64,000 bases of DNA from Rhabdothermincola sediminis (GTDB lineage Bacteria > Actinomycetota > Acidimicrobiia > Acidimicrobiales > Acidimicrobilacustridaceae): assembly GCF_014805525.1 (NCBI RefSeq), contig NZ_JACFSZ010000007.1, positions 62,001 through 126,000 on the forward strand. Direction: 5' to 3'. Of this stretch, positions 1-64,000 are shown one piece after another (position 1 is the first letter of the stretch; every line of letters begins with the position of its first letter). Both the position numbers and the translations under genes were made by a program. The notes below the pieces were generated by a model, which did not search any database, was not told the origin of the DNA, and saw only the letters and a program-made list of their open reading frames with translations.

Positions 1-364
1 TCGACTCGGGGTCGCGCAGCCACCGCCGCGCCCGGCCGGCCAGCATCCGAGGATGGCGGAGCAGCCACGCTGGCCGGCTGCGGGCCACCGCGGCGTTCCA
101 GCGCGCCAGGTGGCTCTCGACCACCGCCCGGCGGTCCCGGGTCAGGTGAACGTAGAGCGGGTCGTCCCCGTAGAGGCGCTCGAGTGTCCCGAGGAACCAC
201 ACCAAGCGGTTGTCGGCCTCGATGTGCTGATCCGGGTACTCGCAGCGGGCCACGAGCCGATCAGCCCGGCTCTCGTGACCGGCGGTGAAGTTCGTCGCAT
301 GGCCGAACGCCCGGATGATGGTGGTGGAGCCGGTTCGACCGGCGCACAGGATGAAGACTCGCAC
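1..364 (-). CDS. Sulfotransferase family protein, 3' end cut by window edge
   Basis: The gene reads leftward from a GTG at 362-364, with GGGAG about seven bases upstream, and runs off the window after about 121 codons. The N-terminus MRVFILCAGRTGSTTI is the glycine-rich loop that holds the 5'-phosphosulfate of PAPS. The segment HLTRDRRAVVESHLARW (residues 73-89) fits the 3'-phosphate-binding region. The family moves sulfate from PAPS onto sugar or other hydroxyl and amino groups. It is the first of seven sulfotransferase genes in the polysaccharide locus and is divergent from the one at 503. The acceptor cannot be read from the sequence, and the C-terminal half is not visible. Confidence 0.8.
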   Translation of the reverse strand, partial: MRVFILCAGRTGSTTIIRAFGHATNFTAGHESRADRLVARCEYPDQHIEADNRLVWFLGTLERLYGDDPLYVHLTRDRRAVVESHLARWNAAVARSRPAWLLRHPRMLAGRARRWLRDPES

Positions 365-502
365 GGTTGTCTCCCGACCGACGGCAGCGGCAGCCTGCAC
401 GGTCCGCCGAAGCGACCGACCCTACTAGAGTCGCCCGGACCCGACCCCGGCAGCCCGCGCCGCCGTCGCGACGCCAGCGGTCCTCGCCCTGACGAGAGCC
501 CG
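365..502. promoter_or_regulatory. Divergent intergenic region between two sulfotransferase genes
   Basis: These 138 bases separate two divergent sulfotransferase genes and should hold both promoters. A TACTAG/CTAGTA patch near 423-429 is the only AT-rich spot. On the minus strand TAGGGT overlaps it and is a reasonable -10 element. No clear -35 or operator is visible. Confidence 0.3.
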
Positions 503-1216
503 ATGATCGTCTCCCACCAGCACAAGTTCATCTTCGTGAAGACCCGAAAGACCGCGGGCACCAGCATCGAGGTCTTCCTCTCGTCCCTGGCCGGCCCCGA
601 CGCGGTCGTGACCCCCTTCACGGTCAGCGAAGGCATCGACCACCACCCCCGCAACTGGCACCGGCGGTTCAACCCGTGGCCCGAGGTAGCGGGCCGGCTC
701 CGCCGCACACGCTCGCTGCGAGGCAGCGGAGCCCGGGGCACGCTGGCTGACCTGCGGGCCGGGCGAGCGTTCTACAACCACATGCCCGCCCGGCTCATCA
801 TCGCCCGCCTGGGCCGGCGGGTGTGGGAGGAGTACTTCACCTTCTGCTTCGAGCGCGATCCGTGGGAGAAGACCGCGTCCTGGTACTGGTTCGCCACCCG
901 CGACGACCCCGACCGCCCACCGTTCGACCGGTGGGTCAGGACGGCGGAGCTGCCGAGCGACTGGGGTCTCTACACCATCGACGATCGGGTGGCCGTCGAC
1001 TTCGTCGGCCGCTTTGAATCCCTCCAGGCCGACCTTGAGGGCGTGCTGTCCATCCTCGGCCTGGACGTCCCGGTCGAGCTGCCACGGGCCAAGGGTGGCT
1101 TCCGACCGCAGGGAGATCCCGTGCAGTTCGATGCTGGCGCGAACCGGCGCATCGCCGCGGTGTTCGCCCGCGAGATCGAGACGTTCGGCTACCCCGACCG
1201 CTCTGCCGCGGACTGA
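503..1216 (+). CDS. Sulfotransferase family protein (237 aa)
   Basis: The chosen start is the ATG at 503 because homology to the paralogue at 12699 begins exactly there; the longer open frame upstream is antisense to the neighbouring gene. The PAPS 5'-phosphosulfate loop is KTRKTAGTSIE (residues 13-23), and the 3'-phosphate segment is FCFERDPWEKTASWYW (114-129), the layout of carbohydrate sulfotransferases of the Sulfotransfer_2 type. The protein is closely related to the product of 12699-13388: both open with MIVSHQH, and they share FTFCFERDPW and the C-terminal E-x-FGYP motif. It probably sulfates a sugar of the surface polymer in the cytoplasm before export; the acceptor is unknown. Confidence 0.85.
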   Translation: MIVSHQHKFIFVKTRKTAGTSIEVFLSSLAGPDAVVTPFTVSEGIDHHPRNWHRRFNPWPEVAGRLRRTRSLRGSGARGTLADLRAGRAFYNHMPARLIIARLGRRVWEEYFTFCFERDPWEKTASWYWFATRDDPDRPPFDRWVRTAELPSDWGLYTIDDRVAVDFVGRFESLQADLEGVLSILGLDVPVELPRAKGGFRPQGDPVQFDAGANRRIAAVFAREIETFGYPDRSAAD

Positions 1217-1223
1217 CCGCCGA

Positions 1224-1862
1224 TCAGCGCCGATCCCCGATCGGCCGGGCCGGCACCCCCACCACCGTCTCCCCGGCACCGACGTCTTCGGTGACCACGG
1301 CGCCTGCGCCGATCACCGCGCCGTCGCCGACCTGCACCCCGGGCAGCACGATGGACCCCGTCCCCAGGAAGACCCCGTCGCCCAACCGGACGTTGCCGTT
1401 GACCAGCGCCCCCGGACTCAGCGTGACGTAGTCGCCCACCACGCAGTCGTGCGACACCACCGCGTTGACGTTCAGGTGGGTGTGACGCCCCAGGGTCACG
1501 TTGGTCGTCAGCCGCGCCCCCGCGGCGAGAATCACCCCCGGCGCCAGCCGCAGGTCCGACCCGAGCGACGCCAGCGGGTGCACCAGCACCACCGCCTCCC
1601 GCCCACTCGCGCTGGCGGCCTCGTCCAGCCGCCGCCGGGCGGCAGGGGCGCCGATGCCGATCACGAACGCCGCGTCGTTGGCCTCCAGCCAGCCCGGCGG
1701 CCCGAGCACCCGCGCGCCGCGGCGCCCCACCAGCTCCCCGTCGGCCTCGTCCGCGAGGAACCCGAGGAACTCGTAGCTCGGTTCGACCGCGTTGACGGCC
1801 TCCACCACGTCGAGGGTCTCGCGACCGTGGCCGCCGGCTCCGATGATGACCAGGGGCTGCAT
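1224..1862 (-). CDS. PglD/NeuD-like sugar O- or N-acetyltransferase (212 aa)
   Basis: The N-terminal domain opens with PLVIIGAGGHGRETLDVV, the small nucleotide-sugar-binding fold of PglD/NeuD proteins. From about residue 90 the sequence turns into hexapeptide repeats (ILAAGARL, HLNVNAVV, GVFLGTGS, VIGAGAVV), the left-handed beta-helix that binds acetyl-CoA. PglD acetylates the 4-amino group of a UDP-4-amino-sugar. The gene lies 22 bases downstream of a PglC-like sugar-phosphate transferase, and a PglE-like aminotransferase sits at 5508, so N-acetylation of an amino sugar is the likely role. A NeuD-type O-acetyltransferase is the alternative. It converges on the sulfotransferase ending at 1216. 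Confidence 0.8.
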   Translation of the reverse strand: MQPLVIIGAGGHGRETLDVVEAVNAVEPSYEFLGFLADEADGELVGRRGARVLGPPGWLEANDAAFVIGIGAPAARRRLDEAASASGREAVVLVHPLASLGSDLRLAPGVILAAGARLTTNVTLGRHTHLNVNAVVSHDCVVGDYVTLSPGALVNGNVRLGDGVFLGTGSIVLPGVQVGDGAVIGAGAVVTEDVGAGETVVGVPARPIGDRR

Positions 1863-1884
1863 CGACCGTGTCCCGAGCGGACCG

Positions 1885-2508
1885 TCACCCCGCGGCCGGC
1901 GGCTCGGGTGACGGCGCCGCCAGCGGGTCGTCGGTGGGATGCCCTTCGGCTCCTTCCCCGGAGAGCATCACCCACAGGGTCCGCCCGATGATCCGCAGGT
2001 CGACCAGCAGCGACTGGGTGCGCACGTACTCGAGGTCGAGCTCGATGCGCTCCTCCCAGGCCAAGGCATTGCGGCCGTTCACCTGCGCCAGGCCGGTGAG
2101 GCCGGGGCGCACGTCGAGGCGGTGCCGCTGCCGATCCGTGTAGCGCTCAACCTGGTAGGCGAGCGCGGGGCGCGGTCCGACGATGCTCATCTCCCCGCGC
2201 CACACGTTGAGGAGCTGGGGAAGTTCGTCGAGCGAGAACCGCCGCAGCCACTTGCCGGCGGTGGTGATGCGGCTGGCGTCGGGGAAGATCGGGTTGTCGC
2301 CGGCGACCATCGTGCGGAACTTGAACACGGTGAACGGTCGCCCGCCCATGCCCACCCGCTCCTGGAGGAACAGCACCGGACCGCGGGAGGTGACCTTGAC
2401 CGCCAGCGCGCACAGCAGCCCCACCGCCAGGGCCGGGAGCCCCACCACGCACACGATGAACAGGTCGAGGACCCGCTTGCCGCGGTAGGGCCCGAATTCC
2501 TCAGGCAC
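1885..2508 (-). CDS. Initiating sugar-phosphate transferase, PglC/WbaP-type (207 aa)
   Basis: The GTG at 2506-2508 is preferred because GGAGGG lies just upstream and the family's start (KRVLDLFIVC) follows; the longer frame overlaps the epimerase. One membrane-inserted helix (residues 12-35) is followed by the conserved core QERVGMGGRPFTVFKFRTM and by SLDELPQLLNVWRGEMSIVG with the catalytic Asp-Glu pair. The enzyme moves a sugar-1-phosphate from a UDP-sugar onto undecaprenyl phosphate, the first membrane step of a repeat unit. Its length fits the small PglC class, which lacks the N-terminal membrane domains of WbaP. It overlaps the 3' end of the epimerase gene by eight bases, implying coupled translation. 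Confidence 0.88.
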   Translation of the reverse strand: MPEEFGPYRGKRVLDLFIVCVVGLPALAVGLLCALAVKVTSRGPVLFLQERVGMGGRPFTVFKFRTMVAGDNPIFPDASRITTAGKWLRRFSLDELPQLLNVWRGEMSIVGPRPALAYQVERYTDRQRHRLDVRPGLTGLAQVNGRNALAWEERIELDLEYVRTQSLLVDLRIIGRTLWVMLSGEGAEGHPTDDPLAAPSPEPPAAG

Positions 2509-3445
2509 GCGCCGCCCTCCTCGAACGGAACCACTCGACGGTCGCCCGCAGCCCCGCCTCGAAACCGACGGGCTCCACGTCGGGGAACAGCTCACGCAGC
2601 CTCGTCGAGTCGGCCTGGGAGTGGCGGACATCGCCGGGGCGGGGTGGCTGGTGCTCGACCTCGAGGGGAGCATCGAGGATGTCCCGCAAGAGCGCCACCA
2701 CCGACAGCAGGTCGATGCGGGAGCCGAACGCGAGGTTCACGGGGCCTTCACAGGTGACCCGGCGCGCCACGGCATCGGTGAGCACCTCGGTGACCGTGCC
2801 CACGAAGGTGAAGTCCCGGGACTGGCAGCCGTCACCGTGGATCGGCAGCGGCCGGTCGCCGAGCGCGGCGTCCACGAAGGCCGGGATCACCGCTGCGTAG
2901 TCGTGCCCGGCCGGCTGCAGGGGGCCGAACACGTTGAAAAAGCGGAAGGCGAGCACCGGCAGGCCGAAGGAACGCTGGTAGGCCAGCGCGTAGGACTCGG
3001 TGGCCAGCTTGCTGGCCGCATAGGGGCTCACCGGCATCGGCGCCAGGTGCTCCCGCTTGGGCAGCTCGGGATTCGCGCCGTAGACGGACGACGACGACGC
3101 CACCACGACGTGCGCGCCGCCGGCCCGGCGGGCGGCTTCGAGCACCTCGACCGTCCCGGTGGCGTTGACCAGATGGGTGCGGACCGGATCGGCCAGCGAG
3201 CGGGGCACGGAACCACGAGCGGCGAGGTGCACGACGGTCGACGCGCCCGCGCAGACCCGGTCGAGCATCGCCGCGTCGAGGATCGAGCCTTCGATCAGCT
3301 CGACGTCGAGACCCTCCAGGTTGCCCGGTGAGCCGGTCGAGAAGTCGTCGAGGACGGTGACCTCGGTGACGTCGGGATGGTCCAGCAGGCGGCGGCAGAG
3401 GTTGCCGCCGATGAACCCCGCCCCACCGGTGACAACGACCTTCAC
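2501..3445 (-). CDS. NAD-dependent sugar epimerase/dehydratase (314 aa)
   Basis: This is an extended short-chain dehydrogenase/reductase acting on nucleotide sugars. The N-terminus KVVVTGGAGFIGGNL is the NAD-binding GxxGxxG motif and SPYAASKLATE near the middle carries the YxxxK catalytic pair. LDDFSTG and RFFNVFGP are typical of UDP-glucose/UDP-GlcNAc 4-epimerases. The start is the GTG at 3443-3445, which overlaps the stop of the upstream sulfotransferase (GTGA), and the 3' end overlaps the PglC-like gene. It probably supplies an epimerised sugar for the repeat unit. The exact substrate (GalE, WbpP or another) cannot be settled from the sequence. Confidence 0.85.
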   Translation of the reverse strand: MKVVVTGGAGFIGGNLCRRLLDHPDVTEVTVLDDFSTGSPGNLEGLDVELIEGSILDAAMLDRVCAGASTVVHLAARGSVPRSLADPVRTHLVNATGTVEVLEAARRAGGAHVVVASSSSVYGANPELPKREHLAPMPVSPYAASKLATESYALAYQRSFGLPVLAFRFFNVFGPLQPAGHDYAAVIPAFVDAALGDRPLPIHGDGCQSRDFTFVGTVTEVLTDAVARRVTCEGPVNLAFGSRIDLLSVVALLRDILDAPLEVEHQPPRPGDVRHSQADSTRLRELFPDVEPVGFEAGLRATVEWFRSRRAARA

Positions 3446-4122
3446 AGCTCGTACCCGTACCGCTCGGCGGTGCGGGCCAAGCGGTCCCGCAGCGCACCGG
3501 CCGGCAGGTCGTCGAAGGCGAGCGCCGCCCGGGTCTTGGTGTTGGTGGTGGTCGGCACCGCGGCGAGGGCCTGGTCGATCCGAGCCTGCTCCACGGCCAG
3601 CCCGAGCGTGCGCAGGATCTCCTCGATCCGTTCCGGGACCTGCTCCACCTGGTAGCGCAGCACGGCGTATGGCTCGCAGCGCTCGTTCCAGTCGACGTAC
3701 CAGCGCATCGAGTCCGCCACCTCGTCCCCGGTGATCTCGAAGTGCTTGGCCACGAACGAGATGGACCGCTTCGGGTCGAGCTGCTGGGAGAACCGGTGCA
3801 CACCCACGAACGAGTTGATGGTGGCCATCGGCTCGCGGGTCTGGTGCAGCACCACGCCCCGGTAGTGGGCGAGGTAGGGCACCGCCAACCACGACGCGTC
3901 CCCCTGGAGGGTCCGGCTGGCCGTCACCCCCCGCTTGGAGAACACCGCTTCGTGGCCGCAGCGCACCCCCATCTCGCGCAGCAGCTTGGCGATGTACGCC
4001 GTGCCGCAACGGCCGGTGCCCACGATCACGAACCCCGGGAGCATCGACCGAGGGAGGCGCAGCACCAGCTCGCGGGGGAGAGTGCGGGAGACCTTCTTGG
4101 CCGTGTCGGCCAGCAGCGCCAT
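3442..4122 (-). CDS. Sulfotransferase family protein (226 aa)
   Basis: A P-loop-like PAPS site FVIVGTGRCGTAYIAKLL lies at residues 31-48, and the 3'-phosphate segment is LHQTREPMATINSFV near residue 92. A basic, amphipathic N-terminus (KKVSRTLPRELVLRLPRS) precedes the first strand. The gene lies between a methyltransferase and an epimerase in a tightly packed minus-strand operon: two bases after 4125-5402, and in a four-base overlap with the epimerase. This suggests one transcript for making a modified sugar unit. The acceptor is unknown. Confidence 0.8.
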   Translation of the reverse strand: MALLADTAKKVSRTLPRELVLRLPRSMLPGFVIVGTGRCGTAYIAKLLREMGVRCGHEAVFSKRGVTASRTLQGDASWLAVPYLAHYRGVVLHQTREPMATINSFVGVHRFSQQLDPKRSISFVAKHFEITGDEVADSMRWYVDWNERCEPYAVLRYQVEQVPERIEEILRTLGLAVEQARIDQALAAVPTTTNTKTRAALAFDDLPAGALRDRLARTAERYGYEL

Positions 4123-4124
4123 GG

Positions 4125-5402
4125 TCAGGCCCTCCCGCGCAGCAGGTAGACGGGCCGCCCCTGCCCCACCGTGCCGAGCAACGTGTGCTCGGTGAGTCCG
4201 GTCTCGCGCTGGACGAGCTCACGGAACTCGTCGGGGTCGGGGTTGCGGTACGCCCGCTGCATCTGCCGCTCCGTCGGCAGGTGGGGCTCGAACACCAGGT
4301 AGCGGGTGCGCAGGCGCCGCAGCAGGCCGAGCAGCTCCTGGTAGCTGGTCTCCGCCTTCAGGAAATGGTGGAACACGTTCAACGCCAGCACCACCTCGAA
4401 CTCGCCGAGATCCTTCACGTCGGTGATGGAGCCGCCCCAGATTTCGAACCGTCGCTCGAGGGCGTCGCGCAGCGCGGCGAGAAAGTAGAGCTGCTTCTCG
4501 GACCGCTCCGATGCGATGGGTGAGAACCCGACGGCTTCGAAGCGGTGGCAGAAGTACCCCCAGTTCGCCCCGATGTCGAGCAGCCGCCCCTCCCGCACCG
4601 GCAGGGCGTCGAGGATGAGATCGAACCGCTCGCCGTCGTGGCTGTAGGGCACGTCCGCCAGGTCGGGGTGCAGGAGCGGCTGGTACGCCCGGCCACCCTC
4701 GGCCTCGTTGACGTAGGCCCGGATCTCCCCGCTCATCCGGTACCAGTCCTGATGCCGGGCGGCGACCCGGACCGGGAGCCGCTCGACGCCGAGGGCCCGG
4801 GCGATGGCGAAACGGTGGATGCCCTCGACGAACACGAGCCGCCCGAAGCGGTCGAAGGCCACCAGCACCTCCTCCCAGGGCTTGCCGTCAGCGAGCTCGT
4901 CCTGCGAGCGGAAGCCCTCCACCCGGATGCGATCGGCGAGCTCGTCCCAGCGGGCACCGAGCCGGGCGATGTCCTCGGGGGTGCGGTAGCGGTGCTGGGG
5001 CCCGTCGCGCTCGATACGGGCCCGCATCTCGGCGGCGAAGCGGGTGTCGTCCCACGCCTTGCCCTCGGCGTAGCGCTCCCGGGCCGCGCCGACGAAGGGG
5101 TGGGCGTCGATGGGCTCGACGTCGAGATCCCAGTCGCCCCCCCGGACCTGGCCGATCGCGTTCCGGGCCGACCCGGGGATGAGCTCGCGGACCGCGTCGG
5201 GCCGCAGGCGCCGGTGCACCTGGGCAGGATCGACCCACAGCAGGCGGGTGGGATCGACACCGGCCTGGCTGCGCGCCACCTGCCGGCGCAGGTGACGTCG
5301 CCAGACCACCGCGCCGGCGCGGCTGACCACCGGTTCGACCACCGGGACCTTCCGGATGGCCCGGCGGACTCGCCGGGCGCGCTTTTCGAACTTCGACACC
5401 AA
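4125..5402 (-). CDS. ParB-like domain fused to SAM-dependent methyltransferase (425 aa)
   Basis: Two parts are visible. Around residues 179-213 the sequence VAFDRFGRLVFVEGIHRFAI and the following ALGVERLPVRV resemble the ParB/sulfiredoxin fold (the G-x-HR motif). From residue 274, LLDIGANWGYFCHRF is motif I of a class I SAM methyltransferase, with VLALNVFHHF as a later core strand. The N-terminal 60 residues are strongly basic. The start is either the TTG at 5402 or the adjacent GTG at 5399. It heads the minus-strand operon running through the sulfotransferase, epimerase, PglC and PglD genes, so methylation of a sugar or polymer end is plausible. The job of the ParB-like part is unknown; DNA partitioning is unlikely in this setting. 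Confidence 0.75.
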   Translation of the reverse strand: MVSKFEKRARRVRRAIRKVPVVEPVVSRAGAVVWRRHLRRQVARSQAGVDPTRLLWVDPAQVHRRLRPDAVRELIPGSARNAIGQVRGGDWDLDVEPIDAHPFVGAARERYAEGKAWDDTRFAAEMRARIERDGPQHRYRTPEDIARLGARWDELADRIRVEGFRSQDELADGKPWEEVLVAFDRFGRLVFVEGIHRFAIARALGVERLPVRVAARHQDWYRMSGEIRAYVNEAEGGRAYQPLLHPDLADVPYSHDGERFDLILDALPVREGRLLDIGANWGYFCHRFEAVGFSPIASERSEKQLYFLAALRDALERRFEIWGGSITDVKDLGEFEVVLALNVFHHFLKAETSYQELLGLLRRLRTRYLVFEPHLPTERQMQRAYRNPDPDEFRELVQRETGLTEHTLLGTVGQGRPVYLLRGRA

Positions 5403-5507
5403 GGCGCAGGACTCCCGTGGCGGGCTCGACCGGGCGGCGGCCGGGTCGGTCTCATCGGACCGGGCCCGAAGGCCCGCCGGTTGAGCTGCACTACCCTACT
5501 GCGCCCG

Positions 5508-6649
<1,142 letters not shown>

Positions 6650-6653
<4 letters not shown>

Positions 6654-7771
6654 CCACCCGGGTCCTCTGGCTCGTGAAGGGCCTGGGCCCCGGCGGCGCG
6701 GAGCAGCTGCTCGTGAACCAGGCGCAGGCCACCGATCGCCGCGCGCTGGAGGTCGAGGCCGCCTACCTGGTTCCCTGGAAAGACCACCTGGTCCCGCGGC
6801 TCGAAGAGCAAGGCGTGGTGGTGACCTGCCTCGACAGCAGCCGGGAATGGGACCTGCGCTGGGCCTGGCGGCTCCGCCGGCGACTGCGGGAGCACCCCGT
6901 GCAGGTGATCCACAACCACTCCCCGCTCGTGGCCTCGGTCACCCGGCTCCTGGTGCGCACCTTGCCCCGACGGGAGCGGCCGGCGCTGGTGTACACCGAG
7001 CACAACCGCTGGCCCCGCCACAACCGGCTCACCCGACTGGCCAACCGGCTCACCTACCGGCTCGACGACGCCCAGCTGTGCGTCTCCGAAGACGTACGTG
7101 AGACCATCCCGCCCCGTTTGCGGCCACGGGTCCGGGTGCTGGTACACGGCGTCGACGTGGAGGCCATCCGCGCCCAGCGGGCCAGCCGGGACGACGTCCG
7201 CCGCGAGCTGGGGATCGCCCCGACCGAGGTCGTCGTAGGCATCGTGGCCAACTTCCGTCGCGAGAAGGCCTACGAGGTCTGGCTCGACGCCGCCGCCGAG
7301 GCCCTCCGCTCCCCCGTCCCACTCCGGTTCGTCTCCGTCGGGCAGGGGCCCCTCGAGGAGGAGATGCGCGCCCGGCTGGCCTCGATGGGCCTGGGCGAGC
7401 GGGTGACGATCCTCGGCTACCGCGACGACGCCGTGCGGGTGATGAGCGGGTTCGACATCTTCACCCTCACCTCCCGCCACGAAGGCCTCCCTGTGGCATT
7501 GATGGACGCGCTGGCGCTCGGGCTTCCCGTCGTGGCCACCGCCGTGGGCGGGATCCCCCAGGCGATCACCGACGGCGTCGAGGGTCGCCTCGTGCCCCCT
7601 GACGACCCACAGGCGCTGGCCACGGCCTACGTCAAGGTGGCGAGCGACCCCCAGCGGCTGGCCGGCATGGCGGCAGCCGCGGCCGAGCGAGGCCGCTCGT
7701 TCGGCATGGAGCGCCCGGCCCGCGAGCTCGGCGCGCTCTACGAGTCTCTCGCCGCCAGCAAGCGCCGGTAG
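6650..7771 (+). CDS. GT4 family glycosyltransferase (373 aa)
   Basis: The GTG at 6650 overlaps the aminotransferase stop (GTGA), so the two are translationally coupled. The fold is GT-B: the N-terminal domain starts TTRVLWLVKGLGPGGAEQLL, and the C-terminal domain has VGIVANFRREKAYEVWL, then FTLTSRHEGLPVALMDALA with the E-x7-E motif that grips the donor nucleotide diphosphate. It adds one sugar to a lipid-linked unit at the cytoplasmic face. The donor and linkage cannot be read. The 3' end overlaps the convergent glycosyltransferase gene by 34 bases. Confidence 0.88.
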
Positions 7772-8916
7772 ACGTCCAGGGTGGTCGACACCACCCGTTG
7801 CTGGTCGAACTCACGCAACGCCTTGCACCGTGCCTCGCGGCCCATCGCCTCGCGGCGGGACGCATCGGCCACCATCCCCGCCAGCGCCTCGGCCAGCGCG
7901 GCCACGGCACCCACCCGTACGAGCAACCCGTTGACGCCGTGGTCGACCACCTGCCGGCACCCTCGGATGTCGGTGGCCACGACCGGCAGGCCCATGGCGG
8001 CCGCCTCCATCGCCGACCGAGGAAAGCCCTCCCGGCGCGAGGCCAGCACGTAGAGGTCCATCGCGGCGTACAGCCGTTCGACATCGTCACGGTGGCCGAG
8101 GAACCGCACCCCGTGCTCGCGCTCGGCCCACGCCAGCAGATCCGGTGGCAGGGCATCGCCCTTGTCGGGGTCCGACGGTCCCACGACCATCAGCCGGGCC
8201 TCGGGCCGCCAGCGGCGCACCAGCGAAAACGCGTCCAGCAGGTCAACGTAGCCCTTCTCGGCCACCAGGCGACCGACCGCGCCGATCAGCACCTCGTCGG
8301 GTCCCACCCCCAGCTCTGCCCGCATCCGCGCACGGCCGGCAGCGCCGATCGTGGCCGGGTCGAACCGCTTGAGGTCGATCCCGTTGCCGAGCAGGTGCAA
8401 ACGCTGCGCGGGCACCCGGAGGCGGCGCAGCACCGGCAGATCCTCCTCGTTCTGCAGCAGCTCCGCCTGCGAGCACGCCGCAGCCATCCGCTCGAGGGAG
8501 TAGACGAGGGCCCGCTTGGGGACGGGGTCCTCAGGCAGCGCGTAGAGACCGTGGACCGTGTTGACCACCACCGGGACCCCGGCCAACCGGGCAGCGATCC
8601 GCCCGTACACCCCCGGCTTCGGGTTGTGGGTGTGAACGATGTCCGGCTTCAGATCCCGGAACACCGCGAGGAGCTCGGCCAACGCCAGGGCATCCCGATG
8701 CGGGGCCATCTCCCGGGTAGCGTGCCGCAGGGCCACGTGGCCGATGCCCATCTGCTCCAGCCGGGCGACGTGCGGCCCTGGCGCGGAAGCCCCGAACACC
8801 TCGAAGCCGGCCTCCGCGAAGGCACGGAGCTGCGGGCCGAGCAGCCAGTCGAGGCTCATGTCGGTGGTGGTGACGTGGATGAGCCGTGGTCGGTCGCGCC
8901 CCGCAGGCCGGGTCAC
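7738..8916 (-). CDS. GT4 family glycosyltransferase (392 aa)
   Basis: This is a GT-B fold enzyme with IVHTHNPKPGVYGRIAA in the N-terminal domain, the typical VNTVHGLYALPED loop, and the C-terminal donor site LASRREGFPRSAMEAAAMGL. Such proteins resemble PglA/WbpH-type transferases that add the second sugar of a repeat unit. The start GTG overlaps the stop of the upstream deacetylase gene by four bases, so the two are probably one transcript from the divergent promoter near 9750. The 3' end overlaps the opposite gene. Confidence 0.87.
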   Translation of the reverse strand: MTRPAGRDRPRLIHVTTTDMSLDWLLGPQLRAFAEAGFEVFGASAPGPHVARLEQMGIGHVALRHATREMAPHRDALALAELLAVFRDLKPDIVHTHNPKPGVYGRIAARLAGVPVVVNTVHGLYALPEDPVPKRALVYSLERMAAACSQAELLQNEEDLPVLRRLRVPAQRLHLLGNGIDLKRFDPATIGAAGRARMRAELGVGPDEVLIGAVGRLVAEKGYVDLLDAFSLVRRWRPEARLMVVGPSDPDKGDALPPDLLAWAEREHGVRFLGHRDDVERLYAAMDLYVLASRREGFPRSAMEAAAMGLPVVATDIRGCRQVVDHGVNGLLVRVGAVAALAEALAGMVADASRREAMGREARCKALREFDQQRVVSTTLDVYRRLLAARDS

Positions 8917-9725
8917 CTCGTCGCCCCCGCGTAGCGCCGCCGGTTCAGCACCCGGCGGGCCGTGTCCTCGAAGCCCATCCCGCCCCGCGCCTTGCGGGCG
9001 AACCAGCGCATACCGTCGGACACCTGCACGGGCGAGCGGGCCAGGCGGTGGGGATCGGTGAGCCCCGGCACGTTGGCCTTCGTGCCGGCCAGGGCCGCGG
9101 AGCGGAACCGGGCCCGCACCTGCGCGTCCGCGTCAGGTGACGGCTCCAGCGCCTTCGGGTAGGCGAAGTGCGCCACCTGCACCCCGGTGTGCTCGCCGAT
9201 CAGCTCGACCGAACGGTCCAGCTCGCTGGCCACCTCACCGGCGGGGAGGCGATCGAGCAACACGTGCGAGTGGGTGTGGGAGCCGAGCGTGACCAGGCCG
9301 GTGGACACCATCTCGCGCACCCCAGCCCAGGACAGCGCGCCCCCGTCACCCCAGATCGTGCGGGGCCCGTCCACGAACCCCGTGGCCAGGTACACGGTCG
9401 CCGGCAGGCGGTACCGCACGAGTATGGGCAGCGCGTGCTCGACCAGGTCAGCCGTGCCGTCGTCGAAGGTCAGCACCACCGCGCCGGCGGGCATGGGGTG
9501 GCGGCCGGCGAGCACCTCGAGCGCGGTGTCCAGGTCGAGGACGCTCGCCTGCTCGGCCAGGAACGCGGCCTGCTCCTCGAACAGGTCGACGGGCAGGTCC
9601 ACCGAGCTCGCCCGGCCACCACCGACGCAGTGGTAGATGAGCACCACCACGCCCGGCGCGCGAGGTCGGAGGACGTCCACCGTGGCGGCGGTGCCCTTCA
9701 GGACCTGGCGAGCGAACGACGACAT
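8913..9725 (-). CDS. Polysaccharide deacetylase, NodB-type (270 aa)
   Basis: The NodB homology domain is clear. VVLTFDDGTADLVEHA holds motif 1 with the catalytic-base and metal-binding aspartates, and LGSHTHSHVLLDRLP holds motif 2 (H-x3-H). Family members remove N- or O-acetyl groups from sugars using a divalent metal. No clear cleavable signal peptide is visible, so the enzyme may act in the cytoplasm on the lipid-linked sugar or be anchored by its first segment. It is first in a minus-strand pair with a GT4 enzyme and is divergent from a second GT4 gene across a 43-base palindromic promoter. Confidence 0.88.
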   Translation of the reverse strand: MSSFARQVLKGTAATVDVLRPRAPGVVVLIYHCVGGGRASSVDLPVDLFEEQAAFLAEQASVLDLDTALEVLAGRHPMPAGAVVLTFDDGTADLVEHALPILVRYRLPATVYLATGFVDGPRTIWGDGGALSWAGVREMVSTGLVTLGSHTHSHVLLDRLPAGEVASELDRSVELIGEHTGVQVAHFAYPKALEPSPDADAQVRARFRSAALAGTKANVPGLTDPHRLARSPVQVSDGMRWFARKARGGMGFEDTARRVLNRRRYAGATR

Positions 9726-9741
9726 GGCGACCGTGGCGCAG

Positions 9742-9760
9742 GAGTGTAGGACCTACACTC
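9742..9760. promoter_or_regulatory. 19-bp perfect palindrome carrying back-to-back -10 hexamers
   Basis: The arms GAGTGTAGG and CCTACACTC flank a single central A. The palindrome is in the middle of the 43-base gap between the deacetylase (start 9725, minus) and a glycosyltransferase (ATG 9769, plus). Each arm contains TACACT read outward: plus-strand 9754-9759, which places a start site almost on the ATG, and minus-strand 9748-9743. It therefore reads both as a symmetric double promoter core and as a possible operator for a dimeric regulator. The dual function is inference; the symmetry is directly visible. Confidence 0.6.
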
Positions 9761-9768
9761 ACCGTCCC

Positions 9769-10890
9769 ATGGCTGCCCGCTCCCTGCGGATCCTCCAGGT
9801 GGTGACCGACACCGACCGCCGGGGGGCTCAGGTCTTCGCCACCGACCTCGAGCGCGCTCTGCGCCAGCGAGGCCATGAGGTACGAACCGTCGCCCTGGCC
9901 CCGGGACACAACGCCCAGCGCCTCCCGGTCGGGGTGCTCGGCGACGAGCGGCTCGGTCGCCGGACACTCGCCGCGCTGCGCCGGCAGATGAGCTCGGCCG
10001 AGGTGGTCGTGGCTCACGGCTCGTCCACGCTGCCGGCCTGCGCGATAGCAGGGGCCGGCATTCGCACCCCGTTCGTGTACCGCCAGATCAGCGACTCGCG
10101 GTTCTGGGCGCCGACCCGGCTGCGACGCCTCCGGGTCCGGGCCCTCATGAGTCGGGCGGCGCGGGTGGTGGCGCTCGCCGACCACACCCGCCGGGAGCTC
10201 ATCGAGTGGATCGGGCTCCCGGCGGACCGGATCACCGTCGTGCCCAACGGGGTGCCCGAGGACGCCTTCCCGCTGCGGGACGAAGCGGCCGCGCCAGCTG
10301 CCAGGGCCGCGCTCGGGGTCCCGGAGGGCCCCACCGCGCTGTTCATCGCCGCCTTGGTGCCCGAGAAGGGCGCCGACCTGGCGATCGACGCCCTGGCCAC
10401 CGTCCCGGACGCCCATCTGATCGTGGCCGGCGACGGCCCCGACCGGGCGGCGCTGGAGCAGCGGGCCGCGGCGGTGGCTCCCGGCCGGGTCACGTTCACC
10501 GGATCGTTGCCCCGCGCCCTCGACGCCTACGCAGCCGCCGATCTGGTGGTGTTTCCCAGCCGGGGCGGTGACAGCATGCCCGCCGCCCTCATCGAGGCCG
10601 GGCTCTGCGGCCTGCCAGCGGTCACCACGCCCGTCGGCGCCATCACCGACATCGTCATCGATGGCGAGACGGGCGTCGTGGTGCCCATCGGTGACCGCCA
10701 GGCGTTGGCGGCGACGATGCGCGACCTGCTGACCGACCCCACCCGCCGGCGAGCCCTCGGCCGGGCGGCGAGACACCACTGCCTCGAGCAGTTCGGGATC
10801 ACGGTGGTGGCGCAACGATGGGAGCGGGTGCTCCTCGAAGTCGCCGGAGCCGGCCCCGCGCCCTCCCGGCCCCGGGCGCGCGTCGCATAG
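9769..10890 (+). CDS. GT4 family glycosyltransferase (373 aa)
   Basis: A GT-B enzyme with LQVVTDTDRRGAQVFATDL at the N-terminus (acceptor domain), LFIAALVPEKGADLAIDAL opening the donor domain, and VFPSRGGDSMPAALIEAGLC with the nucleotide-diphosphate-binding glutamate. The ATG lies nine bases after TACACT, so the message may be leaderless. It precedes an ABC exporter gene by 38 bases, which suggests that glycosyl transfer and export genes are expressed together. Donor sugar and linkage are unknown. Confidence 0.87.
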   Translation: MAARSLRILQVVTDTDRRGAQVFATDLERALRQRGHEVRTVALAPGHNAQRLPVGVLGDERLGRRTLAALRRQMSSAEVVVAHGSSTLPACAIAGAGIRTPFVYRQISDSRFWAPTRLRRLRVRALMSRAARVVALADHTRRELIEWIGLPADRITVVPNGVPEDAFPLRDEAAAPAARAALGVPEGPTALFIAALVPEKGADLAIDALATVPDAHLIVAGDGPDRAALEQRAAAVAPGRVTFTGSLPRALDAYAAADLVVFPSRGGDSMPAALIEAGLCGLPAVTTPVGAITDIVIDGETGVVVPIGDRQALAATMRDLLTDPTRRRALGRAARHHCLEQFGITVVAQRWERVLLEVAGAGPAPSRPRARVA

Positions 10891-10928
10891 GCTTGAGCGT
10901 TCCCCACGGTCCGCATCGAGCCGCCCAC

Positions 10929-12686
10929 ATGAGCACCAAACCCGTCGCCGCCTGGAGGCGACCACTCGAGCATCTCCCCGGGTCCCGGTGGAAGATCGTG
11001 GCCCTGGCCGCGATCTCGGGTCTCTCGGGTCTCGCGGATGCACTGGCGCTGGTCATCGTGGTGAAGGCCGGGTTGGCCGCCACCTCGGGCGAAGCGTGGA
11101 CCACCGTCGACACCGGCCCGATCAAGGGCTTGCGTATGACCGTCCCGACGTTGCTGGCGGTCGCAGCCGGATTGGTGATCGGCTCGTTCCTGCTCTCTGG
11201 CATCGCCAACTGGGCGAGCGCCCGGCTGACCGCGGCCACCCTGTTCGCCACCCGCCGGCGAGCGGTCGACGCCTACCTGAACACCGAGTGGGCGGTCGCC
11301 TCGCAGGAGCGAGAAGGCCACCTCCAGGAGCTGCTCAGCACCAACGTCAACAAGGCCGCCAACGGCATCAACCTGCTCACCACCGGGGTGGTGAGCCTGT
11401 TCAACTTCCTCGCGCTGTTCGTCACCGCGTTCGTCGTGAGCCCGCTCGTGTCACTGGTGCTGGTGGGGACGATGGCCGGCATGATCATGCTGCTCCGCCC
11501 GCTCCAGCGCCTCCAGCGCAAGTACGGCAAGCAGCGCGCCCGGGCCGGCATCCACTTCGCCAGCGGGGTCTCCGAGGTGGTGTCGCTGGCCCAAGAGGTC
11601 ACCCTGTTCGACGTCACCGACCAGGTGGAAGCCCGCCTCGCCCGCCGGGCCCGGGCCGAGACCCGGCCCGCGACGCTCATGTCCTTCTACGGCAGCTTCG
11701 TCGCCGAGATCTACCAGGCCGCGGCGCTGCTCATGGTGCTCGCCGGGTTGGCGTTCATCGCCTCGGCGGCCAGCGGGCAGATCGCGACGCTGAGCGTCGT
11801 GGTCCTGGTACTGCTGCGCTCGGTGACCTACGGCAAGAACCTCCAGCGCATCAACGTGGCCCTCGAGCAGACCGCCCCCTACCTCGACCAACTCGAGGAA
11901 GTCCTGGAACGCTACGAAGCCGCTCGGGTCCAGCGCGCCGGGCGCCCCATCGAGCACATCGGCTCGCTGGCTTTCGACCACGTGTCCTTCACGTACGACG
12001 GGTCGCACCCGGTGCTCAGCGACGTCAGCTTCGAGGTGGACCACGGCGAGGCCGTCGGCATCGTGGGCCCCTCGGGCGCGGGCAAGTCCACCCTCATGCA
12101 GCTGCTGTTGCGGCTTCGCACCCCCACCTCGGGCCGGTACCTGGTCAACGGTCAGGACGCGAGCTCCTTCGACCTCGACGACTGGCGCAGCCGCATCGCG
12201 GTGGTGACCCAGGAAGCTCGCCTCTACGACGGAACGGTGGCGGACAACATCCGCTTCTTCCGCGACCAGTTCACCGAGGACGACCTCCGGCGGGCGGCGA
12301 AGATGGCCAACATCGAAGCCGACATCGAGCACTGGCCGGACGGCTTCGACACCCAGGTCGGGGGGCGAGGCTCACAGGTGTCGGGGGGTCAGCGGCAGCG
12401 CATCTGCATCGCTCGGGCCATGATCGGCGAACCCGACCTGCTCTTCCTCGACGAGCCCACCAGCGCGCTCGACATGCGCTCGGAGGCGTTGCTGCACGAG
12501 ACGCTGCTCAACCTCAAGGGCCGGGTGACCATGTTCATCATCGCCCACCGGCTGTCCACCCTGCAGGTCTGCGACCGCATCATCGTGCTCAACAAGGGAC
12601 GGCTCGAAGCGTTCGACTCGCCGCGGGAGCTGGAGCGCACGAACGCCTTCTACGAGGAGGCGACCCGGCTCTCCCGGTTGCCCTGA
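10929..12686 (+). CDS. ABC exporter, fused membrane and ATPase domains (585 aa)
   Basis: This is a half-transporter of the MsbA/PglK/lipid-flippase type. The N-terminal 330 residues carry about six membrane helices, for example IVALAAISGLSGLADALALV near 20-39 and a pair in the 145-185 region. The ATPase domain has Walker A VGPSGAGKSTL, signature SGGQRQRICIARA, Walker B LLFLDEPTSALD and the switch histidine in IIAHRLS. It would work as a homodimer in the cytoplasmic membrane. Between a glycosyltransferase and a sulfotransferase gene, it is a candidate flippase for the lipid-linked, partly sulfated repeat unit, as PglK is in Campylobacter. No Wzx-type flippase is seen in the window. Confidence 0.88.
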   Translation: MSTKPVAAWRRPLEHLPGSRWKIVALAAISGLSGLADALALVIVVKAGLAATSGEAWTTVDTGPIKGLRMTVPTLLAVAAGLVIGSFLLSGIANWASARLTAATLFATRRRAVDAYLNTEWAVASQEREGHLQELLSTNVNKAANGINLLTTGVVSLFNFLALFVTAFVVSPLVSLVLVGTMAGMIMLLRPLQRLQRKYGKQRARAGIHFASGVSEVVSLAQEVTLFDVTDQVEARLARRARAETRPATLMSFYGSFVAEIYQAAALLMVLAGLAFIASAASGQIATLSVVVLVLLRSVTYGKNLQRINVALEQTAPYLDQLEEVLERYEAARVQRAGRPIEHIGSLAFDHVSFTYDGSHPVLSDVSFEVDHGEAVGIVGPSGAGKSTLMQLLLRLRTPTSGRYLVNGQDASSFDLDDWRSRIAVVTQEARLYDGTVADNIRFFRDQFTEDDLRRAAKMANIEADIEHWPDGFDTQVGGRGSQVSGGQRQRICIARAMIGEPDLLFLDEPTSALDMRSEALLHETLLNLKGRVTMFIIAHRLSTLQVCDRIIVLNKGRLEAFDSPRELERTNAFYEEATRLSRLP

Positions 12687-12698
12687 TCGCGCCGCTCC

Positions 12699-13388
12699 AT
12701 GATCGTCTCGCACCAGCACCGCTTCGTCTTCGTGAAGACCCGCAAGACCGCCGGCTCGAGCATCGAGGCGGCCTTGAGCCCGATCGCCGGCCCCGACGCC
12801 GTGGTCACCCCCCTCCTCGAGGAGCTGCCCGACCACCGGCCGCGCAACTGGCGGGCCAGCTTCAACCCCGTTCCCGAGCTGCTGGCCAACCCGCGAGCCG
12901 CTCGCTGGACCCTGAAGCAGTGGCGGCGCCGCATGGCCTTCTATAGCCACCTCCCGGCCGAGCCGGCCCGCCTCCGCCTCGGTCGAGACCGCTGGGACCA
13001 GTACTTCACGTTCTGCTTCGAGCGCGACCCGTGGGACAAGGTCGTGTCGATGTACTTCTGGAACACCCGCCAGGACCCCTCGCCCCCACCGTTCGAGGTG
13101 TGGGTGGAACGCCGGCGGCGGGAGCTGAGCGACTGGCACCTGTACACCCGCCGGGGGCGGATCATCGTCGACTTCGTGGGCCGGTTCGAGCGGCTGGAGG
13201 CCGACCTGCGCGCCGCGCTCGACCAGGCCGGCGTGGCGGATCCGATCGAGCTGCCCCGGCTCAAGTCGGGCACCCGGCGCGGACCGGTCGCCTTCACGCC
13301 TCGTGCCCGGGAGATCGTCCTCGATGTCTTCGCTCGGGAGTTCGAGGCGTTCGGCTACCCGACCGAGCCTGCGAGTGTTCAGCAGTGA
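12699..13388 (+). CDS. Sulfotransferase family protein, paralogue of 503-1216 (229 aa)
   Basis: PAPS loop KTRKTAGSSIEAAL lies near residues 13-26 and the 3'-phosphate segment YFTFCFERDPWDKVVSMYFW near 104-123. The protein matches the one encoded at 503 along its whole length, including the first seven residues and the C-terminal EFEAFGYP, so the two are recent paralogues with probably related but different acceptors. The gene begins 12 bases after the ABC exporter and ends in a four-base overlap with the next glycosyltransferase, so it belongs to a plus-strand operon running from 9769 to 15288. Confidence 0.85.
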   Translation: MIVSHQHRFVFVKTRKTAGSSIEAALSPIAGPDAVVTPLLEELPDHRPRNWRASFNPVPELLANPRAARWTLKQWRRRMAFYSHLPAEPARLRLGRDRWDQYFTFCFERDPWDKVVSMYFWNTRQDPSPPPFEVWVERRRRELSDWHLYTRRGRIIVDFVGRFERLEADLRAALDQAGVADPIELPRLKSGTRRGPVAFTPRAREIVLDVFAREFEAFGYPTEPASVQQ

Positions 13389-14623
13389 GCGACCGGTCCC
13401 GATCCCTGGTGGCGGTCATGCCCCGCCCCCGGACCGCCTGGCCCAGCGCGGCCGGGCTCTGGGTCACCGCCGCGGGCTGGGCGGCGGCGGGCGAACGCTG
13501 CTTCGGTCGCGGCTGGGTGGTCACCCCTGACGCCACGGCCTCACCGGAAGAGGCGGTGGGCTTCGCCACCGCCCACTACACCTCGGCCACCCGATCATCA
13601 CCGCGCGACAGGCTCATGCCGCCGGTGGTCCGGACCGCGGTGAAGGACACGCTCCAGTACCGCTCGATCCACCGCTTCGCGGTCGGGGCGGGCCCGTGGG
13701 ACTCAACACCGCCAGCGCTCGTCTGGCAGCACCATGAGATCTGCCACCGCGCGGGGATCGACCTCGCGCAGCGTGCCGGTTGCCCGGCGGTGGTCTTCGT
13801 GCACGCCCCCCAGGTGTGGGAAGCACGCCAGTGGGGGGTCCGGCGTCCCGGGTGGGGCTCCCTGCTGGAGCGGTTCGGCGAATCGCCCGCTCTGCGCCGG
13901 GCCGACGCGGTGGCGTGCGTCTCGGAGGAGGTCGCCACGCTGGTGGTGGACCTCGGCGCCGATCCCGGGACGGTGGTCGTCACCCCGATGGCCGTGGACC
14001 CCGAACGCTTCCACCCCCGGGTGTCCGGCAAGCCCGTCCGCGATCGCTACGCCCTGGGGGAGGCGCCGGTCGTCGGATGGTGCGGGAACTTCCGGCGCTT
14101 CCACGGGCTCGAGCAGGCCGTGGAAGGCTTCGCCCTCGTCCACCGCCGGCAGCCCGATGCTCGCTTGCTGCTGGTCGGTGACGGCCCGGAGCGGCGCCGG
14201 ATCGAGGCGCTGGTACAACAGCTCGGGCTGGGCGAGGCCACCCGCTTCACCGGTGGTGTGCCCCACGTGGAGATGGCCGCTCACCTCGCGGCCATGGACG
14301 TCGCGTGGGTGCTGGCCCAGCCCGGCGAAGCCTTCCACTACTCCCCTCACAAGATGCGTGAGTACCTGGCCTGCGCGGTGCCGGTGGTGGCTCCCTCGAT
14401 CGGTGACGTGGCCCGGGTGATGCACGACGGCCTCGACGCCGTGCTGTACCCGCCCGGTGACGTGGGCGCCCTCGCCGAGGCCACGCTGGAGCTGCTGGCC
14501 GACCCGGACCGCCGGGGGCGCATCGGTTCGGCGGGTCGCGAGCTGATGCTGCGGGAGGGCACCTGGGACGCGCAGCTCGCCAAGGTGACGACCCTGCTCG
14601 GAATCCCCCGGGGCGCGACATGA
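13385..14623 (+). CDS. GT4 family glycosyltransferase (412 aa)
   Basis: The start GTG overlaps the stop of the preceding sulfotransferase. The donor domain is clear: PVVGWCGNFRRFHGLEQAV, then LLLVGDGPERRRIEAL, then FHYSPHKMREYLACAVPVVA, where the usual glutamate-rich loop has the SPHKMREY form seen in WcaL/teichuronic-type transferases. The acceptor domain has WQHHEICHRAG near the middle. It adds a sugar at the cytoplasmic side. It is coupled at both ends to sulfotransferase genes, which hints that the sugar it adds is one of those sulfated. Confidence 0.84.
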   Translation: MSDRSRSLVAVMPRPRTAWPSAAGLWVTAAGWAAAGERCFGRGWVVTPDATASPEEAVGFATAHYTSATRSSPRDRLMPPVVRTAVKDTLQYRSIHRFAVGAGPWDSTPPALVWQHHEICHRAGIDLAQRAGCPAVVFVHAPQVWEARQWGVRRPGWGSLLERFGESPALRRADAVACVSEEVATLVVDLGADPGTVVVTPMAVDPERFHPRVSGKPVRDRYALGEAPVVGWCGNFRRFHGLEQAVEGFALVHRRQPDARLLLVGDGPERRRIEALVQQLGLGEATRFTGGVPHVEMAAHLAAMDVAWVLAQPGEAFHYSPHKMREYLACAVPVVAPSIGDVARVMHDGLDAVLYPPGDVGALAEATLELLADPDRRGRIGSAGRELMLREGTWDAQLAKVTTLLGIPRGAT

Positions 14624-15288
14624 CCACCGCCTCCGCCACCGCCCGCAAGCTGGCCCGCCGGGTCGACCGCCGGCCGCGCTACAACTACACGGTCTCCCGG
14701 GCCCACGGCTTCGTCTACTACCGGGTGGCGAAGGTGGCGACCCGCTCCATCTCGGCCTGGCTCCGGGAGCTCGACCCCGAGCCCGTCTACCTCACCGGAC
14801 GCCCCGCACCCTTCGACCCGCTCCACCGCCTGTTCCGCTTCGGGTTCGTCCGCAACCCCTGGGACCGCCTGGTGTCGTGCTGGCTCGACAAGGTGATCGG
14901 TCCCACCGACTACTGGCGCGACACCCCCCTGAAAGGCCTCCCCTTCGACGCCTTCGTCCACCAGATCGCCACTTGGGACCTCGACACCTGCGACCGCCAC
15001 GTCCGCCGGCAGGCCGCGCTGCTCCCCCCGAAGGGGCTCGACTTCGTCGGGCGCTTCGAGCACCTCGACGCCGACGTGGCTCGGGTCGCCGACCGCCTCG
15101 GCCTGCCCGCCAGCGGGCTCCCCCGGCGCAACACCAGCTCGGACCGCCAGAGCTACCACGCCTACTACACCCCCGAGCTGGCCGACCTGGTGGGTCGGCT
15201 GTACGCAGTCGACGCCTCGCGCTTCGGCTACACCTTCGGCGGGATCGCCACCGAAGGCAGTGAGACGGACAGCACGCGCGGCGCTTGA
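14620..15288 (+). CDS. Sulfotransferase family protein, HNK-1-like (222 aa)
   Basis: The segment FVYYRVAKVATRSISAWLRE (near residues 31-50) is the PAPS loop in the K-x-A-x-x-S form of HNK-1/chondroitin-type sulfotransferases. FGFVRNPWDRLVSCWLDK (near 74-91) is the 3'-phosphate site with its conserved R and S. FVGRFEHLDADVARV further on matches the FVGRFE motif in the sulfotransferases at 503 and 12699. The ATG overlaps the preceding stop by four bases. The acceptor is not identifiable from sequence. Confidence 0.84.
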   Translation: MTTASATARKLARRVDRRPRYNYTVSRAHGFVYYRVAKVATRSISAWLRELDPEPVYLTGRPAPFDPLHRLFRFGFVRNPWDRLVSCWLDKVIGPTDYWRDTPLKGLPFDAFVHQIATWDLDTCDRHVRRQAALLPPKGLDFVGRFEHLDADVARVADRLGLPASGLPRRNTSSDRQSYHAYYTPELADLVGRLYAVDASRFGYTFGGIATEGSETDSTRGA

Positions 15289-15290
15289 CC

Positions 15291-15320
15291 TATCCTTCAC
15301 CCACTCCCACCAGAGAGGAA
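15291..15320 (+). promoter_or_regulatory. -10 element and ribosome site before the aldolase gene
   Basis: TATCCT at 15291-15296 is a good -10 hexamer with no clear -35 at the right distance. GAGAGGAA at 15313-15320 is a strong Shine-Dalgarno sequence that fixes the GTG at 15325 as the start. This suggests the aldolase/CMP-sugar cassette has its own transcription start. Confidence 0.45.
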
Positions 15321-15324
15321 TGCG

Positions 15325-16956
15325 GTGGCGTTCGACCCAACCCGGCTCCAGGTACTCGACTGCACGCTGCGGGACGGCGGCTACTACAACGCATGGGACT
15401 TCCGCCCCTCGCTGGTGGAGCGGTACCTCGCCGCGGTGGATGCCGCCGGGGTCGACGTGGTGGAGATCGGGTTCCGCAGCTACCCGCAGCCGAAGTTCCT
15501 CGGCCCCTTCGCCTACTCGACCGACGAGCTGCTCAGCGGACTCAAGCTGCCGAAGGCGACGATCGGGGTCATGGCCAACGCCTCCGACCTCCTGTCCCGC
15601 GGCGGTCCCGCGCCGGAGGCGGTCGACGCACTGTTCCGGCCGGCCGACCTCTCACCGGTGTCGCTGGTGCGGCTCGCCGCGCACCTCCACGAGGTCAGCG
15701 GGTGCCAGCCGATCGTGGAGCGGCTCCGCGAGCTCGGCTACCGGGTGGGGCTGAACCTCATGCAGGTCAGCCGCTCCAGCGGGGAGCAGCTGACCCAGCT
15801 GGCGGCCACCTGCGAAGCGTGGGGGTCGGTGGAGGTTCTGTATTTCGCCGACTCGCTCGGCAACATGACCGCCGCCGACATCGCCGCCTGCATCACCGCT
15901 CTCTCGGCAGGCTGGTCCGGACCGCTCGGCATCCACGCCCACGACAACCGGGCACGGGCGTTGACCAACACGCTCGCCGCCGCCGAGCTGGGCGCCACCT
16001 GGCTGGACGCCACGGTGCTGGGCATGGGTCGGGGCGCGGGGAACGTGCGCACCGACTTCCTGCTCTTCGAGCTGGCCCAGATGGGATGCGATCGCTACCG
16101 GCCCGAAGCACTGCTCCCCGTGGTGCTCGAGGACTTCGGCCGCCTCCAGGAGCAGTACGGCTGGGGCACCAACCTGCTGTACCTGATGTCGGCCGCGTAC
16201 GACATCCATCCCACCTACGTGCAGCAGATGATCGGGGACGGTCGCTACGAGACCGCGGACATCGTCGCCGCCCTGAAGAACCTCCGCACCCTCGAGGGCC
16301 ACTCGTTCAGCACCGAGCGTCTCGGCCAGGCGGTGGCGGCCAGCGGTGATGAGGGAACCGGTACCTGGTCGGCCGACGGGTGGCTCACCGGCCGTGACGT
16401 GCTGGTGATCGGGGCGGGGCCGAGCGCCGAGCTCCACCGTGAGGAGCTGAACCGGTTCATCGCCCGCGAGCGCCCGGCGGTGCTGTGCCTCAACACGACA
16501 TCCACGGTGGTCAGCGACGAGATGGTCTCGGCCTTCGTGGCGTGCAACCCGTCGCGCATCATGCTCGAGTCCAGCCGGCTGGCGGGGCTCCGCCGGCCGC
16601 TGCTCGCGCCGCGGCCGACGATCGACGCGCTCGTGGGCGGTGAACGCCTCGACAGCGTGGAGGTCCTCGACTACGGCCTGCGGGTGGAGGCAGGGCGATT
16701 CGACATCGGTTCCTCGGGCTGCGTGCTGCCCGCCCGCCTCGCCGTCGCCTACGCGATCGCGGCCGCGACCGCTGGTGGGGCACGGCGCATCCTGCTCGCC
16801 GGGTTCGACGGCTACCGGGCGGGCGACCCGAGGCAGGAGGAGATGGTCGAAGTGCTCCGCGCCTACGAGGAGTCTGGACGGGTGGTGCCTCTCATCGCCA
16901 TCACGCCGAGCACCTATCCCGTCCAGCAGAGCTCCGTCTACGCCCCCACCATCTGA
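15325..16956 (+). CDS. HMGL-type aldolase fused to GAGPS-motif (DUF115-like) domain (543 aa)
   Basis: The N-terminal 300 residues are a DRE-TIM aldolase of the HMG-CoA lyase/4-hydroxy-2-oxovalerate aldolase superfamily. LDCTLRDGGYYNAWDF (near 11-26) is the substrate and metal motif, and HAHDN at 204-208 carries the metal-binding histidines. From residue 359, VLVIGAGPSAELHREEL starts a second, Rossmann-like domain that resembles the MptE/DUF115 and GT42 folds. The natural chemistry of the superfamily is pyruvate-type carbon-carbon bond cleavage or formation. Directly downstream are a CMP-sugar synthetase and a sialyltransferase-like gene, so I infer that it builds a 2-keto-3-deoxy acid sugar. 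The substrate is unproven, and so is the function of the second domain. Confidence 0.75.
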   Translation: MAFDPTRLQVLDCTLRDGGYYNAWDFRPSLVERYLAAVDAAGVDVVEIGFRSYPQPKFLGPFAYSTDELLSGLKLPKATIGVMANASDLLSRGGPAPEAVDALFRPADLSPVSLVRLAAHLHEVSGCQPIVERLRELGYRVGLNLMQVSRSSGEQLTQLAATCEAWGSVEVLYFADSLGNMTAADIAACITALSAGWSGPLGIHAHDNRARALTNTLAAAELGATWLDATVLGMGRGAGNVRTDFLLFELAQMGCDRYRPEALLPVVLEDFGRLQEQYGWGTNLLYLMSAAYDIHPTYVQQMIGDGRYETADIVAALKNLRTLEGHSFSTERLGQAVAASGDEGTGTWSADGWLTGRDVLVIGAGPSAELHREELNRFIARERPAVLCLNTTSTVVSDEMVSAFVACNPSRIMLESSRLAGLRRPLLAPRPTIDALVGGERLDSVEVLDYGLRVEAGRFDIGSSGCVLPARLAVAYAIAAATAGGARRILLAGFDGYRAGDPRQEEMVEVLRAYEESGRVVPLIAITPSTYPVQQSSVYAPTI

Positions 16957-16959
16957 CCC

Positions 16960-17697
16960 GTGGGACGAACGGTCATCGTCATCCCGGCCCGGTACGAATC
17001 CTCACGCTTCCCGGGCAAGCCGCTCGCCCTGCTGGACGGCACGAGCCTCATCCAGCGCACCTGGCAGCAGTGCGTCGCAGCTCTGGGACCGGATGACGTC
17101 TACGTGGCTACCGACGACGACCGCATCGAGTCGCACTGCCGGGACTTCGGCGCGCAGGTGGTGCTCACGCCGACCACCTGCCCCACCGGCACCGACCGGG
17201 TCTACGCCGCCTCGGAGCAGATCGACGCCGAGGCCTTCGTGAACGTCCAGGGCGACGAGCCGCTCGTCGACCCAGCCGACATCCTCGCGGTCATCGCCGC
17301 GTCGCAGGCTCATCCCGGCGAGGTCGTCAACGCGATGTGCCCCATCGATGACGAGTCGACCTTCCGCGACCCCAATGTCCCCAAGGTGGTGAGCGCTCCG
17401 GACGGCCGGCTGCTGTACATGTCCCGAGCCGCCGTCCCCACCGGCAAGGACCTCGGGTTCCGCGGTGCGTGGCGGCAGGTGTGCGTGTACGCGTTCCCGA
17501 CCCCGGCGCTCAAGCGCTACGCCAACCACGGCGGCAAGACACCCGTCGAACAGATCGAGGACATCGAGATCCTGCGCTTCCTCGAACTCGGCATCCCGGT
17601 GCGCATGGTGGCGGTCTCCTCCGCCTCGCTCGCCGTGGACGTGCCCGGGGACATCGCGCGGGTCGAAGCCGAGCTGCGGCGGCGAGGCCACCGATGA
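16960..17697 (+). CDS. kdsB: KdsB-like CMP-ulosonate cytidylyltransferase (245 aa)
   Basis: The protein matches 3-deoxy-manno-octulosonate cytidylyltransferases in length and motifs: IPARYESSRFPGKPL (residues 8-22) binds CTP, NVQGDEPLV (about 94-102) binds metal and sugar, and VEQIEDIEILRFLELG is the family's C-terminal signature. The reaction joins CTP and a ulosonic acid to give CMP-sugar and pyrophosphate. The GTG start lies three bases after the aldolase stop. No kdsA, kdsD or lipid A gene is in the window and an actinobacterium has no Kdo-containing LPS, so the natural substrate is probably another ulosonic acid made by the aldolase next door. The gene symbol marks homology only. Confidence 0.85.
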   Translation: MGRTVIVIPARYESSRFPGKPLALLDGTSLIQRTWQQCVAALGPDDVYVATDDDRIESHCRDFGAQVVLTPTTCPTGTDRVYAASEQIDAEAFVNVQGDEPLVDPADILAVIAASQAHPGEVVNAMCPIDDESTFRDPNVPKVVSAPDGRLLYMSRAAVPTGKDLGFRGAWRQVCVYAFPTPALKRYANHGGKTPVEQIEDIEILRFLELGIPVRMVAVSSASLAVDVPGDIARVEAELRRRGHR

Positions 17698-17704
17698 GCC
17701 GGCC

Positions 17705-18823
17705 ATGACCAGCCCGGCGGTCGTCGTCTACCACGTCCAGACGCCGTACCACACGTTGCAGGCCCTCGGCCTCGCCGCCACGGACGGCGCCACCTCGCAG
17801 CTCGTGGCCGTTCCCAGCCACCCCTCCCAGGCGATCCTGCTCGACGCGCTCGGCGACCTACCGGGCTCGCCGTTCGGCGCGATACGCCGGCTCGACGCGG
17901 TCCGACCCGGGCTGGAACGGCTCCCCCCGACCCTGGCGCGGCGCATCTCCGCGGCGGGCAACGCACGCCGGCTCCACCGCTCGGTGGCGAACCTCGGCGA
18001 AGCAGTCGAGGTGCGGACCGCCAACGTGCAGACCGTCGAGGGCCGTGCGCTGGCGGCTGCAGCGGTCGCCACCTCCGGGCGGGTGGGCGTGATCGAGGAC
18101 GGGTTGCTCACCTACGAGAAGCGCTACGTGGCTCCGGCGCCGCGGGGCGGGGTCCGACCGGCCCTGGCGCGCTGGTGGCGCCAGCTCGTGTTCGGCCGAT
18201 GGGCCGGGACACCCGCGGGGGTCATCCCCTACCGGGAGCTCGACGCCCTGTGGGTGTCGTTCCCCGATGCGATCGACCCCGGCGCCTGGCCCGGGGTGCC
18301 CGTGCGCCCGCTCCCTGACCCCGCGGGTGCGCGCCCGTTGCTGGAGGCGCTGGCCTCCGCGGTGATCGGCCCCGACCAGCGAGACGTGTACCGCCGGCTC
18401 GACACCGTCCTGGTGCTGCCCCACTCGGCGATGCTGGGCGGGAGCGCCGCGGTCGACGCCCTGGGGCGCCTGGTGCGCGGCCTCGTGGGGAGCGGCCTGG
18501 TGGTCGGCGTCAAGCGCCATCCCCGGGACGACCCGGCCACCCTGGACCGGGTCATGCCGGCGGCCGTGACTGAGGTCGAGCCGTGGTTGCCGGTCGAGCT
18601 GCTGTTCCTCCTGCCGCGCTCGTCGCTGCGCTGGATCGTCACCGACCGCACCACCGTGGTCCTCTCGGGGCCGCGCTACTGCCCCGACGCCACGACGATC
18701 ACCTTCTCGAACGACGTGCCTCCCGAGGCCCGCGACGCCTACGAGCGGCTCATGCAGGCCACCGGCGGCGTGCTGGTCGACTCCCCGGACGGGGTGCTGG
18801 CCGCCATCACCAGCCGGAGCTGA
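17705..18823 (+). CDS. Sialyltransferase-like CMP-sugar transferase (372 aa)
   Basis: The N-terminus AVVVYHVQTPYHTLQALGLA resembles the first strand of bacterial polysialyl- and GT52-type transferases. Two short motifs shared by bacterial sialyltransferases of GT38/GT52/GT80 are visible at the right order and spacing: the acidic-acidic-glycine motif as VIEDGLLTYEK (129-139, E131-D132-G133), where the aspartate is the catalytic base, and the HP motif as VKRHPRDD (269-276, H272-P273), which binds CMP. It starts seven bases after the CMP-sugar synthetase gene, which strongly suggests it uses that product. Which ulosonic sugar it transfers, and whether it polymerises it, are not known. Confidence 0.65.
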   Translation: MTSPAVVVYHVQTPYHTLQALGLAATDGATSQLVAVPSHPSQAILLDALGDLPGSPFGAIRRLDAVRPGLERLPPTLARRISAAGNARRLHRSVANLGEAVEVRTANVQTVEGRALAAAAVATSGRVGVIEDGLLTYEKRYVAPAPRGGVRPALARWWRQLVFGRWAGTPAGVIPYRELDALWVSFPDAIDPGAWPGVPVRPLPDPAGARPLLEALASAVIGPDQRDVYRRLDTVLVLPHSAMLGGSAAVDALGRLVRGLVGSGLVVGVKRHPRDDPATLDRVMPAAVTEVEPWLPVELLFLLPRSSLRWIVTDRTTVVLSGPRYCPDATTITFSNDVPPEARDAYERLMQATGGVLVDSPDGVLAAITSRS

Positions 18824-18833
18824 CCCGTCGCTT

Positions 18834-19706
18834 TCACGCTGGCTGCCGGGGCCATGGCGACTCGGACCAGCCCAGCATGGCCATGAGCGCCTCGGTGTCC
18901 CGCTCGAGCAGCTCGCGCACCGCCGGAGGGATGGGCTGCTCGGCGGCCGCCAGCCTCGCCCTGGCCTCCGGGCCCTGCCGGACGAGCACCCGCTGACCCA
19001 ACCGCCGCAGAGGGGTGGGCACCCGGTCCGCGTGGCGCAGCAGGCCACGCCGGCGGATGGACCGTGCCAGCGGGGTGAACTGGCGTTCCTGGTCGGTCAC
19101 GTTGTGCGCGCCCGCCGGCCGCGGGATGGGCTCGAGTCCTAGGTGCTCGAGCACCGCCTCCCAGGCCCGGCCCTCACCCGATACCAGTTCCTCGAACACC
19201 ACCACGAGCAGCTGCGAGCCAAACCGGTCGTAATAGGGCCGCAGGACCTGCGCGTATCGGGAGCGGCCGACGTAGGGGTTGCCCGGCTCGCTCACCACCT
19301 CCGCCAGCGGCTGCTGCTCCCGGCCGCGCTGCGCCCAGTACCGGTAGTGCGACCGCAGCCGCTCGACGGGATCGCGCAGCACGCAGACCAGCCGGGCCTC
19401 CGGCGCGGCCATGGCGATGCGGTCGCAGGCCCGCTGGGCGTGCTCGGGGTAGGTGTAGCGCACGGACGCCTCCCCGGTCACCACCGAACCATCCGCACGG
19501 TTCCAGAGACCCTGATAGGCCGCCCAGGCGCCGGCGAGGGGGCGGTCGCCGGCGAAGTTCGCCTCGTCGACGAAGAAGTTCGGCTCCTTGAGCGGCGTCT
19601 CCGCCACCACGGGATGGGCCTCGAGCCACCGGAACAGCGAGGTGGTGCCCGCCTTCATGGCCCCGATGACGAGGAAGTGCGGTGGCGGTGCCGGGTCGAG
19701 GTCCAT
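18834..19706 (-). CDS. Sulfotransferase family protein, heparan-type (290 aa)
   Basis: HFLVIGAMKAGTTSLFRWL (residues 10-28) is the classic 5'-phosphosulfate loop and LVCVLRDPVERLRSHYRYW (near 106-124) the 3'-phosphate site with R and S, as in heparan-sulfate N- and 3-O-sulfotransferases. KEPNFF after the first helix matches the usual acceptor-side segment. It is convergent with the sialyltransferase-like gene (ten bases between stops) and divergent from a GT4 gene. It is one of two sulfotransferases of this longer class here; the other is at 20900. The acceptor is probably a sugar of the surface polymer. Confidence 0.87.
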   Translation of the reverse strand: MDLDPAPPPHFLVIGAMKAGTTSLFRWLEAHPVVAETPLKEPNFFVDEANFAGDRPLAGAWAAYQGLWNRADGSVVTGEASVRYTYPEHAQRACDRIAMAAPEARLVCVLRDPVERLRSHYRYWAQRGREQQPLAEVVSEPGNPYVGRSRYAQVLRPYYDRFGSQLLVVVFEELVSGEGRAWEAVLEHLGLEPIPRPAGAHNVTDQERQFTPLARSIRRRGLLRHADRVPTPLRRLGQRVLVRQGPEARARLAAAEQPIPPAVRELLERDTEALMAMLGWSESPWPRQPA

Positions 19707-19750
19707 GAGAATGTGCGGGTCGTCCGAGCCGTCCCCGAGAGCAGCCAGCC

Positions 19751-20899
19751 GTGAGCGAGCCCGAACCGGGTGCGATCCTACCCCCAGCCCCCAGCCCCAC
19801 CGGCGTGCTCTACGTGACCGCCACCGGCGGATACGGCGGGCCCGTCGCCAGCCTGGTCACGGTGCTCGGGCGACTCGACGGCATGCACCGGGTGGTGTGC
19901 GCGCCCCGCGCCGCCAAGGCCGCGTACTGGGACCGGCTCCGCTCGGTGAGCGACGAACTGGTCCCGATCACCCGACCCCGGGGAACGGGCATCGCCATCG
20001 CCCAACGCCAGGTCCTGGCGACCGCCCGCCGCCACCGGCGCTCCATCGAGGTCATCCACGCGAACTCGCTGACCGAGCTGGTGGTCGCGTTGCCCGCGGC
20101 CATCGCCCTCGACCTGCCGATCGTGGTGTGGGTGCACAACTGGGAGGTCCCCGCGGTCTCTCGCCTGGCCAGACCCCTCATCCGCTCGCGAGGGGACCGG
20201 ATCCGCTTCGCAGGCGTCTCCACCTTCACCCGTGACTTGGTGGTCAGTGCCGGCCTCATCACCGCGGAGCGCTTCGAGATCATCCCCAACCCGATCGATC
20301 CAGCCGTGGTCGGCGATCGGAACCCGGGCGAGAACGACCGGCTGTGCATCGGGTTCCTGGGGCGCAGCGAGCGGCGCAAGGGCTTCGACCTGCTCCCGGC
20401 CTGCATCGAGGCGCTGCGCGACGCCCCAGTGCGGTGGGCGATCTTCTCGACCCCCTTCGCCGGCGAGCGCGAAGCCTGGCGCCGGGTGCTGGCGACCCCG
20501 CCGCAGCTGGTGTCGGTGAGTCCCCTGGTCGCCGACGTCTCCCGGGCGTACGCGCGCTGCGACCTCGTCTTCGTGCCATCCCGGATGGAGTCGTTCTGCC
20601 GGGTGGCGGCTGAGGCGCTGCTCAACGGCCTCCCGGTGGTCGCGAGCGATCTCGTGCCGTTGCGGGAGGTCCTCGCCGAGGGCACCGCCGGTGTGCTCTT
20701 CCCGGCCGGCGACGCCGACGCTGCAGCCGACGCGCTGCGGGCCCTGGTCGCCGACCCCCGGCGGCGGGATGCCCTCGGGCGAGCGGGGCGCGAGCGGGCT
20801 GAGGCCTTCCTCCCGGGTGCGGTCAGCAGGTCGCTGGTGCGGCTCTACCGCGACGCGGCCGAGCAAGCGACCGCCTCGGTCACCCAGCCGCGGCGGTGA
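19751..20899 (+). CDS. GT4 family glycosyltransferase (382 aa)
   Basis: After a short proline-rich leader the GT-B fold begins with GVLYVTATGGYGGPVASLVT. The donor domain has CIGFLGRSERRKGFDLLPAC and FVPSRMESFCRVAAEALLNG with the conserved glutamates. The start is the GTG at 19751. The gene is flanked by two minus-strand sulfotransferase genes and its stop abuts the stop of the second with no gap. Donor and linkage are unknown. Confidence 0.86.
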   Translation: MSEPEPGAILPPAPSPTGVLYVTATGGYGGPVASLVTVLGRLDGMHRVVCAPRAAKAAYWDRLRSVSDELVPITRPRGTGIAIAQRQVLATARRHRRSIEVIHANSLTELVVALPAAIALDLPIVVWVHNWEVPAVSRLARPLIRSRGDRIRFAGVSTFTRDLVVSAGLITAERFEIIPNPIDPAVVGDRNPGENDRLCIGFLGRSERRKGFDLLPACIEALRDAPVRWAIFSTPFAGEREAWRRVLATPPQLVSVSPLVADVSRAYARCDLVFVPSRMESFCRVAAEALLNGLPVVASDLVPLREVLAEGTAGVLFPAGDADAAADALRALVADPRRRDALGRAGRERAEAFLPGAVSRSLVRLYRDAAEQATASVTQPRR

Positions 20900-21775
20900 T
20901 CACGCGCCCGTCCAGGACCGGGGCACGCCTCCGAGGTGGGCTGCCAGGGCAGCGGTGTCCGGCTCGATCCGCGCCCGAACCCACTCGAGCACGTCGGGTG
21001 CCCACGTCGGTGAGGGGATGGGCCGGGCCGTGCGATCGCGGACCCAGGCCTTCACCGCTCGTGCGGCCCGAGAGCTGCGCGACATGCGATTCAACCGCTC
21101 CAGCGCTGCGCTACGCCGCAGCAGCCGCAATGCTCCGGCCTCACGCCGCTTGTCCGCGGAACGGTTGCGCACCACCCCAGCCACCGGGGCCGGCACGGGG
21201 CCGACGCCGAGGTGCGCGCAGCACGCCGCCACCACCCCGTCGGGATCGCTCCGCAGATCGTCGAAGAAGACAACCAGGATCTGCTCGTCCGGGAACACGG
21301 CCCGGTACTCGCTGAGCTGCTTCCAGTACAGGCTGGCGTCCAGCAGCTCGGGTACCTCGCGCACCGCGACGTTGAAGTCGTCGGGGATGTCGGTGCGCCG
21401 CTCGCTGCGGTACTGCACCCATGCGGATTCGATACGACGCAACGGCTCGCGGAGGCTGTAGATGATCCGGGCTCGGGGGTTGGCTGTCGCGATCCGCTCG
21501 GCCACGCCGGGGTACACGGCGCACTGCGAATAGATGGTGCTCCCCTCGAGGCGCAGCGCCGGCGGCGACCATCCGGGGAAGCAGCGTTCGTAGGCTCGTT
21601 CGAGCACATCGAGGGGCTTGTCCTTGCGCAGCACGCCGGGTTCCTTCGGCGAGCTCACCTGGATCACGGGATGGCGGCCGAGCAGCTCGCACAGCGTGGT
21701 AGTGCCGGCTCGGTGGGCGCCCACCAGGAAGGCCTCGGGGACTGGGGGAAGCCCCGCCGACGCGCCGCCGGTCAT
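20900..21775 (-). CDS. Sulfotransferase family protein, heparan-type (291 aa)
   Basis: FLVGAHRAGTTTLCELLGRH (residues 15-34) is the PAPS loop and IIYSLREPLRRIESAWVQYR the 3'-phosphate segment. SSPKEPGVL follows the first helix, as in the protein at 18834. The ATG at 21773-21775 overlaps the stop of the DUF4012 gene (ATGA), so the longer frame upstream is not used. Coupling to DUF4012 suggests that the two act on the same polymer. Confidence 0.85.
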   Translation of the reverse strand: MTGGASAGLPPVPEAFLVGAHRAGTTTLCELLGRHPVIQVSSPKEPGVLRKDKPLDVLERAYERCFPGWSPPALRLEGSTIYSQCAVYPGVAERIATANPRARIIYSLREPLRRIESAWVQYRSERRTDIPDDFNVAVREVPELLDASLYWKQLSEYRAVFPDEQILVVFFDDLRSDPDGVVAACCAHLGVGPVPAPVAGVVRNRSADKRREAGALRLLRRSAALERLNRMSRSSRAARAVKAWVRDRTARPIPSPTWAPDVLEWVRARIEPDTAALAAHLGGVPRSWTGA

Positions 21776-24138
21776 GGCAGGCGCGACAGGTCGGCTTCGA
21801 GCACGGTGATCTGGCGGGGCTCGATCCGGATGGCTGCGGAGCGCCCCCCACTCGTGATGCCGAACCCCCGGGCCGACTCGACCAACCAACCCTTCGCCGG
21901 CTGCACGGTGGCGATCACGTCGTCGGGGTTCACGACTGGCTGCGGGCCGACCACCAGCCGGTACTCGGCTCCCGTGTCGAGCGACCCTTCGAGGTCGAGC
22001 TCGATCTGGACCGAGCCGCCCGGCGGGATCTCGAGGAACCTGGAGTACACGGCCCAACCGAGCTCCCGCTGGAACTCCAAGCCGATCCGTTCCCCGTCCA
22101 GGCGTGCTTCCCGGAGGTGATGCGGGGTGTAGAAGGAGAAGTACAGCACGTTGGTACCGAGCGGGTACCCCTGGTCGTTGTTGCCGATGATCGCATCGGG
22201 GAGCCCGGACGAGGGTGCGCCGTTGCGGAGCGTGACCGTGGCGGTGGCCTTAAGCACACCGGTGTGGGGGTCGTAGCTCGCTCGGTAGTCGACGGTGCGT
22301 TCGAGGAACGAGTCGATCTTGTTGTTGCCCTTGTTCTGGGTCACGACCATCAGTCCGTCGCCGCCCTCGGGCCGCGGCGCCCGACCGGCGACCCCCAGGT
22401 GCTCGAAGAACCGTTCCTCGGCGGGATCGAAGGCGAAGACCATGAGCCGACGCTCGGCCACCGCGGGACCGAGGGCGGCACCGAGCTTCCGTGGGCCGGG
22501 CAGCGTGCCGTTCACGAGTTGGTCGAAGGTCTCTCGGCCGACCTGCTCCAAGAAATCACGCCGCTCGCGGGAAGCGCCGAACTGGATGTACTGGTCACGC
22601 ACCAGGAACTGCGCGACGTTCTCGGCGGTCAGGCGCTCGGGTGCCCCTTCGACCCGGATCGGCCCGGTGAGCTTCAACAAGGCCGCCAGGCCGTAGGGGT
22701 CGGCGACGATCACGCCGTCGACCGGGCGCCCACCGGCCTGGGGATACAGCTCGGCCATGACCGAGGCGACGGTCGGCATGTCCGGAGCGAACGACGTGTC
22801 CTGGAGGTACTCCCATGGTCGGAAGCGGCCGTAGCGGGCCAGGTACTCCGGTGGGCCGGTCAACCGGCGCTGCTCCCGGCCGGGCGCGGTGAGCAGCTCG
22901 TTGATCGGCCCCGACTCGGTCAGGTCCAGGTCACCGTCGGTCGCCCGCAACTCGGCCCAACTCCCGATGAAACCCCCGAGACCGCGGGCCTCGGCCGGCT
23001 GAGTGAACAGCACGAGGTAGTGGCGGGTGCCCTCCCCGCCGAGCAGCCCCGGGGCCACCGCGGCGGCCTCGGCCGCCAGCTCCACGTCGCCGAGGGTGCC
23101 GGCCACATCCGCGGCCAACCCATCCACCCGATCGCGGATGGGCCCGACCAGCCAGGGTGAGGCGGCCCGGTCGAGCCGGCCAGAGGCGACCGCCATCACG
23201 GAGGCCGCGTGCTCCAGTGGCTCCCGGGTCGCGGCCAACCGGCCGAGATCGATGCGGCCCGAGGTGTAGCGGATCTTCTCCAGGTCGGCGGACACCGCGA
23301 CGTCACCTGCCGCTCCGGCCACCTCCGCGGCCTGACCGGTAGCCACCTCGAGGGCCTCCGCGTGCTGCGCGAGCACCGGAACCACCCTCGCCGGTCGAGC
23401 CCACCAGGCTCCGAGCACGCGGTGTGACGATGCCAGCGAGCGGGTAGCCGACTCGAAGAGCGCGGCAGCCGCCTCCTGATCGCCGTCGCTGGCCGCGTCC
23501 AGACCCTCTCTGGCGTGCTGCACGCCGTCGTGCACCCCCGACCACGCCAGCGCCACCGAGGCTCCGAACACCGCCAGCCCCACCCCGCAGACGGCCGCGC
23601 CGGCGAGGGCACACCGGTGGACCAGGCGCCGGCGGCGGCGAGGGAGCAGCAGGTAGCCCGAGACCAGCACCGGTGCGACGGCGACCGCGGTGTACAGCGA
23701 GGACGAGCCGTGGAAGCCGAGGTCAGGCAGGCGGAGCAGGACCTGCACGGCCAGCGCCCCGACGACCGCGCCGATCGCCCGCCGACGCGACATCAGCGCG
23801 CCGGCCACCGACGCGGCCAGGGCGATCGCCGCGACGGCGGTGGTCACCGCGGTGCCGGCCGCGATCGCTGCCAGACCGGCCACCACGAACCAGGTCCAGC
23901 GGCGAGCCCGAGCCGCGGCGAAGGTGACCACGGCGGCGAAGCCCGCGGCGAGGAGCACGTCGACCGCTCGGGTGCCCGTCGGTGCGGCCTCACTGAAGCC
24001 ACCCCCGATCGCCGCCAGCACCGCGCAACCTACGATGACCCGCCGTTCCAACGGCGTCGACGGCTTCGACGACGCTCGAGCTGAGCGTCCGGACGGGGCG
24101 CCCCGGGAACGTCTGGTTGTGGTGACCGTCGATGCCAA
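21772..24138 (-). CDS. DUF4012 multi-pass membrane protein (788 aa from TTG start)
   Basis: The C-terminal 550 residues match DUF4012: a coiled-coil-like stretch, then LVLFTQPAEARGLGGFIGSW, MPTVASVMAELYPQAGG and VDGVIVADPYGLAALLKLTG, with VVTQNKGNNKIDSFLERTVD further on. The N-terminal 200 residues hold about five or six membrane helices (for example RVIVGCAVLAAIGGGFS and AALALSVAGAL-type segments), then a short external part. DUF4012 proteins occur in actinobacterial and Chloroflexota polysaccharide loci; their biochemical role is not established. The start is uncertain: a TTG at 24138 is used here, and a GTG at 24309 is in frame. The frame continues open to 25560, but that part is antisense to the next gene. 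Confidence 0.75.
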   Translation of the reverse strand: MASTVTTTRRSRGAPSGRSARASSKPSTPLERRVIVGCAVLAAIGGGFSEAAPTGTRAVDVLLAAGFAAVVTFAAARARRWTWFVVAGLAAIAAGTAVTTAVAAIALAASVAGALMSRRRAIGAVVGALAVQVLLRLPDLGFHGSSSLYTAVAVAPVLVSGYLLLPRRRRRLVHRCALAGAAVCGVGLAVFGASVALAWSGVHDGVQHAREGLDAASDGDQEAAAALFESATRSLASSHRVLGAWWARPARVVPVLAQHAEALEVATGQAAEVAGAAGDVAVSADLEKIRYTSGRIDLGRLAATREPLEHAASVMAVASGRLDRAASPWLVGPIRDRVDGLAADVAGTLGDVELAAEAAAVAPGLLGGEGTRHYLVLFTQPAEARGLGGFIGSWAELRATDGDLDLTESGPINELLTAPGREQRRLTGPPEYLARYGRFRPWEYLQDTSFAPDMPTVASVMAELYPQAGGRPVDGVIVADPYGLAALLKLTGPIRVEGAPERLTAENVAQFLVRDQYIQFGASRERRDFLEQVGRETFDQLVNGTLPGPRKLGAALGPAVAERRLMVFAFDPAEERFFEHLGVAGRAPRPEGGDGLMVVTQNKGNNKIDSFLERTVDYRASYDPHTGVLKATATVTLRNGAPSSGLPDAIIGNNDQGYPLGTNVLYFSFYTPHHLREARLDGERIGLEFQRELGWAVYSRFLEIPPGGSVQIELDLEGSLDTGAEYRLVVGPQPVVNPDDVIATVQPAKGWLVESARGFGITSGGRSAAIRIEPRQITVLEADLSRLP

Positions 24139-24471
24139 AGCGGTGTCCCCGGCTCCACGCCGCGATCCGGCGCCCGTACCGAACGGCCCACCCGGAGGGC
24201 CAGCTCGTCGCGTGAGCGTAGCCCCGCGCCACGCGGCCGCGGCAGCAGCTACACCGTCGGCCGGACCGTCACCACCCGGCGTGCCTGCGCCCCTCGCCGC
24301 GGTGGCCACCGGGTATGATCGCGGCGACCCAAACCGGCGGGGGCCGGTTCCAGTAGCTCGTACGCGGTCGGGGTTCGACGGGGCCTGGCGGCTGAATCCG
24401 ATCTGCCGGTACCGACCCCGAACCGGGCGGGCGAGCGCCAGCCAGCGACCGAAGCGAGACCCCGACCGCCG
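24139..24471 (+). promoter_or_regulatory. Divergent intergenic region with -10 element and structured leader of the wzz-like gene
   Basis: No gene is assigned here apart from a possible N-terminal extension of DUF4012. TATGAT at 24314-24319 is a near-consensus -10 for the plus strand, giving a leader of about 145 bases. The leader holds a hairpin at 24332-24349 (arms AACCGGC/GCCGGTT, four-base loop). CGGTCGGGGT (24365-24374) is perfectly complementary to ACCCCGACCG (24459-24468), which lies just before the ATG at 24472. A middle segment around 24412-24425 can pair with the same 5' strand using one bulge, so two exclusive folds are possible. No known riboswitch class was recognised. Confidence 0.45.
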
Positions 24472-26337
24472 ATGGACTTCGTGCACTACCTCCGGATCCT
24501 CCGCCGCCGCTGGCGAGCGATCGCGGTGGCGGCCGCCCTGGGCGCCGTCGTGGCCTTCGTGGTCGTTCCCCGCCCGAAGACCGTCGACCCGTCGCAGCTC
24601 CGCACCGTGTGGCTGGCCACCCAGAAGTTCATCGCCAACCAGTCCACGCCTAACAACGCCAACAACGCGGGGGCTTCCCTCTCCCTGGACCAGATGAAGC
24701 TGGGGATCACCACCGGCGGGGTGCCCCAGCGGGTCGCACAGCGCCTCGGTGGCGATCCCGCCGACTACGCCGCCCGGGTGCACGTCGTGGTGAACCAGCA
24801 GTTGCGTACGCTCGAGGTCTACGTCAAAGGGAACGACCCCGACGAGACCGAGCAGGTGGCGGACGTGTTCGGTGAGGAGCTGCTGGCCTGGATCCGGGGC
24901 CTGCAGAACGAGCGGCTCGAGAAGGATCGGCAGACCACGGCGTCGGAGCTGGACGGGTTGCAGCAGGAGTACGCCGCGGTCACCGGCAACGATCCCATGG
25001 CGGAAGCCCGGCGCAACAGCCTCCTCCAGGACATCAGCGCCAAGGAGCAGCGGCTCCGCCAGATCGAGACCGCGATCACCTCGGCGGGCGATCCTCTGAC
25101 CACCTTCAGCCGCCAGGCGCCGTTCCCGAGCACCGCTCCGCTCGTGGCCACCCTGTGGCGCAGCGACGACGTGCCCCGTGGCAACCAGAAGCAGAACACG
25201 AGCAAGCAGACCCTCACGATCGAGGACCTCCAGGCGAGCCAACCCACCCAGCGCCGCGGCCTTCATCCGCTGCTCTCCCTGCTCGGCGGTGGCATGGGAG
25301 GGGCGCTGCTGGCAGGTGCGGGCGTGCTGGCACTCGCCGCGCTCGATCCCCGCGTCTTCACCAAGGAACAGGCCGAGGCCGCGTTCGGCTTCCCGGTCAT
25401 CGCGGAAGTCCCGGCGTTCACCCGCCGCCAGCGCCGTGAGACCAATGTCATCAGCGTCACCGCGCCGTACTCGCGATTCGCGGAGGCGTTCCGGGTGCTG
25501 CGGTCGTCGATCGTGTTCGTGGAGCGTTCCGGCCGACTGCCCGACGCGACCCCGCCCCAAGCGGCCGGTAACCCGACCGGGGAGGACGTCGCCCGCAAGC
25601 GGGCCACCGTGGTGATGATCACCTCACCGGGCCCGTCGGAGGGCAAGACCACCACCACCGCGAACCTCGCTGCCGTGCTGGCCGAGGACGGCAGCAAGGT
25701 GCTCGTGGTCAACTGCGACTTCCGACGTCCTCGGTTGCACCTCTTCCTGGGCGCGGATCACGAGCCGCGCAAGGTGATCGACACCCAGATCCCCGGAGTC
25801 AAGTTCGTCGCCGGTGTCGTGGAGGACCATCGCACCGCGACCCCTGCCGAGGTGGTCAAGGCGCAACGTGATGTGGTCACCGCGGCGCGGGAGGTCTTCG
25901 ATTACATCCTCCTCGACACCGCTCCGTTGCTCACCACGAACGATGCGAGCGACGTCCTGCCGGTGACCGACATGGTGGTGGTCGTGTGCCGAGCAGGAAA
26001 GACGATGAAGGAAGCCGCTGATCGGGCAGCCGAGCTGCTGGAGCGGTTCAGCGCACCGGTCATCGGGGCAGCGCTGGTGGCCGCGACCGATGCCCCCTCG
26101 GCTCGCTACTACTACTACTACGCCAGCGACGACGACCACGCCGCGACCGAGCCTGGCAACCCCTTGTCCGATCTGGTCGATGGGCCGTCCTCGGGGCCCA
26201 CGAACGGCTCGGTAGCCACCGAGAGCCCCGACCCGGGCGTTGATTCCGAGTCCGGCGCGGATCACCACTCGGAGCATGATCCGCCGGAACAGGTGGCGCT
26301 GGCGAGGGGTGACGCCGCCGATCCCGACCGCGCCTGA
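24472..26337 (+). CDS. Wzz chain-length regulator fused to BY-kinase (621 aa)
   Basis: This is a polysaccharide co-polymerase and tyrosine kinase in one chain. MDFVHYLRILRRRWRAIAVA starts a Wzz domain with its first membrane helix near 14-33. A periplasm-facing coiled-coil-rich part follows to about 265, then a second membrane helix (LLGGGMGGALLAGAGVLALA). The kinase part has Walker A SPGPSEGKTTTTANLA (385-400), Walker A' VLVVNCDFRRPR (about 410-421) and Walker B DYILLDTAP (about 477-485), then a tyrosine cluster ARYYYYYAS near 543-551 for autophosphorylation, and a 65-residue acidic tail. It controls polymer length together with the Wzy-like protein that follows 11 bases downstream. Confidence 0.9.
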   Translation: MDFVHYLRILRRRWRAIAVAAALGAVVAFVVVPRPKTVDPSQLRTVWLATQKFIANQSTPNNANNAGASLSLDQMKLGITTGGVPQRVAQRLGGDPADYAARVHVVVNQQLRTLEVYVKGNDPDETEQVADVFGEELLAWIRGLQNERLEKDRQTTASELDGLQQEYAAVTGNDPMAEARRNSLLQDISAKEQRLRQIETAITSAGDPLTTFSRQAPFPSTAPLVATLWRSDDVPRGNQKQNTSKQTLTIEDLQASQPTQRRGLHPLLSLLGGGMGGALLAGAGVLALAALDPRVFTKEQAEAAFGFPVIAEVPAFTRRQRRETNVISVTAPYSRFAEAFRVLRSSIVFVERSGRLPDATPPQAAGNPTGEDVARKRATVVMITSPGPSEGKTTTTANLAAVLAEDGSKVLVVNCDFRRPRLHLFLGADHEPRKVIDTQIPGVKFVAGVVEDHRTATPAEVVKAQRDVVTAAREVFDYILLDTAPLLTTNDASDVLPVTDMVVVVCRAGKTMKEAADRAAELLERFSAPVIGAALVAATDAPSARYYYYYASDDDHAATEPGNPLSDLVDGPSSGPTNGSVATESPDPGVDSESGADHHSEHDPPEQVALARGDAADPDRA

Positions 26338-26348
26338 GCCGCCCGGCC

Positions 26349-27800
26349 ATGGCCGCCACCCCCTCGCCCCCGCCGACCAGTCAGCTCCCGAGCAGCCTCC
26401 ACCCTGATCCGGCCAGCGGCGAGCGGGCGGTCCACGTGCCGCCGCTGCGGAGACGACGCCCCACCAAGGCGGCTCCGCAGACCACCTACCGGGTGCTCGC
26501 CGGGGCCTGCATCATCGCCACCCTCGCCTTGCTGGCGTGGGGTGCCTCGCAGGGCAAGCCACTGGCGATCGGTCTGGTGGCGGTTCCGGTGGTGATGGCC
26601 CTCGCCTACCCGGTGCTGGCTCGCTACTGCCGCGAGGAGCGCACGTTCGACCTGCTCGGCATCGTCTACCTGGGCCTCGCCCTGCGCTTCGTCGGCTCGT
26701 ACTACCGGTTCACGATCGCCGCCGACGCCAAGAGCTACTACCGATACGGGGTCCAGTTCGCGGAGTCCTTCCGCAACTTCGACTTCCTCGTCGACCTGGG
26801 CCGCCCGGTGCCCGGCACGGGCAGCGTCCGGTGGTTCTCGGCCTTGGTGGTGATGTTCACCGGGCCCAACATCTACCTCGAGTTCATCGTGTTCACCCTG
26901 ATCGCGTTCTCGGGGATGCTGCTGTTCTACCGAGCATTCACCACCGCGTTCCCCAACGGCGACCGCAAGCGCTACGCACTGCTGCTGTTCCTGTGGCCGT
27001 CGATGGCGTTCTGGCCGTCGAGCATCGGCAAGGAATCGCTGATGATGTTCGGCATCGGTCTCGCCTCGTACGGTGCGTCGAGGATGTTCACCCACCGACC
27101 GCTCGGGATGGCTGCCCTGGCCGGCGGGCTGGCGGTGCTGGCGCTGATCCGCCCCCACATGTCCCTGATCGTGGTCGTCGGGGTCGGTGTGGCGTACCTC
27201 TTCGTCCGCTCCACGCGAGGGTCGCTGTGGCTCTCGGGCGGCAAGATCCTCGCCATCGCCGTGCTCCTGATCGGAGGGGCGATCATCGCCACCCAGACCG
27301 CGGAGTTCCTCAAACTCGACGACTTCGGCCAGGACCAACTCGACGTCATCGCCCAGTCGACCTCCGACCGGACCGCCCAGGGCGGTGCCGAGTTCACCCC
27401 CATCCGGGCCGATTCCTCGCCCGTCCTCTTCCCCGCCGCGGTGGCCTCGGTGCTCTTCCGACCCCTACCGTTCGAAGCCCACAACCAGGAGTCGCTCATC
27501 GCGGCAATCGAAGGCGTGCTGCTGGTGGCGATCACCGCGGCCTCGTGGCGCCGCTTGGCTCGGCTCCCGGGACGCATCATCCGCGAGCCTTACGTCGCGT
27601 ACGCGGTGTCGATGGTTCTGCTGTTCTGCTTCGTCTTCTCCGTGATCGCCAACTTCGGCATCCTCACCCGCCAGCGCACCCAGGTGCTCCCCTTGTACTT
27701 CGTGCTCCTGGCCATACCCGCCGCTCGCGAGGCCGCGTCCGTCATCTGCGAGCCTCGACAGAGGCGCACGCTCCTGACCGACCCGCCCCCGGCGCGCTGA
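26349..27800 (+). CDS. Wzy-like polysaccharide polymerase/membrane protein (483 aa)
   Basis: After a proline-rich cytoplasmic N-terminus of about 45 residues the protein has roughly ten hydrophobic segments, with a loop FTIAADAKSYYRYGVQFA between early helices and LLLFLWPSMAFWPSSIGKE in the middle. This layout fits O-antigen polymerases or membrane-embedded glycosyltransferases of surface-polymer loci, which share topology rather than sequence. It lies 11 bases after the chain-length regulator, the usual partner of Wzy. I cannot name catalytic residues. It is the last intact gene of the polysaccharide locus. Confidence 0.65.
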   Translation: MAATPSPPPTSQLPSSLHPDPASGERAVHVPPLRRRRPTKAAPQTTYRVLAGACIIATLALLAWGASQGKPLAIGLVAVPVVMALAYPVLARYCREERTFDLLGIVYLGLALRFVGSYYRFTIAADAKSYYRYGVQFAESFRNFDFLVDLGRPVPGTGSVRWFSALVVMFTGPNIYLEFIVFTLIAFSGMLLFYRAFTTAFPNGDRKRYALLLFLWPSMAFWPSSIGKESLMMFGIGLASYGASRMFTHRPLGMAALAGGLAVLALIRPHMSLIVVVGVGVAYLFVRSTRGSLWLSGGKILAIAVLLIGGAIIATQTAEFLKLDDFGQDQLDVIAQSTSDRTAQGGAEFTPIRADSSPVLFPAAVASVLFRPLPFEAHNQESLIAAIEGVLLVAITAASWRRLARLPGRIIREPYVAYAVSMVLLFCFVFSVIANFGILTRQRTQVLPLYFVLLAIPAAREAASVICEPRQRRTLLTDPPPAR

Positions 27801-28828
27801 TCGGCGAGCGGGTCCGATCGTGGTGGGACGGGGAGGATCAGGCGCTCACCGACGGGCAAGCCGAGAAGCTCGGAGTGGCGATCGCCGAACGGCTCGGCGC
27901 GGCCATCACACCGCTGCGTCCACCACCATCGCTTCGCGACATCGCGATCGGGCCCCCGGATCCAGCCACCGGACCTGGTGGCAGTCCCTCGGGACGAGCG
28001 CGAGGTGATCGAGATCCTGGATTGGTGTAGCACGGCCCGCATCGCCGCGATCCCCTACGGGGGTGGCTCCTCCGTGGTGGGGGCGTCGAGTGGCGCGGCG
28101 AGGGCGACTTCGCCGGGTGGGTGTCGATCGACCTCGGTCGTCTCGACCAGGCGGTGGAGATCGACCGGGTCTCGCGGGTGGCCCGCATCCAGGCCGGTGC
28201 CCTGGGACCGGGACTCGAAGCCCAGCTCCGCCCGCACGGCCTGACGTAGCGGTACTTCCCCCCAGTCGTTCGAGCTCTCCACCTTGGGCGGGTGGCTGGC
28301 CACCCGGTCCGGTGGTCACTACGCGACCTTGTACGCCCACATCGACGATCTGGTCGAGTCCATCCGGGCGGTGACACCCACCGGGGTGATCGAGAGCGGC
28401 CGCCTGCCCGGTTCGGGTGCGGGCCCGTCGCCGGACCGGCTTCTGCTCGGGTCGGCGGGTGTGCGCTTCCGCGAGTTCCTCGACGGCGTGGAGACGACCC
28501 AGGCGTTGGCCCAGTCGGGGCTCTTCTCCACGAACTGCCGCCTGCTGGACCCGGGTGAGGCCGCGAGCGCAGTGGGCATCGGAGATGGCAGCGCACTGCT
28601 CGTCCTGAGTTTCGAGTCGGCCGACCACCCGGTCGACGCGTGGATCGGCCGGGCCGTCGAGCTGTGCGCGGATCACGGTGGGCACGTGCCCGAGGAGGTC
28701 ACGATCTCCGCACCGGACATCGGCGCCGACGGCGACACCCGAGAGGTCGCCGGGCGGGAGGGCGCGGTGGGAGCGTGGCGCAACTCCTCGATGCCGGGGG
28801 CGCGATCACCCACCACCACGCCATCTCC
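27801..28828 (+). pseudogene. Decayed FAD-linked oxidase, alkyl-DHAP-synthase-like
   Basis: Pieces of one protein appear in order across different frames. RSWWDGEDQALTDGQAEKLG is typical of the N-terminus of actinobacterial AgpS-like oxidases. AVPRDEREVIEIL and IPYGGGSSVVGA are the FAD-binding start. Then come VSIDLGRLDQAVEIDRVSR, a TAG stop near 28246, STLGGWLATRSGGHYATLYA, RLPGSGAGPSPDRLLLGS, VRFREFLDGVETTQALAQSG and LLVLSFESADHPVDAW. There is no good start codon, at least two frameshifts, an in-frame stop, and an apparent loss between LLLGS and VRFREF, where the family has an EGILGVIT-type segment. The C-terminal half is missing, ending at the repeat array. The intact family oxidises substrates with FAD; this copy cannot be functional as one protein. 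Confidence 0.75.
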
Positions 28829-29087
28829 AACCGGCAGGCAGAACGCGCCAGCGCCCCAACCGGCATGTCAAACGCGTGCCACAGCACGCGTTCGGCCTGC
28901 CAGAACGCGCCAGCGCCCCAACCGGCATGTCAAACGCGTGCCACAGCACGCGTTCGGCCTGCCAGAACGCGCCAGCGCCCCAACCGGCATGTCAAACGCG
29001 TGCCACAGCACGCGTTCGGCCTGCCAGAACGCGCCAGCGCCCCAACCGGCATGTCAAACGCGTGCCACAGCACGCGTTTGACATGCC
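28829..29087. repeat. Four 62-bp tandem repeats, each a 40-bp palindrome plus 22-bp linker
   Basis: Palindromic units start at 28862, 28924, 28986 and 29048, exactly 62 bases apart. Each begins GGCATGTCAAACGCGTGC, then CACA, then GCACGCG and a variable right arm. In the first three units the right arm is imperfect (GTTCGGCCTGCC). In the last unit (29048-29087) it is a perfect 18-bp complement, giving an 18-bp stem with a CACA tetraloop. The linker reads AGAACGCGCCAGCGCCCCAA followed by CC. The same 62-bp architecture recurs at 46640-46741 with related sequence. Frames read across the array give repetitive peptides that are not real genes. Confidence 0.92.
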
Positions 29088-29111
29088 AGAAGGATGGAGA
29101 TGTTGTGTCTC

Positions 29112-29140
29112 TTGATGTCATCTCATGCACTTTCTATGCT
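29112..29140 (+). promoter_or_regulatory. Sigma70-type promoter, TTGATG-17-TATGCT
   Basis: TTGATG at 29112-29117 and TATGCT at 29135-29140 are separated by exactly 17 bases, the best promoter match in the window, in a locally AT-rich stretch right after the repeat array. Transcription would start near 29147 and meet AGGAGGAGGAG, a very strong ribosome site, just before the ATG at 29168. It drives the pseudokinase/LysM gene pair. Confidence 0.75.
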
Positions 29141-29167
29141 GAACAGCTCCGGTCAGGAGGAGGAGCC

Positions 29168-30484
29168 ATGAGTGCGCGAGTGCGGGTGGACAGGGACCAC
29201 GACGGGCAGTTGGTGGCGGTCAAGCAGGCTCTCGACCCCGAGGCCCGCACGTGGCTGGTACACGAGGCCGCCGTCTTGGCCCTCGTGCGCCATCCGGGGG
29301 TGGTCCGCTCCCGAGGGCTTCGGGAGGTGGCGGGCACCCTCGAGCTGGTGACGACCTGGGTCGGGAGCAGATCGCTTGCGGACCGGCCCGGCCGGGCGCC
29401 GGCGCAGATCGCGGCGATCCTCGCCGCGGTCGCCGAGACCGTGGCCGACCTGCACGACCTCGGCGTGATCCACGGCCAGCTCGCGGATCCGAGCCACGTG
29501 CTGTTCGACCAGCGGGACCGCCCGGTGCTCTGCGGGTTCGGCCGTGCCGAGATCGAGGCCTCTTCGCCGACAAGAGCGGGCGCGGCGTGCCGCTCCGACG
29601 ACGTCCGGAGCCTCGGTCAGCTGCTCTCAGGCCTAGTGGAGCTCGACTCCCCCATCACGCTGATGCCACTGCACCGGTTCCGGCGGCACCAGCGCGACGA
29701 CGACCGTGTGGCCCGAGCGCTGCTCACGCTCGCCGAGCATGCGTCGGCCGACGACCCCACCTGCCGCCCGACGGCGCGGGCCCTCGCCCGCGCCCTCCAG
29801 CGACTCGCTCCGAACCGCCACGACACTGCTGCCGTAGCGACGGCCGCCGGCGATAGCACCACCGAGCCCAGCCCTGAGCACCTCGAGAGGGACCCCATCG
29901 ATCGGCTCCGCGCCAGCGCCCCCGCCCCCTCCTCCCGGGGCGACTGGAGTCGCCTGCGGCGCGTCGCTGCAGGCGCCGCGTCGATCGGTTGCATCGCCGT
30001 CCTGGCCATCGGCGTCTTCTCGGGACCCACGTCGTCCCCGCCGGAGGTGGCGCTCATCGGAGCCGACCCGTCCCCCTCCGGTGCGGGCCTGGACCCGCCA
30101 CCGGCACCCCCCGCACCTCCCACCACGGTGGCGAGGCGCGAGTCACCGGTGGTCGAGCTCGACGGGCACCGGTATGAGCTGGGCACACCGGGGGACGAGG
30201 TGCTGGTCGGCGACTGGCGTTGCGACGGCCAGCCCCAGGCAGCGCTCCTGCGACCGAGCACCGGTGAGGTCTTCGTCTTCGACGGCTGGGCCACAACGGG
30301 TGCTGACCTCGAAGCGCGGCTGCTCGCTCGCCTCCAGCCCGGCGCGCACCTGGGCGGCGCCGACGACGGTGCCTGCGAACGCCTGGTCGGTGTGCTGGGT
30401 GATGGCCAGGTCATCCCGCTCCCCCCGACGGGACCGTCCACGACCGCCACCACGGCCGCCACCATGTTCCCGGGCGAACCATGA
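29168..30484 (+). CDS. Membrane-anchored pseudokinase with external C-terminal domain (438 aa)
   Basis: The first 210 residues follow a Ser/Thr kinase fold without the glycine-rich loop. VAVKQAL (16-22) keeps the lysine of strand beta-3 and VLHEA-like VHEAAVLALVRHPGV keeps the helix C glutamate. The catalytic loop reads HGQLADPSHVLF, so the catalytic Asp and the metal-binding Asn are both replaced, and the DFG motif is CGFG. A membrane helix follows near 271-293, then a Pro/Thr-rich linker and an external domain with LVGDWRCDGQPQAALLRPST, a pattern like FG-GAP/VCBS repeats. It is therefore probably a scaffold or sensor rather than an enzyme. The next gene overlaps by four bases. Confidence 0.7.
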   Translation: MSARVRVDRDHDGQLVAVKQALDPEARTWLVHEAAVLALVRHPGVVRSRGLREVAGTLELVTTWVGSRSLADRPGRAPAQIAAILAAVAETVADLHDLGVIHGQLADPSHVLFDQRDRPVLCGFGRAEIEASSPTRAGAACRSDDVRSLGQLLSGLVELDSPITLMPLHRFRRHQRDDDRVARALLTLAEHASADDPTCRPTARALARALQRLAPNRHDTAAVATAAGDSTTEPSPEHLERDPIDRLRASAPAPSSRGDWSRLRRVAAGAASIGCIAVLAIGVFSGPTSSPPEVALIGADPSPSGAGLDPPPAPPAPPTTVARRESPVVELDGHRYELGTPGDEVLVGDWRCDGQPQAALLRPSTGEVFVFDGWATTGADLEARLLARLQPGAHLGGADDGACERLVGVLGDGQVIPLPPTGPSTTATTAATMFPGEP

Positions 30485-31359
30485 CACGGTCCCGACCCCC
30501 CGGCCCCACCTCTCTCCTGGCCTGGACGGCGCTGCTGAGTGCCCAGCTCGCGGTGCTCGTCGCCGCTGGATCGGTCCTGCCCGGGCCGCCCGGCGTGCAC
30601 CCGGCATCGGTCTCCGCCTGGCTCCACGAGCAAGGCCCGGTCGCCGCGGCGCTGGGCGTGGCGAGGCTGGGCGCCCTCGCCGGCTGCGCCTACCTCCTCC
30701 TCACCGTCGGGCTCGGCTTGGTCGTACGGCTGACCCGCGTCCCCACCCTGCTCGCCGTGGCGGAGCTCGTCACGGTCCCCCGGATCCGCCGCCTCCTGTA
30801 CGGCGGTGTCGGGGTCGGCCTGTCCCTCGCGGCGACGACCGCCACCATCCCCACCACCGCCATGGCCGCCCCGTCGCCGCTGGCGGCGCAGCCAGCACCG
30901 CCGGCGCCACCATCTCACCCGGTGACGATGCGGTCCGTGCCCGAGGAGAGCGGGACGGCCACCTCGACGACCTCGAAGCCGTCACCACCGCCCGTCATGC
31001 GAACCCTCGACCCCGATGCCGACCAGGCGCGGCCAGCGGCGCATCACCCACCGACGGCCCCGGTGCCACCGGATCCCCCACCGGCTGCCAGCACCCCGCC
31101 GGCGAGCGAGCCGGTGGGCCGCGCTCGCGAGGCGTCGTCGTGGACGGTGGCACCGGGCGAGCATCTGTGGGGCATCGCCCATCACACCCTCGCCACGGCC
31201 TGGGCCCGCCCGCCGACCGACGAGGAGACCGCTACCTACCTGGATGTCCTCATCGCCACCAACGAGGAGCGCCTGCCCGTCCCGGGCAACCCGGACCTCA
31301 TCTTCCCCGGGCAGGTGTTCGAGCTGCCCCCGGTGGGGCCACCGCTCACCGGAGCCTGA
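30481..31359 (+). CDS. Membrane protein with C-terminal LysM-like domain (292 aa)
   Basis: Two membrane segments lie near residues 13-32 and 60-82, and a third hydrophobic stretch near 105-125. A long Pro/Ala/Ser-rich, disordered external linker follows. The C-terminal 70 residues read SWTVAPGEHLWGIAHHTLAT, later LDVLIATNEERL and NPDLIFPGQVFELP, which is a LysM fold in the form found in actinobacterial cell-wall proteins, with a long insert in the middle. LysM domains bind peptidoglycan glycans. The ATG overlaps the pseudokinase stop, so the two are made together and may bridge membrane and wall. The 3' end overlaps hemW by 14 bases. Confidence 0.72.
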   Translation: MTRSRPPGPTSLLAWTALLSAQLAVLVAAGSVLPGPPGVHPASVSAWLHEQGPVAAALGVARLGALAGCAYLLLTVGLGLVVRLTRVPTLLAVAELVTVPRIRRLLYGGVGVGLSLAATTATIPTTAMAAPSPLAAQPAPPAPPSHPVTMRSVPEESGTATSTTSKPSPPPVMRTLDPDADQARPAAHHPPTAPVPPDPPPAASTPPASEPVGRAREASSWTVAPGEHLWGIAHHTLATAWARPPTDEETATYLDVLIATNEERLPVPGNPDLIFPGQVFELPPVGPPLTGA

Positions 31360-32443
31360 CTGCGACCTCGTTGGCGAGGAGCCGGCCCTGCTCGGTGAGT
31401 ACCAGGCGATCGGCCCTGCGCACCACCAGCCCGTCGAGTGCCAAGGCGTCGTCGTCATCGAGTGCTTCCACCGGCACGCCATCCGCGGTGCGGATCGCGA
31501 GCTGGAGGGCCTCCAACCGCCGCCCATCGGCGTCCAGCTGCTCGGCGCCCGCCTCTGGGCTCGTGCCACTGCGGATCGCCTGGATGTATCGCTCCGGGGT
31601 GCGGACGTTCCACCAGCGGCGACCCTGCCGGTGCGAGTGCGCCGCGCACCCGAAGCCCAGGTAGTCGCCCTGCGACCAGTAGAGCAGGTTGTGCCGGCAA
31701 CGATGCCCGGGCCGCGCCCAGTTGGAGATCTCGTACCAGTCGAATCCGGCTGCTGCGAGCCGCTCGGTGGCCAGGGCGTACTTGTCGGCCTGGTCGTCAT
31801 CGTCGGGGTGGCGACGGGGCTCGGCGGCCAGCGCGGTGCCGGCCTCGACCGTCAGCGCATAGGCGGACACGTGCGCGGGCCCGAGGTCGATCGCCGCGTC
31901 GAGCGTGGCTCGCCAGTCCCCGAGCGATTCTCCGGCGGCCCCGTAGATCAGGTCGAGGTTGAGGTTCGTGATGCCCGCAGTTCGGGCCGCCGCCACCGCG
32001 GTGGCCACCGAGGCCGGATCGTGCGAGCGGCCGAGCGCCTGCAGGACGTGGGGCACCATGGACTGCACGCCGAGCGACAGACGGTTCACCCCGGCCATCC
32101 CCAGCACCTCCACCACAGAGGGGGTCACGTCCTCGGGATTGCACTCCACCGTGACCTCGGCATCGTTCGTGCGAGGGATCGCCCGGAGCACCCGAGCGAT
32201 CTGCTCCGGGGGCACGTGGGAGGGGGTGCCCCCGCCCACGAACACCGTGCTCGCAGCCGGCAGGCCGCGGGCCGCCGCGCCCTCGATGTCGCGGACCAGG
32301 GCCTCGAGGTAGGCCTCTGCGAGGTGGGCGCGATCGGCCCACGTGGCGAACGCGCAGTAGTCACAGCGGGACGCGCAGAACGGGATGTGGACGTAGACGC
32401 CGAGCGCCGGTGAGGGCGGCTGCGGGCCGGTGCTGCCGGTCAA
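31346..32443 (-). CDS. hemW: HemW-like radical SAM protein (365 aa)
   Basis: VYVHIPFCASRCDYCAF holds the CxxxCxxC cluster for a radical-SAM [4Fe-4S], followed by VFVGGGTPSHV and VTVECNPEDVT, all typical of HemW/HemN-like proteins. YEISNWARPGHRCRHNLLYW and GDYLGFGCAAHS in the C-terminal part separate HemW from true coproporphyrinogen oxidases. HemW is a haem chaperone. The start is taken as a TTG at 32441-32443 that overlaps the bldD stop (TTGA). The longer frame upstream has no homology. Its place next to bldD, rsmE, dnaJ and hrcA is a familiar actinobacterial neighbourhood. Confidence 0.88.
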   Translation of the reverse strand: MTGSTGPQPPSPALGVYVHIPFCASRCDYCAFATWADRAHLAEAYLEALVRDIEGAAARGLPAASTVFVGGGTPSHVPPEQIARVLRAIPRTNDAEVTVECNPEDVTPSVVEVLGMAGVNRLSLGVQSMVPHVLQALGRSHDPASVATAVAAARTAGITNLNLDLIYGAAGESLGDWRATLDAAIDLGPAHVSAYALTVEAGTALAAEPRRHPDDDDQADKYALATERLAAAGFDWYEISNWARPGHRCRHNLLYWSQGDYLGFGCAAHSHRQGRRWWNVRTPERYIQAIRSGTSPEAGAEQLDADGRRLEALQLAIRTADGVPVEALDDDDALALDGLVVRRADRLVLTEQGRLLANEVAVRLR

Positions 32444-32955
32444 GCGCTGAGACTGAGCCCCAGGTCGTCGAGCCGGCCCGTGGCGTGATCGACCCCGACC
32501 CCGAGGATGCATGCGATGGCGCGTAGGTCCTCGCGGCGGATGGTGAGCATCCGGCCGTTGAAGTCCTGCCGCTGGACCTGGATCATCGTCAGGTACCGGT
32601 TGAGCATCTCCGCCTCGGGTCCGCTGAGGTTCTCCAGGCGTCGCAGGTCGATGGTCACGGCCGCCTCCGCCGCGCCGATCGGTGCGCGCTCCGCACCCGC
32701 GAAGCCAGGCCCCTCGTCAGGAGGCAGGAGCTGATCGACCGGGACGTTGTAGAAGCGGGCCAGCCGCTGCAACCTCGGCACCGAGATCGCGCGCTCGCCC
32801 CGTTCGTAGGCACCGAGCACTGATGCCTTGAACTCCTGTTCCGAGGCGGCCTCGACCTCCTGGAGCGACAAGCGCTTCTGGCGCCTGATGGCCCGCAGGC
32901 GCTCACCCACCTTGCGGCTGTAGGAGGTCGGGACCTCGCCGGGATCGCTCGTCAT
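32440..32955 (-). CDS. bldD: BldD-like developmental regulator (171 aa)
   Basis: An N-terminal XRE-type helix-turn-helix (VGERLRAIRRQKRLSLQEVE, then VLGAYERGERAISVPRLQRL and ARFYNVPVDQLLP) is joined to a C-terminal domain like that of Streptomyces BldD. BldD binds a c-di-GMP tetramer through an RxD-x8-RxxD motif. Here R129-Q-D131 and R140-R-E-D143 keep all four key residues at the same spacing, with one D-to-E change. So a c-di-GMP-controlled repressor is a strong inference. The ATG has GAGGGAG upstream. The gene overlaps hemW, and its 5' region has its own promoter and palindrome. Confidence 0.85.
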   Translation of the reverse strand: MTSDPGEVPTSYSRKVGERLRAIRRQKRLSLQEVEAASEQEFKASVLGAYERGERAISVPRLQRLARFYNVPVDQLLPPDEGPGFAGAERAPIGAAEAAVTIDLRRLENLSGPEAEMLNRYLTMIQVQRQDFNGRMLTIRREDLRAIACILGVGVDHATGRLDDLGLSLSA

Positions 32956-33069
32956 GCCGTACTCCCTCTCTCGTCGCGCACCGGGGCTCGCGAACACGCT
33001 CGAGCCACGGCGGAAGCACCCCGAGCTCCGCCCCTGGGACCGCGCCGTCCCGGATCCGACCCATCTGGG

Positions 33070-33088
33070 GCACCACCTTCCGTGGTGC
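33070..33088. promoter_or_regulatory. Perfect 7-bp inverted repeat in the bldD leader
   Basis: GCACCAC and GTGGTGC flank CTTCC. The palindrome lies just downstream of the predicted bldD start site (about +6 to +24), so it could be an operator or an mRNA hairpin. It does not match the Streptomyces BldD box closely. Confidence 0.45.
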
Positions 33089-33100
33089 ATCGCGCCAACA

Positions 33101-33129
33101 AGCCTACTCTGCGTGTACCCAAGGGACAA
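33101..33129 (-). promoter_or_regulatory. Predicted bldD promoter, TTGTCC-17-TAGGCT
   Basis: On the minus strand TTGTCC (33129-33124) and TAGGCT (33106-33101) are 17 bases apart. The start would be near 33094, leaving a 139-base leader before the bldD ATG at 32955, long enough for further regulation. It lies between rsmE and bldD. Confidence 0.5.
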
Positions 33130-33167
33130 CGGACCCAGACGAGCACTACGGGTCGAACCGGCCCGGC

Positions 33168-33872
33168 TCACGCGTGGACGACGCCGTGGCGGAGCGCGGC
33201 CAGCAGGGCACCGCCGGCCATCGCGGCGGTCTCGGCCCGAAGCACGTGAGGGCCCAGGCCGACGACGTGGGCGGCTCGGGCCCGCTCGGGTGGGGCCCAG
33301 CCGCCTTCGGGGCCCACCAGCAGGACGGGGTGCGAGAGCGTCGGGGGACCCCCTGATGGATCGGCGAGGGCGACCCCCGGCTCGGTCACCACGTCCTCGA
33401 ACGCAGTGACCACCGTGACCTCGGGCAGCCGGGCCCGGCGGCTCTGCATGCACGCCTCCCGAGCGATCCGTCGCAGGCGCTCCACCAGCTTGGCGGCCCG
33501 AGCCGGGTCGGGGCGGGAGACCGTGCGCTCGGTGACCAGCGGGACGATGCGGTCGATGCCCAGCTCGGTCAGCTTCTGCACCACCAGCTCTGTGCGGTCG
33601 CCCTTCAACAGCGCGAACCCGACGGTCAGCGGTGGCTCCGCCTGCGGCAGGGCCATCACCGGCCCTGCCGGGTCGGGCACCAGCCCGAACGCGGCTGACC
33701 GCCACCGGCCCAGCCCGTCGGCGATCGTGCACGGGGTGCCGTCACGCAAGCGCAGCACCCGAGCGAGGTGATGGTGGTCGCTCGGCTCGAGTCTCGGGTG
33801 CTCGAGGTCGGCCACGAACACCAGGGGCAGGCCGAGCGGAGGGGCTGACTCCGCGTCGCCTGGTCCGGGCAC
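33168..33872 (-). CDS. rsmE: 16S rRNA m3U1498 methyltransferase RsmE (234 aa)
   Basis: The SPOUT-class signature is complete: FALLKGDRTELVVQKLTELG in the middle, RIAREACMQSRRARLPEV next, and LLVGPEGGWAPPE with LGPHVLRAETAAMAG forming the SAM-binding knot. The PUA-like N-terminus HHHLARVLRLRDG binds rRNA. The enzyme methylates N3 of U1498 in 16S rRNA. It follows dnaJ by 12 bases, the usual hrcA-dnaJ-rsmE order, and is probably cotranscribed with them under CIRCE control. Confidence 0.92.
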   Translation of the reverse strand: MPGPGDAESAPPLGLPLVFVADLEHPRLEPSDHHHLARVLRLRDGTPCTIADGLGRWRSAAFGLVPDPAGPVMALPQAEPPLTVGFALLKGDRTELVVQKLTELGIDRIVPLVTERTVSRPDPARAAKLVERLRRIAREACMQSRRARLPEVTVVTAFEDVVTEPGVALADPSGGPPTLSHPVLLVGPEGGWAPPERARAAHVVGLGPHVLRAETAAMAGGALLAALRHGVVHA

Positions 33873-33884
33873 GTGGTCTGCCGC

Positions 33885-34985
33885 CTACTTGAACGCGGAA
33901 CGCACCCGCGAGAGCAGCCCGCTCGCCGGGGGGCTCACGTCCTCGCCACGCAGATCGGCCAGGCGTCGCAGCAGCTCCTCCTCCTCCGCGCTGAGCTGGG
34001 TGGGGGTGTCGACGATGACCCGGACGATCAGCTCGCCCCGGCCGCGACCCTGCACGTGCGGGACCCCGCGCCCACGCAGCCGAATCACCTCGCCGGACTG
34101 GGTACCCGGCGCGATCGTGAGCAGCTCCTCGCCGTCGAGGGTGTCGAAGGTGATCTCCGCGCCGAGCGCGGCCTGGGTGAACGAGACGTGCAGGTCGGCG
34201 TGGAGATCGTCGCCGTGTCGGCTGAACCGGTGATGCGGCCGGACGCGCACGTGGACGTACAGGTCACCGACGCCGCCACCCCTAGGGCCGGCCGCGCCCC
34301 GGCCGGTGAGGCGCAGCGTGGCACCGGTGTCGACCCCGGCAGGCAGCTCGACGTGGTAGGTCCTCTCCTCCAGCGTCCGCCCCTCGCCGCCGCACACCAC
34401 GCAGGGATGCTGGACGATCGTGCCCAAGCCACCGCAGCGGGCGCAGGCAGTGGCGGTGACCATCTGGCCGAGGATCGACTGCCGCACCCGGCGCACCTGC
34501 CCGGTCCCGCCGCAGTCCGGGCAACGTTCGGGTGCGCTCCCGCGATCGGCGCCGGTCGCTTCACAGGCCTCGCACGGAACCGCGGTGCGCATCGAGACCG
34601 GCACCTCGGCGCCGAACACCGCCTCCTCGAAGGAGACCTCGACCACCACCTCCAGATCCGCGCCCCGGGGCGGTCCGGCCGCGTTGGCAGCTCCACCGAA
34701 CGGTGAGCCACCGAAGAACATGTCGAAGATGTCGCCCAACCCGCCACCGAAGCCGCCACCGCCCTGCGAGCCCGTGGCCCCGAACAGGTCGTAGCGCCGG
34801 CGGCGCTCCGGATCGCTCAGCGTCTCGTACGCCGCCGCGACCTCCTTGAAACGGGCTTCCGCTTCGGGATCACCGCCGTTGGCGTCAGGGTGTAGCTCCC
34901 TGGCCAGCCGGCGGTAGGCCCGCTTGATCTCGTCCTGTGACGCGTCGCGAGGAACGCCGAGCAGCTCGTAGAGGTCGCGTGCCAC
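33885..34985 (-). CDS. dnaJ: Chaperone protein DnaJ (366 aa)
   Basis: The J domain (DLYELLGVPRDASQDEIKRA, with HPD at LHPDANGG) is followed by a Gly/Phe-rich linker (GGGGFGGGLGDIFDMFFGG) and four zinc-binding repeats: CEACEATG, CPDCGGTG, CARCGGLG and CVVCGGEG. A substrate-binding C-terminus closes the chain, so this is a full type I DnaJ. It stimulates DnaK ATPase and binds unfolded proteins. Start GTG at 34983-34985, three bases after hrcA, so it is the heat-induced copy of the HrcA regulon. Confidence 0.95.
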   Translation of the reverse strand: MARDLYELLGVPRDASQDEIKRAYRRLARELHPDANGGDPEAEARFKEVAAAYETLSDPERRRRYDLFGATGSQGGGGFGGGLGDIFDMFFGGSPFGGAANAAGPPRGADLEVVVEVSFEEAVFGAEVPVSMRTAVPCEACEATGADRGSAPERCPDCGGTGQVRRVRQSILGQMVTATACARCGGLGTIVQHPCVVCGGEGRTLEERTYHVELPAGVDTGATLRLTGRGAAGPRGGGVGDLYVHVRVRPHHRFSRHGDDLHADLHVSFTQAALGAEITFDTLDGEELLTIAPGTQSGEVIRLRGRGVPHVQGRGRGELIVRVIVDTPTQLSAEEEELLRRLADLRGEDVSPPASGLLSRVRSAFK

Positions 34986-34988
34986 GGA

Positions 34989-35987
34989 TCAACCCTCGCT
35001 CAAGCGCCGGCCGAGGCGATCGCTCACCACCGCCACGGCGGCCATGGCCTGCGGGTAGTTCATGCGGGTCGGGCCGAGCACCCCGATCGATCCGGCGGTC
35101 TCACCGTCGACCTCGTAGGGGGCGACCACCACCGCGCAGTCGCTCAGGGGCTGCACGCCGGTCTCGCTGCCGATGGCCACACTGAGGCCCCGATCGAGCA
35201 CGTCTTTCAGGAGGGAGACCACGACGAACTGTTGCTCGAGGATCCGTAGGATCTCTCGGACGGTCCCCACCGCGTCGAACGCCGCTGCCATGTTCGAGGT
35301 GCCGGCGAGGTACACCTCCGGCTCCTCCGGGGCCTCCTCGCCGAGGCTCCGCAGCGCCGCCACGAGCATCGGGTCGGCCGCATCCGGGGCCTCCAGCTCG
35401 ACCCCGGCAGCATGGCTGAGCGGATGCCCCACCAGCACCTCGCACAACCGTTGGCCGGCCGCGGCCAGCGCCTCCTCGTCGGCTTCGTCGTCGAACTCCA
35501 CAGTGCGCTTCTCGATCACGCCGTTGGAGAGCACGACCACCACCAGCGCGACCGTCGGGGTGAGGCTCACGAGTTGGATGGAGCGGACCGTGGCCGCCTC
35601 ATGGGGCGGGCCCACGACCACGGCGGTGTAGGCGGTGAGGTTGGAGAGCAGCCGGCTGGTGTCCTGCAGCATGCGCTCCAGCTCACCGTGGGCGTGGGCG
35701 AAGAAGTTGCGGACCTGCTGGGCCTCGGCGCCGGCGAGCCGGCCCGGCGCACTCAGCGTGTCGACGAAGAACCGGTACCCCTTCTCCGTGGGCACCCGCC
35801 CGGCGCTGGTATGCGGTTGGTAGAGGTAGCCCTCTTGCTCGAGGAGGGCCATGTCGTTGCGCACGGTGGCGGCCGAGACGTTCACCCCCGGCGCGCGGGT
35901 GACGTGCCCGGACCCGACGGGTTGGGCCGTTTCGATGTACTCCTCGACCACGGCCCGCAGGATGTTGGCCTTGCGTTCATCGAGCAT
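34989..35987 (-). CDS. hrcA: Heat-inducible transcription repressor HrcA (332 aa)
   Basis: The winged-helix N-terminus [20 protein letters not shown], then [20 protein letters not shown] and [18 protein letters not shown], is diagnostic of HrcA, which binds CIRCE with help from GroEL. The C-terminus ends with [20 protein letters not shown] and [12 protein letters not shown], also a family hallmark. It heads the hrcA-dnaJ-rsmE operon, and its own promoter carries a CIRCE element at 36015-36041, so it is autorepressed. Confidence 0.95.
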
Positions 35988-36014
35988 CGGTCGCTGCCTG
36001 GCTCCACTCGTTCG

Positions 36015-36041
36015 TCAGCACTCGATGATACCGAGTGCTAA
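36015..36041. promoter_or_regulatory. CIRCE operator overlapping the hrcA promoter
   Basis: TCAGCACTC-N9-GAGTGCTAA matches the CIRCE consensus (TTAGCACTC-N9-GAGTGCTAA) at 17 of 18 positions. On the minus strand the nine-base spacer holds TATCAT, a -10 hexamer (36030-36025), so HrcA bound here would block hrcA-dnaJ transcription. It sits 28 bases before the hrcA ATG. Confidence 0.93.
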
Positions 36042-36075
36042 CCGTCGCGAGCAGCCGGCCAGAGCCTGCGGGTGG

Positions 36076-37860
<1,785 letters not shown>

Positions 37861-38091
37861 GTGTCCAGGGGCTCCGTCTCGGGAGGGCCGTCGCGGGATC
37901 GCCCCGACCGGCCGGCCGCGGGCGCGACGTTGCAGCGTAGCGTCTGGAGTGGCCCGCCCTGCCGGGTTGTGACGGGCCGGGGCGGAGCGGCTACCCTTGC
38001 CGGTTCGCGCCGGCCGGCAGGTCCGAGCCGGCGACCGTGCAGGGGCCGGACAGGGCCGGCTCCGAGTGGCATCGACCGACGCAGGGACACC
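37861..38091. promoter_or_regulatory. Divergent lepA/rpsT promoter region
   Basis: For rpsT, TACCCT at 37992-37997 is a likely -10, with TTGTGA at 37967-37972 as a -35 at a long 19-base spacing. For lepA, TACGCT on the minus strand (37939-37934) is a likely -10. The rpsT leader of about 85 bases holds GC-rich repeats (GCCGGC near 38012 and again near 38028) that could form a hairpin, possibly for S20 autoregulation, which is inference. Confidence 0.4.
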
Positions 38092-38358
38092 GTGGCGAAC
38101 ATCAAGAGCCAGATCAAGCGCAACCGGCAGAACGAGAAGCGGCGCATGCGCAACAAGGCCGTGCGCTCCGAGCTCAAGACCCGCACCAAGACCGCGCTGG
38201 CCGCGGCCAGCGAGGGCCGCGATGACGTCGAGGAGCTGGCCCGGTTGGCCATCAAGAAGCTCGACAAGGCGGCTTCCAAGGGCGTGATCCACAAGAACCA
38301 GGCCGCGCGCCGCAAGTCCCGGTTGATGAAGAAGATCCGAGCCGCCTCAGCGGGCTGA
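38092..38358 (+). CDS. rpsT: 30S ribosomal protein S20 (88 aa)
   Basis: [20 protein letters not shown] is the typical S20 N-terminus, and [19 protein letters not shown] its conserved C-terminal helix. The protein is small, basic and all-helical and binds the 5' domain of 16S rRNA. The GTG at 38092 is the start; a far longer open frame upstream is antisense to lepA. A short GC palindrome lies 32 bases after the stop. Confidence 0.96.
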
Positions 38359-38390
38359 CCCGACACACCGCGCACCGCGGCCCGTAGGTA

Positions 38391-38406
38391 GCGCCCGCGC
38401 GGGCGC
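38391..38406. terminator. GC palindrome between convergent rpsT and methyltransferase genes
   Basis: GCGCCCGC and GCGGGCGC make a 16-base perfect palindrome in the 53-base gap between convergent stops. There is no T-run, so it may work as a weak bidirectional terminator or only stabilise 3' ends. Confidence 0.4.
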
Positions 38407-38411
38407 ACCCG

Positions 38412-39230
38412 TCACGCTTCCGCGAGCTCGCCGATCAGACCCAGATACTTGTTGCCGAAGCCGAACACGCGGTAGGGGGCACCGGTGCGTTCCACCAGGT
38501 CCCGGAAGTGGGTGTTGTCGTCGATGTCGTCGAACACCACGTGGCTGCGGGCGTCGAGTCGGGGCTGCACCCGAGCCAGCGCGAAGGCCCGCCCCCGGTA
38601 GGACTTGTCGCTGTCGTAGTGGAACAGGTCGATGTGGTCAACCTCGGCCAGGATGCGCCGCAGGTTCGCCCGATCACCGCGCAGGTACAGGTGCCATGCC
38701 GATCGCAGTTCGCCGTCGACCAACAGGCCGACGTACTGCTCGGGGTTCGCCAGCCGGAAGTACGGGAAGTCGCTCGACCACAGCTGCCCGCCGTCCCCGT
38801 TGGCGGACAGCGCCCGCAAGAACGCCTGGGACGAGAACCCCGCGGCCACCCCGGTCTCCACCACGGTCGTCGGGCGCAGGCGGCGAGTCAGGAAGTACAC
38901 CAGCCCGTAGTCGCCACCACCCCCGAGCACCACCCCCTGCTCGCGCAGCGGGCCGAGCCGCTCGGTGGCGAGCTGCTCCAGGTCAGCGGCGAAGCGCTTG
39001 GCCTCCGCCCAGAGCGCCGGGTCGATCCGGGCGGCGAAGGCCGCGGAGGGCTCCGCTCGCTCGGCCGCCCAGGCCGCGGCGGCGGTCCTCGTGCCGGCGT
39101 GCTTGCGGTCGGCGATCCGGGTCAGCACCTTGTCGACCATGGTCGTGCAGTACCCGGGCCGCAGGGCGTTGCGCAGGATGGTGGCGGGAGCGGTCACGGT
39201 TCCTCGGAGCGGGTGGGGGAACCGCGGCAC
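38412..39230 (-). CDS. Class I SAM-dependent methyltransferase-like protein (272 aa)
   Basis: VVETGVAAGFSSQAFLRAL near residues 122-140 is motif I of the Methyltransf_24 group. LWSSDFPYFR, IDLFHYDSDKSYRGRAFAL and ARSHVVFDDIDDNTHF follow as later motifs, with the DD pair typical of metal-assisted O-methyltransferases such as CmcI. The N-terminus could instead start at a GTG about 30 bases inside. It is a single minus-strand gene between rpsT and holA with no functional neighbour; its substrate is unknown. Similar proteins occur in glycan loci, and the main polysaccharide locus here ends about 11 kb upstream. Confidence 0.7.
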   Translation of the reverse strand: MPRFPHPLRGTVTAPATILRNALRPGYCTTMVDKVLTRIADRKHAGTRTAAAAWAAERAEPSAAFAARIDPALWAEAKRFAADLEQLATERLGPLREQGVVLGGGGDYGLVYFLTRRLRPTTVVETGVAAGFSSQAFLRALSANGDGGQLWSSDFPYFRLANPEQYVGLLVDGELRSAWHLYLRGDRANLRRILAEVDHIDLFHYDSDKSYRGRAFALARVQPRLDARSHVVFDDIDDNTHFRDLVERTGAPYRVFGFGNKYLGLIGELAEA

Positions 39231-39251
39231 GATAGCCCGAGGGCGGCGCGA

Positions 39252-40334
39252 TCACCGCGAGCCGCGACCCGAGCCGGTCCGGGAGCCGGCCCGGCGGCTG
39301 CGCCCCGCCAGGCGCGCCACCAGCACCTCCATCACCAGCTCGTCGGGCCAGGCCTTCGCTCCCCGTAGGTCGAGATCCGCCTGGGCGAGCAGCTCGACCA
39401 TCTCGTGCAGCCGCTCCGGTCCCAGCCGGCGGGCCTGTTCCAGGGCCTTGCGGGCCCGGAAGGTGCTGCCGCCGCGGAGGCCGAGCAGCTCCGCAGCCTG
39501 CTTCTCGTCACCCACCCCCGAACCCTCCAGGCGCAGCATCCGCTCCACGTGACCGTGGAGGGTGGCCATGATCTGCAGCGGGTGGCGCCCGGCGGCCAGC
39601 ATGCGCGCCAGGCGGTCGAGTGCGGTGGGGATGTCGCCGCGGTCGATGGCGTCGGTGAGCTCCCAGGTGGGCAGCTCACCCGCTCCGCCCAGGTACGGCT
39701 CGAGGTCCTCGGCGGCGAGCCGGGCGCCGGCGCCGAACGTCGAGACCAGCGCTTCGAGGACCGAGCGCACTCGGCCCAGGTCGCCCCCGACCCGGTCCAC
39801 GAGCAGCCGCTTGGCCCCGACGTCGAGCGTCACCGCGGACTCGGCGATCTGGCGGTCGATCCACGCCGTGCGGTCCTTCTCCCGGTCGGCGACACTGGTG
39901 TCGATGACCGCACCGCCGACGGCGCACACCGCGTCCGCGAGCGCCTTGGGCACCGCGGGGAGCTTGGCACCCGGCTTCGGGTCACGCTCCCACACGATCA
40001 CCAGCGAGGTGGTCTCGAGTGGGGACGCCAGGTAGTCGACGAAGGAAGCAACCGAGTCCTTGGTGCCGAACAGGCCTGCGTGGCGGGCCACCACCACTCG
40101 CCGGTCGGTCAGGAACGGCGGGGTCCGTGCGGCGTCGACCACGCCCGCCAGGTCGGGGCCGCCGTCACCGGTGTCGTAACGCGCCGCGTCCCACTCGTCG
40201 ACCATCAGCTCCCGATCACCGCCGCCGACCAGCGCCCGCACCAGGTCACCGACTGCCTGGGCGAGCAGCACCTCGTCGCTGCCCTTCACCAGGAACACCG
40301 GCGCGGCGAGGTCCACGTCCATGGCGCCGGTCAC
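39252..40334 (-). CDS. holA: DNA polymerase III delta subunit (360 aa)
   Basis: APVFLVKGSDEVLLAQAVGD replaces the usual Walker A with the HolA form. DAARTPPFLTDRRVVVARHA, YLGGAGELPTWELTDAIDRG and LEQARRLGPERLHEMVELLA are consistent with HolA domains II and III. The subunit opens the beta clamp ring as part of the clamp loader. The GTG at 40332-40334 overlaps the folP stop; an ATG four codons in (40322) is an equal choice. The C-terminus ends in a basic Arg/Ser tail. Confidence 0.88.
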   Translation of the reverse strand: MTGAMDVDLAAPVFLVKGSDEVLLAQAVGDLVRALVGGGDRELMVDEWDAARYDTGDGGPDLAGVVDAARTPPFLTDRRVVVARHAGLFGTKDSVASFVDYLASPLETTSLVIVWERDPKPGAKLPAVPKALADAVCAVGGAVIDTSVADREKDRTAWIDRQIAESAVTLDVGAKRLLVDRVGGDLGRVRSVLEALVSTFGAGARLAAEDLEPYLGGAGELPTWELTDAIDRGDIPTALDRLARMLAAGRHPLQIMATLHGHVERMLRLEGSGVGDEKQAAELLGLRGGSTFRARKALEQARRLGPERLHEMVELLAQADLDLRGAKAWPDELVMEVLVARLAGRSRRAGSRTGSGRGSR

Positions 40335-41161
40335 GCTGCGGCGAGGACCGCGGCCATCACGTCGGCCACCCGCCGGGCCGCTCGCACGTCATGAGCTCGC
40401 AGCACCCGGCACCCGAGTGAGATCCCGAGCGCGTGCGCGGCGACGGTGCCGGCCCAGGCCTGGGTGCGGTCGACGTCGAGCAGCTTCCAGAGGAACCGCT
40501 TGTTCGACGCCGAGAGCAACACCGGGTAGCCGAGCTCCGCCAACCGATCGGAGGCCCGCAGCAGCACCAGCGACTGCTCCTCGGTCTTGCCGAGGTCGAG
40601 CCCCGCGTCGACCATGATCCGCTCCCGAGCGATGCCCGCCCGCTCGGCTCGACCCGCTCGGTCACGGAGCACCTCGCGCACGGTGCCCACGACATCGTCG
40701 TAGTGCGGTTCGGGATCCGGCACCCGGGGCGCGAGCCGGATGTGGGTCGCCACCACCGAGGCGCCCGCTGCCGCGCACACCGGCAGGTAGTCGGGGTCGG
40801 CAAACCCGCTGATGTCGTTGCCCACCACCGCGCCGGCCTCGAAGCAGGACCGCGCCACGGATGCCCGCCAGGTGTCTACCGACAGCGGCACGTCGAACCG
40901 GGCCCGGAGGGCCTCGACGGCCGGCACCACCCGATCGAGCTCCTCCGCTTCGGAGACCTCCTCACCGGGGCCGGCCTTGACCCCACCCACGTCGAGCAGG
41001 TCCGCGCCGGCGGCGACGAGTTGGTGGGCCTTGCGCAAGAACTCGTCGAACGCGAAATAGGCGCCCTGGTCGAAGAACGAGTCCGGCGTGCGGTTGAGGA
41101 TCCCCATGACCAGCGCCCGATGGGTGACGTCGTAGCGGTGAGGGCCGAGCGCCAGCTCCAT
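40331..41161 (-). CDS. folP: Dihydropteroate synthase family protein (276 aa)
   Basis: VMGILNRTPDSFFDQGAYFA is the family's first signature, LLDVGGVKAGPGEEVSEAEE the second (usual form DIGGESTRPG), and DISGFADPDYLPVCAAAGAS a later one. The protein has the pterin-binding TIM barrel. It departs from classical FolP in the second signature (GGVKAGPG instead of GGESTRPG) and in ASNKRFLWKLL, so it may be the second actinobacterial paralogue (FolP2-like), whose activity is in doubt. The ATG at 41159-41161 is chosen because homology starts there. It is coupled to holA. Confidence 0.82.
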   Translation of the reverse strand: MELALGPHRYDVTHRALVMGILNRTPDSFFDQGAYFAFDEFLRKAHQLVAAGADLLDVGGVKAGPGEEVSEAEELDRVVPAVEALRARFDVPLSVDTWRASVARSCFEAGAVVGNDISGFADPDYLPVCAAAGASVVATHIRLAPRVPDPEPHYDDVVGTVREVLRDRAGRAERAGIARERIMVDAGLDLGKTEEQSLVLLRASDRLAELGYPVLLSASNKRFLWKLLDVDRTQAWAGTVAAHALGISLGCRVLRAHDVRAARRVADVMAAVLAAA

Positions 41162-41192
41162 GCGGCGGACGCTACACCGCCGGGCGGGCCCG

Positions 41193-42992
41193 TCAGCCGG
41201 CCGCCGGCGGGTCGACGGACACGACGACCTCCAGGCGTGGCCGGACCGCCCGCACCTCGAGGCGCAACCCACCGGGGGTCTCGAGGACGCCGGGATCGGG
41301 GGTGGTGGCGCCGGCCAGCCGGTGCTCCGCCGGAGCCCAGATGCGGGCGACGCCCACCCGCCGGCCGATCTGGTGCACGAGAGCCGCCGCCCGGCTTCCT
41401 CCTGACGGGCTGATGAGCAGGTCCAAGTGGCGGACCCCGTTGCGCCGCAACGCCTCGAGCGCGCGACCGGCGGACGCGGTGCTCTCCACCTCGAGCACCC
41501 GCAACCGCCCCCCGGGGACCGGGACCTGCCACAGCTCCCCGACGCCCGCGAGCTCGGTTCGCAGTGCCGGCGGTCGGTGCGCGCCGAGCGCCGGCACCAC
41601 CAGCACGGCGAACACCACCACCGCCGCCGCCACCCGGGCGGCCTTGGTGTGACCCTCGCGGCCGGCGAGCATCGCCAGCGCGCCGGCGGTGGCGGCGACC
41701 GCCACGAGCGGGAGATCGAGCTCGCCCAAGGGCAACTCCCGCGCCTGGCGGGCCACCGCGGCCACCCAACTCAGACCCACCTGCGTGGGCAGGTGCGCCA
41801 CCGTGGCCACCGACCCGCCGACCAGACCGGCCACGATCCCCGCGGTGAGCCCCCACATCATCACCACGCCGGCCACCGGCTCGGCCAGCAGGTTGGCCGG
41901 GATCGAGGCCACGGGAAGCCCGCCGAACACCGGCACGAGGATCGGGGCCACGCCGAGCTGTGCCGCCAGCGTGACCGCGAGCGCGGCGCGCAGCGGCCGT
42001 GGGCCGGGCAACACGCCCGCGATCGGCCGGGCCAGCAGGATGATCCCCGCCGCCGCGCCCACCGAGAGCCCGAATCCCACCGAATGGACGAGGAACGGGT
42101 CCACGAGGACGAGTAGCACCACCGCCGCTGCGAGCGTGCGGATCGCCGAGACCGGTCGTCCCACGGTCGTGGACAGCGCAGCGATCGCGGCCATGGTCGT
42201 GGCCCGCAGGACGGACGGCTCGAACCGGGTGACCAGGGTGAAGAACCCGAGCAGCACCAGCGTCGCCGCCAACCGCCCCCGCAACGACAGCCGTGCCAGC
42301 AGCGGGGAGGCCACCGCCAGCACGAAGGCCACGTTCTGCCCCGAGACCGCGAGCAGGTGGGTCAGCCCGACGGCCCGGAAGTCGTCCGCCACCGCCGGGG
42401 ATTGGCCGCGGTCGTCACCGAACACGAAGCCGGTGAACAGGGCACGGGTGTCCGGGGCCAGGTGCTCGACACCGCGCTCGAGCACCCGGCGGAAGCGGTT
42501 GGCCAGCCGGGAGGCGGGGTCGCCGCCGCGCCAGCCGATCACCTCGGTGATCTCCATCCGCCCCACCACGTGCCGGTGACGCAGCCAACTCGGCACGTCG
42601 GCCTCCATGCGTCCCCGCACCGAGAGGCGCTCACCGGCGAGCCGGGGACGGATGGCTGCGCCGGCCCGGCCCCGAGCCCAGGCGTCGAAGCGCCGGGAGC
42701 CGGCGCGCACCTCGACTCGCACCGCACCGGATGCGTCCCCCGGGTCACCGACCAGCGTGACCTCACCGGTGAACGGGCCTTCGGCCACCGCGGCGTTGGC
42801 GGCCAGCTCAGCCCGCCCACCCAGCCACGCCGCGAGCACCGCCACCGCCACCACCGCGGTCCACGGTCGCCGCACCACGACCGCCGCGACCACCACCCCA
42901 ACGGCGACCAGCGCCGGCAGCTGTGGCGACCACCAGGCACCGGCCGCCGCCCCCACCGCGCCCAGCACCACCACCCGATCCGAGAGCACCAC
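41193..42992 (-). CDS. comEC: ComEC/Rec2-type DNA uptake channel (599 aa)
   Basis: Three short hydrophobic stretches precede a DUF4131-like domain (PFTGEVTLVGDPGDASGAVR), then the competence domain with LTHLLAVSGQNVAFVLAVAS and about eight membrane helices, including LAAQLGVAPILVPVFGGLPV. The C-terminal 130 residues occupy the place of the usual beta-lactamase-like domain, but where HxHxDH is expected there is LDLLISPSGGSRAAALVHQ, so the metal site is absent. ComEC forms the channel for single-stranded DNA. The GTG start at 42990-42992 lies 10 bases after comEA. Confidence 0.88.
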   Translation of the reverse strand: MVLSDRVVVLGAVGAAAGAWWSPQLPALVAVGVVVAAVVVRRPWTAVVAVAVLAAWLGGRAELAANAAVAEGPFTGEVTLVGDPGDASGAVRVEVRAGSRRFDAWARGRAGAAIRPRLAGERLSVRGRMEADVPSWLRHRHVVGRMEITEVIGWRGGDPASRLANRFRRVLERGVEHLAPDTRALFTGFVFGDDRGQSPAVADDFRAVGLTHLLAVSGQNVAFVLAVASPLLARLSLRGRLAATLVLLGFFTLVTRFEPSVLRATTMAAIAALSTTVGRPVSAIRTLAAAVVLLVLVDPFLVHSVGFGLSVGAAAGIILLARPIAGVLPGPRPLRAALAVTLAAQLGVAPILVPVFGGLPVASIPANLLAEPVAGVVMMWGLTAGIVAGLVGGSVATVAHLPTQVGLSWVAAVARQARELPLGELDLPLVAVAATAGALAMLAGREGHTKAARVAAAVVVFAVLVVPALGAHRPPALRTELAGVGELWQVPVPGGRLRVLEVESTASAGRALEALRRNGVRHLDLLISPSGGSRAAALVHQIGRRVGVARIWAPAEHRLAGATTPDPGVLETPGGLRLEVRAVRPRLEVVVSVDPPAAG

Positions 42993-43002
42993 CGGCCCGG
43001 CC

Positions 43003-43779
43003 TCACACCCGCACGGCGTCGCGGATCTGCTCCAGCTTGGCCGGGCCGATGCCTCGCACGTCGAGCAGCCCGTCGACGCTGCGGAACCGCCCCTTGCGCT
43101 CCCGGTGCTCGATGATCGCCGCCGCGGTGGCCGGGCCGATACCCGGCAACGTCTCGAGCTGTTCGGCGGTGGCGGTGTTGAGATCGAGCTTGCCGCCGGT
43201 GCCGGCCGCCCCAGCGGGCCCGGCGGCGCCGGCCGCGGGGCCGCCGCCGGAGTCCGCCGCCAGCGGCGCGGCCGGGTTCTCCTCGCCATGGCGGGGCACG
43301 TAGACCCGCACACCGTCGGCGAGGGGCGCTGCGAGGTTCAACCGGTCGACGTCGGCGTCGGGAGTGACGCCTCCCGCGGCCTCGAGCACATCCCCGACCC
43401 GGGCGCCATGCGCGACGCGGTACACGCCCGGGCGGGCCACCGCTCCGGCCGCGTGCACCACGATCTCCGCTGGCACGCTCGATGTGGGCCCTGCCGCCCC
43501 GTCGAGCTGGAAGGGCACCACCGTGCTCGGCAGGGGAAACCCCGCCTCGCCGGATCCGTGGGTGGACGACCGCCACCACCAGGCGCCAGCCGCCAACCCG
43601 ATCGCGACCACGAGCGCCACCGTGGCGACTCGCGCCATCCCCGCCCGCGCGGTTCCCGCCCTCGACCACCAGGCTGCGAGCAGCCGGCGGAGGTCGGATG
43701 CGAGCGATGGCGGCGGCTGCGAGGCCTCGCGCAGCGCGGCGAGGGCGTCGGCGGGGCTGGACCGGTCGTTCGGGTCCAC
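43003..43779 (-). CDS. comEA: ComEA-like DNA-binding competence protein (258 aa)
   Basis: One membrane helix (TVALVVAIGLAAGAWWW, near 53-69) anchors the protein. A SLBB domain (IVVHAAGAVARPGVYRVAHG) follows, then a Gly/Ala/Pro-rich linker and a helix-hairpin-helix pair (LDLNTATAEQLETLPGIGPA, then VDGLLDVRGIGPAKLEQIR) that binds double-stranded DNA outside the membrane. It delivers DNA to ComEC, encoded directly downstream. The GTG start has GGAGGA seven bases upstream. Confidence 0.92.
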   Translation of the reverse strand: MDPNDRSSPADALAALREASQPPPSLASDLRRLLAAWWSRAGTARAGMARVATVALVVAIGLAAGAWWWRSSTHGSGEAGFPLPSTVVPFQLDGAAGPTSSVPAEIVVHAAGAVARPGVYRVAHGARVGDVLEAAGGVTPDADVDRLNLAAPLADGVRVYVPRHGEENPAAPLAADSGGGPAAGAAGPAGAAGTGGKLDLNTATAEQLETLPGIGPATAAAIIEHRERKGRFRSVDGLLDVRGIGPAKLEQIRDAVRV

Positions 43780-43891
43780 GTCTCGTCCTCCTGCAGAGCG
43801 CGCGGCGAGCGCGCGTCAGCGGGCCACACGAGGGGGAAGAGACGGCTGCGCCACCCTACGCGGGTGACGCCCGGGAACGGAAGGGCTCAGC

Positions 43892-44602
43892 TCAGTACAG
43901 GCGCGCGGTGAGCGCCTTGCGGTAGCGGGCGGTTCGCGGATCGTCGGGGCCGAGGACCTCGAGCAGGTCGACGTACTCCTGCCGGGCAGCGTCGTCCTCC
44001 TTCACCCGGTCGAGTAGCTCCTCGAGCTTGGCGTCGATGTCGTCGATCGCGCCGCCCGTGGCACCGGTACGGGCGAGGGCCGCGAGGTGGCGGGTCTCGG
44101 CACTCTCGGGCAGGCGGGCGAGCAGCTCCAGGGCTTCCTCCGAGCGGCCGTCGCCGATGAGCAACTCGGCCAGTGCCAGGATCGCTCCGGCGTGGTCGGG
44201 ATCGCGCTCCAGCGCGGCCCGCAGGGACGACTCGTCGCCGGCGGCGACCAACCGGTCGATCTCGGACTCCTCGGGCGTCGGCAGCAGGCGGCTCACGAAC
44301 TCACGGATGGCCGCTTCACCCTGCGCGCCGATGAACCCGTCGACGACCTTGCCGCCCTTGAGGGCGTACACGGCGGGGATGCCCTGCACCCGGAACGCGG
44401 CCGAGACCTGCGGGTTCTCGTCGACGTTGACCTTCGCCAGCATCACCGCCCCGCCGGTCTCGTCGATCACCCGCTCGAGGATCGGACCGAGGGTACGGCA
44501 GGGCCCGCACCAGGGGGCCCACAGGTCGACGACCACGGGCACCTGCTCGGATCGCCGGACCACGTCGTTCTCGAAGCTCGCGTCCGTCACGTCGATGGCC
44601 AT
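43892..44602 (-). CDS. Thioredoxin fused to TPR-like region, CnoX/YbbN type (236 aa)
   Basis: VVVDLWAPWCGPCRTLGPIL has the WCGPC active site. The thioredoxin fold ends near 110, followed by helical repeats (AILALAELLIGDGRSEEALE and similar) that make a TPR-like tail. This layout matches YbbN/CnoX holdase-thioredoxins, which protect proteins from oxidation and pass them to chaperones; here both active-site cysteines are present. TATCGT on the minus strand (44616-44611) lies eight bases before the ATG, which fits a leaderless message. Confidence 0.88.
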   Translation of the reverse strand: MAIDVTDASFENDVVRRSEQVPVVVDLWAPWCGPCRTLGPILERVIDETGGAVMLAKVNVDENPQVSAAFRVQGIPAVYALKGGKVVDGFIGAQGEAAIREFVSRLLPTPEESEIDRLVAAGDESSLRAALERDPDHAGAILALAELLIGDGRSEEALELLARLPESAETRHLAALARTGATGGAIDDIDAKLEELLDRVKEDDAARQEYVDLLEVLGPDDPRTARYRKALTARLY

Positions 44603-44640
44603 GAGGACCCACGATAGGAGCTGACCATGCGCAACCGGTA

Positions 44641-44663
44641 GCGTGGCCCCTCACGGGCCACGC
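44641..44663. promoter_or_regulatory. Nine-base perfect hairpin in the leader of the phosphotransferase gene
   Basis: GCGTGGCCC and GGGCCACGC flank CTCAC. A TAGCGT hexamer (44639-44644) overlaps the left arm. The hairpin lies in the 91-base gap between divergent thioredoxin and phosphotransferase genes, 30 bases before the GTG at 44694, and could be an operator or an mRNA structure. Confidence 0.4.
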
Positions 44664-44693
44664 GGGTGCGGGCCGATCGCCGGAGGGAAACGG

Positions 44694-45734
44694 GTGAGCG
44701 ACACCACCACGGTCGAAGGCATCGATGCGGATCGGGTCACGGCGTGGTTCGAGCGCCACACCGATGCCGTTCCGCCGCTGTCGTTCGAGCTGATCACGGG
44801 CGGCCACTCGAACCTCACCTTCCGGGTCGCGGACGCCGGCGGGGTCAGGTGGGTGCTGCGGCGACCGCCCCTGGGGCAGGTCCTCGCCACCGCGCACGAC
44901 ATGGGGCGGGAGCACCGGATCCTCTCGGCGCTGGGCCCGACCGAGGTTCCCGTCCCCCCGGTCGTGGGGTTCTGCGACGACCCCGCCGTCAACGGCGCAC
45001 CCTTCTACGTCATGTGCTACGTCGACGGCACCGTGGTCCGAGACCTCTCCGGGGCGGAGCGGTTGAGCCCCGAGCAGCGGCGGGCCGCGGGCCTCTCGCT
45101 CATCGACACCCTGGCCCTCATCCACGCCGTCGACGTCGACGCGGTCGGCCTCGGTGACCTGGGCCGCAAGGAGGGCTACATCGAGCGGCAGCTGAAGCGC
45201 TGGTACGGGCAGTTCCAACAGTCGAAGCTCCGCGAGGTCCCGGTGGTGGACGAGGTCTACGAGCATCTCCTGAGCGCCATCCCGGAGCAGGGGCCGGCCA
45301 CGATCGTCCACGGCGACTACCGGCTCGACAACTGCCTCCTCGGCCCGGACGGCACGGTCGTCGCCGTGCTGGATTGGGAGATCTGCACCCTGGGCGACCC
45401 GCTCGCGGACCTCGGGCTCCTGCAGGTGTACTGGGCCGATCCGGGTGAGCCGACCCACTCCGGGCTGCCGGCCGCCACCTCGGCCGAGGGCTTCCCCACC
45501 AAGGCCGAGCTGCTCGAGCGGTACGCGCAGCGCTCAGGTCGGGACCTGTCGCAGATCGACTTCTACGTGGCGTTCGGGTACTGGAAGCTGGCCTGCATCA
45601 TCGAAGGGGTCTATGCCCGCTACAAGGGTGGGGCGATGGGTGACCGCGGCGACGCTGACGCGTTCGACGTCTTCGGCGAGCAGGTCGTGGCGCTGGCGGA
45701 GGCCGCCCGGCAGGCCGCGGGGAGAGCCGAATGA
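44694..45734 (+). CDS. APH-fold phosphotransferase, ACAD10/11-like (346 aa)
   Basis: The kinase-like fold is clear: LITGGHSNLTFRV (ATP loop), WVLRRPP (lysine replaced by Arg pair), ATIVHGDYRLDNCLL (HGDxxxxN catalytic loop) and VLDWEICTLGDPLADLG (metal-binding D). This is the aminoglycoside-phosphotransferase family branch that matches the N-terminal domain of mammalian ACAD10/11, thought to phosphorylate 4-hydroxy fatty acyl-CoA. GGAGGG eight bases upstream fixes the GTG at 44694. It overlaps the PAC2 gene by four bases. The substrate is not known from sequence. Confidence 0.82.
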   Translation: MSDTTTVEGIDADRVTAWFERHTDAVPPLSFELITGGHSNLTFRVADAGGVRWVLRRPPLGQVLATAHDMGREHRILSALGPTEVPVPPVVGFCDDPAVNGAPFYVMCYVDGTVVRDLSGAERLSPEQRRAAGLSLIDTLALIHAVDVDAVGLGDLGRKEGYIERQLKRWYGQFQQSKLREVPVVDEVYEHLLSAIPEQGPATIVHGDYRLDNCLLGPDGTVVAVLDWEICTLGDPLADLGLLQVYWADPGEPTHSGLPAATSAEGFPTKAELLERYAQRSGRDLSQIDFYVAFGYWKLACIIEGVYARYKGGAMGDRGDADAFDVFGEQVVALAEAARQAAGRAE

Positions 45735-46585
45735 GCCTGTTCGAGCTGGTCGAGCGACCCGACCTCGACTCGCCGGTGCTCGTGCTGGCGCTCGACGGGT
45801 GGATCGATGCGGGGCTCGGAGCGGCCCAGGCGCTGGCGGCGATCGTGGAGGCCACCGAGATGGAGACCGTGGCGGTCTTCGACAGCGACGCGCTGCTCGA
45901 TCACCGCGCTCGGCGCCCCACCATGCACCTGGTCGACGGGCTGAACACCGGGCTGAGCTGGCCGTCGATCGAGCTGCGGGCCACCACCGATCGCCATGGC
46001 AACGAGGCGTTGTTCCTGATCGGCGCCGAGCCCGACCACAGCTGGCGGGCCTTCTCGCGGGCGGTGGTCGATCTGGCACTCGAGTTCGGGAGCCGGCTGC
46101 TGGTCGGGCTCGGGGCGTACCCTGCGCCGGTGCCTCACACGCGGCCCACCAAGCTGGTCTCCACCGCCACCTCGGCCGAGCTGGCGGAGCTGGTCGGCTT
46201 CGTGCCCGGGCAGATCGACGTCCCGGCCGGCGTGCACGCGGCGATCGAGCGGCGCTGCGCGGACGTGGGCCTGCCCGCCGTCGGGTTGTGGGCGCAGGTC
46301 CCCCACTACGCCGCGGCGATGCCCTACCCCGCTGCGGGGCTGGCGCTCATCGAGGGCCTGGCCCGGATCGCCGATCTCCACTTCGATCCGGGCGGCCTGC
46401 CGGCCGAGGCCGCGGCGAGCCGGGACCGCATCGACTCGCTGGTGGCCAACAGCGAGGAGCACCTGGAGATGGTGCGCCAGCTCGAGCACCACGTCGACGC
46501 GATGGAGGCCGCCGACCAGGGAGGGCTCCCCACCGGCGACGAGCTCGCGGCCGAGCTCGAGCGGTTCCTGCGCGAGCAGGACTGA
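45731..46585 (+). CDS. PAC2 family protein (284 aa)
   Basis: LVLALDGWIDAGLGAAQALA near residues 17-36, DHRARRPTMHLVDG and LFLIGAEPDHSWRAFSRAVV match PAC2 domain proteins, relatives of the proteasome assembly chaperone 2. AGLALIEGLARIADLHFDPG precedes a helical, acidic C-terminal tail. Actinobacteria carry 20S proteasomes, so a chaperone-like role is possible but not shown. The ATG overlaps the phosphotransferase stop (ATGA). Downstream is the second palindromic repeat array. Confidence 0.85.
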   Translation: MSLFELVERPDLDSPVLVLALDGWIDAGLGAAQALAAIVEATEMETVAVFDSDALLDHRARRPTMHLVDGLNTGLSWPSIELRATTDRHGNEALFLIGAEPDHSWRAFSRAVVDLALEFGSRLLVGLGAYPAPVPHTRPTKLVSTATSAELAELVGFVPGQIDVPAGVHAAIERRCADVGLPAVGLWAQVPHYAAAMPYPAAGLALIEGLARIADLHFDPGGLPAEAAASRDRIDSLVANSEEHLEMVRQLEHHVDAMEAADQGGLPTGDELAAELERFLREQD

Positions 46586-46639
46586 CGCCCGACCCGTACA
46601 CCCGCCGACCAGCGCACCTGCCCTCCGCCTCCCCCGACC

Positions 46640-46741
46640 GGCAGGTCAAACGCGTGCGATAGCACGCGATCTCCCTGCCAGAACGCGCCCTCCACCCGAC
46701 CGGCAGGTCAAACGCGTGCGATAGCACGCGTTTGACCTGCC
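46640..46741. repeat. Two copies of the 62-bp palindromic repeat (second locus)
   Basis: Units begin at 46640 and 46702. The second (46702-46741) is a perfect 18-bp stem, GGCAGGTCAAACGCGTGC with GCACGCGTTTGACCTGCC and a GATA tetraloop. The first has a degenerate right arm (GATCTCCCTGCC). The 22-base linker starts AGAACGCGCC as at 28829-29087. Relative to that array the fifth stem base is G instead of T and its partner C instead of A, a compensating change. The array lies between the convergent PAC2 and substrate-binding-protein genes and could also end transcription; no T-run is present. Confidence 0.92.
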
Positions 46742-46782
46742 GGAACGGGTGGGAAGGGGTCGACGATGGCGGCGAGGCCGGC

Positions 46783-48486
46783 TCAGCCCGAGCGTCGGGG
46801 TGACGGGTAGTCGGGGACTTGCTCGCCGGGCGGTGGCTGGTCGTAGATCGTCACCGAGCCTGCCACCTGGAACACCGGCGTGCCGTTCTCGGGCCACTCC
46901 CCGGGCAGGTAGCGCTTGCCGCCGTCCACGTAGCGGTACAGGCCCCGGCCTTCACGGAAGATCTCGTCCTGGCCCTCCGCGTCGGGATCCCACCAGATCA
47001 GGGTGGCGTCGTCGATGCCGAGGTAGTCGGTCTTGGGCCAGATGCCCTTGTCCCCGTAGGACAGCGATGGCTGGCTGATGGCCCGGGGCGTGGGCTCCGC
47101 GGCGAACAGCGCCTGACGGAAGGTCTCCGGAGTGAGGTTCGGCCCCACACCCTGGACAGCCGCGTAGAACAGGTTCACCATCGGGATGGTGACCGGCGAG
47201 CCGGTCTTGGTGGGCGGCGGCTCGCCGAAGTACCACCGGTACAGGCCGTACGAGCTGGACAGCTCCGGCGCGGTGCGCGCCGCGAGGCTGCTCACCCCGA
47301 AGGCGTGCGCCCACTGCCGCTGGTCGTAGGTGCGGGCGAACGCTGCGGTGTCGGTCAGCGCGCCGGCGGCGACCCACTCGGGGAAGTACTCCTGCGCCGT
47401 GGCGGCCCGGGTGAGGGGCTGCGGTGCGATGGGGTCGCCACTGAAGATCACCGTCGTCACCCCGGATTGCTTCAGCCTGGCGATGAGCTGGGGGGCGGAG
47501 GTCTGCAGGTCGATGGGGCTGGCGTAGGAGAGGGTCTCGGCCAGCGTCACCCCGTAGGCGCGGAGCTCCGAGCCCATGGTGTCGGCGAGCTGCTCGGAAT
47601 CCGTCCCGGTGGTCAGGTACACCAGCCCGAACCGCCGCGGCTGGCTGCGCAGGGCGGGGTCGCCCGCGTACTCGGCGTCCCGCCCGGCCAGCGCCTTGCC
47701 GATGTACTCGACCAGGTGTGCTCTCCCCTGCTCGGGGTTGTTGCCCACTCCCCACACGTAGGGGGCCCGCTCGATGTACCAGTCGTCGGACTGGCCGGGG
47801 GTGCACTGGATGCACATCACCTTGCGCGCCGCCAGCTCGTCGGCGAAGGCGGAGGTGAGCAGCGGTCCTCCCAGCACGACGAACGACTGCTTCTCGGCGA
47901 TGGCCACCGCGTCGGCACGCGCCGCCACCTCGTCCTCCGACGACCCCGTTCCGGTGTACACCTCGAGATCCACCTTGCGCCCGTAGGTCTCGTAGAACCG
48001 CTCGTAGAGCTCGATGAAGCCCCGCACCGTCTGCTCGGTCTGGGCGTTGGTGTCGTCCACCGCGATGGCGCTGGTGATGAAGTCGATCACCGGGTCCGTC
48101 TCCGGGGTGAGGTACAGGACCACCTTGATCGAGTCCGCGGTGACCCCCGGGGAGGTGGCACCACCGTTGTCACCCGTGAAGGGGGCGTAGCACTCCTGGG
48201 CGAAGAAGCTCGGGTAGGCCTGCCGACCCCGTGACGTGTCGCAGCGATCACCCCAGTCGATCTGATCGGTGATGCCCCGGGCCTGCGCGTCGCTCCAGCT
48301 CAGCGCGCCGGCACCGGGCTCGACACCTCCGGTCGTCGCGGTCCCGGAGGCGGTGGGCTCGGTGTCATCACCGCCCCTCGAGATCACCGCCACGGCCACG
48401 ATGACCGCCACCACCACCACGATGGCAAGCAACGGTCCGTAGCGCTTCATGGCACTGGTGCGGTTCGGTGCGGTGGTCGGTTGCAC
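46783..48486 (-). CDS. ABC transporter substrate-binding protein, branched-chain type (567 aa)
   Basis: A single membrane helix near residues 19-36 (LLAIVVVVAVIVAVAVI) anchors the protein, without a lipobox cysteine, followed by an acidic/Thr-rich linker. The binding domain (periplasmic-binding-protein type 1 fold) has SIKVVLYLTPETDPVIDFIT, then FVVLGGPLLTSAFADELAAR and WGVGNNPEQGRAHLVEYIG. At 567 residues it is much longer than LivK (about 370). The GTG start has GGGGGGAG upstream. The importer genes follow immediately on the same strand, so this is their binding protein; the ligand may be an amino acid, amide or aromatic acid. Confidence 0.85.
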   Translation of the reverse strand: MQPTTAPNRTSAMKRYGPLLAIVVVVAVIVAVAVISRGGDDTEPTASGTATTGGVEPGAGALSWSDAQARGITDQIDWGDRCDTSRGRQAYPSFFAQECYAPFTGDNGGATSPGVTADSIKVVLYLTPETDPVIDFITSAIAVDDTNAQTEQTVRGFIELYERFYETYGRKVDLEVYTGTGSSEDEVAARADAVAIAEKQSFVVLGGPLLTSAFADELAARKVMCIQCTPGQSDDWYIERAPYVWGVGNNPEQGRAHLVEYIGKALAGRDAEYAGDPALRSQPRRFGLVYLTTGTDSEQLADTMGSELRAYGVTLAETLSYASPIDLQTSAPQLIARLKQSGVTTVIFSGDPIAPQPLTRAATAQEYFPEWVAAGALTDTAAFARTYDQRQWAHAFGVSSLAARTAPELSSSYGLYRWYFGEPPPTKTGSPVTIPMVNLFYAAVQGVGPNLTPETFRQALFAAEPTPRAISQPSLSYGDKGIWPKTDYLGIDDATLIWWDPDAEGQDEIFREGRGLYRYVDGGKRYLPGEWPENGTPVFQVAGSVTIYDQPPPGEQVPDYPSPRRSG

Positions 48487-48517
48487 GAGCTCCCCCCTTC
48501 TCGCCGGCTCCGGCGGT

Positions 48518-51500
48518 TCAGCGACTCCTCGCCCCTGAGCGGGCGATCACGTCGTTCGAGTCCCCCAGGTACGACGCCACGACGTCCGGGTGGGCCAGCA
48601 CCTCCGGCGATAGCCCCTCCGCGATGACCCGACCCTGGTCGAGTGCGATCAGCCGGTCGGCGACCGTCGTCACCAGCGGCATGTCGTGCTCGATGACCAT
48701 CAGGCTGGCCCCCAGCGTGTCACGGATCCGCACCAGGAGGGGCGCAAGTGCTTCCGCCTCCTTCTGGGCGATGCCGCTGGAGGGCTCGTCGAGCAGGATC
48801 ACCGACGGCCCGTGGGCCACCAGGCAGGCGAGGTCGACCACCCGCCGGGAACCGGTCGACAGCTCCCGCACGAACTTCGATCGGAACGCTCCCAGGCCGA
48901 GCAGCTCGACGAGCTCGTCGACCCGGAGCCCCACGGCATGCTCGCTGTCCTGGAACGCCGGCATCCGCAGGGCGGCGTTGAGCGGGTCGCGCACGTCGAC
49001 CCACCGATCGAGAGCGACCGCGATCGTCTCCTCCACCGTCATCGAGGGGAACAGCCGCGCGTCCTGGAAGGACCGGCCGATCCCCCTGCGGGCCCGGGCG
49101 TCGGGCCCCATCCGGGTGACGTCCCGTCCGGCCAGCAGCACCAGGCCGCTCGAAGGGCGCAGGTAGCCCGACACCAGGTCGAACAGCGTGGTCTTGCCGG
49201 CCCCGTTGGGCCCGATGATCCCGAGGATCTCGCCCGGTCGCACCTCCACGGACACCTCGTCGACGGCACGGATGCCCCCGAAGTGCACGCACAGCCCCCG
49301 TGTCTCGAGCGCCGGGAGCGAGACCGCCTGCTGGTCGCCGTCCCCGCTGATCGCGGCGAGCGTGGTGGCGGCGTCGCCGGGGATGGTCGGCACGGTGGGG
49401 ATGGCCGGGCCGGCAGGAGCAGTCGCGGCAGGTGGTGCGGCCGACACCGCGGCCATCCCCGCCGCCGCACCCTCGAGGAACACCGAGCGCAGGACGTCCG
49501 GCCGGTCGAGCAGCTCGGCCGTCTCGCCGGAGAACCGGATCTCGCCCTTCTCCATGAAGTAGGCCCGCTCGGCCACGGCGAGGGCCACGTTCACCGACTG
49601 CTCGACCAGGATGATCGTGGTGCCCTGCGCCTGGATGGCTCGCACCACCTCGAGCAGCTGCTCCACGACCGCCGGCGCCAGGCCCAGGGACAGCTCGTCG
49701 ATCATGAGCAGTCTGGGTCGCGACAGGAACGCCATGGCCAGGGCGAGCTGCTGCTGCTGCCCGCCGGAGAGGTTCGCGGCGGGCTCCCCCAGTCGCTCGC
49801 GCAGGACGGGGAACCGACCGAGCACCTCCGCGGTGCGCTCGGCGACGGCCGCCGGGTGGTGGCGGTCGATCCACGACGCGACCCGCAGGTTCTCCGCCAC
49901 GGTCAACGACGGGAACACCCCCTGACCCCCCGGCACCATCGTGACCCCGAGCGCCGCGATCTCATCGGGGGGGACGTGGGTGATGTCGCGGCCGTCGAAG
50001 ATCACCGCGCCCTTGTCGGCCTCGGTCACCCCGCAGATGGCCTTGAGCAGGGTGGACTTGCCCGCCCCGTTGGTGCCCAGTAGGGCCACCACCTCGCCCT
50101 CGTCGATCTCGAAGTCGACGTCGAAGAGCACCTGCACGTCGCCGTAGGCGACCTGGAGCTGACGCACGAGCAGCAGCTTGACCCTGCCTTGGCGGCGCTC
50201 GTAGAGGACCTCGGAGCGGGCCGCGGCCGTGGTCCACACCTGCTTGATGTCACGGTCGATGACCCGCCCCGCGGTGGAGAGGATGAGCCCGCCGGCCAGG
50301 AACACGGGGGCCATCACCATCATGCCCACCTCGATGCTGAAGGTGTCGGTGAACCACCCGATGATCGGAAGCACGACGAGGCCGGGGATCACGAACAGGG
50401 CGCCCATCGAGTACCCGAGCGAGCGGGCCCGGGGCGGGATGGCCAGCGAGAGGGCGGCGAACACCCCCGGCCCGATGATGGCCAGCGCAGCCGACAAGCC
50501 CATGTTCACCACCACCGCGACGGAGAGATACGGCGCGAGCGCGAACAACGCAGCGAGTCCCGCGGTGAAGAACGCCACGTAAGCGACGAAGCGGATCACC
50601 AGGCCGGGGTCGCGCTGGATGAGCCTGGTGCCGACCCGGGCACCCACCACCAGCCCGACGAGCTGCACGGGCTCCGCGGCGGCCGCGATCCAAGATCGCT
50701 GCACCTCGTCCAGCCCGAAGCGGGTCTCGTAGAGGATGGCAGCCAACGACGCGTAGCCGATCAGCGAGGCGGCCAGGAACGGCAGGGCCCAGAAGATCCG
50801 CCGCAGGCTCTCGATCTTCCACACCGTGCGCCAGCCCTCGGCGAAGGAGGGTGGCACCTCCTCGGTGACGACCGCTTCGGCCGACGCGCCCATGGCGGCG
50901 CGCTCCTGCTGACCACGGATCGGCTCCCGCAGGCGCAGCCCGGCCAGGACCAGGATCACCGTGGGCACCGCGAAGACCAGGAACGGCACCCGCCACCCGC
51001 CCCAGGCGGCGAGCACCCCCGCGAGCAGCGGCCCGATGAACGCCCCGATCGCGTTCGCCGCCCGGTGGAAGGAGAACACCCGGGGCCGGGCGGCGATGGG
51101 GAACCAGTCGGCGAGCAGCGAGTTGTGGGTAGGCCACACGGTGGCCAGCCCGACGCCCGAGCCGGCCCGCATCAGCACCAGCATCCACACCGCGACCGAC
51201 AGGCCGGTGCCCACGGTGAACAGGGCGAACACCGAGGCCCCCACCAGCATGAGCCGCACCCGGCTCTGGCGGTCGGCGAGCCAGGCGATGGGCACCTGGA
51301 GCGCCAGCCCGAGCAGCGACGCCGCCGCCACCAGCGAGAGGATGCCGGTGTTGGTGAGCTCGAAGTGGTCACGGATGTTTGGCAGCAGCAGCCCGAAGCC
51401 GGTGCGGTCGAACTCGTCCACCATGTTGAATCCGAACAGCACCAGCAACGCGTAGACGGGCCCGTTGCCGGTGAGGTCGGTGAGCCAGTGCACCGGGTGG

Positions 51501-51571
51501 CGCAGCGCAGCGGCGAACCGCTGAGGCCACGGTCCGGGACCGTGGGTGGCCAGTGGCGGGACAGGGATCAC
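48518..51571 (-). CDS. MFS transporter-LivF-LivG triple fusion (1017 aa)
   Basis: The N-terminal 425 residues form a 12-helix MFS domain (for example [20 protein letters not shown] and [20 protein letters not shown]). Two ABC ATPases follow. The first, LivF-like, has [12 protein letters not shown] near 497-508, [15 protein letters not shown] and [13 protein letters not shown]. The second, LivG-like, has [13 protein letters not shown] near 783, signature [13 protein letters not shown] and [13 protein letters not shown] 60-residue Ala/Pro-rich linker joins them. The GTG start overlaps the stop of the permease gene. This joins a secondary carrier to both motor domains of a branched-chain importer; how they cooperate is not known. 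Confidence 0.88.
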
Positions 51572-53769
51572 GAGCCGCTCCCGGCGGGCTCACCGGTGGA
51601 CACGACACCGGCCGGGTCGCGGACCAGGACCGGTCCCGCCGCGGCGCCGGGTGCGTCGGCCCGCTCCGCCGTCTGCTCCACGGCCCGCTCGGCGTGCTCG
51701 ACCGGTACCCGATCCTGCCGCACGTCGGCCAACAGGCTGGGCACGACGATCCCCCGGCGCCGGGCCACCGCCCGCAACCACAGGTCGCGGAGCCGGTACA
51801 CCAGCCCAGCCAAGCCGCCCGGGAAGACCATGAGCACGAACAGCACGCCGATGGCGGAGGGCAGCAGCTGCCACTGCACCGGCAGGAACCACGTGCCGCC
51901 CTGCAGGAAGAGCGCACCGAGGAAGGCCCCGGCGAGCGAGCCGAGACCACCCACCACCGCGGAGGTGAACACGGCGAAGTTGGTGCCCGGCTCGTAGAGC
52001 GCGGGGCTGTACTGCTGTTGCAGCACGGTGAGCAGGCAGCCGGCGACCGCGGCGATGCCGCCGGAGAGCGCGAACGCGGTGAGCTTGGTGCGGGTCAGGT
52101 TGACCCCGTAGGCCTGCACCGCCCGCTCGTTCTCCCGCTGGGCGAGCAGCACCCGACCGGTGCGGCTCCGGCGGATGCCCCGAGCGGCGAGCAATGCCAG
52201 CCCGAAGGTGGCGAGCGCGACGAGATACAGCGTGCGGTCGGCGGAGGTGTCGATGAAGCCGAACAGTGCCGGGCGCTCGAAGCGCCGGTCGGGTATCCAG
52301 CGGACGTGCTTGGGACTGAGCAACCAGAACGAGCTCGCGAGTGCGAAGGCGAAGGTGACCACCGCCAGGAACAGCCCGCGCAGGCGCAGCGCCGGGAGCC
52401 CGACGAGCACCGCGATGCCACCACCGGCGAGCGCGCTCGCCAGCATCGCGATCCCCAGGTCGACCCCCCAGGAGGACACCGCGAGGGCGCCCACCGCACC
52501 CCCGTAGCCCGCGATGGCCATCTGACCGAGCGAGACTTGGCCGGCCCACCCGGTGAGCACGATCACCGACAGGGCCACCAGCCCGAAGATGGCGACCGCC
52601 GCGGCCTTCCGGAGGTCCGCGCTGCCCCGATCGCCGGGCAGCCACTCGAGCCACACCGGGACGGTGACCAGCACGAGGCTCAGCACTGCCAACCCTCCCC
52701 AGCTCACGGCCCGCACCTGCGGCAGGAGTCGTAGCTCGTGGGGGATCGGTCGGATCTCGTCCGCGGCCTGCCAGCTCGACGAGCCGTCCTGCTCGGCCCG
52801 GGTGCTGCCCGTGCGCCGGGCGGCGAGCGCCACCATGACGATGGCGGCGACGATCGGGTACACGTACTCGGGGTTGCGGGGGTGGTTCCACACCACACCC
52901 TGCTCGAGGATCCCGAGGGCCACGGCCGACAGCGCGACGGCCGGCAGGTGGTCGAGCCGGCCGAGCATCAGCGCGGCCAGGGCGAAGAGCAGCGCCCCGA
53001 AGCTCGCCACCCCGAGCGCGGGGAGGCCGACCACGCCGGCCCGCAGGAACAACCCGGTGAACGAGAGCAGGGCGGAGATCGCCCACACGAGCGTCTGGAG
53101 CCGCCGGACGGGAACCCCGAGGAGGCTGGCCCGATCGGCACGCTCGGCGCTGGCCCGGATCGCCATGCCCACCGCGGTGTACCGCAGGAACAGCGCCACG
53201 ACGACCAGCACCACGGGGGCGACCACCAGGGCGACGAGGTGATCGGCGGAGAACAGCAGCGGACTCACCTCGAAGCTCCAGGTGAGCGGGATCTCGATCT
53301 TGAGCGTGTTGGGCCGCTGGTCCCACAGCCGCGGCAGCAGCATGGCGATGACCCACAGCATCTGGGAGAGACCGATGGTGGCCACCGTGAGGATCAGCCG
53401 CGAGGCGCGGAAGAACCGGCGGATGATCGCCAGCTCCACCACCGCGCCCAGCACGACCGCGGCGGCCAGGCCGATGGCGGCGCCGAGGAGGTAGTTCAGC
53501 CCCGAATAGAGGATGAGGTTCGCGGCCAGCACAGCCGGTGCGAACCCGAGGTCCGACTGGGCGAAGTTCAAGATGCGGTTCGCCCGGTACACGAGCGCCA
53601 TCCCCACCGCGACCAGCGCGCCGAGCAGGCCGAGCACGGCACCCACGAGGAACACCCCCGCCGGCGCGGGGAACAGGGCGAGCTGCACCGCGATGATCGC
53701 CGCGGCGGGACCGGCGGCGACCGCAGCCCGCCGCAGCATCGGCGCGTCGATCAGCTCAGCCGCAGCCAT
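51568..53769 (-). CDS. LivH-LivM fused permease (733 aa)
   Basis: Two inner-membrane permease domains are joined. The LivH half (about 30-310) has VALVYRANRILNFAQSDLGF-type sequence near residues 52-70 and VGMAIRASAERADRASLLGV. The LivM half (about 370-680) has VLTGWAGQVSLGQMAIAGYG and GRVLLAQRENERAVQAYGVN, the EAA-like loop that docks on the ATPase. The ATG at 53767-53769 follows GAAGGGGG; the longer frame upstream is antisense to the LLM gene. It is first in the importer operon, followed by the MFS-ATPase fusion and the binding protein. Confidence 0.9.
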   Translation of the reverse strand: MAAAELIDAPMLRRAAVAAGPAAAIIAVQLALFPAPAGVFLVGAVLGLLGALVAVGMALVYRANRILNFAQSDLGFAPAVLAANLILYSGLNYLLGAAIGLAAAVVLGAVVELAIIRRFFRASRLILTVATIGLSQMLWVIAMLLPRLWDQRPNTLKIEIPLTWSFEVSPLLFSADHLVALVVAPVVLVVVALFLRYTAVGMAIRASAERADRASLLGVPVRRLQTLVWAISALLSFTGLFLRAGVVGLPALGVASFGALLFALAALMLGRLDHLPAVALSAVALGILEQGVVWNHPRNPEYVYPIVAAIVMVALAARRTGSTRAEQDGSSSWQAADEIRPIPHELRLLPQVRAVSWGGLAVLSLVLVTVPVWLEWLPGDRGSADLRKAAAVAIFGLVALSVIVLTGWAGQVSLGQMAIAGYGGAVGALAVSSWGVDLGIAMLASALAGGGIAVLVGLPALRLRGLFLAVVTFAFALASSFWLLSPKHVRWIPDRRFERPALFGFIDTSADRTLYLVALATFGLALLAARGIRRSRTGRVLLAQRENERAVQAYGVNLTRTKLTAFALSGGIAAVAGCLLTVLQQQYSPALYEPGTNFAVFTSAVVGGLGSLAGAFLGALFLQGGTWFLPVQWQLLPSAIGVLFVLMVFPGGLAGLVYRLRDLWLRAVARRRGIVVPSLLADVRQDRVPVEHAERAVEQTAERADAPGAAAGPVLVRDPAGVVSTGEPAGSGS

Positions 53770-53791
53770 GCCCCCTTCGGCCCCCCCGACC

Positions 53792-53814
53792 TTGCACAGC
53801 ACGTGCAACGTGCT
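53792..53814. promoter_or_regulatory. Overlapping dyads upstream of the importer operon
   Basis: Two inverted repeats interlock: TTGCAC-N5-GTGCAA (53792-53808) and AGCACGT-N3-ACGTGCT (53798-53814). They lie 23 bases before the permease ATG, between divergent genes, and suit a dimeric regulator such as a TetR-type repressor. No regulator gene is adjacent. Confidence 0.45.
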
Positions 53815-53891
53815 CGCCACGCTACCCGGACTGTCCCGGGCGTGCCGGGAACGCCGGGTGCACGGCGGTCGAGCCGCTGCCGGCGCCGCAG

Positions 53892-53897
53892 TAGCGT
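53892..53897 (+). promoter_or_regulatory. TAGCGT -10 hexamer for a leaderless LLM oxidoreductase message
   Basis: TAGCGT ends seven bases before the ATG at 53905, and no ribosome site is visible between, so transcription would start at or next to the A of ATG. Confidence 0.45.
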
Positions 53898-53904
53898 GCG
53901 TTCC

Positions 53905-54921
53905 ATGAAGGTCGACGGAGGACTCGGGCTCGCGCTCACACTCGACAACATCGTCCAGCAGGCACAGGATGGGGAAGCGGCCGGCTACGACGGCTTCTGG
54001 TCGGCGGAGACCAGCCACGACCCGTTCTTCCCGCTGCTGCTCGCCGCCGAGCACACCGAGCGCATCCAGCTCGGCACCGGCATCGCGGTGGCGTTCGCCC
54101 GCAACCCGATGATCACCGCCAACATCGGCTACGACCTGCAGGTCTACTCGAAGGGCCGGTTCCTGCTCGGCCTCGGCTCGCAGATCAAGCCCCACATCAC
54201 CAAGCGCTTCTCCATGCCCTGGTCACACCCCGCCGCTCGTATGCGCGAGTTCGTCCAGGCCATGCGCGCCATCTGGGAGAGCTGGGACACCGGCGGCAAG
54301 CTCGACTTCCGAGGCGACTTCTACACCCATACGCTGATGACGCCGTTCTTCAACCCCGGTCCGAACCCCTACGGCCCACCCAAGGTGTTCCTCGCCGCCG
54401 TGGGCGAGAAGATGACCGAGGTGGTGGGCGAGGTGTGCGACGGGATGCTCTGTCACGGCTTCACCACCGAGCGCTACCTGAAGGAGGTCACGCTCCCCGC
54501 GCTCGATCGGGGCCTGGCCCGTAGTGGCCGCACCCGGGAGCAGCTCGAGCTGTCGCTGCCGGCGTTCGTGGTGACCGGCACCAACGAGGAGGAGATGGCC
54601 GCCTCTGCCAAGGGGGTCCGCCAGCAGATCGCCTTCTACGGCTCCACCCCCGCCTACCGGCCAGTGCTAGCCCTCCACGGCTGGGGTGATCTGCAGGACG
54701 AGCTGAACGCGCTGTCCAAGCAGGGAGAGTGGGTCGAGATGGGCGAGCTCATCGATGACGAGATCCTGCAGGCGTTCGCGGTGGTGGCCGAACCGGACCA
54801 GCTCGCCGCGGGCTTGCTCGCCCGCTACGGCGGATTGGTCGACCGCATCAGTTTCTACGCCCCTTACAAGGCCGCGCCGGAGACCTGGCTGCCGGTGATC
54901 GCGGCGCTCAAGGCCGGCTGA
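53905..54921 (+). CDS. LLM-class F420-dependent oxidoreductase (338 aa)
   Basis: KVDGGLGLALTLDNIVQQAQ and GYDGFWSAETSHDPFFPLLL give the luciferase-like TIM barrel. RIQLGTGIAVAFARNPM and GRFLLGLGSQIKPHITKRFS are typical of the TIGR03617-type F420-binding subgroup of actinobacteria. It probably transfers hydride to or from coenzyme F420 on an unknown substrate. The ATG is the start; a much longer upstream frame is antisense to the permease gene. The last 14 bases overlap the convergent phosphatase gene. Confidence 0.87.
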   Translation: MKVDGGLGLALTLDNIVQQAQDGEAAGYDGFWSAETSHDPFFPLLLAAEHTERIQLGTGIAVAFARNPMITANIGYDLQVYSKGRFLLGLGSQIKPHITKRFSMPWSHPAARMREFVQAMRAIWESWDTGGKLDFRGDFYTHTLMTPFFNPGPNPYGPPKVFLAAVGEKMTEVVGEVCDGMLCHGFTTERYLKEVTLPALDRGLARSGRTREQLELSLPAFVVTGTNEEEMAASAKGVRQQIAFYGSTPAYRPVLALHGWGDLQDELNALSKQGEWVEMGELIDDEILQAFAVVAEPDQLAAGLLARYGGLVDRISFYAPYKAAPETWLPVIAALKAG

Positions 54922-55564
54922 GCAGCAGCTCTCGCAGTTCGGCCACGGTCTCGACCACGTGGTCGGCGCCGGCGTCCTCGAGCTCGCTGCGGGGGCCGTA
55001 ACCCCACAGAACGCCGATCGAGGCGACGCCGAGGTGCCGGGCCGCGATGACGTCGTGCTCGCGGTCACCGACCATCACCACCCCCTCCGGGGAGCGGACC
55101 CGAAGCTCCCTCAGCGCGTGCTCGATCACGTCCCGCTTGGTCTGGCGGTCGCCGGTGTAGTCGGCGCCGGCCACGAACGCGAACCACGAGGTGAGACCGA
55201 AGTGGTCGAGCACCGTCATCGCCGTGGGGGTGGGCTTGGAGGTCGCCACCGCCAGGGACGCACCGGCCCCCGTGAGCTCGGCGAGCAGCTCGGGCACCCC
55301 GTCGATGACCCGGTTCTCGAAGGCCCCCCGCTCCGCGACGTACTCCCGGTAGGCGGCGACCGCCACCGACAGGGACGGTTCCGTGAGACCGAGGTAGCGG
55401 GCGAAGCCGTCGTGTGCCGGTGGCCCGATGAGGATGTCGAGCGAGTCCCGGTCCTCGACGGTCATGCCGATCGTCGCCAGGGCCCGCTCGAGCCCGTTGA
55501 GCAGCCCCTCGCGAGGGTCGGTGAGGGTGCCGTCGAGGTCGAACAGCACCGTGTGGTAGCGCAT
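54908..55564 (-). CDS. HAD-family phosphatase, Gph-like (218 aa)
   Basis: All four HAD motifs are visible: HTVLFDLDGTLTDP (I), LAVATSKPTP (II, with the Ser/Thr), the lysine in DRQTKRDVIEHAL (III) and VVMVGDREHDVIAA (IV). The alpha-helical cap with GPPAHDGFARYLGLTE places it near phosphoglycolate phosphatase/pyrophosphatase (Gph/PpaX). It hydrolyses a small phosphate ester in the cytoplasm; the substrate is a family-level guess. TACGCT lies ten bases before the ATG. Confidence 0.85.
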   Translation of the reverse strand: MRYHTVLFDLDGTLTDPREGLLNGLERALATIGMTVEDRDSLDILIGPPAHDGFARYLGLTEPSLSVAVAAYREYVAERGAFENRVIDGVPELLAELTGAGASLAVATSKPTPTAMTVLDHFGLTSWFAFVAGADYTGDRQTKRDVIEHALRELRVRSPEGVVMVGDREHDVIAARHLGVASIGVLWGYGPRSELEDAGADHVVETVAELRELLLSRP

Positions 55565-55610
55565 GACCTCGCCGAGCGTACTGCCGGCGACCGCACCGGC
55601 CGCCGGCAGC

Positions 55611-57263
55611 TCAGTGAACCGGTTGCAGCTCCCGGCTCAGGTACTTCGCTCGACAGAGGCTGCGCTGCAACTTGCCCGAGGAGGTCTTGGGCAAGGTCCC
55701 TGGGGTGACCAGCACGATGTCGTGGGGCGGGGCGCCCACCACCTCCATCGCCCGGTGGTGGACCAGCCGGCGCAGGCCATCGGGATCGTCGGCGCGACTC
55801 TCGGCCACGACCACCATCTGCTCCTTGCCCTTGGCCCCTTCCACGCCGAAGGCGATCACGTTGCCGGCCCGGACCCCGTCGATCTCAGCCACGGCCCGCT
55901 CGACGTCCTCGGGGAAGATGTTGCGGCCCCCGATGATGATCACGTCCTTGATGCGCCCGCACAGCACCAGCTCCCCGCCGACCAGGTAGCCGAGGTCGCC
56001 GGTGCGCAGCCAGCCGTCCCGGAACATCGCCGCGGTGGCCTCCGGGTTGCGGTAGTAGCCAGGGGTCACCGACGTGCCACGGATCTCGAGCTCGCCCACC
56101 TCCCGCTCCGCGAGCGGCCGGCCGCTGTCGGGGTCGGCGATGCGGATCTCCAGCCCGGGCAGGGGCCGGCCCAGCAAGGCGAACTCCCGGGTGCCCTCAG
56201 CGGCAGGCTCCGCGGGCGCGGCGTAGCGCTCCGACTCCAGCACCCGGCGGTCCACCGCGTCGGTGCGCAGGCCGCGCATCGGTTCGGGGAAGGTGCCGCC
56301 GATGGCCAGCTCGGCCATGCCGAAGGCCGGGAAGATGGCCCCGGGACGCAGGCCGAACGGCGCTCCCGCTTCGACGAAGGCCTCCACGGTGCGAGGGTCG
56401 ACCGGCTCGGCGCCGTTCAGCGCGATCCGCAGCGAGGACAGGTCGAGATCGGTGGCTCGACGCAGCGCGCGGGTGGCCAGCACCCACGAGAAGTTCGGCC
56501 CCGCGGTGACGGTGCCCCGGTGGTCGGAGATCCATCGCATCCAGCGGGCCGGGGAGCCGAGGAAGTCCTGCGGCGCGCCGAGCACCAGGTCACGCCCGGT
56601 GGTCATCGGGATGCTCAGCATCCCCACCAGGCCCATGTCGTGGTAGAGGGGCAGCCAGGACACGAACACGTCGTCGTCCTGGAGCTGGCCGGCTTCGATG
56701 CAGGCGTCGAGGTTGGCGCCGAGCACCCGCTGGGGCAGCATCACCCCCTTCGGCTCGGAGGTGGAGCCGCTGGTGAACTGCAGGATCGCCAGAGCGTCGA
56801 GGTCGTCGGCCGGGCGCTGGTACGCGCCGGCCCCGAGCCGCGTGCCGACCTCGATGAGCTCGGTGAGCACCAGCGAGGGCGGATCGCCCGGCCGGGACTC
56901 CAGGTAGGGTGCGAGATCCGGGTCGATCAGCAGAAGGTCCGTGTCGGCCCGGCGCACCCGCTCGCGGGTCTGGGCGATGAACTCCTCGATGGAGGCCAAC
57001 CGCATCGGCAGGGGCAGCACCACGATGGTGGCGCCCGCCAGCCAGGTGGCCTGGATGGCGGTGACCAGGGCCCGGGTGGTCGGAGCCAGGATGGCCACAT
57101 GCCGCCCGGGGCCGATGCCACGGTGCTGCAGCGCCGCCGCGGAGGCCCGGGCCTCGTCGTGGAGTTGGGACCAGGGGACCGCGATCGAGGTGTCGCCGGA
57201 GACGAAGGTGACGGTCCCGCCCGAATCAGCGGCGCGCTCGAGGCGCGAGAGAAGACTCAGCAT
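55611..57263 (-). CDS. Fatty acyl-AMP ligase, FAAL-type (550 aa)
   Basis: LQFTSGSTSEPKGVMLPQ is the ATP motif, and VFVSWLPLYHDMGLVGML and NGAEPVDPRTVEAF are strongest in fatty acyl-AMP ligases rather than acyl-CoA ligases. LRTGDLGYLVGGELVLCGRI with GRNIFPEDVE is the hinge, and LPKTSSGKLQR carries the catalytic lysine. FAALs activate fatty acids as acyl-adenylates for loading onto carrier proteins of lipid or polyketide pathways. No carrier protein or PKS gene is adjacent, so the partner must lie elsewhere. An acyl-CoA ligase is the alternative. Confidence 0.85.
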   Translation of the reverse strand: MLSLLSRLERAADSGGTVTFVSGDTSIAVPWSQLHDEARASAAALQHRGIGPGRHVAILAPTTRALVTAIQATWLAGATIVVLPLPMRLASIEEFIAQTRERVRRADTDLLLIDPDLAPYLESRPGDPPSLVLTELIEVGTRLGAGAYQRPADDLDALAILQFTSGSTSEPKGVMLPQRVLGANLDACIEAGQLQDDDVFVSWLPLYHDMGLVGMLSIPMTTGRDLVLGAPQDFLGSPARWMRWISDHRGTVTAGPNFSWVLATRALRRATDLDLSSLRIALNGAEPVDPRTVEAFVEAGAPFGLRPGAIFPAFGMAELAIGGTFPEPMRGLRTDAVDRRVLESERYAAPAEPAAEGTREFALLGRPLPGLEIRIADPDSGRPLAEREVGELEIRGTSVTPGYYRNPEATAAMFRDGWLRTGDLGYLVGGELVLCGRIKDVIIIGGRNIFPEDVERAVAEIDGVRAGNVIAFGVEGAKGKEQMVVVAESRADDPDGLRRLVHHRAMEVVGAPPHDIVLVTPGTLPKTSSGKLQRSLCRAKYLSRELQPVH

Positions 57264-57302
57264 GTCGCTTCGACCAGGCCGCGCACGGGCGGGTTACGTG
57301 GT

Positions 57303-59798
57303 TCACACCACGAGGTTGATCAGCTTCGGTGGGCGGGCGATCACCTTCGCCGGGGAGCGTCCTGCCAGGTTGGACTGCACCTTGGGTGAGGCCAGGGCGA
57401 GCCGTTCGGCCTCCGTGGCGTCGATCCCCGCCGGCACCGCCAGGCGGTCGCGCACCTTGCCGTTGACCTGCACCACCAGCGTGACGGTGTCCACCGTGAG
57501 CTTCGACGGATCGGCCTGCGGCCATGGCTGCTCGTGGATGTGGCCGCCGCGCCGGCGCTCCCACAGCTCCGCGGTGATGTGGGGGGTCATGGGGGCCATG
57601 AGCAGCAGCAGGGTGTCGATGGCCGCATCGAGGGTCTCCCGGCGAGGCGCTCCTTCCGCCTGCACGTAGCGGTACAGCTGGTTGGTGAACTCCATGAACG
57701 CCGCCACCGCCGTGTTGTACGACCAGCGCTCGTACTCGCCGGTGACCCGGGCGATCAGGCGATGGGTCGCCTTGTCGATCTGCTCGTCGGCCTCGGTGGG
57801 CTCACGATCAGCGGGCTCGGTGGGCAACGCGGCGCCGGTGGCCAGGCGCCAGAGCCGCTGCAGGAACCGAGCGCAGCCTTCGATGCCCACCCCTTCCCAG
57901 TCGACGTCGTCCTGAGGTGGACCGACGAAGAGATGGGCGAGGCGGAGCGCGTCGGCTCCCTCGGCGTCGAGGATCTCCTCCGGCGCGACCAGGTTGCCCT
58001 TGGACTTGGACATCTTGTCGCCGCCCAGGCGGATCATCCCTTGGGTGAACAGGCGGGCGAACGGCTCGCGCAGGTCCTCGGGGGCCACACCCAGGTCGGC
58101 GAGGGCCTTGGTGAAGAACCGGGCGTACATCAGGTGCAAGATGGCGTGCTCCACCCCACCGATGTACTGGTCGACCGGCATCCACGACTCGGCCGCCTCC
58201 CGGGCGAAGGGCAGCTCGGAGTTCCAGGGGTCGGTGAAGCGCAGGAAGTACCACGACGAGTCCACGAAGGTGTCCATCGTGTCGGTCTCCCGCGTCGCCG
58301 GCCCGCCACAACGGGGGCAGGTGGTGTGGAGGAACCCCTCGTGCAGCCGCAGCGGCGACTCCCCCGTCGGCAGGAACTCGACGTCGTCGGGGGCGAGCAC
58401 GGGTAGCTCGTCGTCAGGTACCGGCACGATGCCGTCCGCGTCGCAGTACACGACCGGGATGGGACACCCCCAGAAGCGCTGACGGCTCACGAGCCAGTCG
58501 CGCAACCGGTAGTTGACCTTGCGCTGGCCGATGCCCTCGCGCTCGAGCCACTCGATGCTTCGCTCGATCGCCTCCTGCTTGCCGAGACCGTCGAGCCAGT
58601 CGCTGTTGATGTGCGGACCTTCCCCCGAGTAGGCCTGCCCGTCCCAGTCATCGGGGGGTTGCACGGTGCGCACGATCGGCAGCCCGTGGACCTCGGCGAA
58701 ATCCCAGTCGCGCTGGTCTTCGGCTGGGACGGCCATGATCGCCCCGGTGCCGTAGCCCATGAGCACGTAGTCCGCGAGGTACAGCGGCACCGGCCGGCCG
58801 GTGAACGGGTTGCGGACGTAGGCCCCGGTGAAGATGCCGCGCTTGGCCAGCGAGCCCTCCGACGACAGGCGATCGACCTCGCTGGTGTTGCGGGCCTCGG
58901 CCACGAACGCCTCGACCTCAGAACGCCGCTCGTCGGGCACGATCCGCTCGACGAGCGGGTGCTCGGGGGCGAGCACCGCGTAGGTCATGCCGAAACTGGT
59001 GTCGGGCCGGGTGGTGAAGACCCGCACGGTGGCGCCATCGGCGACCGGGTTGCCGTCGGCGTCGGTGACCGCCATGTCGAACTCGGCGCCCTCGGAGCGG
59101 CCGATCCAGTTGCGCTGCATCACCTTCACCCGCTCGGGCCAGTCGAGCCCGTCAAGGTCGTCGAGGAGCTGGTCGGCGTAGTCGGTGATCTTGAAGAACC
59201 ACTGCTCCAGGTCACGCTTGACGACCGGGTCCCCCGAGCGCTCACAGGTGCCGTCGGCCAGCACCTGCTCGTTGGCGAGCACCGTCTGGCAGCCGGGGCA
59301 CCAGTTGACCGGCGCGTTGCGGCGGTACGCCAGGCCCGCCTCGAGGAACCGCAGGAAGATCCACTGGGTGAAGCGGATGTAGGACGGGTCGTGGCTGCGC
59401 ACCTCTCGGCGCCAGTCGTACACCGCACCGATCCGGTCGATCGACCGCCGCAGCTCCTCGATGCGCTCGTCGGTGAAGGGCCGAGGGTGCACGCCGGTAC
59501 GGATGGCGGCGTTCTCGGCCGGCAGGCCGAAGCTGTCGAAGCCCATCGGCGAGAGCACCGCAAAGCCCTTCATCGTGCGGTACCTGACGATGAGGTCGCC
59601 GAAGGTGTAATTGCGCACGTGGCCCATGTGCGCGGCCCCACTGGGGTAGGGGTACATGCACAGCGTGTAGTAGTGCGGCCGGGGATCGTCGTTGTCGACC
59701 TCGTAGGTGCCCTGGTCACGCCAGTACGCCTGCCACTTCGCCTCGATGACCTGCGGCTCGTACGCCGCCTGGGTTGCCTCGTCCGGCCGCTCAGCCAT
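57303..59798 (-). CDS. leuS: Leucyl-tRNA synthetase (831 aa)
   Basis: [20 protein letters not shown] has the HIGH motif in its HMGH form, and [20 protein letters not shown] has KMSKS. The editing domain (CP1) with [19 protein letters not shown] and the tRNA-binding C-terminus are in place; the length fits bacterial LeuRS. The ATG at 59796-59798 is chosen because a TACGAT -10 hexamer (59810-59805, minus) lies six bases upstream, fitting a leaderless message, and homology starts here. Confidence 0.96.
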
Positions 59799-59946
59799 GG
59801 GGCGATCGTACCGACGGCCCCGAGGGCACCCGAAACACGTGCGCCGCCGGTTGCTGGCGGTCCTCCTGCGTATGGGTCCGGGGGTGTGCAGAACCTGCAG
59901 CGATTTCGAACGCCGGAGGGCCACTGATAACGTGGACCTCTCACGC

Positions 59947-60019
59947 GGGGCTATAGCTCAGTTGGTAGAGCGCTTCCATGGCATGGAAGAGGTCAGCGGT
60001 TCGATTCCGCTTAGCTCCA
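59947..60019 (+). tRNA. tRNA-Ala (GGC anticodon)
   Basis: The cloverleaf is complete over 73 bases: acceptor GGGGCTA pairs with TAGCTCC (one G-T), D-arm AGCTCAGTTGGTAGAGC, anticodon loop ATGGCAT with GGC, and T-arm GGTTCGATTCC. The discriminator is A; the CCA end is not encoded. It reads alanine GCC codons, the favoured ones at this GC content. It lies between leuS and rsfS. Confidence 0.96.
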
Positions 60020-60035
60020 CTCAACAGAGCTACGG

Positions 60036-60164
60036 GTGCTGGGCGACGTGCTCTCGCAGGTCGGTTGCTCCCTGGGTGGCTTCGTCGCCGACGAGGGCTC
60101 CTTCGTCATCACCAGCCAGCTGCCAGCCTTCGCGAACGGCGATCCGAGATTGCGCATCGTGCGC
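60036..60164 (+). pseudogene. Remnant of a LAGLIDADG-type homing endonuclease
   Basis: Translating from the GTG at 60036 gives VGCSLGGFVADEGSFVITSQ, which matches the LAGLIDADG motif form GGFxAxEGSF, then LPAFANGDPRLR, a form seen just after that motif in small actinobacterial endonucleases. The match stops after about 40 residues, where the frame runs into the 3' end of rsfS on the other strand. So only the N-terminal quarter of one domain survives. Its place 17 bases after a tRNA gene fits a decayed mobile intron or free-standing endonuclease gene. The call rests on short motifs. Confidence 0.5.
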
Positions 60165-60584
60165 TCAGGCCCGCGGGTGGGGTCGCGGCTCGGCGGCGGC
60201 GTCGGCCCAGTTGAGCCGAGGCACGTCGCCCCACAACCGCTCCAGCTCGTAGAACCGGCGAGCGGCGTCCACGAACACGTGCACCACGAAGTCCCCGTAG
60301 TCCATGAGCACCCACTCGAGCGCATCGAGTCCTTCGATGCGCAACGGCTTGGGCCCCCCGATCGCCGCCACCCGCTTCTCGATCTCCTCGACCAGCGCTT
60401 TCACCTGGCGGGGGTTCCGGCCACTGGTGATCACGAACCAGCTCGTGATCGAGGCGACCCGGCCGACCTCGAGGATCGCGATGTCCTCGCCCGACTTCGA
60501 GGACGCGGCGCGGGCGGCTTCCCGCACCCATCGCTCGAGCTCGTCCGGTGACACCCCCCGTGCCACCCCCGACGCCTCAGCCAC
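60165..60584 (-). CDS. rsfS: Ribosomal silencing factor RsfS (139 aa)
   Basis: EDIAILEVGRVASITSWFVI, ALVEEIEKRVAAIGGPKPLR and ALEWVLMDYGDFVVHVF are the full RsfS signature. RsfS binds L14 on the large subunit and blocks subunit joining when nutrients are low. The start is uncertain: the GTG at 60582-60584 overlaps the stop of the LytR_C gene and is used here. GTG at 60617 is also in frame. The order nadD, lytR-like, rsfS is standard in actinobacteria. Confidence 0.92.
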   Translation of the reverse strand: MAEASGVARGVSPDELERWVREAARAASSKSGEDIAILEVGRVASITSWFVITSGRNPRQVKALVEEIEKRVAAIGGPKPLRIEGLDALEWVLMDYGDFVVHVFVDAARRFYELERLWGDVPRLNWADAAAEPRPHPRA

Positions 60585-61914
60585 CGCCACTGCCGGGAGG
60601 ACGCATGGTCGTGCCACCAGGCGGATCGGCGCCCTGCCCGGCGGCGTAGTCCGCGCCGAGCACCACCGTGGCGTCGACGGCGACGTTCAAGGCGTCGCTC
60701 TTGACGACCTCCCCCACCCCGAGGGCGTCACGGAGCGCCTCGACGCCCCCGCGCAGCGCCTCGTCGTAGTAGGTGATCGTGGTGGTCTCGACATCGAAGG
60801 TGGAGGCGTTGCCAACCTTGTCGATCTGGCCGCCGCTGGCCGCGAGGAGCCTGGCAGCAGCCAAGCCATGACCCAGCCGCCCGGTGCCGTCGAGCACCCG
60901 GAGGCGCACCCGTCGACCTTCGGGCCCGGCGGGGAAGGGCACGTACTGCGAGACGAAGGACGGGACCTCCTCACGGATCGGGTCGAACACCTCGCCGCTG
61001 CCATCGGGCATCAAGAAGCGCACCACCGGCAGCGTGGCCACGACCACCTGCTTCTCCGCCAGGCCGCGCAAGAAGCGTCCGAGACCCGAGTCGACCTCGC
61101 CGGGGACGACCCCCTCGAGGTCGCGCTTGGCCGCGATGGCCTGGATCCACGCTCGCCAGAAGGCCCCGGTCCGCACCATCCGCGACAGCTCGTTCTCGCC
61201 CGGGCTCTTGGTGCCGATGTAGGTCCAGACCTGTGAGGCGGGCACGTCGATGGCCCCGCGGGGGAAGATGACCTGCCCGACGGAGCTGCCGCTCGGCGCG
61301 GTGACCGGGTCGGTGTTGGTCACGGTAAGGGGCGAGACCGGACTGGTCAGGTCGATCCACTCGCCGGGTCGGATCACCCGGATCTCCGGAACGCCCACCG
61401 CGAGGATCGCTGCCAAACCGTCCCGAACCTCATTGGCGCCCCGCAACTGGTAGACGGCGTCGAACGGCATGGTGCCCGCTCCCGGCACCGGCATGAGGGT
61501 GGTCGGCGGGAGCACGATGACCGCACCGTTCCCGTCGCTGGTGAGCGTCAGCACCGCCAGGTGATCCAGGGCGCCCCCGTCGCCCTCCACCGCGACCGCC
61601 ATGACCGGGGTGGGGTCCACCGTCGCCTCCCACCCGGGCGCGGCGGGATCGGTGACCGTGACGATCTCCCGGCCCTCTCGGCTGTCGAGCACCACCCGGG
61701 CTCCGGAGACGACCAGGATCGGGATGGCGAGGATGCACGCCGCCAGCGCGGCCGGAAAGCCGTACCGCCACCAGGCGCTCGCCGCGCCTGGGCGGCCCGG
61801 CGGAGCCGGATCGGCTGGCGCGCCATGCCGACCCTCGGGCGGTTCTACTGCCGGCATCGCCGCGCTGGTGTTCTCGGCGAGCGTGTCCGCCACCTCGTCA
61901 GTGGGTGCCGTCAC
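60577..61914 (-). CDS. LytR_C-domain envelope protein (445 aa)
   Basis: A Pro/Ala-rich cytoplasmic stretch of about 50 residues is followed by one membrane helix (FPAALAACILAIPILVVSGA, near 53-72). The external part has a weak LCP-like fold (LDHLAVLTLTSDGNGAVIVL) and a clear C-terminal LytR_C domain (VRLRVLDGTGRLGHGLAAAR, then TTTITYYDEALRGGVEAL). LCP proteins attach polymers to peptidoglycan, but the catalytic arginines of LCP are not obvious, so transferase activity is uncertain. The gene sits between nadD and rsfS as usual. Confidence 0.82.
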   Translation of the reverse strand: MTAPTDEVADTLAENTSAAMPAVEPPEGRHGAPADPAPPGRPGAASAWWRYGFPAALAACILAIPILVVSGARVVLDSREGREIVTVTDPAAPGWEATVDPTPVMAVAVEGDGGALDHLAVLTLTSDGNGAVIVLPPTTLMPVPGAGTMPFDAVYQLRGANEVRDGLAAILAVGVPEIRVIRPGEWIDLTSPVSPLTVTNTDPVTAPSGSSVGQVIFPRGAIDVPASQVWTYIGTKSPGENELSRMVRTGAFWRAWIQAIAAKRDLEGVVPGEVDSGLGRFLRGLAEKQVVVATLPVVRFLMPDGSGEVFDPIREEVPSFVSQYVPFPAGPEGRRVRLRVLDGTGRLGHGLAAARLLAASGGQIDKVGNASTFDVETTTITYYDEALRGGVEALRDALGVGEVVKSDALNVAVDATVVLGADYAAGQGADPPGGTTMRPPGSGGG

Positions 61915-61956
61915 AGACCACTCCCCGGTGCGAACCGGCGATGGAGGACGGCGGTG

Positions 61957-62556
61957 TCATGGCTGTTCACGATAGATGCGACGCTCCCGGATGCAGGAAA
62001 CGACCCCCGGCGGGACAAGGCCGTCGAGCGGCCGGCCGTGGGCAGCGCGCCGGCGTAGGTCGGTGCTCGAGATGTCGAGCCGGGGGATCTCGACCCGCTC
62101 GAACTCCCAGCCCGCGGGCGGAGAGGCGCTCGCCACGCCGGGCCGGTCGACGAGCACGAGGGTGGCCAGCACGGGCAGCTCATGGCAGCGATCCCACGTG
62201 AGCAGGCCAGCCGCCGCGTCGGAGCCCACGATGAGGAACCGCCGCCCCCCGGGATCCGCTGCGGCGAGCTGGGCGAGGGTGTCCACCGCGTAGGAGGGGC
62301 CGCCCCGCTCGATCTCGAGCGCGGATGCTTCGAGGCCCTCGACGTCCCGGACGAGCGCTTCCACCATGGCCAGCCGGTCGGCAGCCGGGGTCACCGGGTG
62401 GTCGGCCGATTTCTGCCACGGATCGTTGGCCACCACCAGCAGGACCCGGTCGAGGCCGAGCTCGTAGCGGACATTGACCGCGGCCACCAAGTGCCCGGTA
62501 TGGGGCGGATCGAAGGTCCCGCCGAACACCCCCAGTCGCTCACCCCCGCTCGACAC
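61957..62556 (-). CDS. nadD: Nicotinate-nucleotide adenylyltransferase (199 aa)
   Basis: LGVFGGTFDPPHTGHLVAAV is the nucleotidyltransferase GxFDPxHxGH motif. LLVVANDPWQKSADHPVTPA, FLIVGSDAAAGLLTWDRCH and IPRLDISSTDLRRRAAHG (the ISSTxxR motif) complete the family. It makes deamido-NAD from nicotinate mononucleotide. GTG at 62554-62556 is chosen because homology starts there and TACACT (62570-62565, minus) lies eight bases before it, fitting a leaderless message. Longer in-frame starts overlap the sigma-factor promoter region. Confidence 0.92.
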   Translation of the reverse strand: MSSGGERLGVFGGTFDPPHTGHLVAAVNVRYELGLDRVLLVVANDPWQKSADHPVTPAADRLAMVEALVRDVEGLEASALEIERGGPSYAVDTLAQLAAADPGGRRFLIVGSDAAAGLLTWDRCHELPVLATLVLVDRPGVASASPPAGWEFERVEIPRLDISSTDLRRRAAHGRPLDGLVPPGVVSCIRERRIYREQP

Positions 62557-62888
62557 CGTGGCGCAGTGTACGGCCAGGGGCGATCCCGGCCGGGTCGCAG
62601 GCAGGCGCCCAATCAGGCCAGCGACACCCGGCGACGACCGCGAATCTCGATCGACCTTTTCGGTCTCCGACGCGACACTTGCCGGTGCGGGCGCCCTAGC
62701 CTGGGTGAACGCCCCAGAGCGACGGTGGCCGGTCACGCCTCCTTGCGGTGACCGAAGTCACGATCGCGGGGTGGAACATTTCGGGTAGAGGCGACGCTTA
62801 CACGTGTGTCATTCCCCCGCGCCCGCCGCGGTGCTGCCGAGGCGGGTACAGCAGACACCGGGAGCTCCGCTCCCGACGGAGATCATCC
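62557..62888. promoter_or_regulatory. Divergent nadD/sigma-factor intergenic region
   Basis: The nadD -10 TACACT is at the left end (62570-62565, minus). For the sigma gene, GGAACA near 62772 resembles the -35 of stress-type or ECF promoters, and ACACGTGT (62801-62808) is a short palindrome. CGGAGATC before the ATG is the ribosome site. Nothing else is recognised in these 332 bases. Confidence 0.3.
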
Positions 62889-63722
62889 ATGAGTGATTCG
62901 GTAGGCCAATACCTCAACGAGATCGGCCTCGTCCCCCTCCTCACCGCGGACGAGGAGCGTGAGCTGTCCCAGATCATCGAGAAGGGGCGCGAAGCCCAGG
63001 CGCGCCTCGACGCCGGCGAGCGTGGACCTGAGTTGCAGCGTGCCGTCCGGGAGGCCGCCGCGGCGAAGGACCGCTTCATCCGGGCGAACCTGCGCCTGGT
63101 GGTGAGCGTCGCCCGCCGCTACCCGCTGCCCCCGGGCATGGAGCTGCTCGACCTCATCCAGGAGGGCAACCTCGGACTGGAGCACGCGGTCGACAAGTTC
63201 GACTGGCGGAAGGGCTTCAAGTTCTCGACCTACGCCACCTTCTGGATCCGGCAGGCCATCGGCCGGGCGCTGGACCAGAAGGCGAGCCTGGTGCGCCTCC
63301 CGGGGGACCGCTCGGCCAGCCTGCGGGCCGCCCTCCGGCAGGTGTCGGGCGATGGCGACGAGCTCGACGACGAGCACGCCCGGCTGCACCGGCTGACCAC
63401 GCCCACGTCGCTCGACCGCACCATCGGCGACGACGACAGCAACGAGCTCATCGACCTGCTGCCGGACTCCAACCCCGGCCCCGAGGCCCAGGTCATCGCT
63501 CGCGCCGACGAGCAGATGGTCACCGATCTGCTCTCCGTGCTCGACGCCCGGGCCCGCTACGCGGTCGAGCAGCGCTTCGGCCTCACCGACGGCCGCAAGC
63601 GCAGCTACCGCGAGGTCGGCGAGGAGCTCGGGGTCACGGCCGAGGCTGCCCGCCGCCTCGTCAAGCGGGCGGTCAACACGGTTCGTGACCAGGCACCCGA
63701 GAACGCGTTCTTCGCTGCCTGA
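62889..63722 (+). CDS. RNA polymerase sigma-70 family factor (277 aa)
   Basis: SVGQYLNEIGLVPLLTADEE is region 1.2, and RFIRANLRLVVSVARRYPLP with GMELLDLIQEGNLGLEHAVD is region 2. Region 2.4 is FKFSTYATFWIRQAIGRALD. Region 4 ends with SYREVGEELGVTAEAARRLV. Region 1.1 is missing and region 3 is short, which fits a group 2 (HrdA/SigB-like) factor rather than the housekeeping one. ATG at 62889 follows GGAG. A strong terminator-like hairpin lies downstream. Confidence 0.9.
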   Translation: MSDSVGQYLNEIGLVPLLTADEERELSQIIEKGREAQARLDAGERGPELQRAVREAAAAKDRFIRANLRLVVSVARRYPLPPGMELLDLIQEGNLGLEHAVDKFDWRKGFKFSTYATFWIRQAIGRALDQKASLVRLPGDRSASLRAALRQVSGDGDELDDEHARLHRLTTPTSLDRTIGDDDSNELIDLLPDSNPGPEAQVIARADEQMVTDLLSVLDARARYAVEQRFGLTDGRKRSYREVGEELGVTAEAARRLVKRAVNTVRDQAPENAFFAA

Positions 63723-63734
63723 CGACTCGCCGAC

Positions 63735-63778
63735 CGAGCCGGCCGGGGCAGATATGACGTTGCGGCCCGGCCGGCTCG
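63735..63778 (+). terminator. 13-bp perfect stem after the sigma-factor gene
   Basis: CGAGCCGGCCGGG and CCCGGCCGGCTCG form a perfect 13-bp stem around an 18-base loop, 12 bases after the sigma-factor stop. There is no T-run, which is common in GC-rich genomes. The loop holds GATATGAC, so it could also bear the promoter of the next gene. Confidence 0.6.
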
Positions 63779-63797
63779 TCCGGCAACGTGGAGACCG

Positions 63798-64000
63798 GTG
63801 ACGACCCCTGCGACCTGGACCCCGAGCAGCTGGCGGGACCTGCCTGCCATGCAGCAGCCCGACTGGCCGGACCCCGGCGCGCTCGACCACGCGGTCAAGA
63901 CCATCGCGGCACTCCCACCACTGGTCTTCGCCGGTGAGGCCCGAAGCCTCACCGCTTCGCTCGCCGAGGTCGCCGGCGGCCGGGCGTTCCTGCTGCAGGC
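63798..64000 (+). CDS. aroG: Class II DAHP synthase, 3' end cut by window edge
   Basis: SSWRDLPAMQQPDWPDPGAL and LPPLVFAGEARSLTASLAEV, then AFLLQ, are the conserved start of class II 3-deoxy-D-arabino-heptulosonate 7-phosphate synthases, the first step of the shikimate pathway, joining phosphoenolpyruvate and erythrose 4-phosphate. The GTG at 63798 has GGAG five bases upstream. Only about 68 codons are visible; the metal and substrate sites lie beyond the window. Confidence 0.85.
   Translation, partial: MTTPATWTPSSWRDLPAMQQPDWPDPGALDHAVKTIAALPPLVFAGEARSLTASLAEVAGGRAFLLQ

Follow-up and report, generated by a model that had tools for sequence, protein, structure and literature searches.

A candidate CMP-ulosonate pathway with an HMGL/DmpG-type aldolase in Rhabdothermincola sediminis

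Bacteria are known to make ulosonates with PEP-dependent synthases of the NeuB/KdsA type, and a short gene run in Rhabdothermincola sediminis raises the question of whether an aldolase from another superfamily can supply a sugar for CMP activation. The run lies on the forward strand of the 64,000-nucleotide stretch of DNA that we analysed (the window) and comprises gene 1 (15325..16956, 543 aa, GTG start), predicted to encode an HMGL/DmpG-like pyruvate aldolase fused to an MptE-like domain, gene 2 (16960..17697, 245 aa, GTG start), predicted to encode a KdsB/KpsU-like CMP-ulosonate synthetase, and gene 3 (17705..18823, 372 aa, ATG start), an orphan with sialyltransferase-type motifs. All three reading frames are open, and the coordinates, the shared direction, the gaps of 3 bases (gene 1/gene 2) and 7 bases (gene 2/gene 3) and every motif named in the initial annotation (LDCTLRDGG, HAHDN, GAGPS, IPARYESSRFPGKP, NVQGDEP, IEDG and KRHP) were verified. 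Upstream and co-directional lie a GT4-type glycosyltransferase gene (13223..14623, + strand, start approximate; PF13692, 1.1e-23) and, in the same gene run, a sulfotransferase gene (14620..15288, + strand; PF03567, 1.7e-16). Most likely, the three genes produce an acidic sugar resembling sialic acid, using an aldolase unrelated to the known synthases, and place it on the cell surface; we regard it as probable that they provide the functional part of a CMP-ulosonate pathway that serves a surface polysaccharide.

The identification of gene 1 as an HMGL-type aldolase is borne out by a match to PF00682 at 2.9e-26, the sole Pfam family that the gene matches. The AF2 model has pLDDT 93.3 and pTM 0.79, and for the TIM-barrel domain (approximately residues 1-256; 15325..16092, + strand) Foldseek matched 3dxi, which is also the nearest structure in a PDB sequence search (1.1e-44), together with DmpG-type 4-hydroxy-2-oxovalerate aldolases of the same fold (E ~1e-17 to 1e-18). 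R16, D17, G18 and G19 of the LRDGG motif (15367..15381, + strand) and H204, H206 and N208 of the HAHDN motif (15934..15948, + strand) are invariant; R16, D17, H204 and H206 are unchanged in 40 of 40 aligned family members. By analogy with DmpG these four would be the catalytic residues, with D17 and the HAHDN histidines as probable metal ligands. Gene 1 thus combines the PF00682 TIM barrel, the R-D pair and the H-x-H of HMGL/DmpG (DRE-TIM) metallolyases. It matches neither the KdsA (TIGR01362) nor the NeuB (PF03102) synthase family, and its 99.2 bits against the 4-hydroxy-2-oxovalerate aldolase equivalog TIGR03217 fall under the cut-off of 286. Full-length homology to gene 1 extends to about 75 loci, and to the same aldolase subfamily belongs BVU_2661 of Bacteroides vulgatus (PDB 3DXI; family profile E 8.8e-93), for which we found no paper in the literature searched and which is known as a structure, titled in the PDB as the N-terminal domain of a putative aldolase. 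We therefore predict that gene 1 encodes a metal-dependent pyruvate aldolase of the HMGL/DmpG superfamily, in an uncharacterised subfamily.

Gene 2 had been proposed to be a KdsB-like CTP transferase, which agrees with its match to PF02348 (3e-36) and its score of 278 bits, over the cut-off of 255, on the CMP-Kdo synthetase model NF009905. The stricter kdsB equivalog TIGR00466 was missed (126 bits versus a cut-off of 155), and the nearest PDB entry is the 3-deoxy-manno-octulosonate cytidylyltransferase 1gq9 (1.1e-38). The close family match suggests a CMP-ulosonate synthetase of the KdsB/KpsU group.

The association of these two genes recurs well beyond the window. Among loci with at least 3 kb of flank on each side (66 with fused and 9 with unfused aldolases), a same-strand cytidylyltransferase lies within 6.5 kb of the fused aldolase in 63 of the 66 and is directly adjacent in 56. 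These counts draw largely on the 80 best of at least 585 matches, related genera are among them, and the cytidylyltransferase profile behind them was derived from these same loci. The background density is 14 cytidylyltransferases per 793 kb of flanking DNA, and none of the nine unfused relatives has one; unfused members of the aldolase group occur next to SDR, aminotransferase and HAD genes. The pairing across genomes is therefore strongly non-random. An HAD phosphatase is also present in 54 of the same 66 loci, and it is this enzyme, not gene 3, that constitutes the third conserved member of the module; the expectation that all three genes would co-occur holds for the aldolase-cytidylyltransferase pair but fails for gene 3, which was found at the present locus only. 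Beside the window pair there is no HAD-IA phosphatase, the sole HAD match in the window being weak and distant (54911-55636), and a search of the window genome, run without a positive control, gave no HAD phosphatase match at E 0.01. Many bacteria carry the pair, including SAR11 and Prochlorococcus of the ocean, and at three SAR11 loci the fused aldolase neighbours a B12 radical-SAM gene and lacks a cytidylyltransferase. E. coli genomes, searched with a Brenneria aldolase gene for a strain whose glycan is known, gave no match. In Shewanella abyssi the cassette is accompanied by sialyltransferases of the GT52/POLYST and GT80/PM0188 types, and the genome of this species yielded no NeuB. Within our partial coverage of the literature, we found neither a biochemical test of any family member nor a description of the module.

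The two activities also occur as a single chain in viruses. Across 39 viral contigs, which collapse into 21 clusters at 90% identity, aldolase and cytidylyltransferase share one open reading frame, as illustrated by the fusion on contig L165, which matches PF00682 at 4.1e-27 and PF02348 at 2.8e-45. Its neighbours, and those of the near-identical L167 and L168, include a GT29-family sialyltransferase (50.4 bits versus a cut-off of 23) and an HAD-like gene, these three contigs forming one cluster. Deposited phage records held no matching fusion, with matches spanning one half only. The conserved pairing, the viral fusion and a window genome in which neither NeuB nor KdsA was found together support the proposed coupling of an HMGL-type aldolase to CMP activation.

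Which protein might transfer the activated sugar depends on how the C-terminal domain of gene 1 and gene 3 are read. The former (GxGPS ... LAGFDGY, approximately residues 350-543; 16372..16956, + strand) was delimited by weak profile and fold similarity. PF01973 is matched by 16 of 36 family members at E values up to 0.1 (best 3.1e-6), whereas the window protein itself scores 13.2 bits, under the curated cut-off of 34.6; the solved 6-hydroxymethylpterin pyrophosphokinase 8sd5 aligns with both ends of the domain at E 0.14, a fold search returns MptE-like proteins, and one family member matches PHROG 4603, a phage alpha-2,3-sialyltransferase family, at 0.0057. The MptE-like family is related to nonulosonate transferases, the Maf nonulosonate transferases belonging to the same superfamily. 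Maf proteins are believed to be nonulosonate transferases (PMC4065374). The suggestion that the fused domain is a first transferase or a binding module is upheld in kind by this similarity to MptE-like proteins, which is weak but repeated.

Gene 3 carries IEDG (18092..18103, + strand) and KRHP (18512..18523, + strand), corresponding to the D/E-D/E-G and HP motifs defined for sialyltransferases (PMC4202792) and standing in the order seen in the GT52, GT38/POLYST and GT80 families, although no profile of these families matches. Shuffles of its own sequence gave the pair at the same spacing in 82 of 200,000 cases, so a chance origin is unlikely. Neither Pfam, even at E 10, nor PHROGs gives a match to gene 3, NCBIfam and the PDB offer no credible one, and no credible homolog was found in genome contigs, viral contigs, plasmids or 396 phylum and 395 class genomes; the matches between E 1e-4 and 1e-2 were short fragments and were set aside. 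An hhalign comparison with Streptomyces POLYST-type proteins (0.25% probability) was uninformative, and the AF2 single-sequence model (pLDDT 37.8) is too low for fold reading. The earlier view of gene 3 as a bacterial sialyltransferase therefore keeps its two motifs but gains neither a homolog nor a family profile; we describe it as a putative GT-B ulosonate transferase that is confined to this locus and is not a conserved partner of the pair. In a variant of our explanation, possible though somewhat doubtful, transfer from the CMP-ulosonate would fall to the MptE-like domain, and gene 3 would encode an unrelated glycosyltransferase or some other enzyme. The MptE-like similarity with its Maf kinship, the PHROG 4603 match, the lack of relatives of gene 3 and the occurrence of GxGPS ... 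GxD-pattern proteins near 11 viral fusions favour this variant, but the viral fusions do not carry the domain in the same chain, and the loci differ so widely in glycans that a single fixed acceptor would be unexpected.

Is the product simply Kdo? The aldolase could be a non-homologous replacement for KdsA that joins pyruvate and arabinose 5-phosphate into ordinary Kdo-8-phosphate, so that only the enzyme, not the sugar, would be new. The CMP-Kdo synthetase matches of gene 2 (NF009905 and 1gq9) would fit, as would the failure to find KdsA in the window genome and in the Candidatus Microthrix and Prochlorococcus carriers. Against this, 32 of 35 other carriers have a separate KdsA, which would make a second synthase needless, the window genome has no arabinose-5-phosphate isomerase scoring above the family cut-off, and gene 2 misses the kdsB equivalog cut-off; we consider this reading unlikely, although in organisms like that of the window, where KdsA is missing, ordinary Kdo may be what is made. 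The product in the carriers that keep KdsA is probably not ordinary Kdo, since a second dedicated gene set beside KdsA argues for a different sugar. Our check of the window genome found neither kdsA nor neuB elsewhere, which leaves the gene 1 aldolase as the only ulosonate-synthase candidate found there, so the initial proposal that it takes the place of NeuB/KdsA fits this genome, but elsewhere the aldolase usually adds to KdsA. It is very unlikely that the aldolase acts on some other small molecule, for instance an amino-acid-like compound or the precursor of a side group, with nothing but the operon in common with a synthetase fed from elsewhere: the cytidylyltransferase-free surroundings of the unfused aldolases and of the three SAR11 loci point that way, but both activities reside in one viral chain and, with neither KdsA nor NeuB found, the window genome is left without another ulosonate source.

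Under the preferred CMP-ulosonate pathway, the gene 1 aldolase would join pyruvate, as its enolate, to an aldose that is probably phosphorylated, giving a 3-deoxy-2-ulosonic acid (phosphate), from which an HAD phosphatase, encoded next to the aldolase in most other loci and not here, would strip the phosphate. Gene 2, going by its close family match, would then use CTP to form the CMP-sugar, and the MptE-like domain, gene 3, or both in turn may pass this to the growing glycan. The logic of synthase, HAD phosphatase and KdsB-type cytidylyltransferase is common to the KdsA-KdsC-KdsB route to CMP-Kdo, but KdsA uses PEP and the synthase here is a metal-dependent HMGL-type aldolase of another family. 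With the NeuB/NeuA sialic and nonulosonic acid pathways the scheme would share a pyruvyl-type 3-deoxy-ulosonate, CMP activation and sialyltransferase-like partners, although the aldolase superfamily differs and the window genome has no detected NeuB. DmpG/BphI (TIGR03217) have the same fold and, by analogy, the same catalytic residues, but they serve aromatic catabolism, whereas the context here is surface-sugar biosynthesis and no aldehyde dehydrogenase partner was seen.

Ulosonic acids are already known in Gram-positive walls, as the Kdn/Pse teichulosonic acids of Actinobacteria, and the acidic sugar had been envisaged for a Gram-positive-type cell without LPS; the module, however, resides mostly in Gram-negatives with KdsA. 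We put at roughly even the chance that these genes represent a widespread class of surface sugars, built by a pyruvate-dependent HMGL-type aldolase and CMP-activated, that includes a chemically undescribed ulosonic acid. Kdo, sialic acids and other ulosonic acids shape the encounters of bacteria with hosts, phages and each other. If our reading is correct, there would be a second, unrelated family of ulosonate synthases with its own CMP-sugar pathway, present in SAR11 and Prochlorococcus and carried by viruses as a single fused enzyme, once with its own sialyltransferase, and genome surveys relying on NeuB/KdsA would overlook many producers, abundant ocean bacteria among them.

Three ORFs lie in the same direction on the + strand: gene 1 (15325-16956), an aldolase fused to an MptE-like C-terminal domain; gene 2 (16960-17697), a cytidylyltransferase; and gene 3 (17705-18823), an orphan. 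Their gaps of 3 and 7 bases, their layout and every motif named in the initial annotation were confirmed in the sequence. A GT4-type glycosyltransferase and a sulfotransferase precede them on the same strand and, because further glycosyltransferases, sulfotransferases, an ABC transporter and a polysaccharide deacetylase surround them, we assign the setting to a surface polysaccharide locus. Its five sulfotransferase-family genes (53-1216, 12699-13388, 14620-15288 and, on the - strand, 18834-19706 and 20900-22057) suggest a sulfated surface glycan.

The N-terminal part of gene 1 is an HMGL-type TIM barrel (PF00682) closest in sequence to 3DXI, a putative aldolase of Bacteroides vulgatus, and next to 4-hydroxy-2-oxovalerate aldolases. 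Comparison with the latter by predicted structure, as initially proposed, gave 3DXI and DmpG-type aldolases as the top Foldseek matches of an AlphaFold2 model (pLDDT 93.3, input alignment of 40 sequences). Although the fold resembles DmpG, gene 1 scored 99 bits against the 4-hydroxy-2-oxovalerate aldolase model, far below the curated cut-off of 286. R16, D17, H204 and H206, invariant in 40/40 aligned members, are by analogy with DmpG the predicted substrate- and metal-binding residues. The C-terminal part resembles MptE-like proteins weakly but in several comparisons: PF01973 is matched by 16 of 36 members (the window member falls below cut-off), the GxGPS and LAGFD ends both align to a solved 6-hydroxymethylpterin pyrophosphokinase, and fold matches include several MptE-like proteins. 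For one fused member there is, in addition, a match to a phage alpha-2,3-sialyltransferase family. Maf proteins are part of the MptE-like superfamily. They are believed to be nonulosonic acid transferases (PMC4065374).

Gene 2 scored above the cut-off of the CMP-Kdo synthetase subfamily model NF009905 and below the strict kdsB equivalog, and among PDB sequences it lies nearest to the CMP-Kdo synthetase 1gq9. When one genome of each species was scanned, relatives of the fused aldolase turned up in at least 585 stretches, and the best 80 of these came from Pseudomonadota including SAR11, Actinomycetota, Bacillota, Bacteroidota, Omnitrophota and Prochlorococcus. The co-occurrence search suggested initially found the pairing non-random: among 66 fused loci, mostly of these 80, with at least 3 kb on each side, which include related genera and are not independent, a same-strand cytidylyltransferase lay within 6.5 kb in 63 and adjacent in 56, as scored with a profile derived from the same loci (two members checked match PF02348). 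A HAD phosphatase was present in 54 of the 66, and no cytidylyltransferase lay near nine unfused relatives with such flanks. The three exceptions are all SAR11. Annotated Leisingera plasmids encode aldolase, 3-deoxy-manno-octulosonate cytidylyltransferase and HAD hydrolase in that order.

Several SAR11 and Prochlorococcus single-cell genomes (loci L062, L070, L101, L102, L104, L110 and others) carry the fused aldolase. A longer variant, in L048, L086 and L049 (to which the window aldolase is most closely related), has downstream an LdpA-like 4Fe-4S protein, a HAD_2 hydrolase, an HpcH/HpaI-type aldolase family gene and a cytidylyltransferase. A B12-binding radical-SAM protein, possibly a sugar C-methylase, adjoins the fused aldolase at L088:11691-13280 and, as family 15, in L050, L051 and L053; in SAR11 this combination has no cytidylyltransferase nearby.

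In 39 of 63 aldolase-bearing viral contigs (21 clusters at 90% identity) aldolase and cytidylyltransferase form a single polypeptide, with both domains confirmed by Pfam in two examples; 11 further contigs encode the cytidylyltransferase separately. L153 and L157 are among the viral contigs with the fusion, which was absent from the deposited phage records searched. At L165:3013-5707 (near-identical in L167 and L168), a GT29-family sialyltransferase gene scoring 50.4 bits against a cut-off of 23 lies just upstream of the fusion together with a HAD-like gene, with gaps of a few bases. This single-chain arrangement and its neighbours provide strong independent evidence that the two enzymes would act in one pathway ending with CMP-sugar transfer.

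Bacterial sialyltransferases of GT38, GT52 and GT80 share D/E-D/E-G and HP motifs (PMC4202792). The proposal that gene 3 is a sialyltransferase stands as to both motifs, which occur in order at plausible spacing, but Pfam, NCBIfam, PDB, genome, plasmid and viral contig searches returned no credible relative, and structure prediction yielded no usable fold. Shuffled gene 3 sequences reproduced the pair in this arrangement in 82 of 200,000 cases, and 4 of 719 similar-sized cassette-neighbour ORFs contain it, two being Pfam-confirmed sialyltransferases of Shewanella abyssi. We lean slightly towards gene 3 transferring the predicted ulosonate. A 424-aa family encoded in Marinobacter cassette loci (L055:13506-14780, L072:11636-12913) lacks a Pfam match and is reminiscent of GT29/GT42 sialyltransferases in sequence (GPVP ... 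EIDGFDVVVKF).

The suggestion that an HMGL-type aldolase replaces NeuB/KdsA fits the window genome (3.29 Mb, estimated 100% complete), where a search for either enzyme as an alternative substrate source found neither, nor an arabinose-5-phosphate isomerase above cut-off; gene 1 is the sole ulosonate-synthase candidate found there. It does not extend to most other carriers, where the module is added to KdsA (32 of 35); this points to a sugar different from Kdo. NeuB was not found in 15 of these 35. In Shewanella abyssi, where NeuB was likewise not found, the cassette occurs with GT52/POLYST-type and GT80-type sialyltransferases. A quick tree groups the window aldolase with proteobacterial and Omnitrophota sequences, with strong support for this group of 19, and the two other same-phylum fused members (L022, L023) fall outside it. 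A search of 60 related genomes showed no close relative. Horizontal gain is likely.

We conclude that the cassette is real, its aldolase-cytidylyltransferase pairing non-random and, as far as our searches reach, uncharacterised. A HAD_2-type hydrolase at 54908-55564 (-), distant from the cassette, weakly matches the cassette HAD family. In the window genome the HAD step of the proposed pathway is hypothetical. The module would form a CMP-ulosonate pathway in which the gene 1 aldolase, unrelated to NeuB and KdsA, serves as ulosonate synthase, with CMP activation following.
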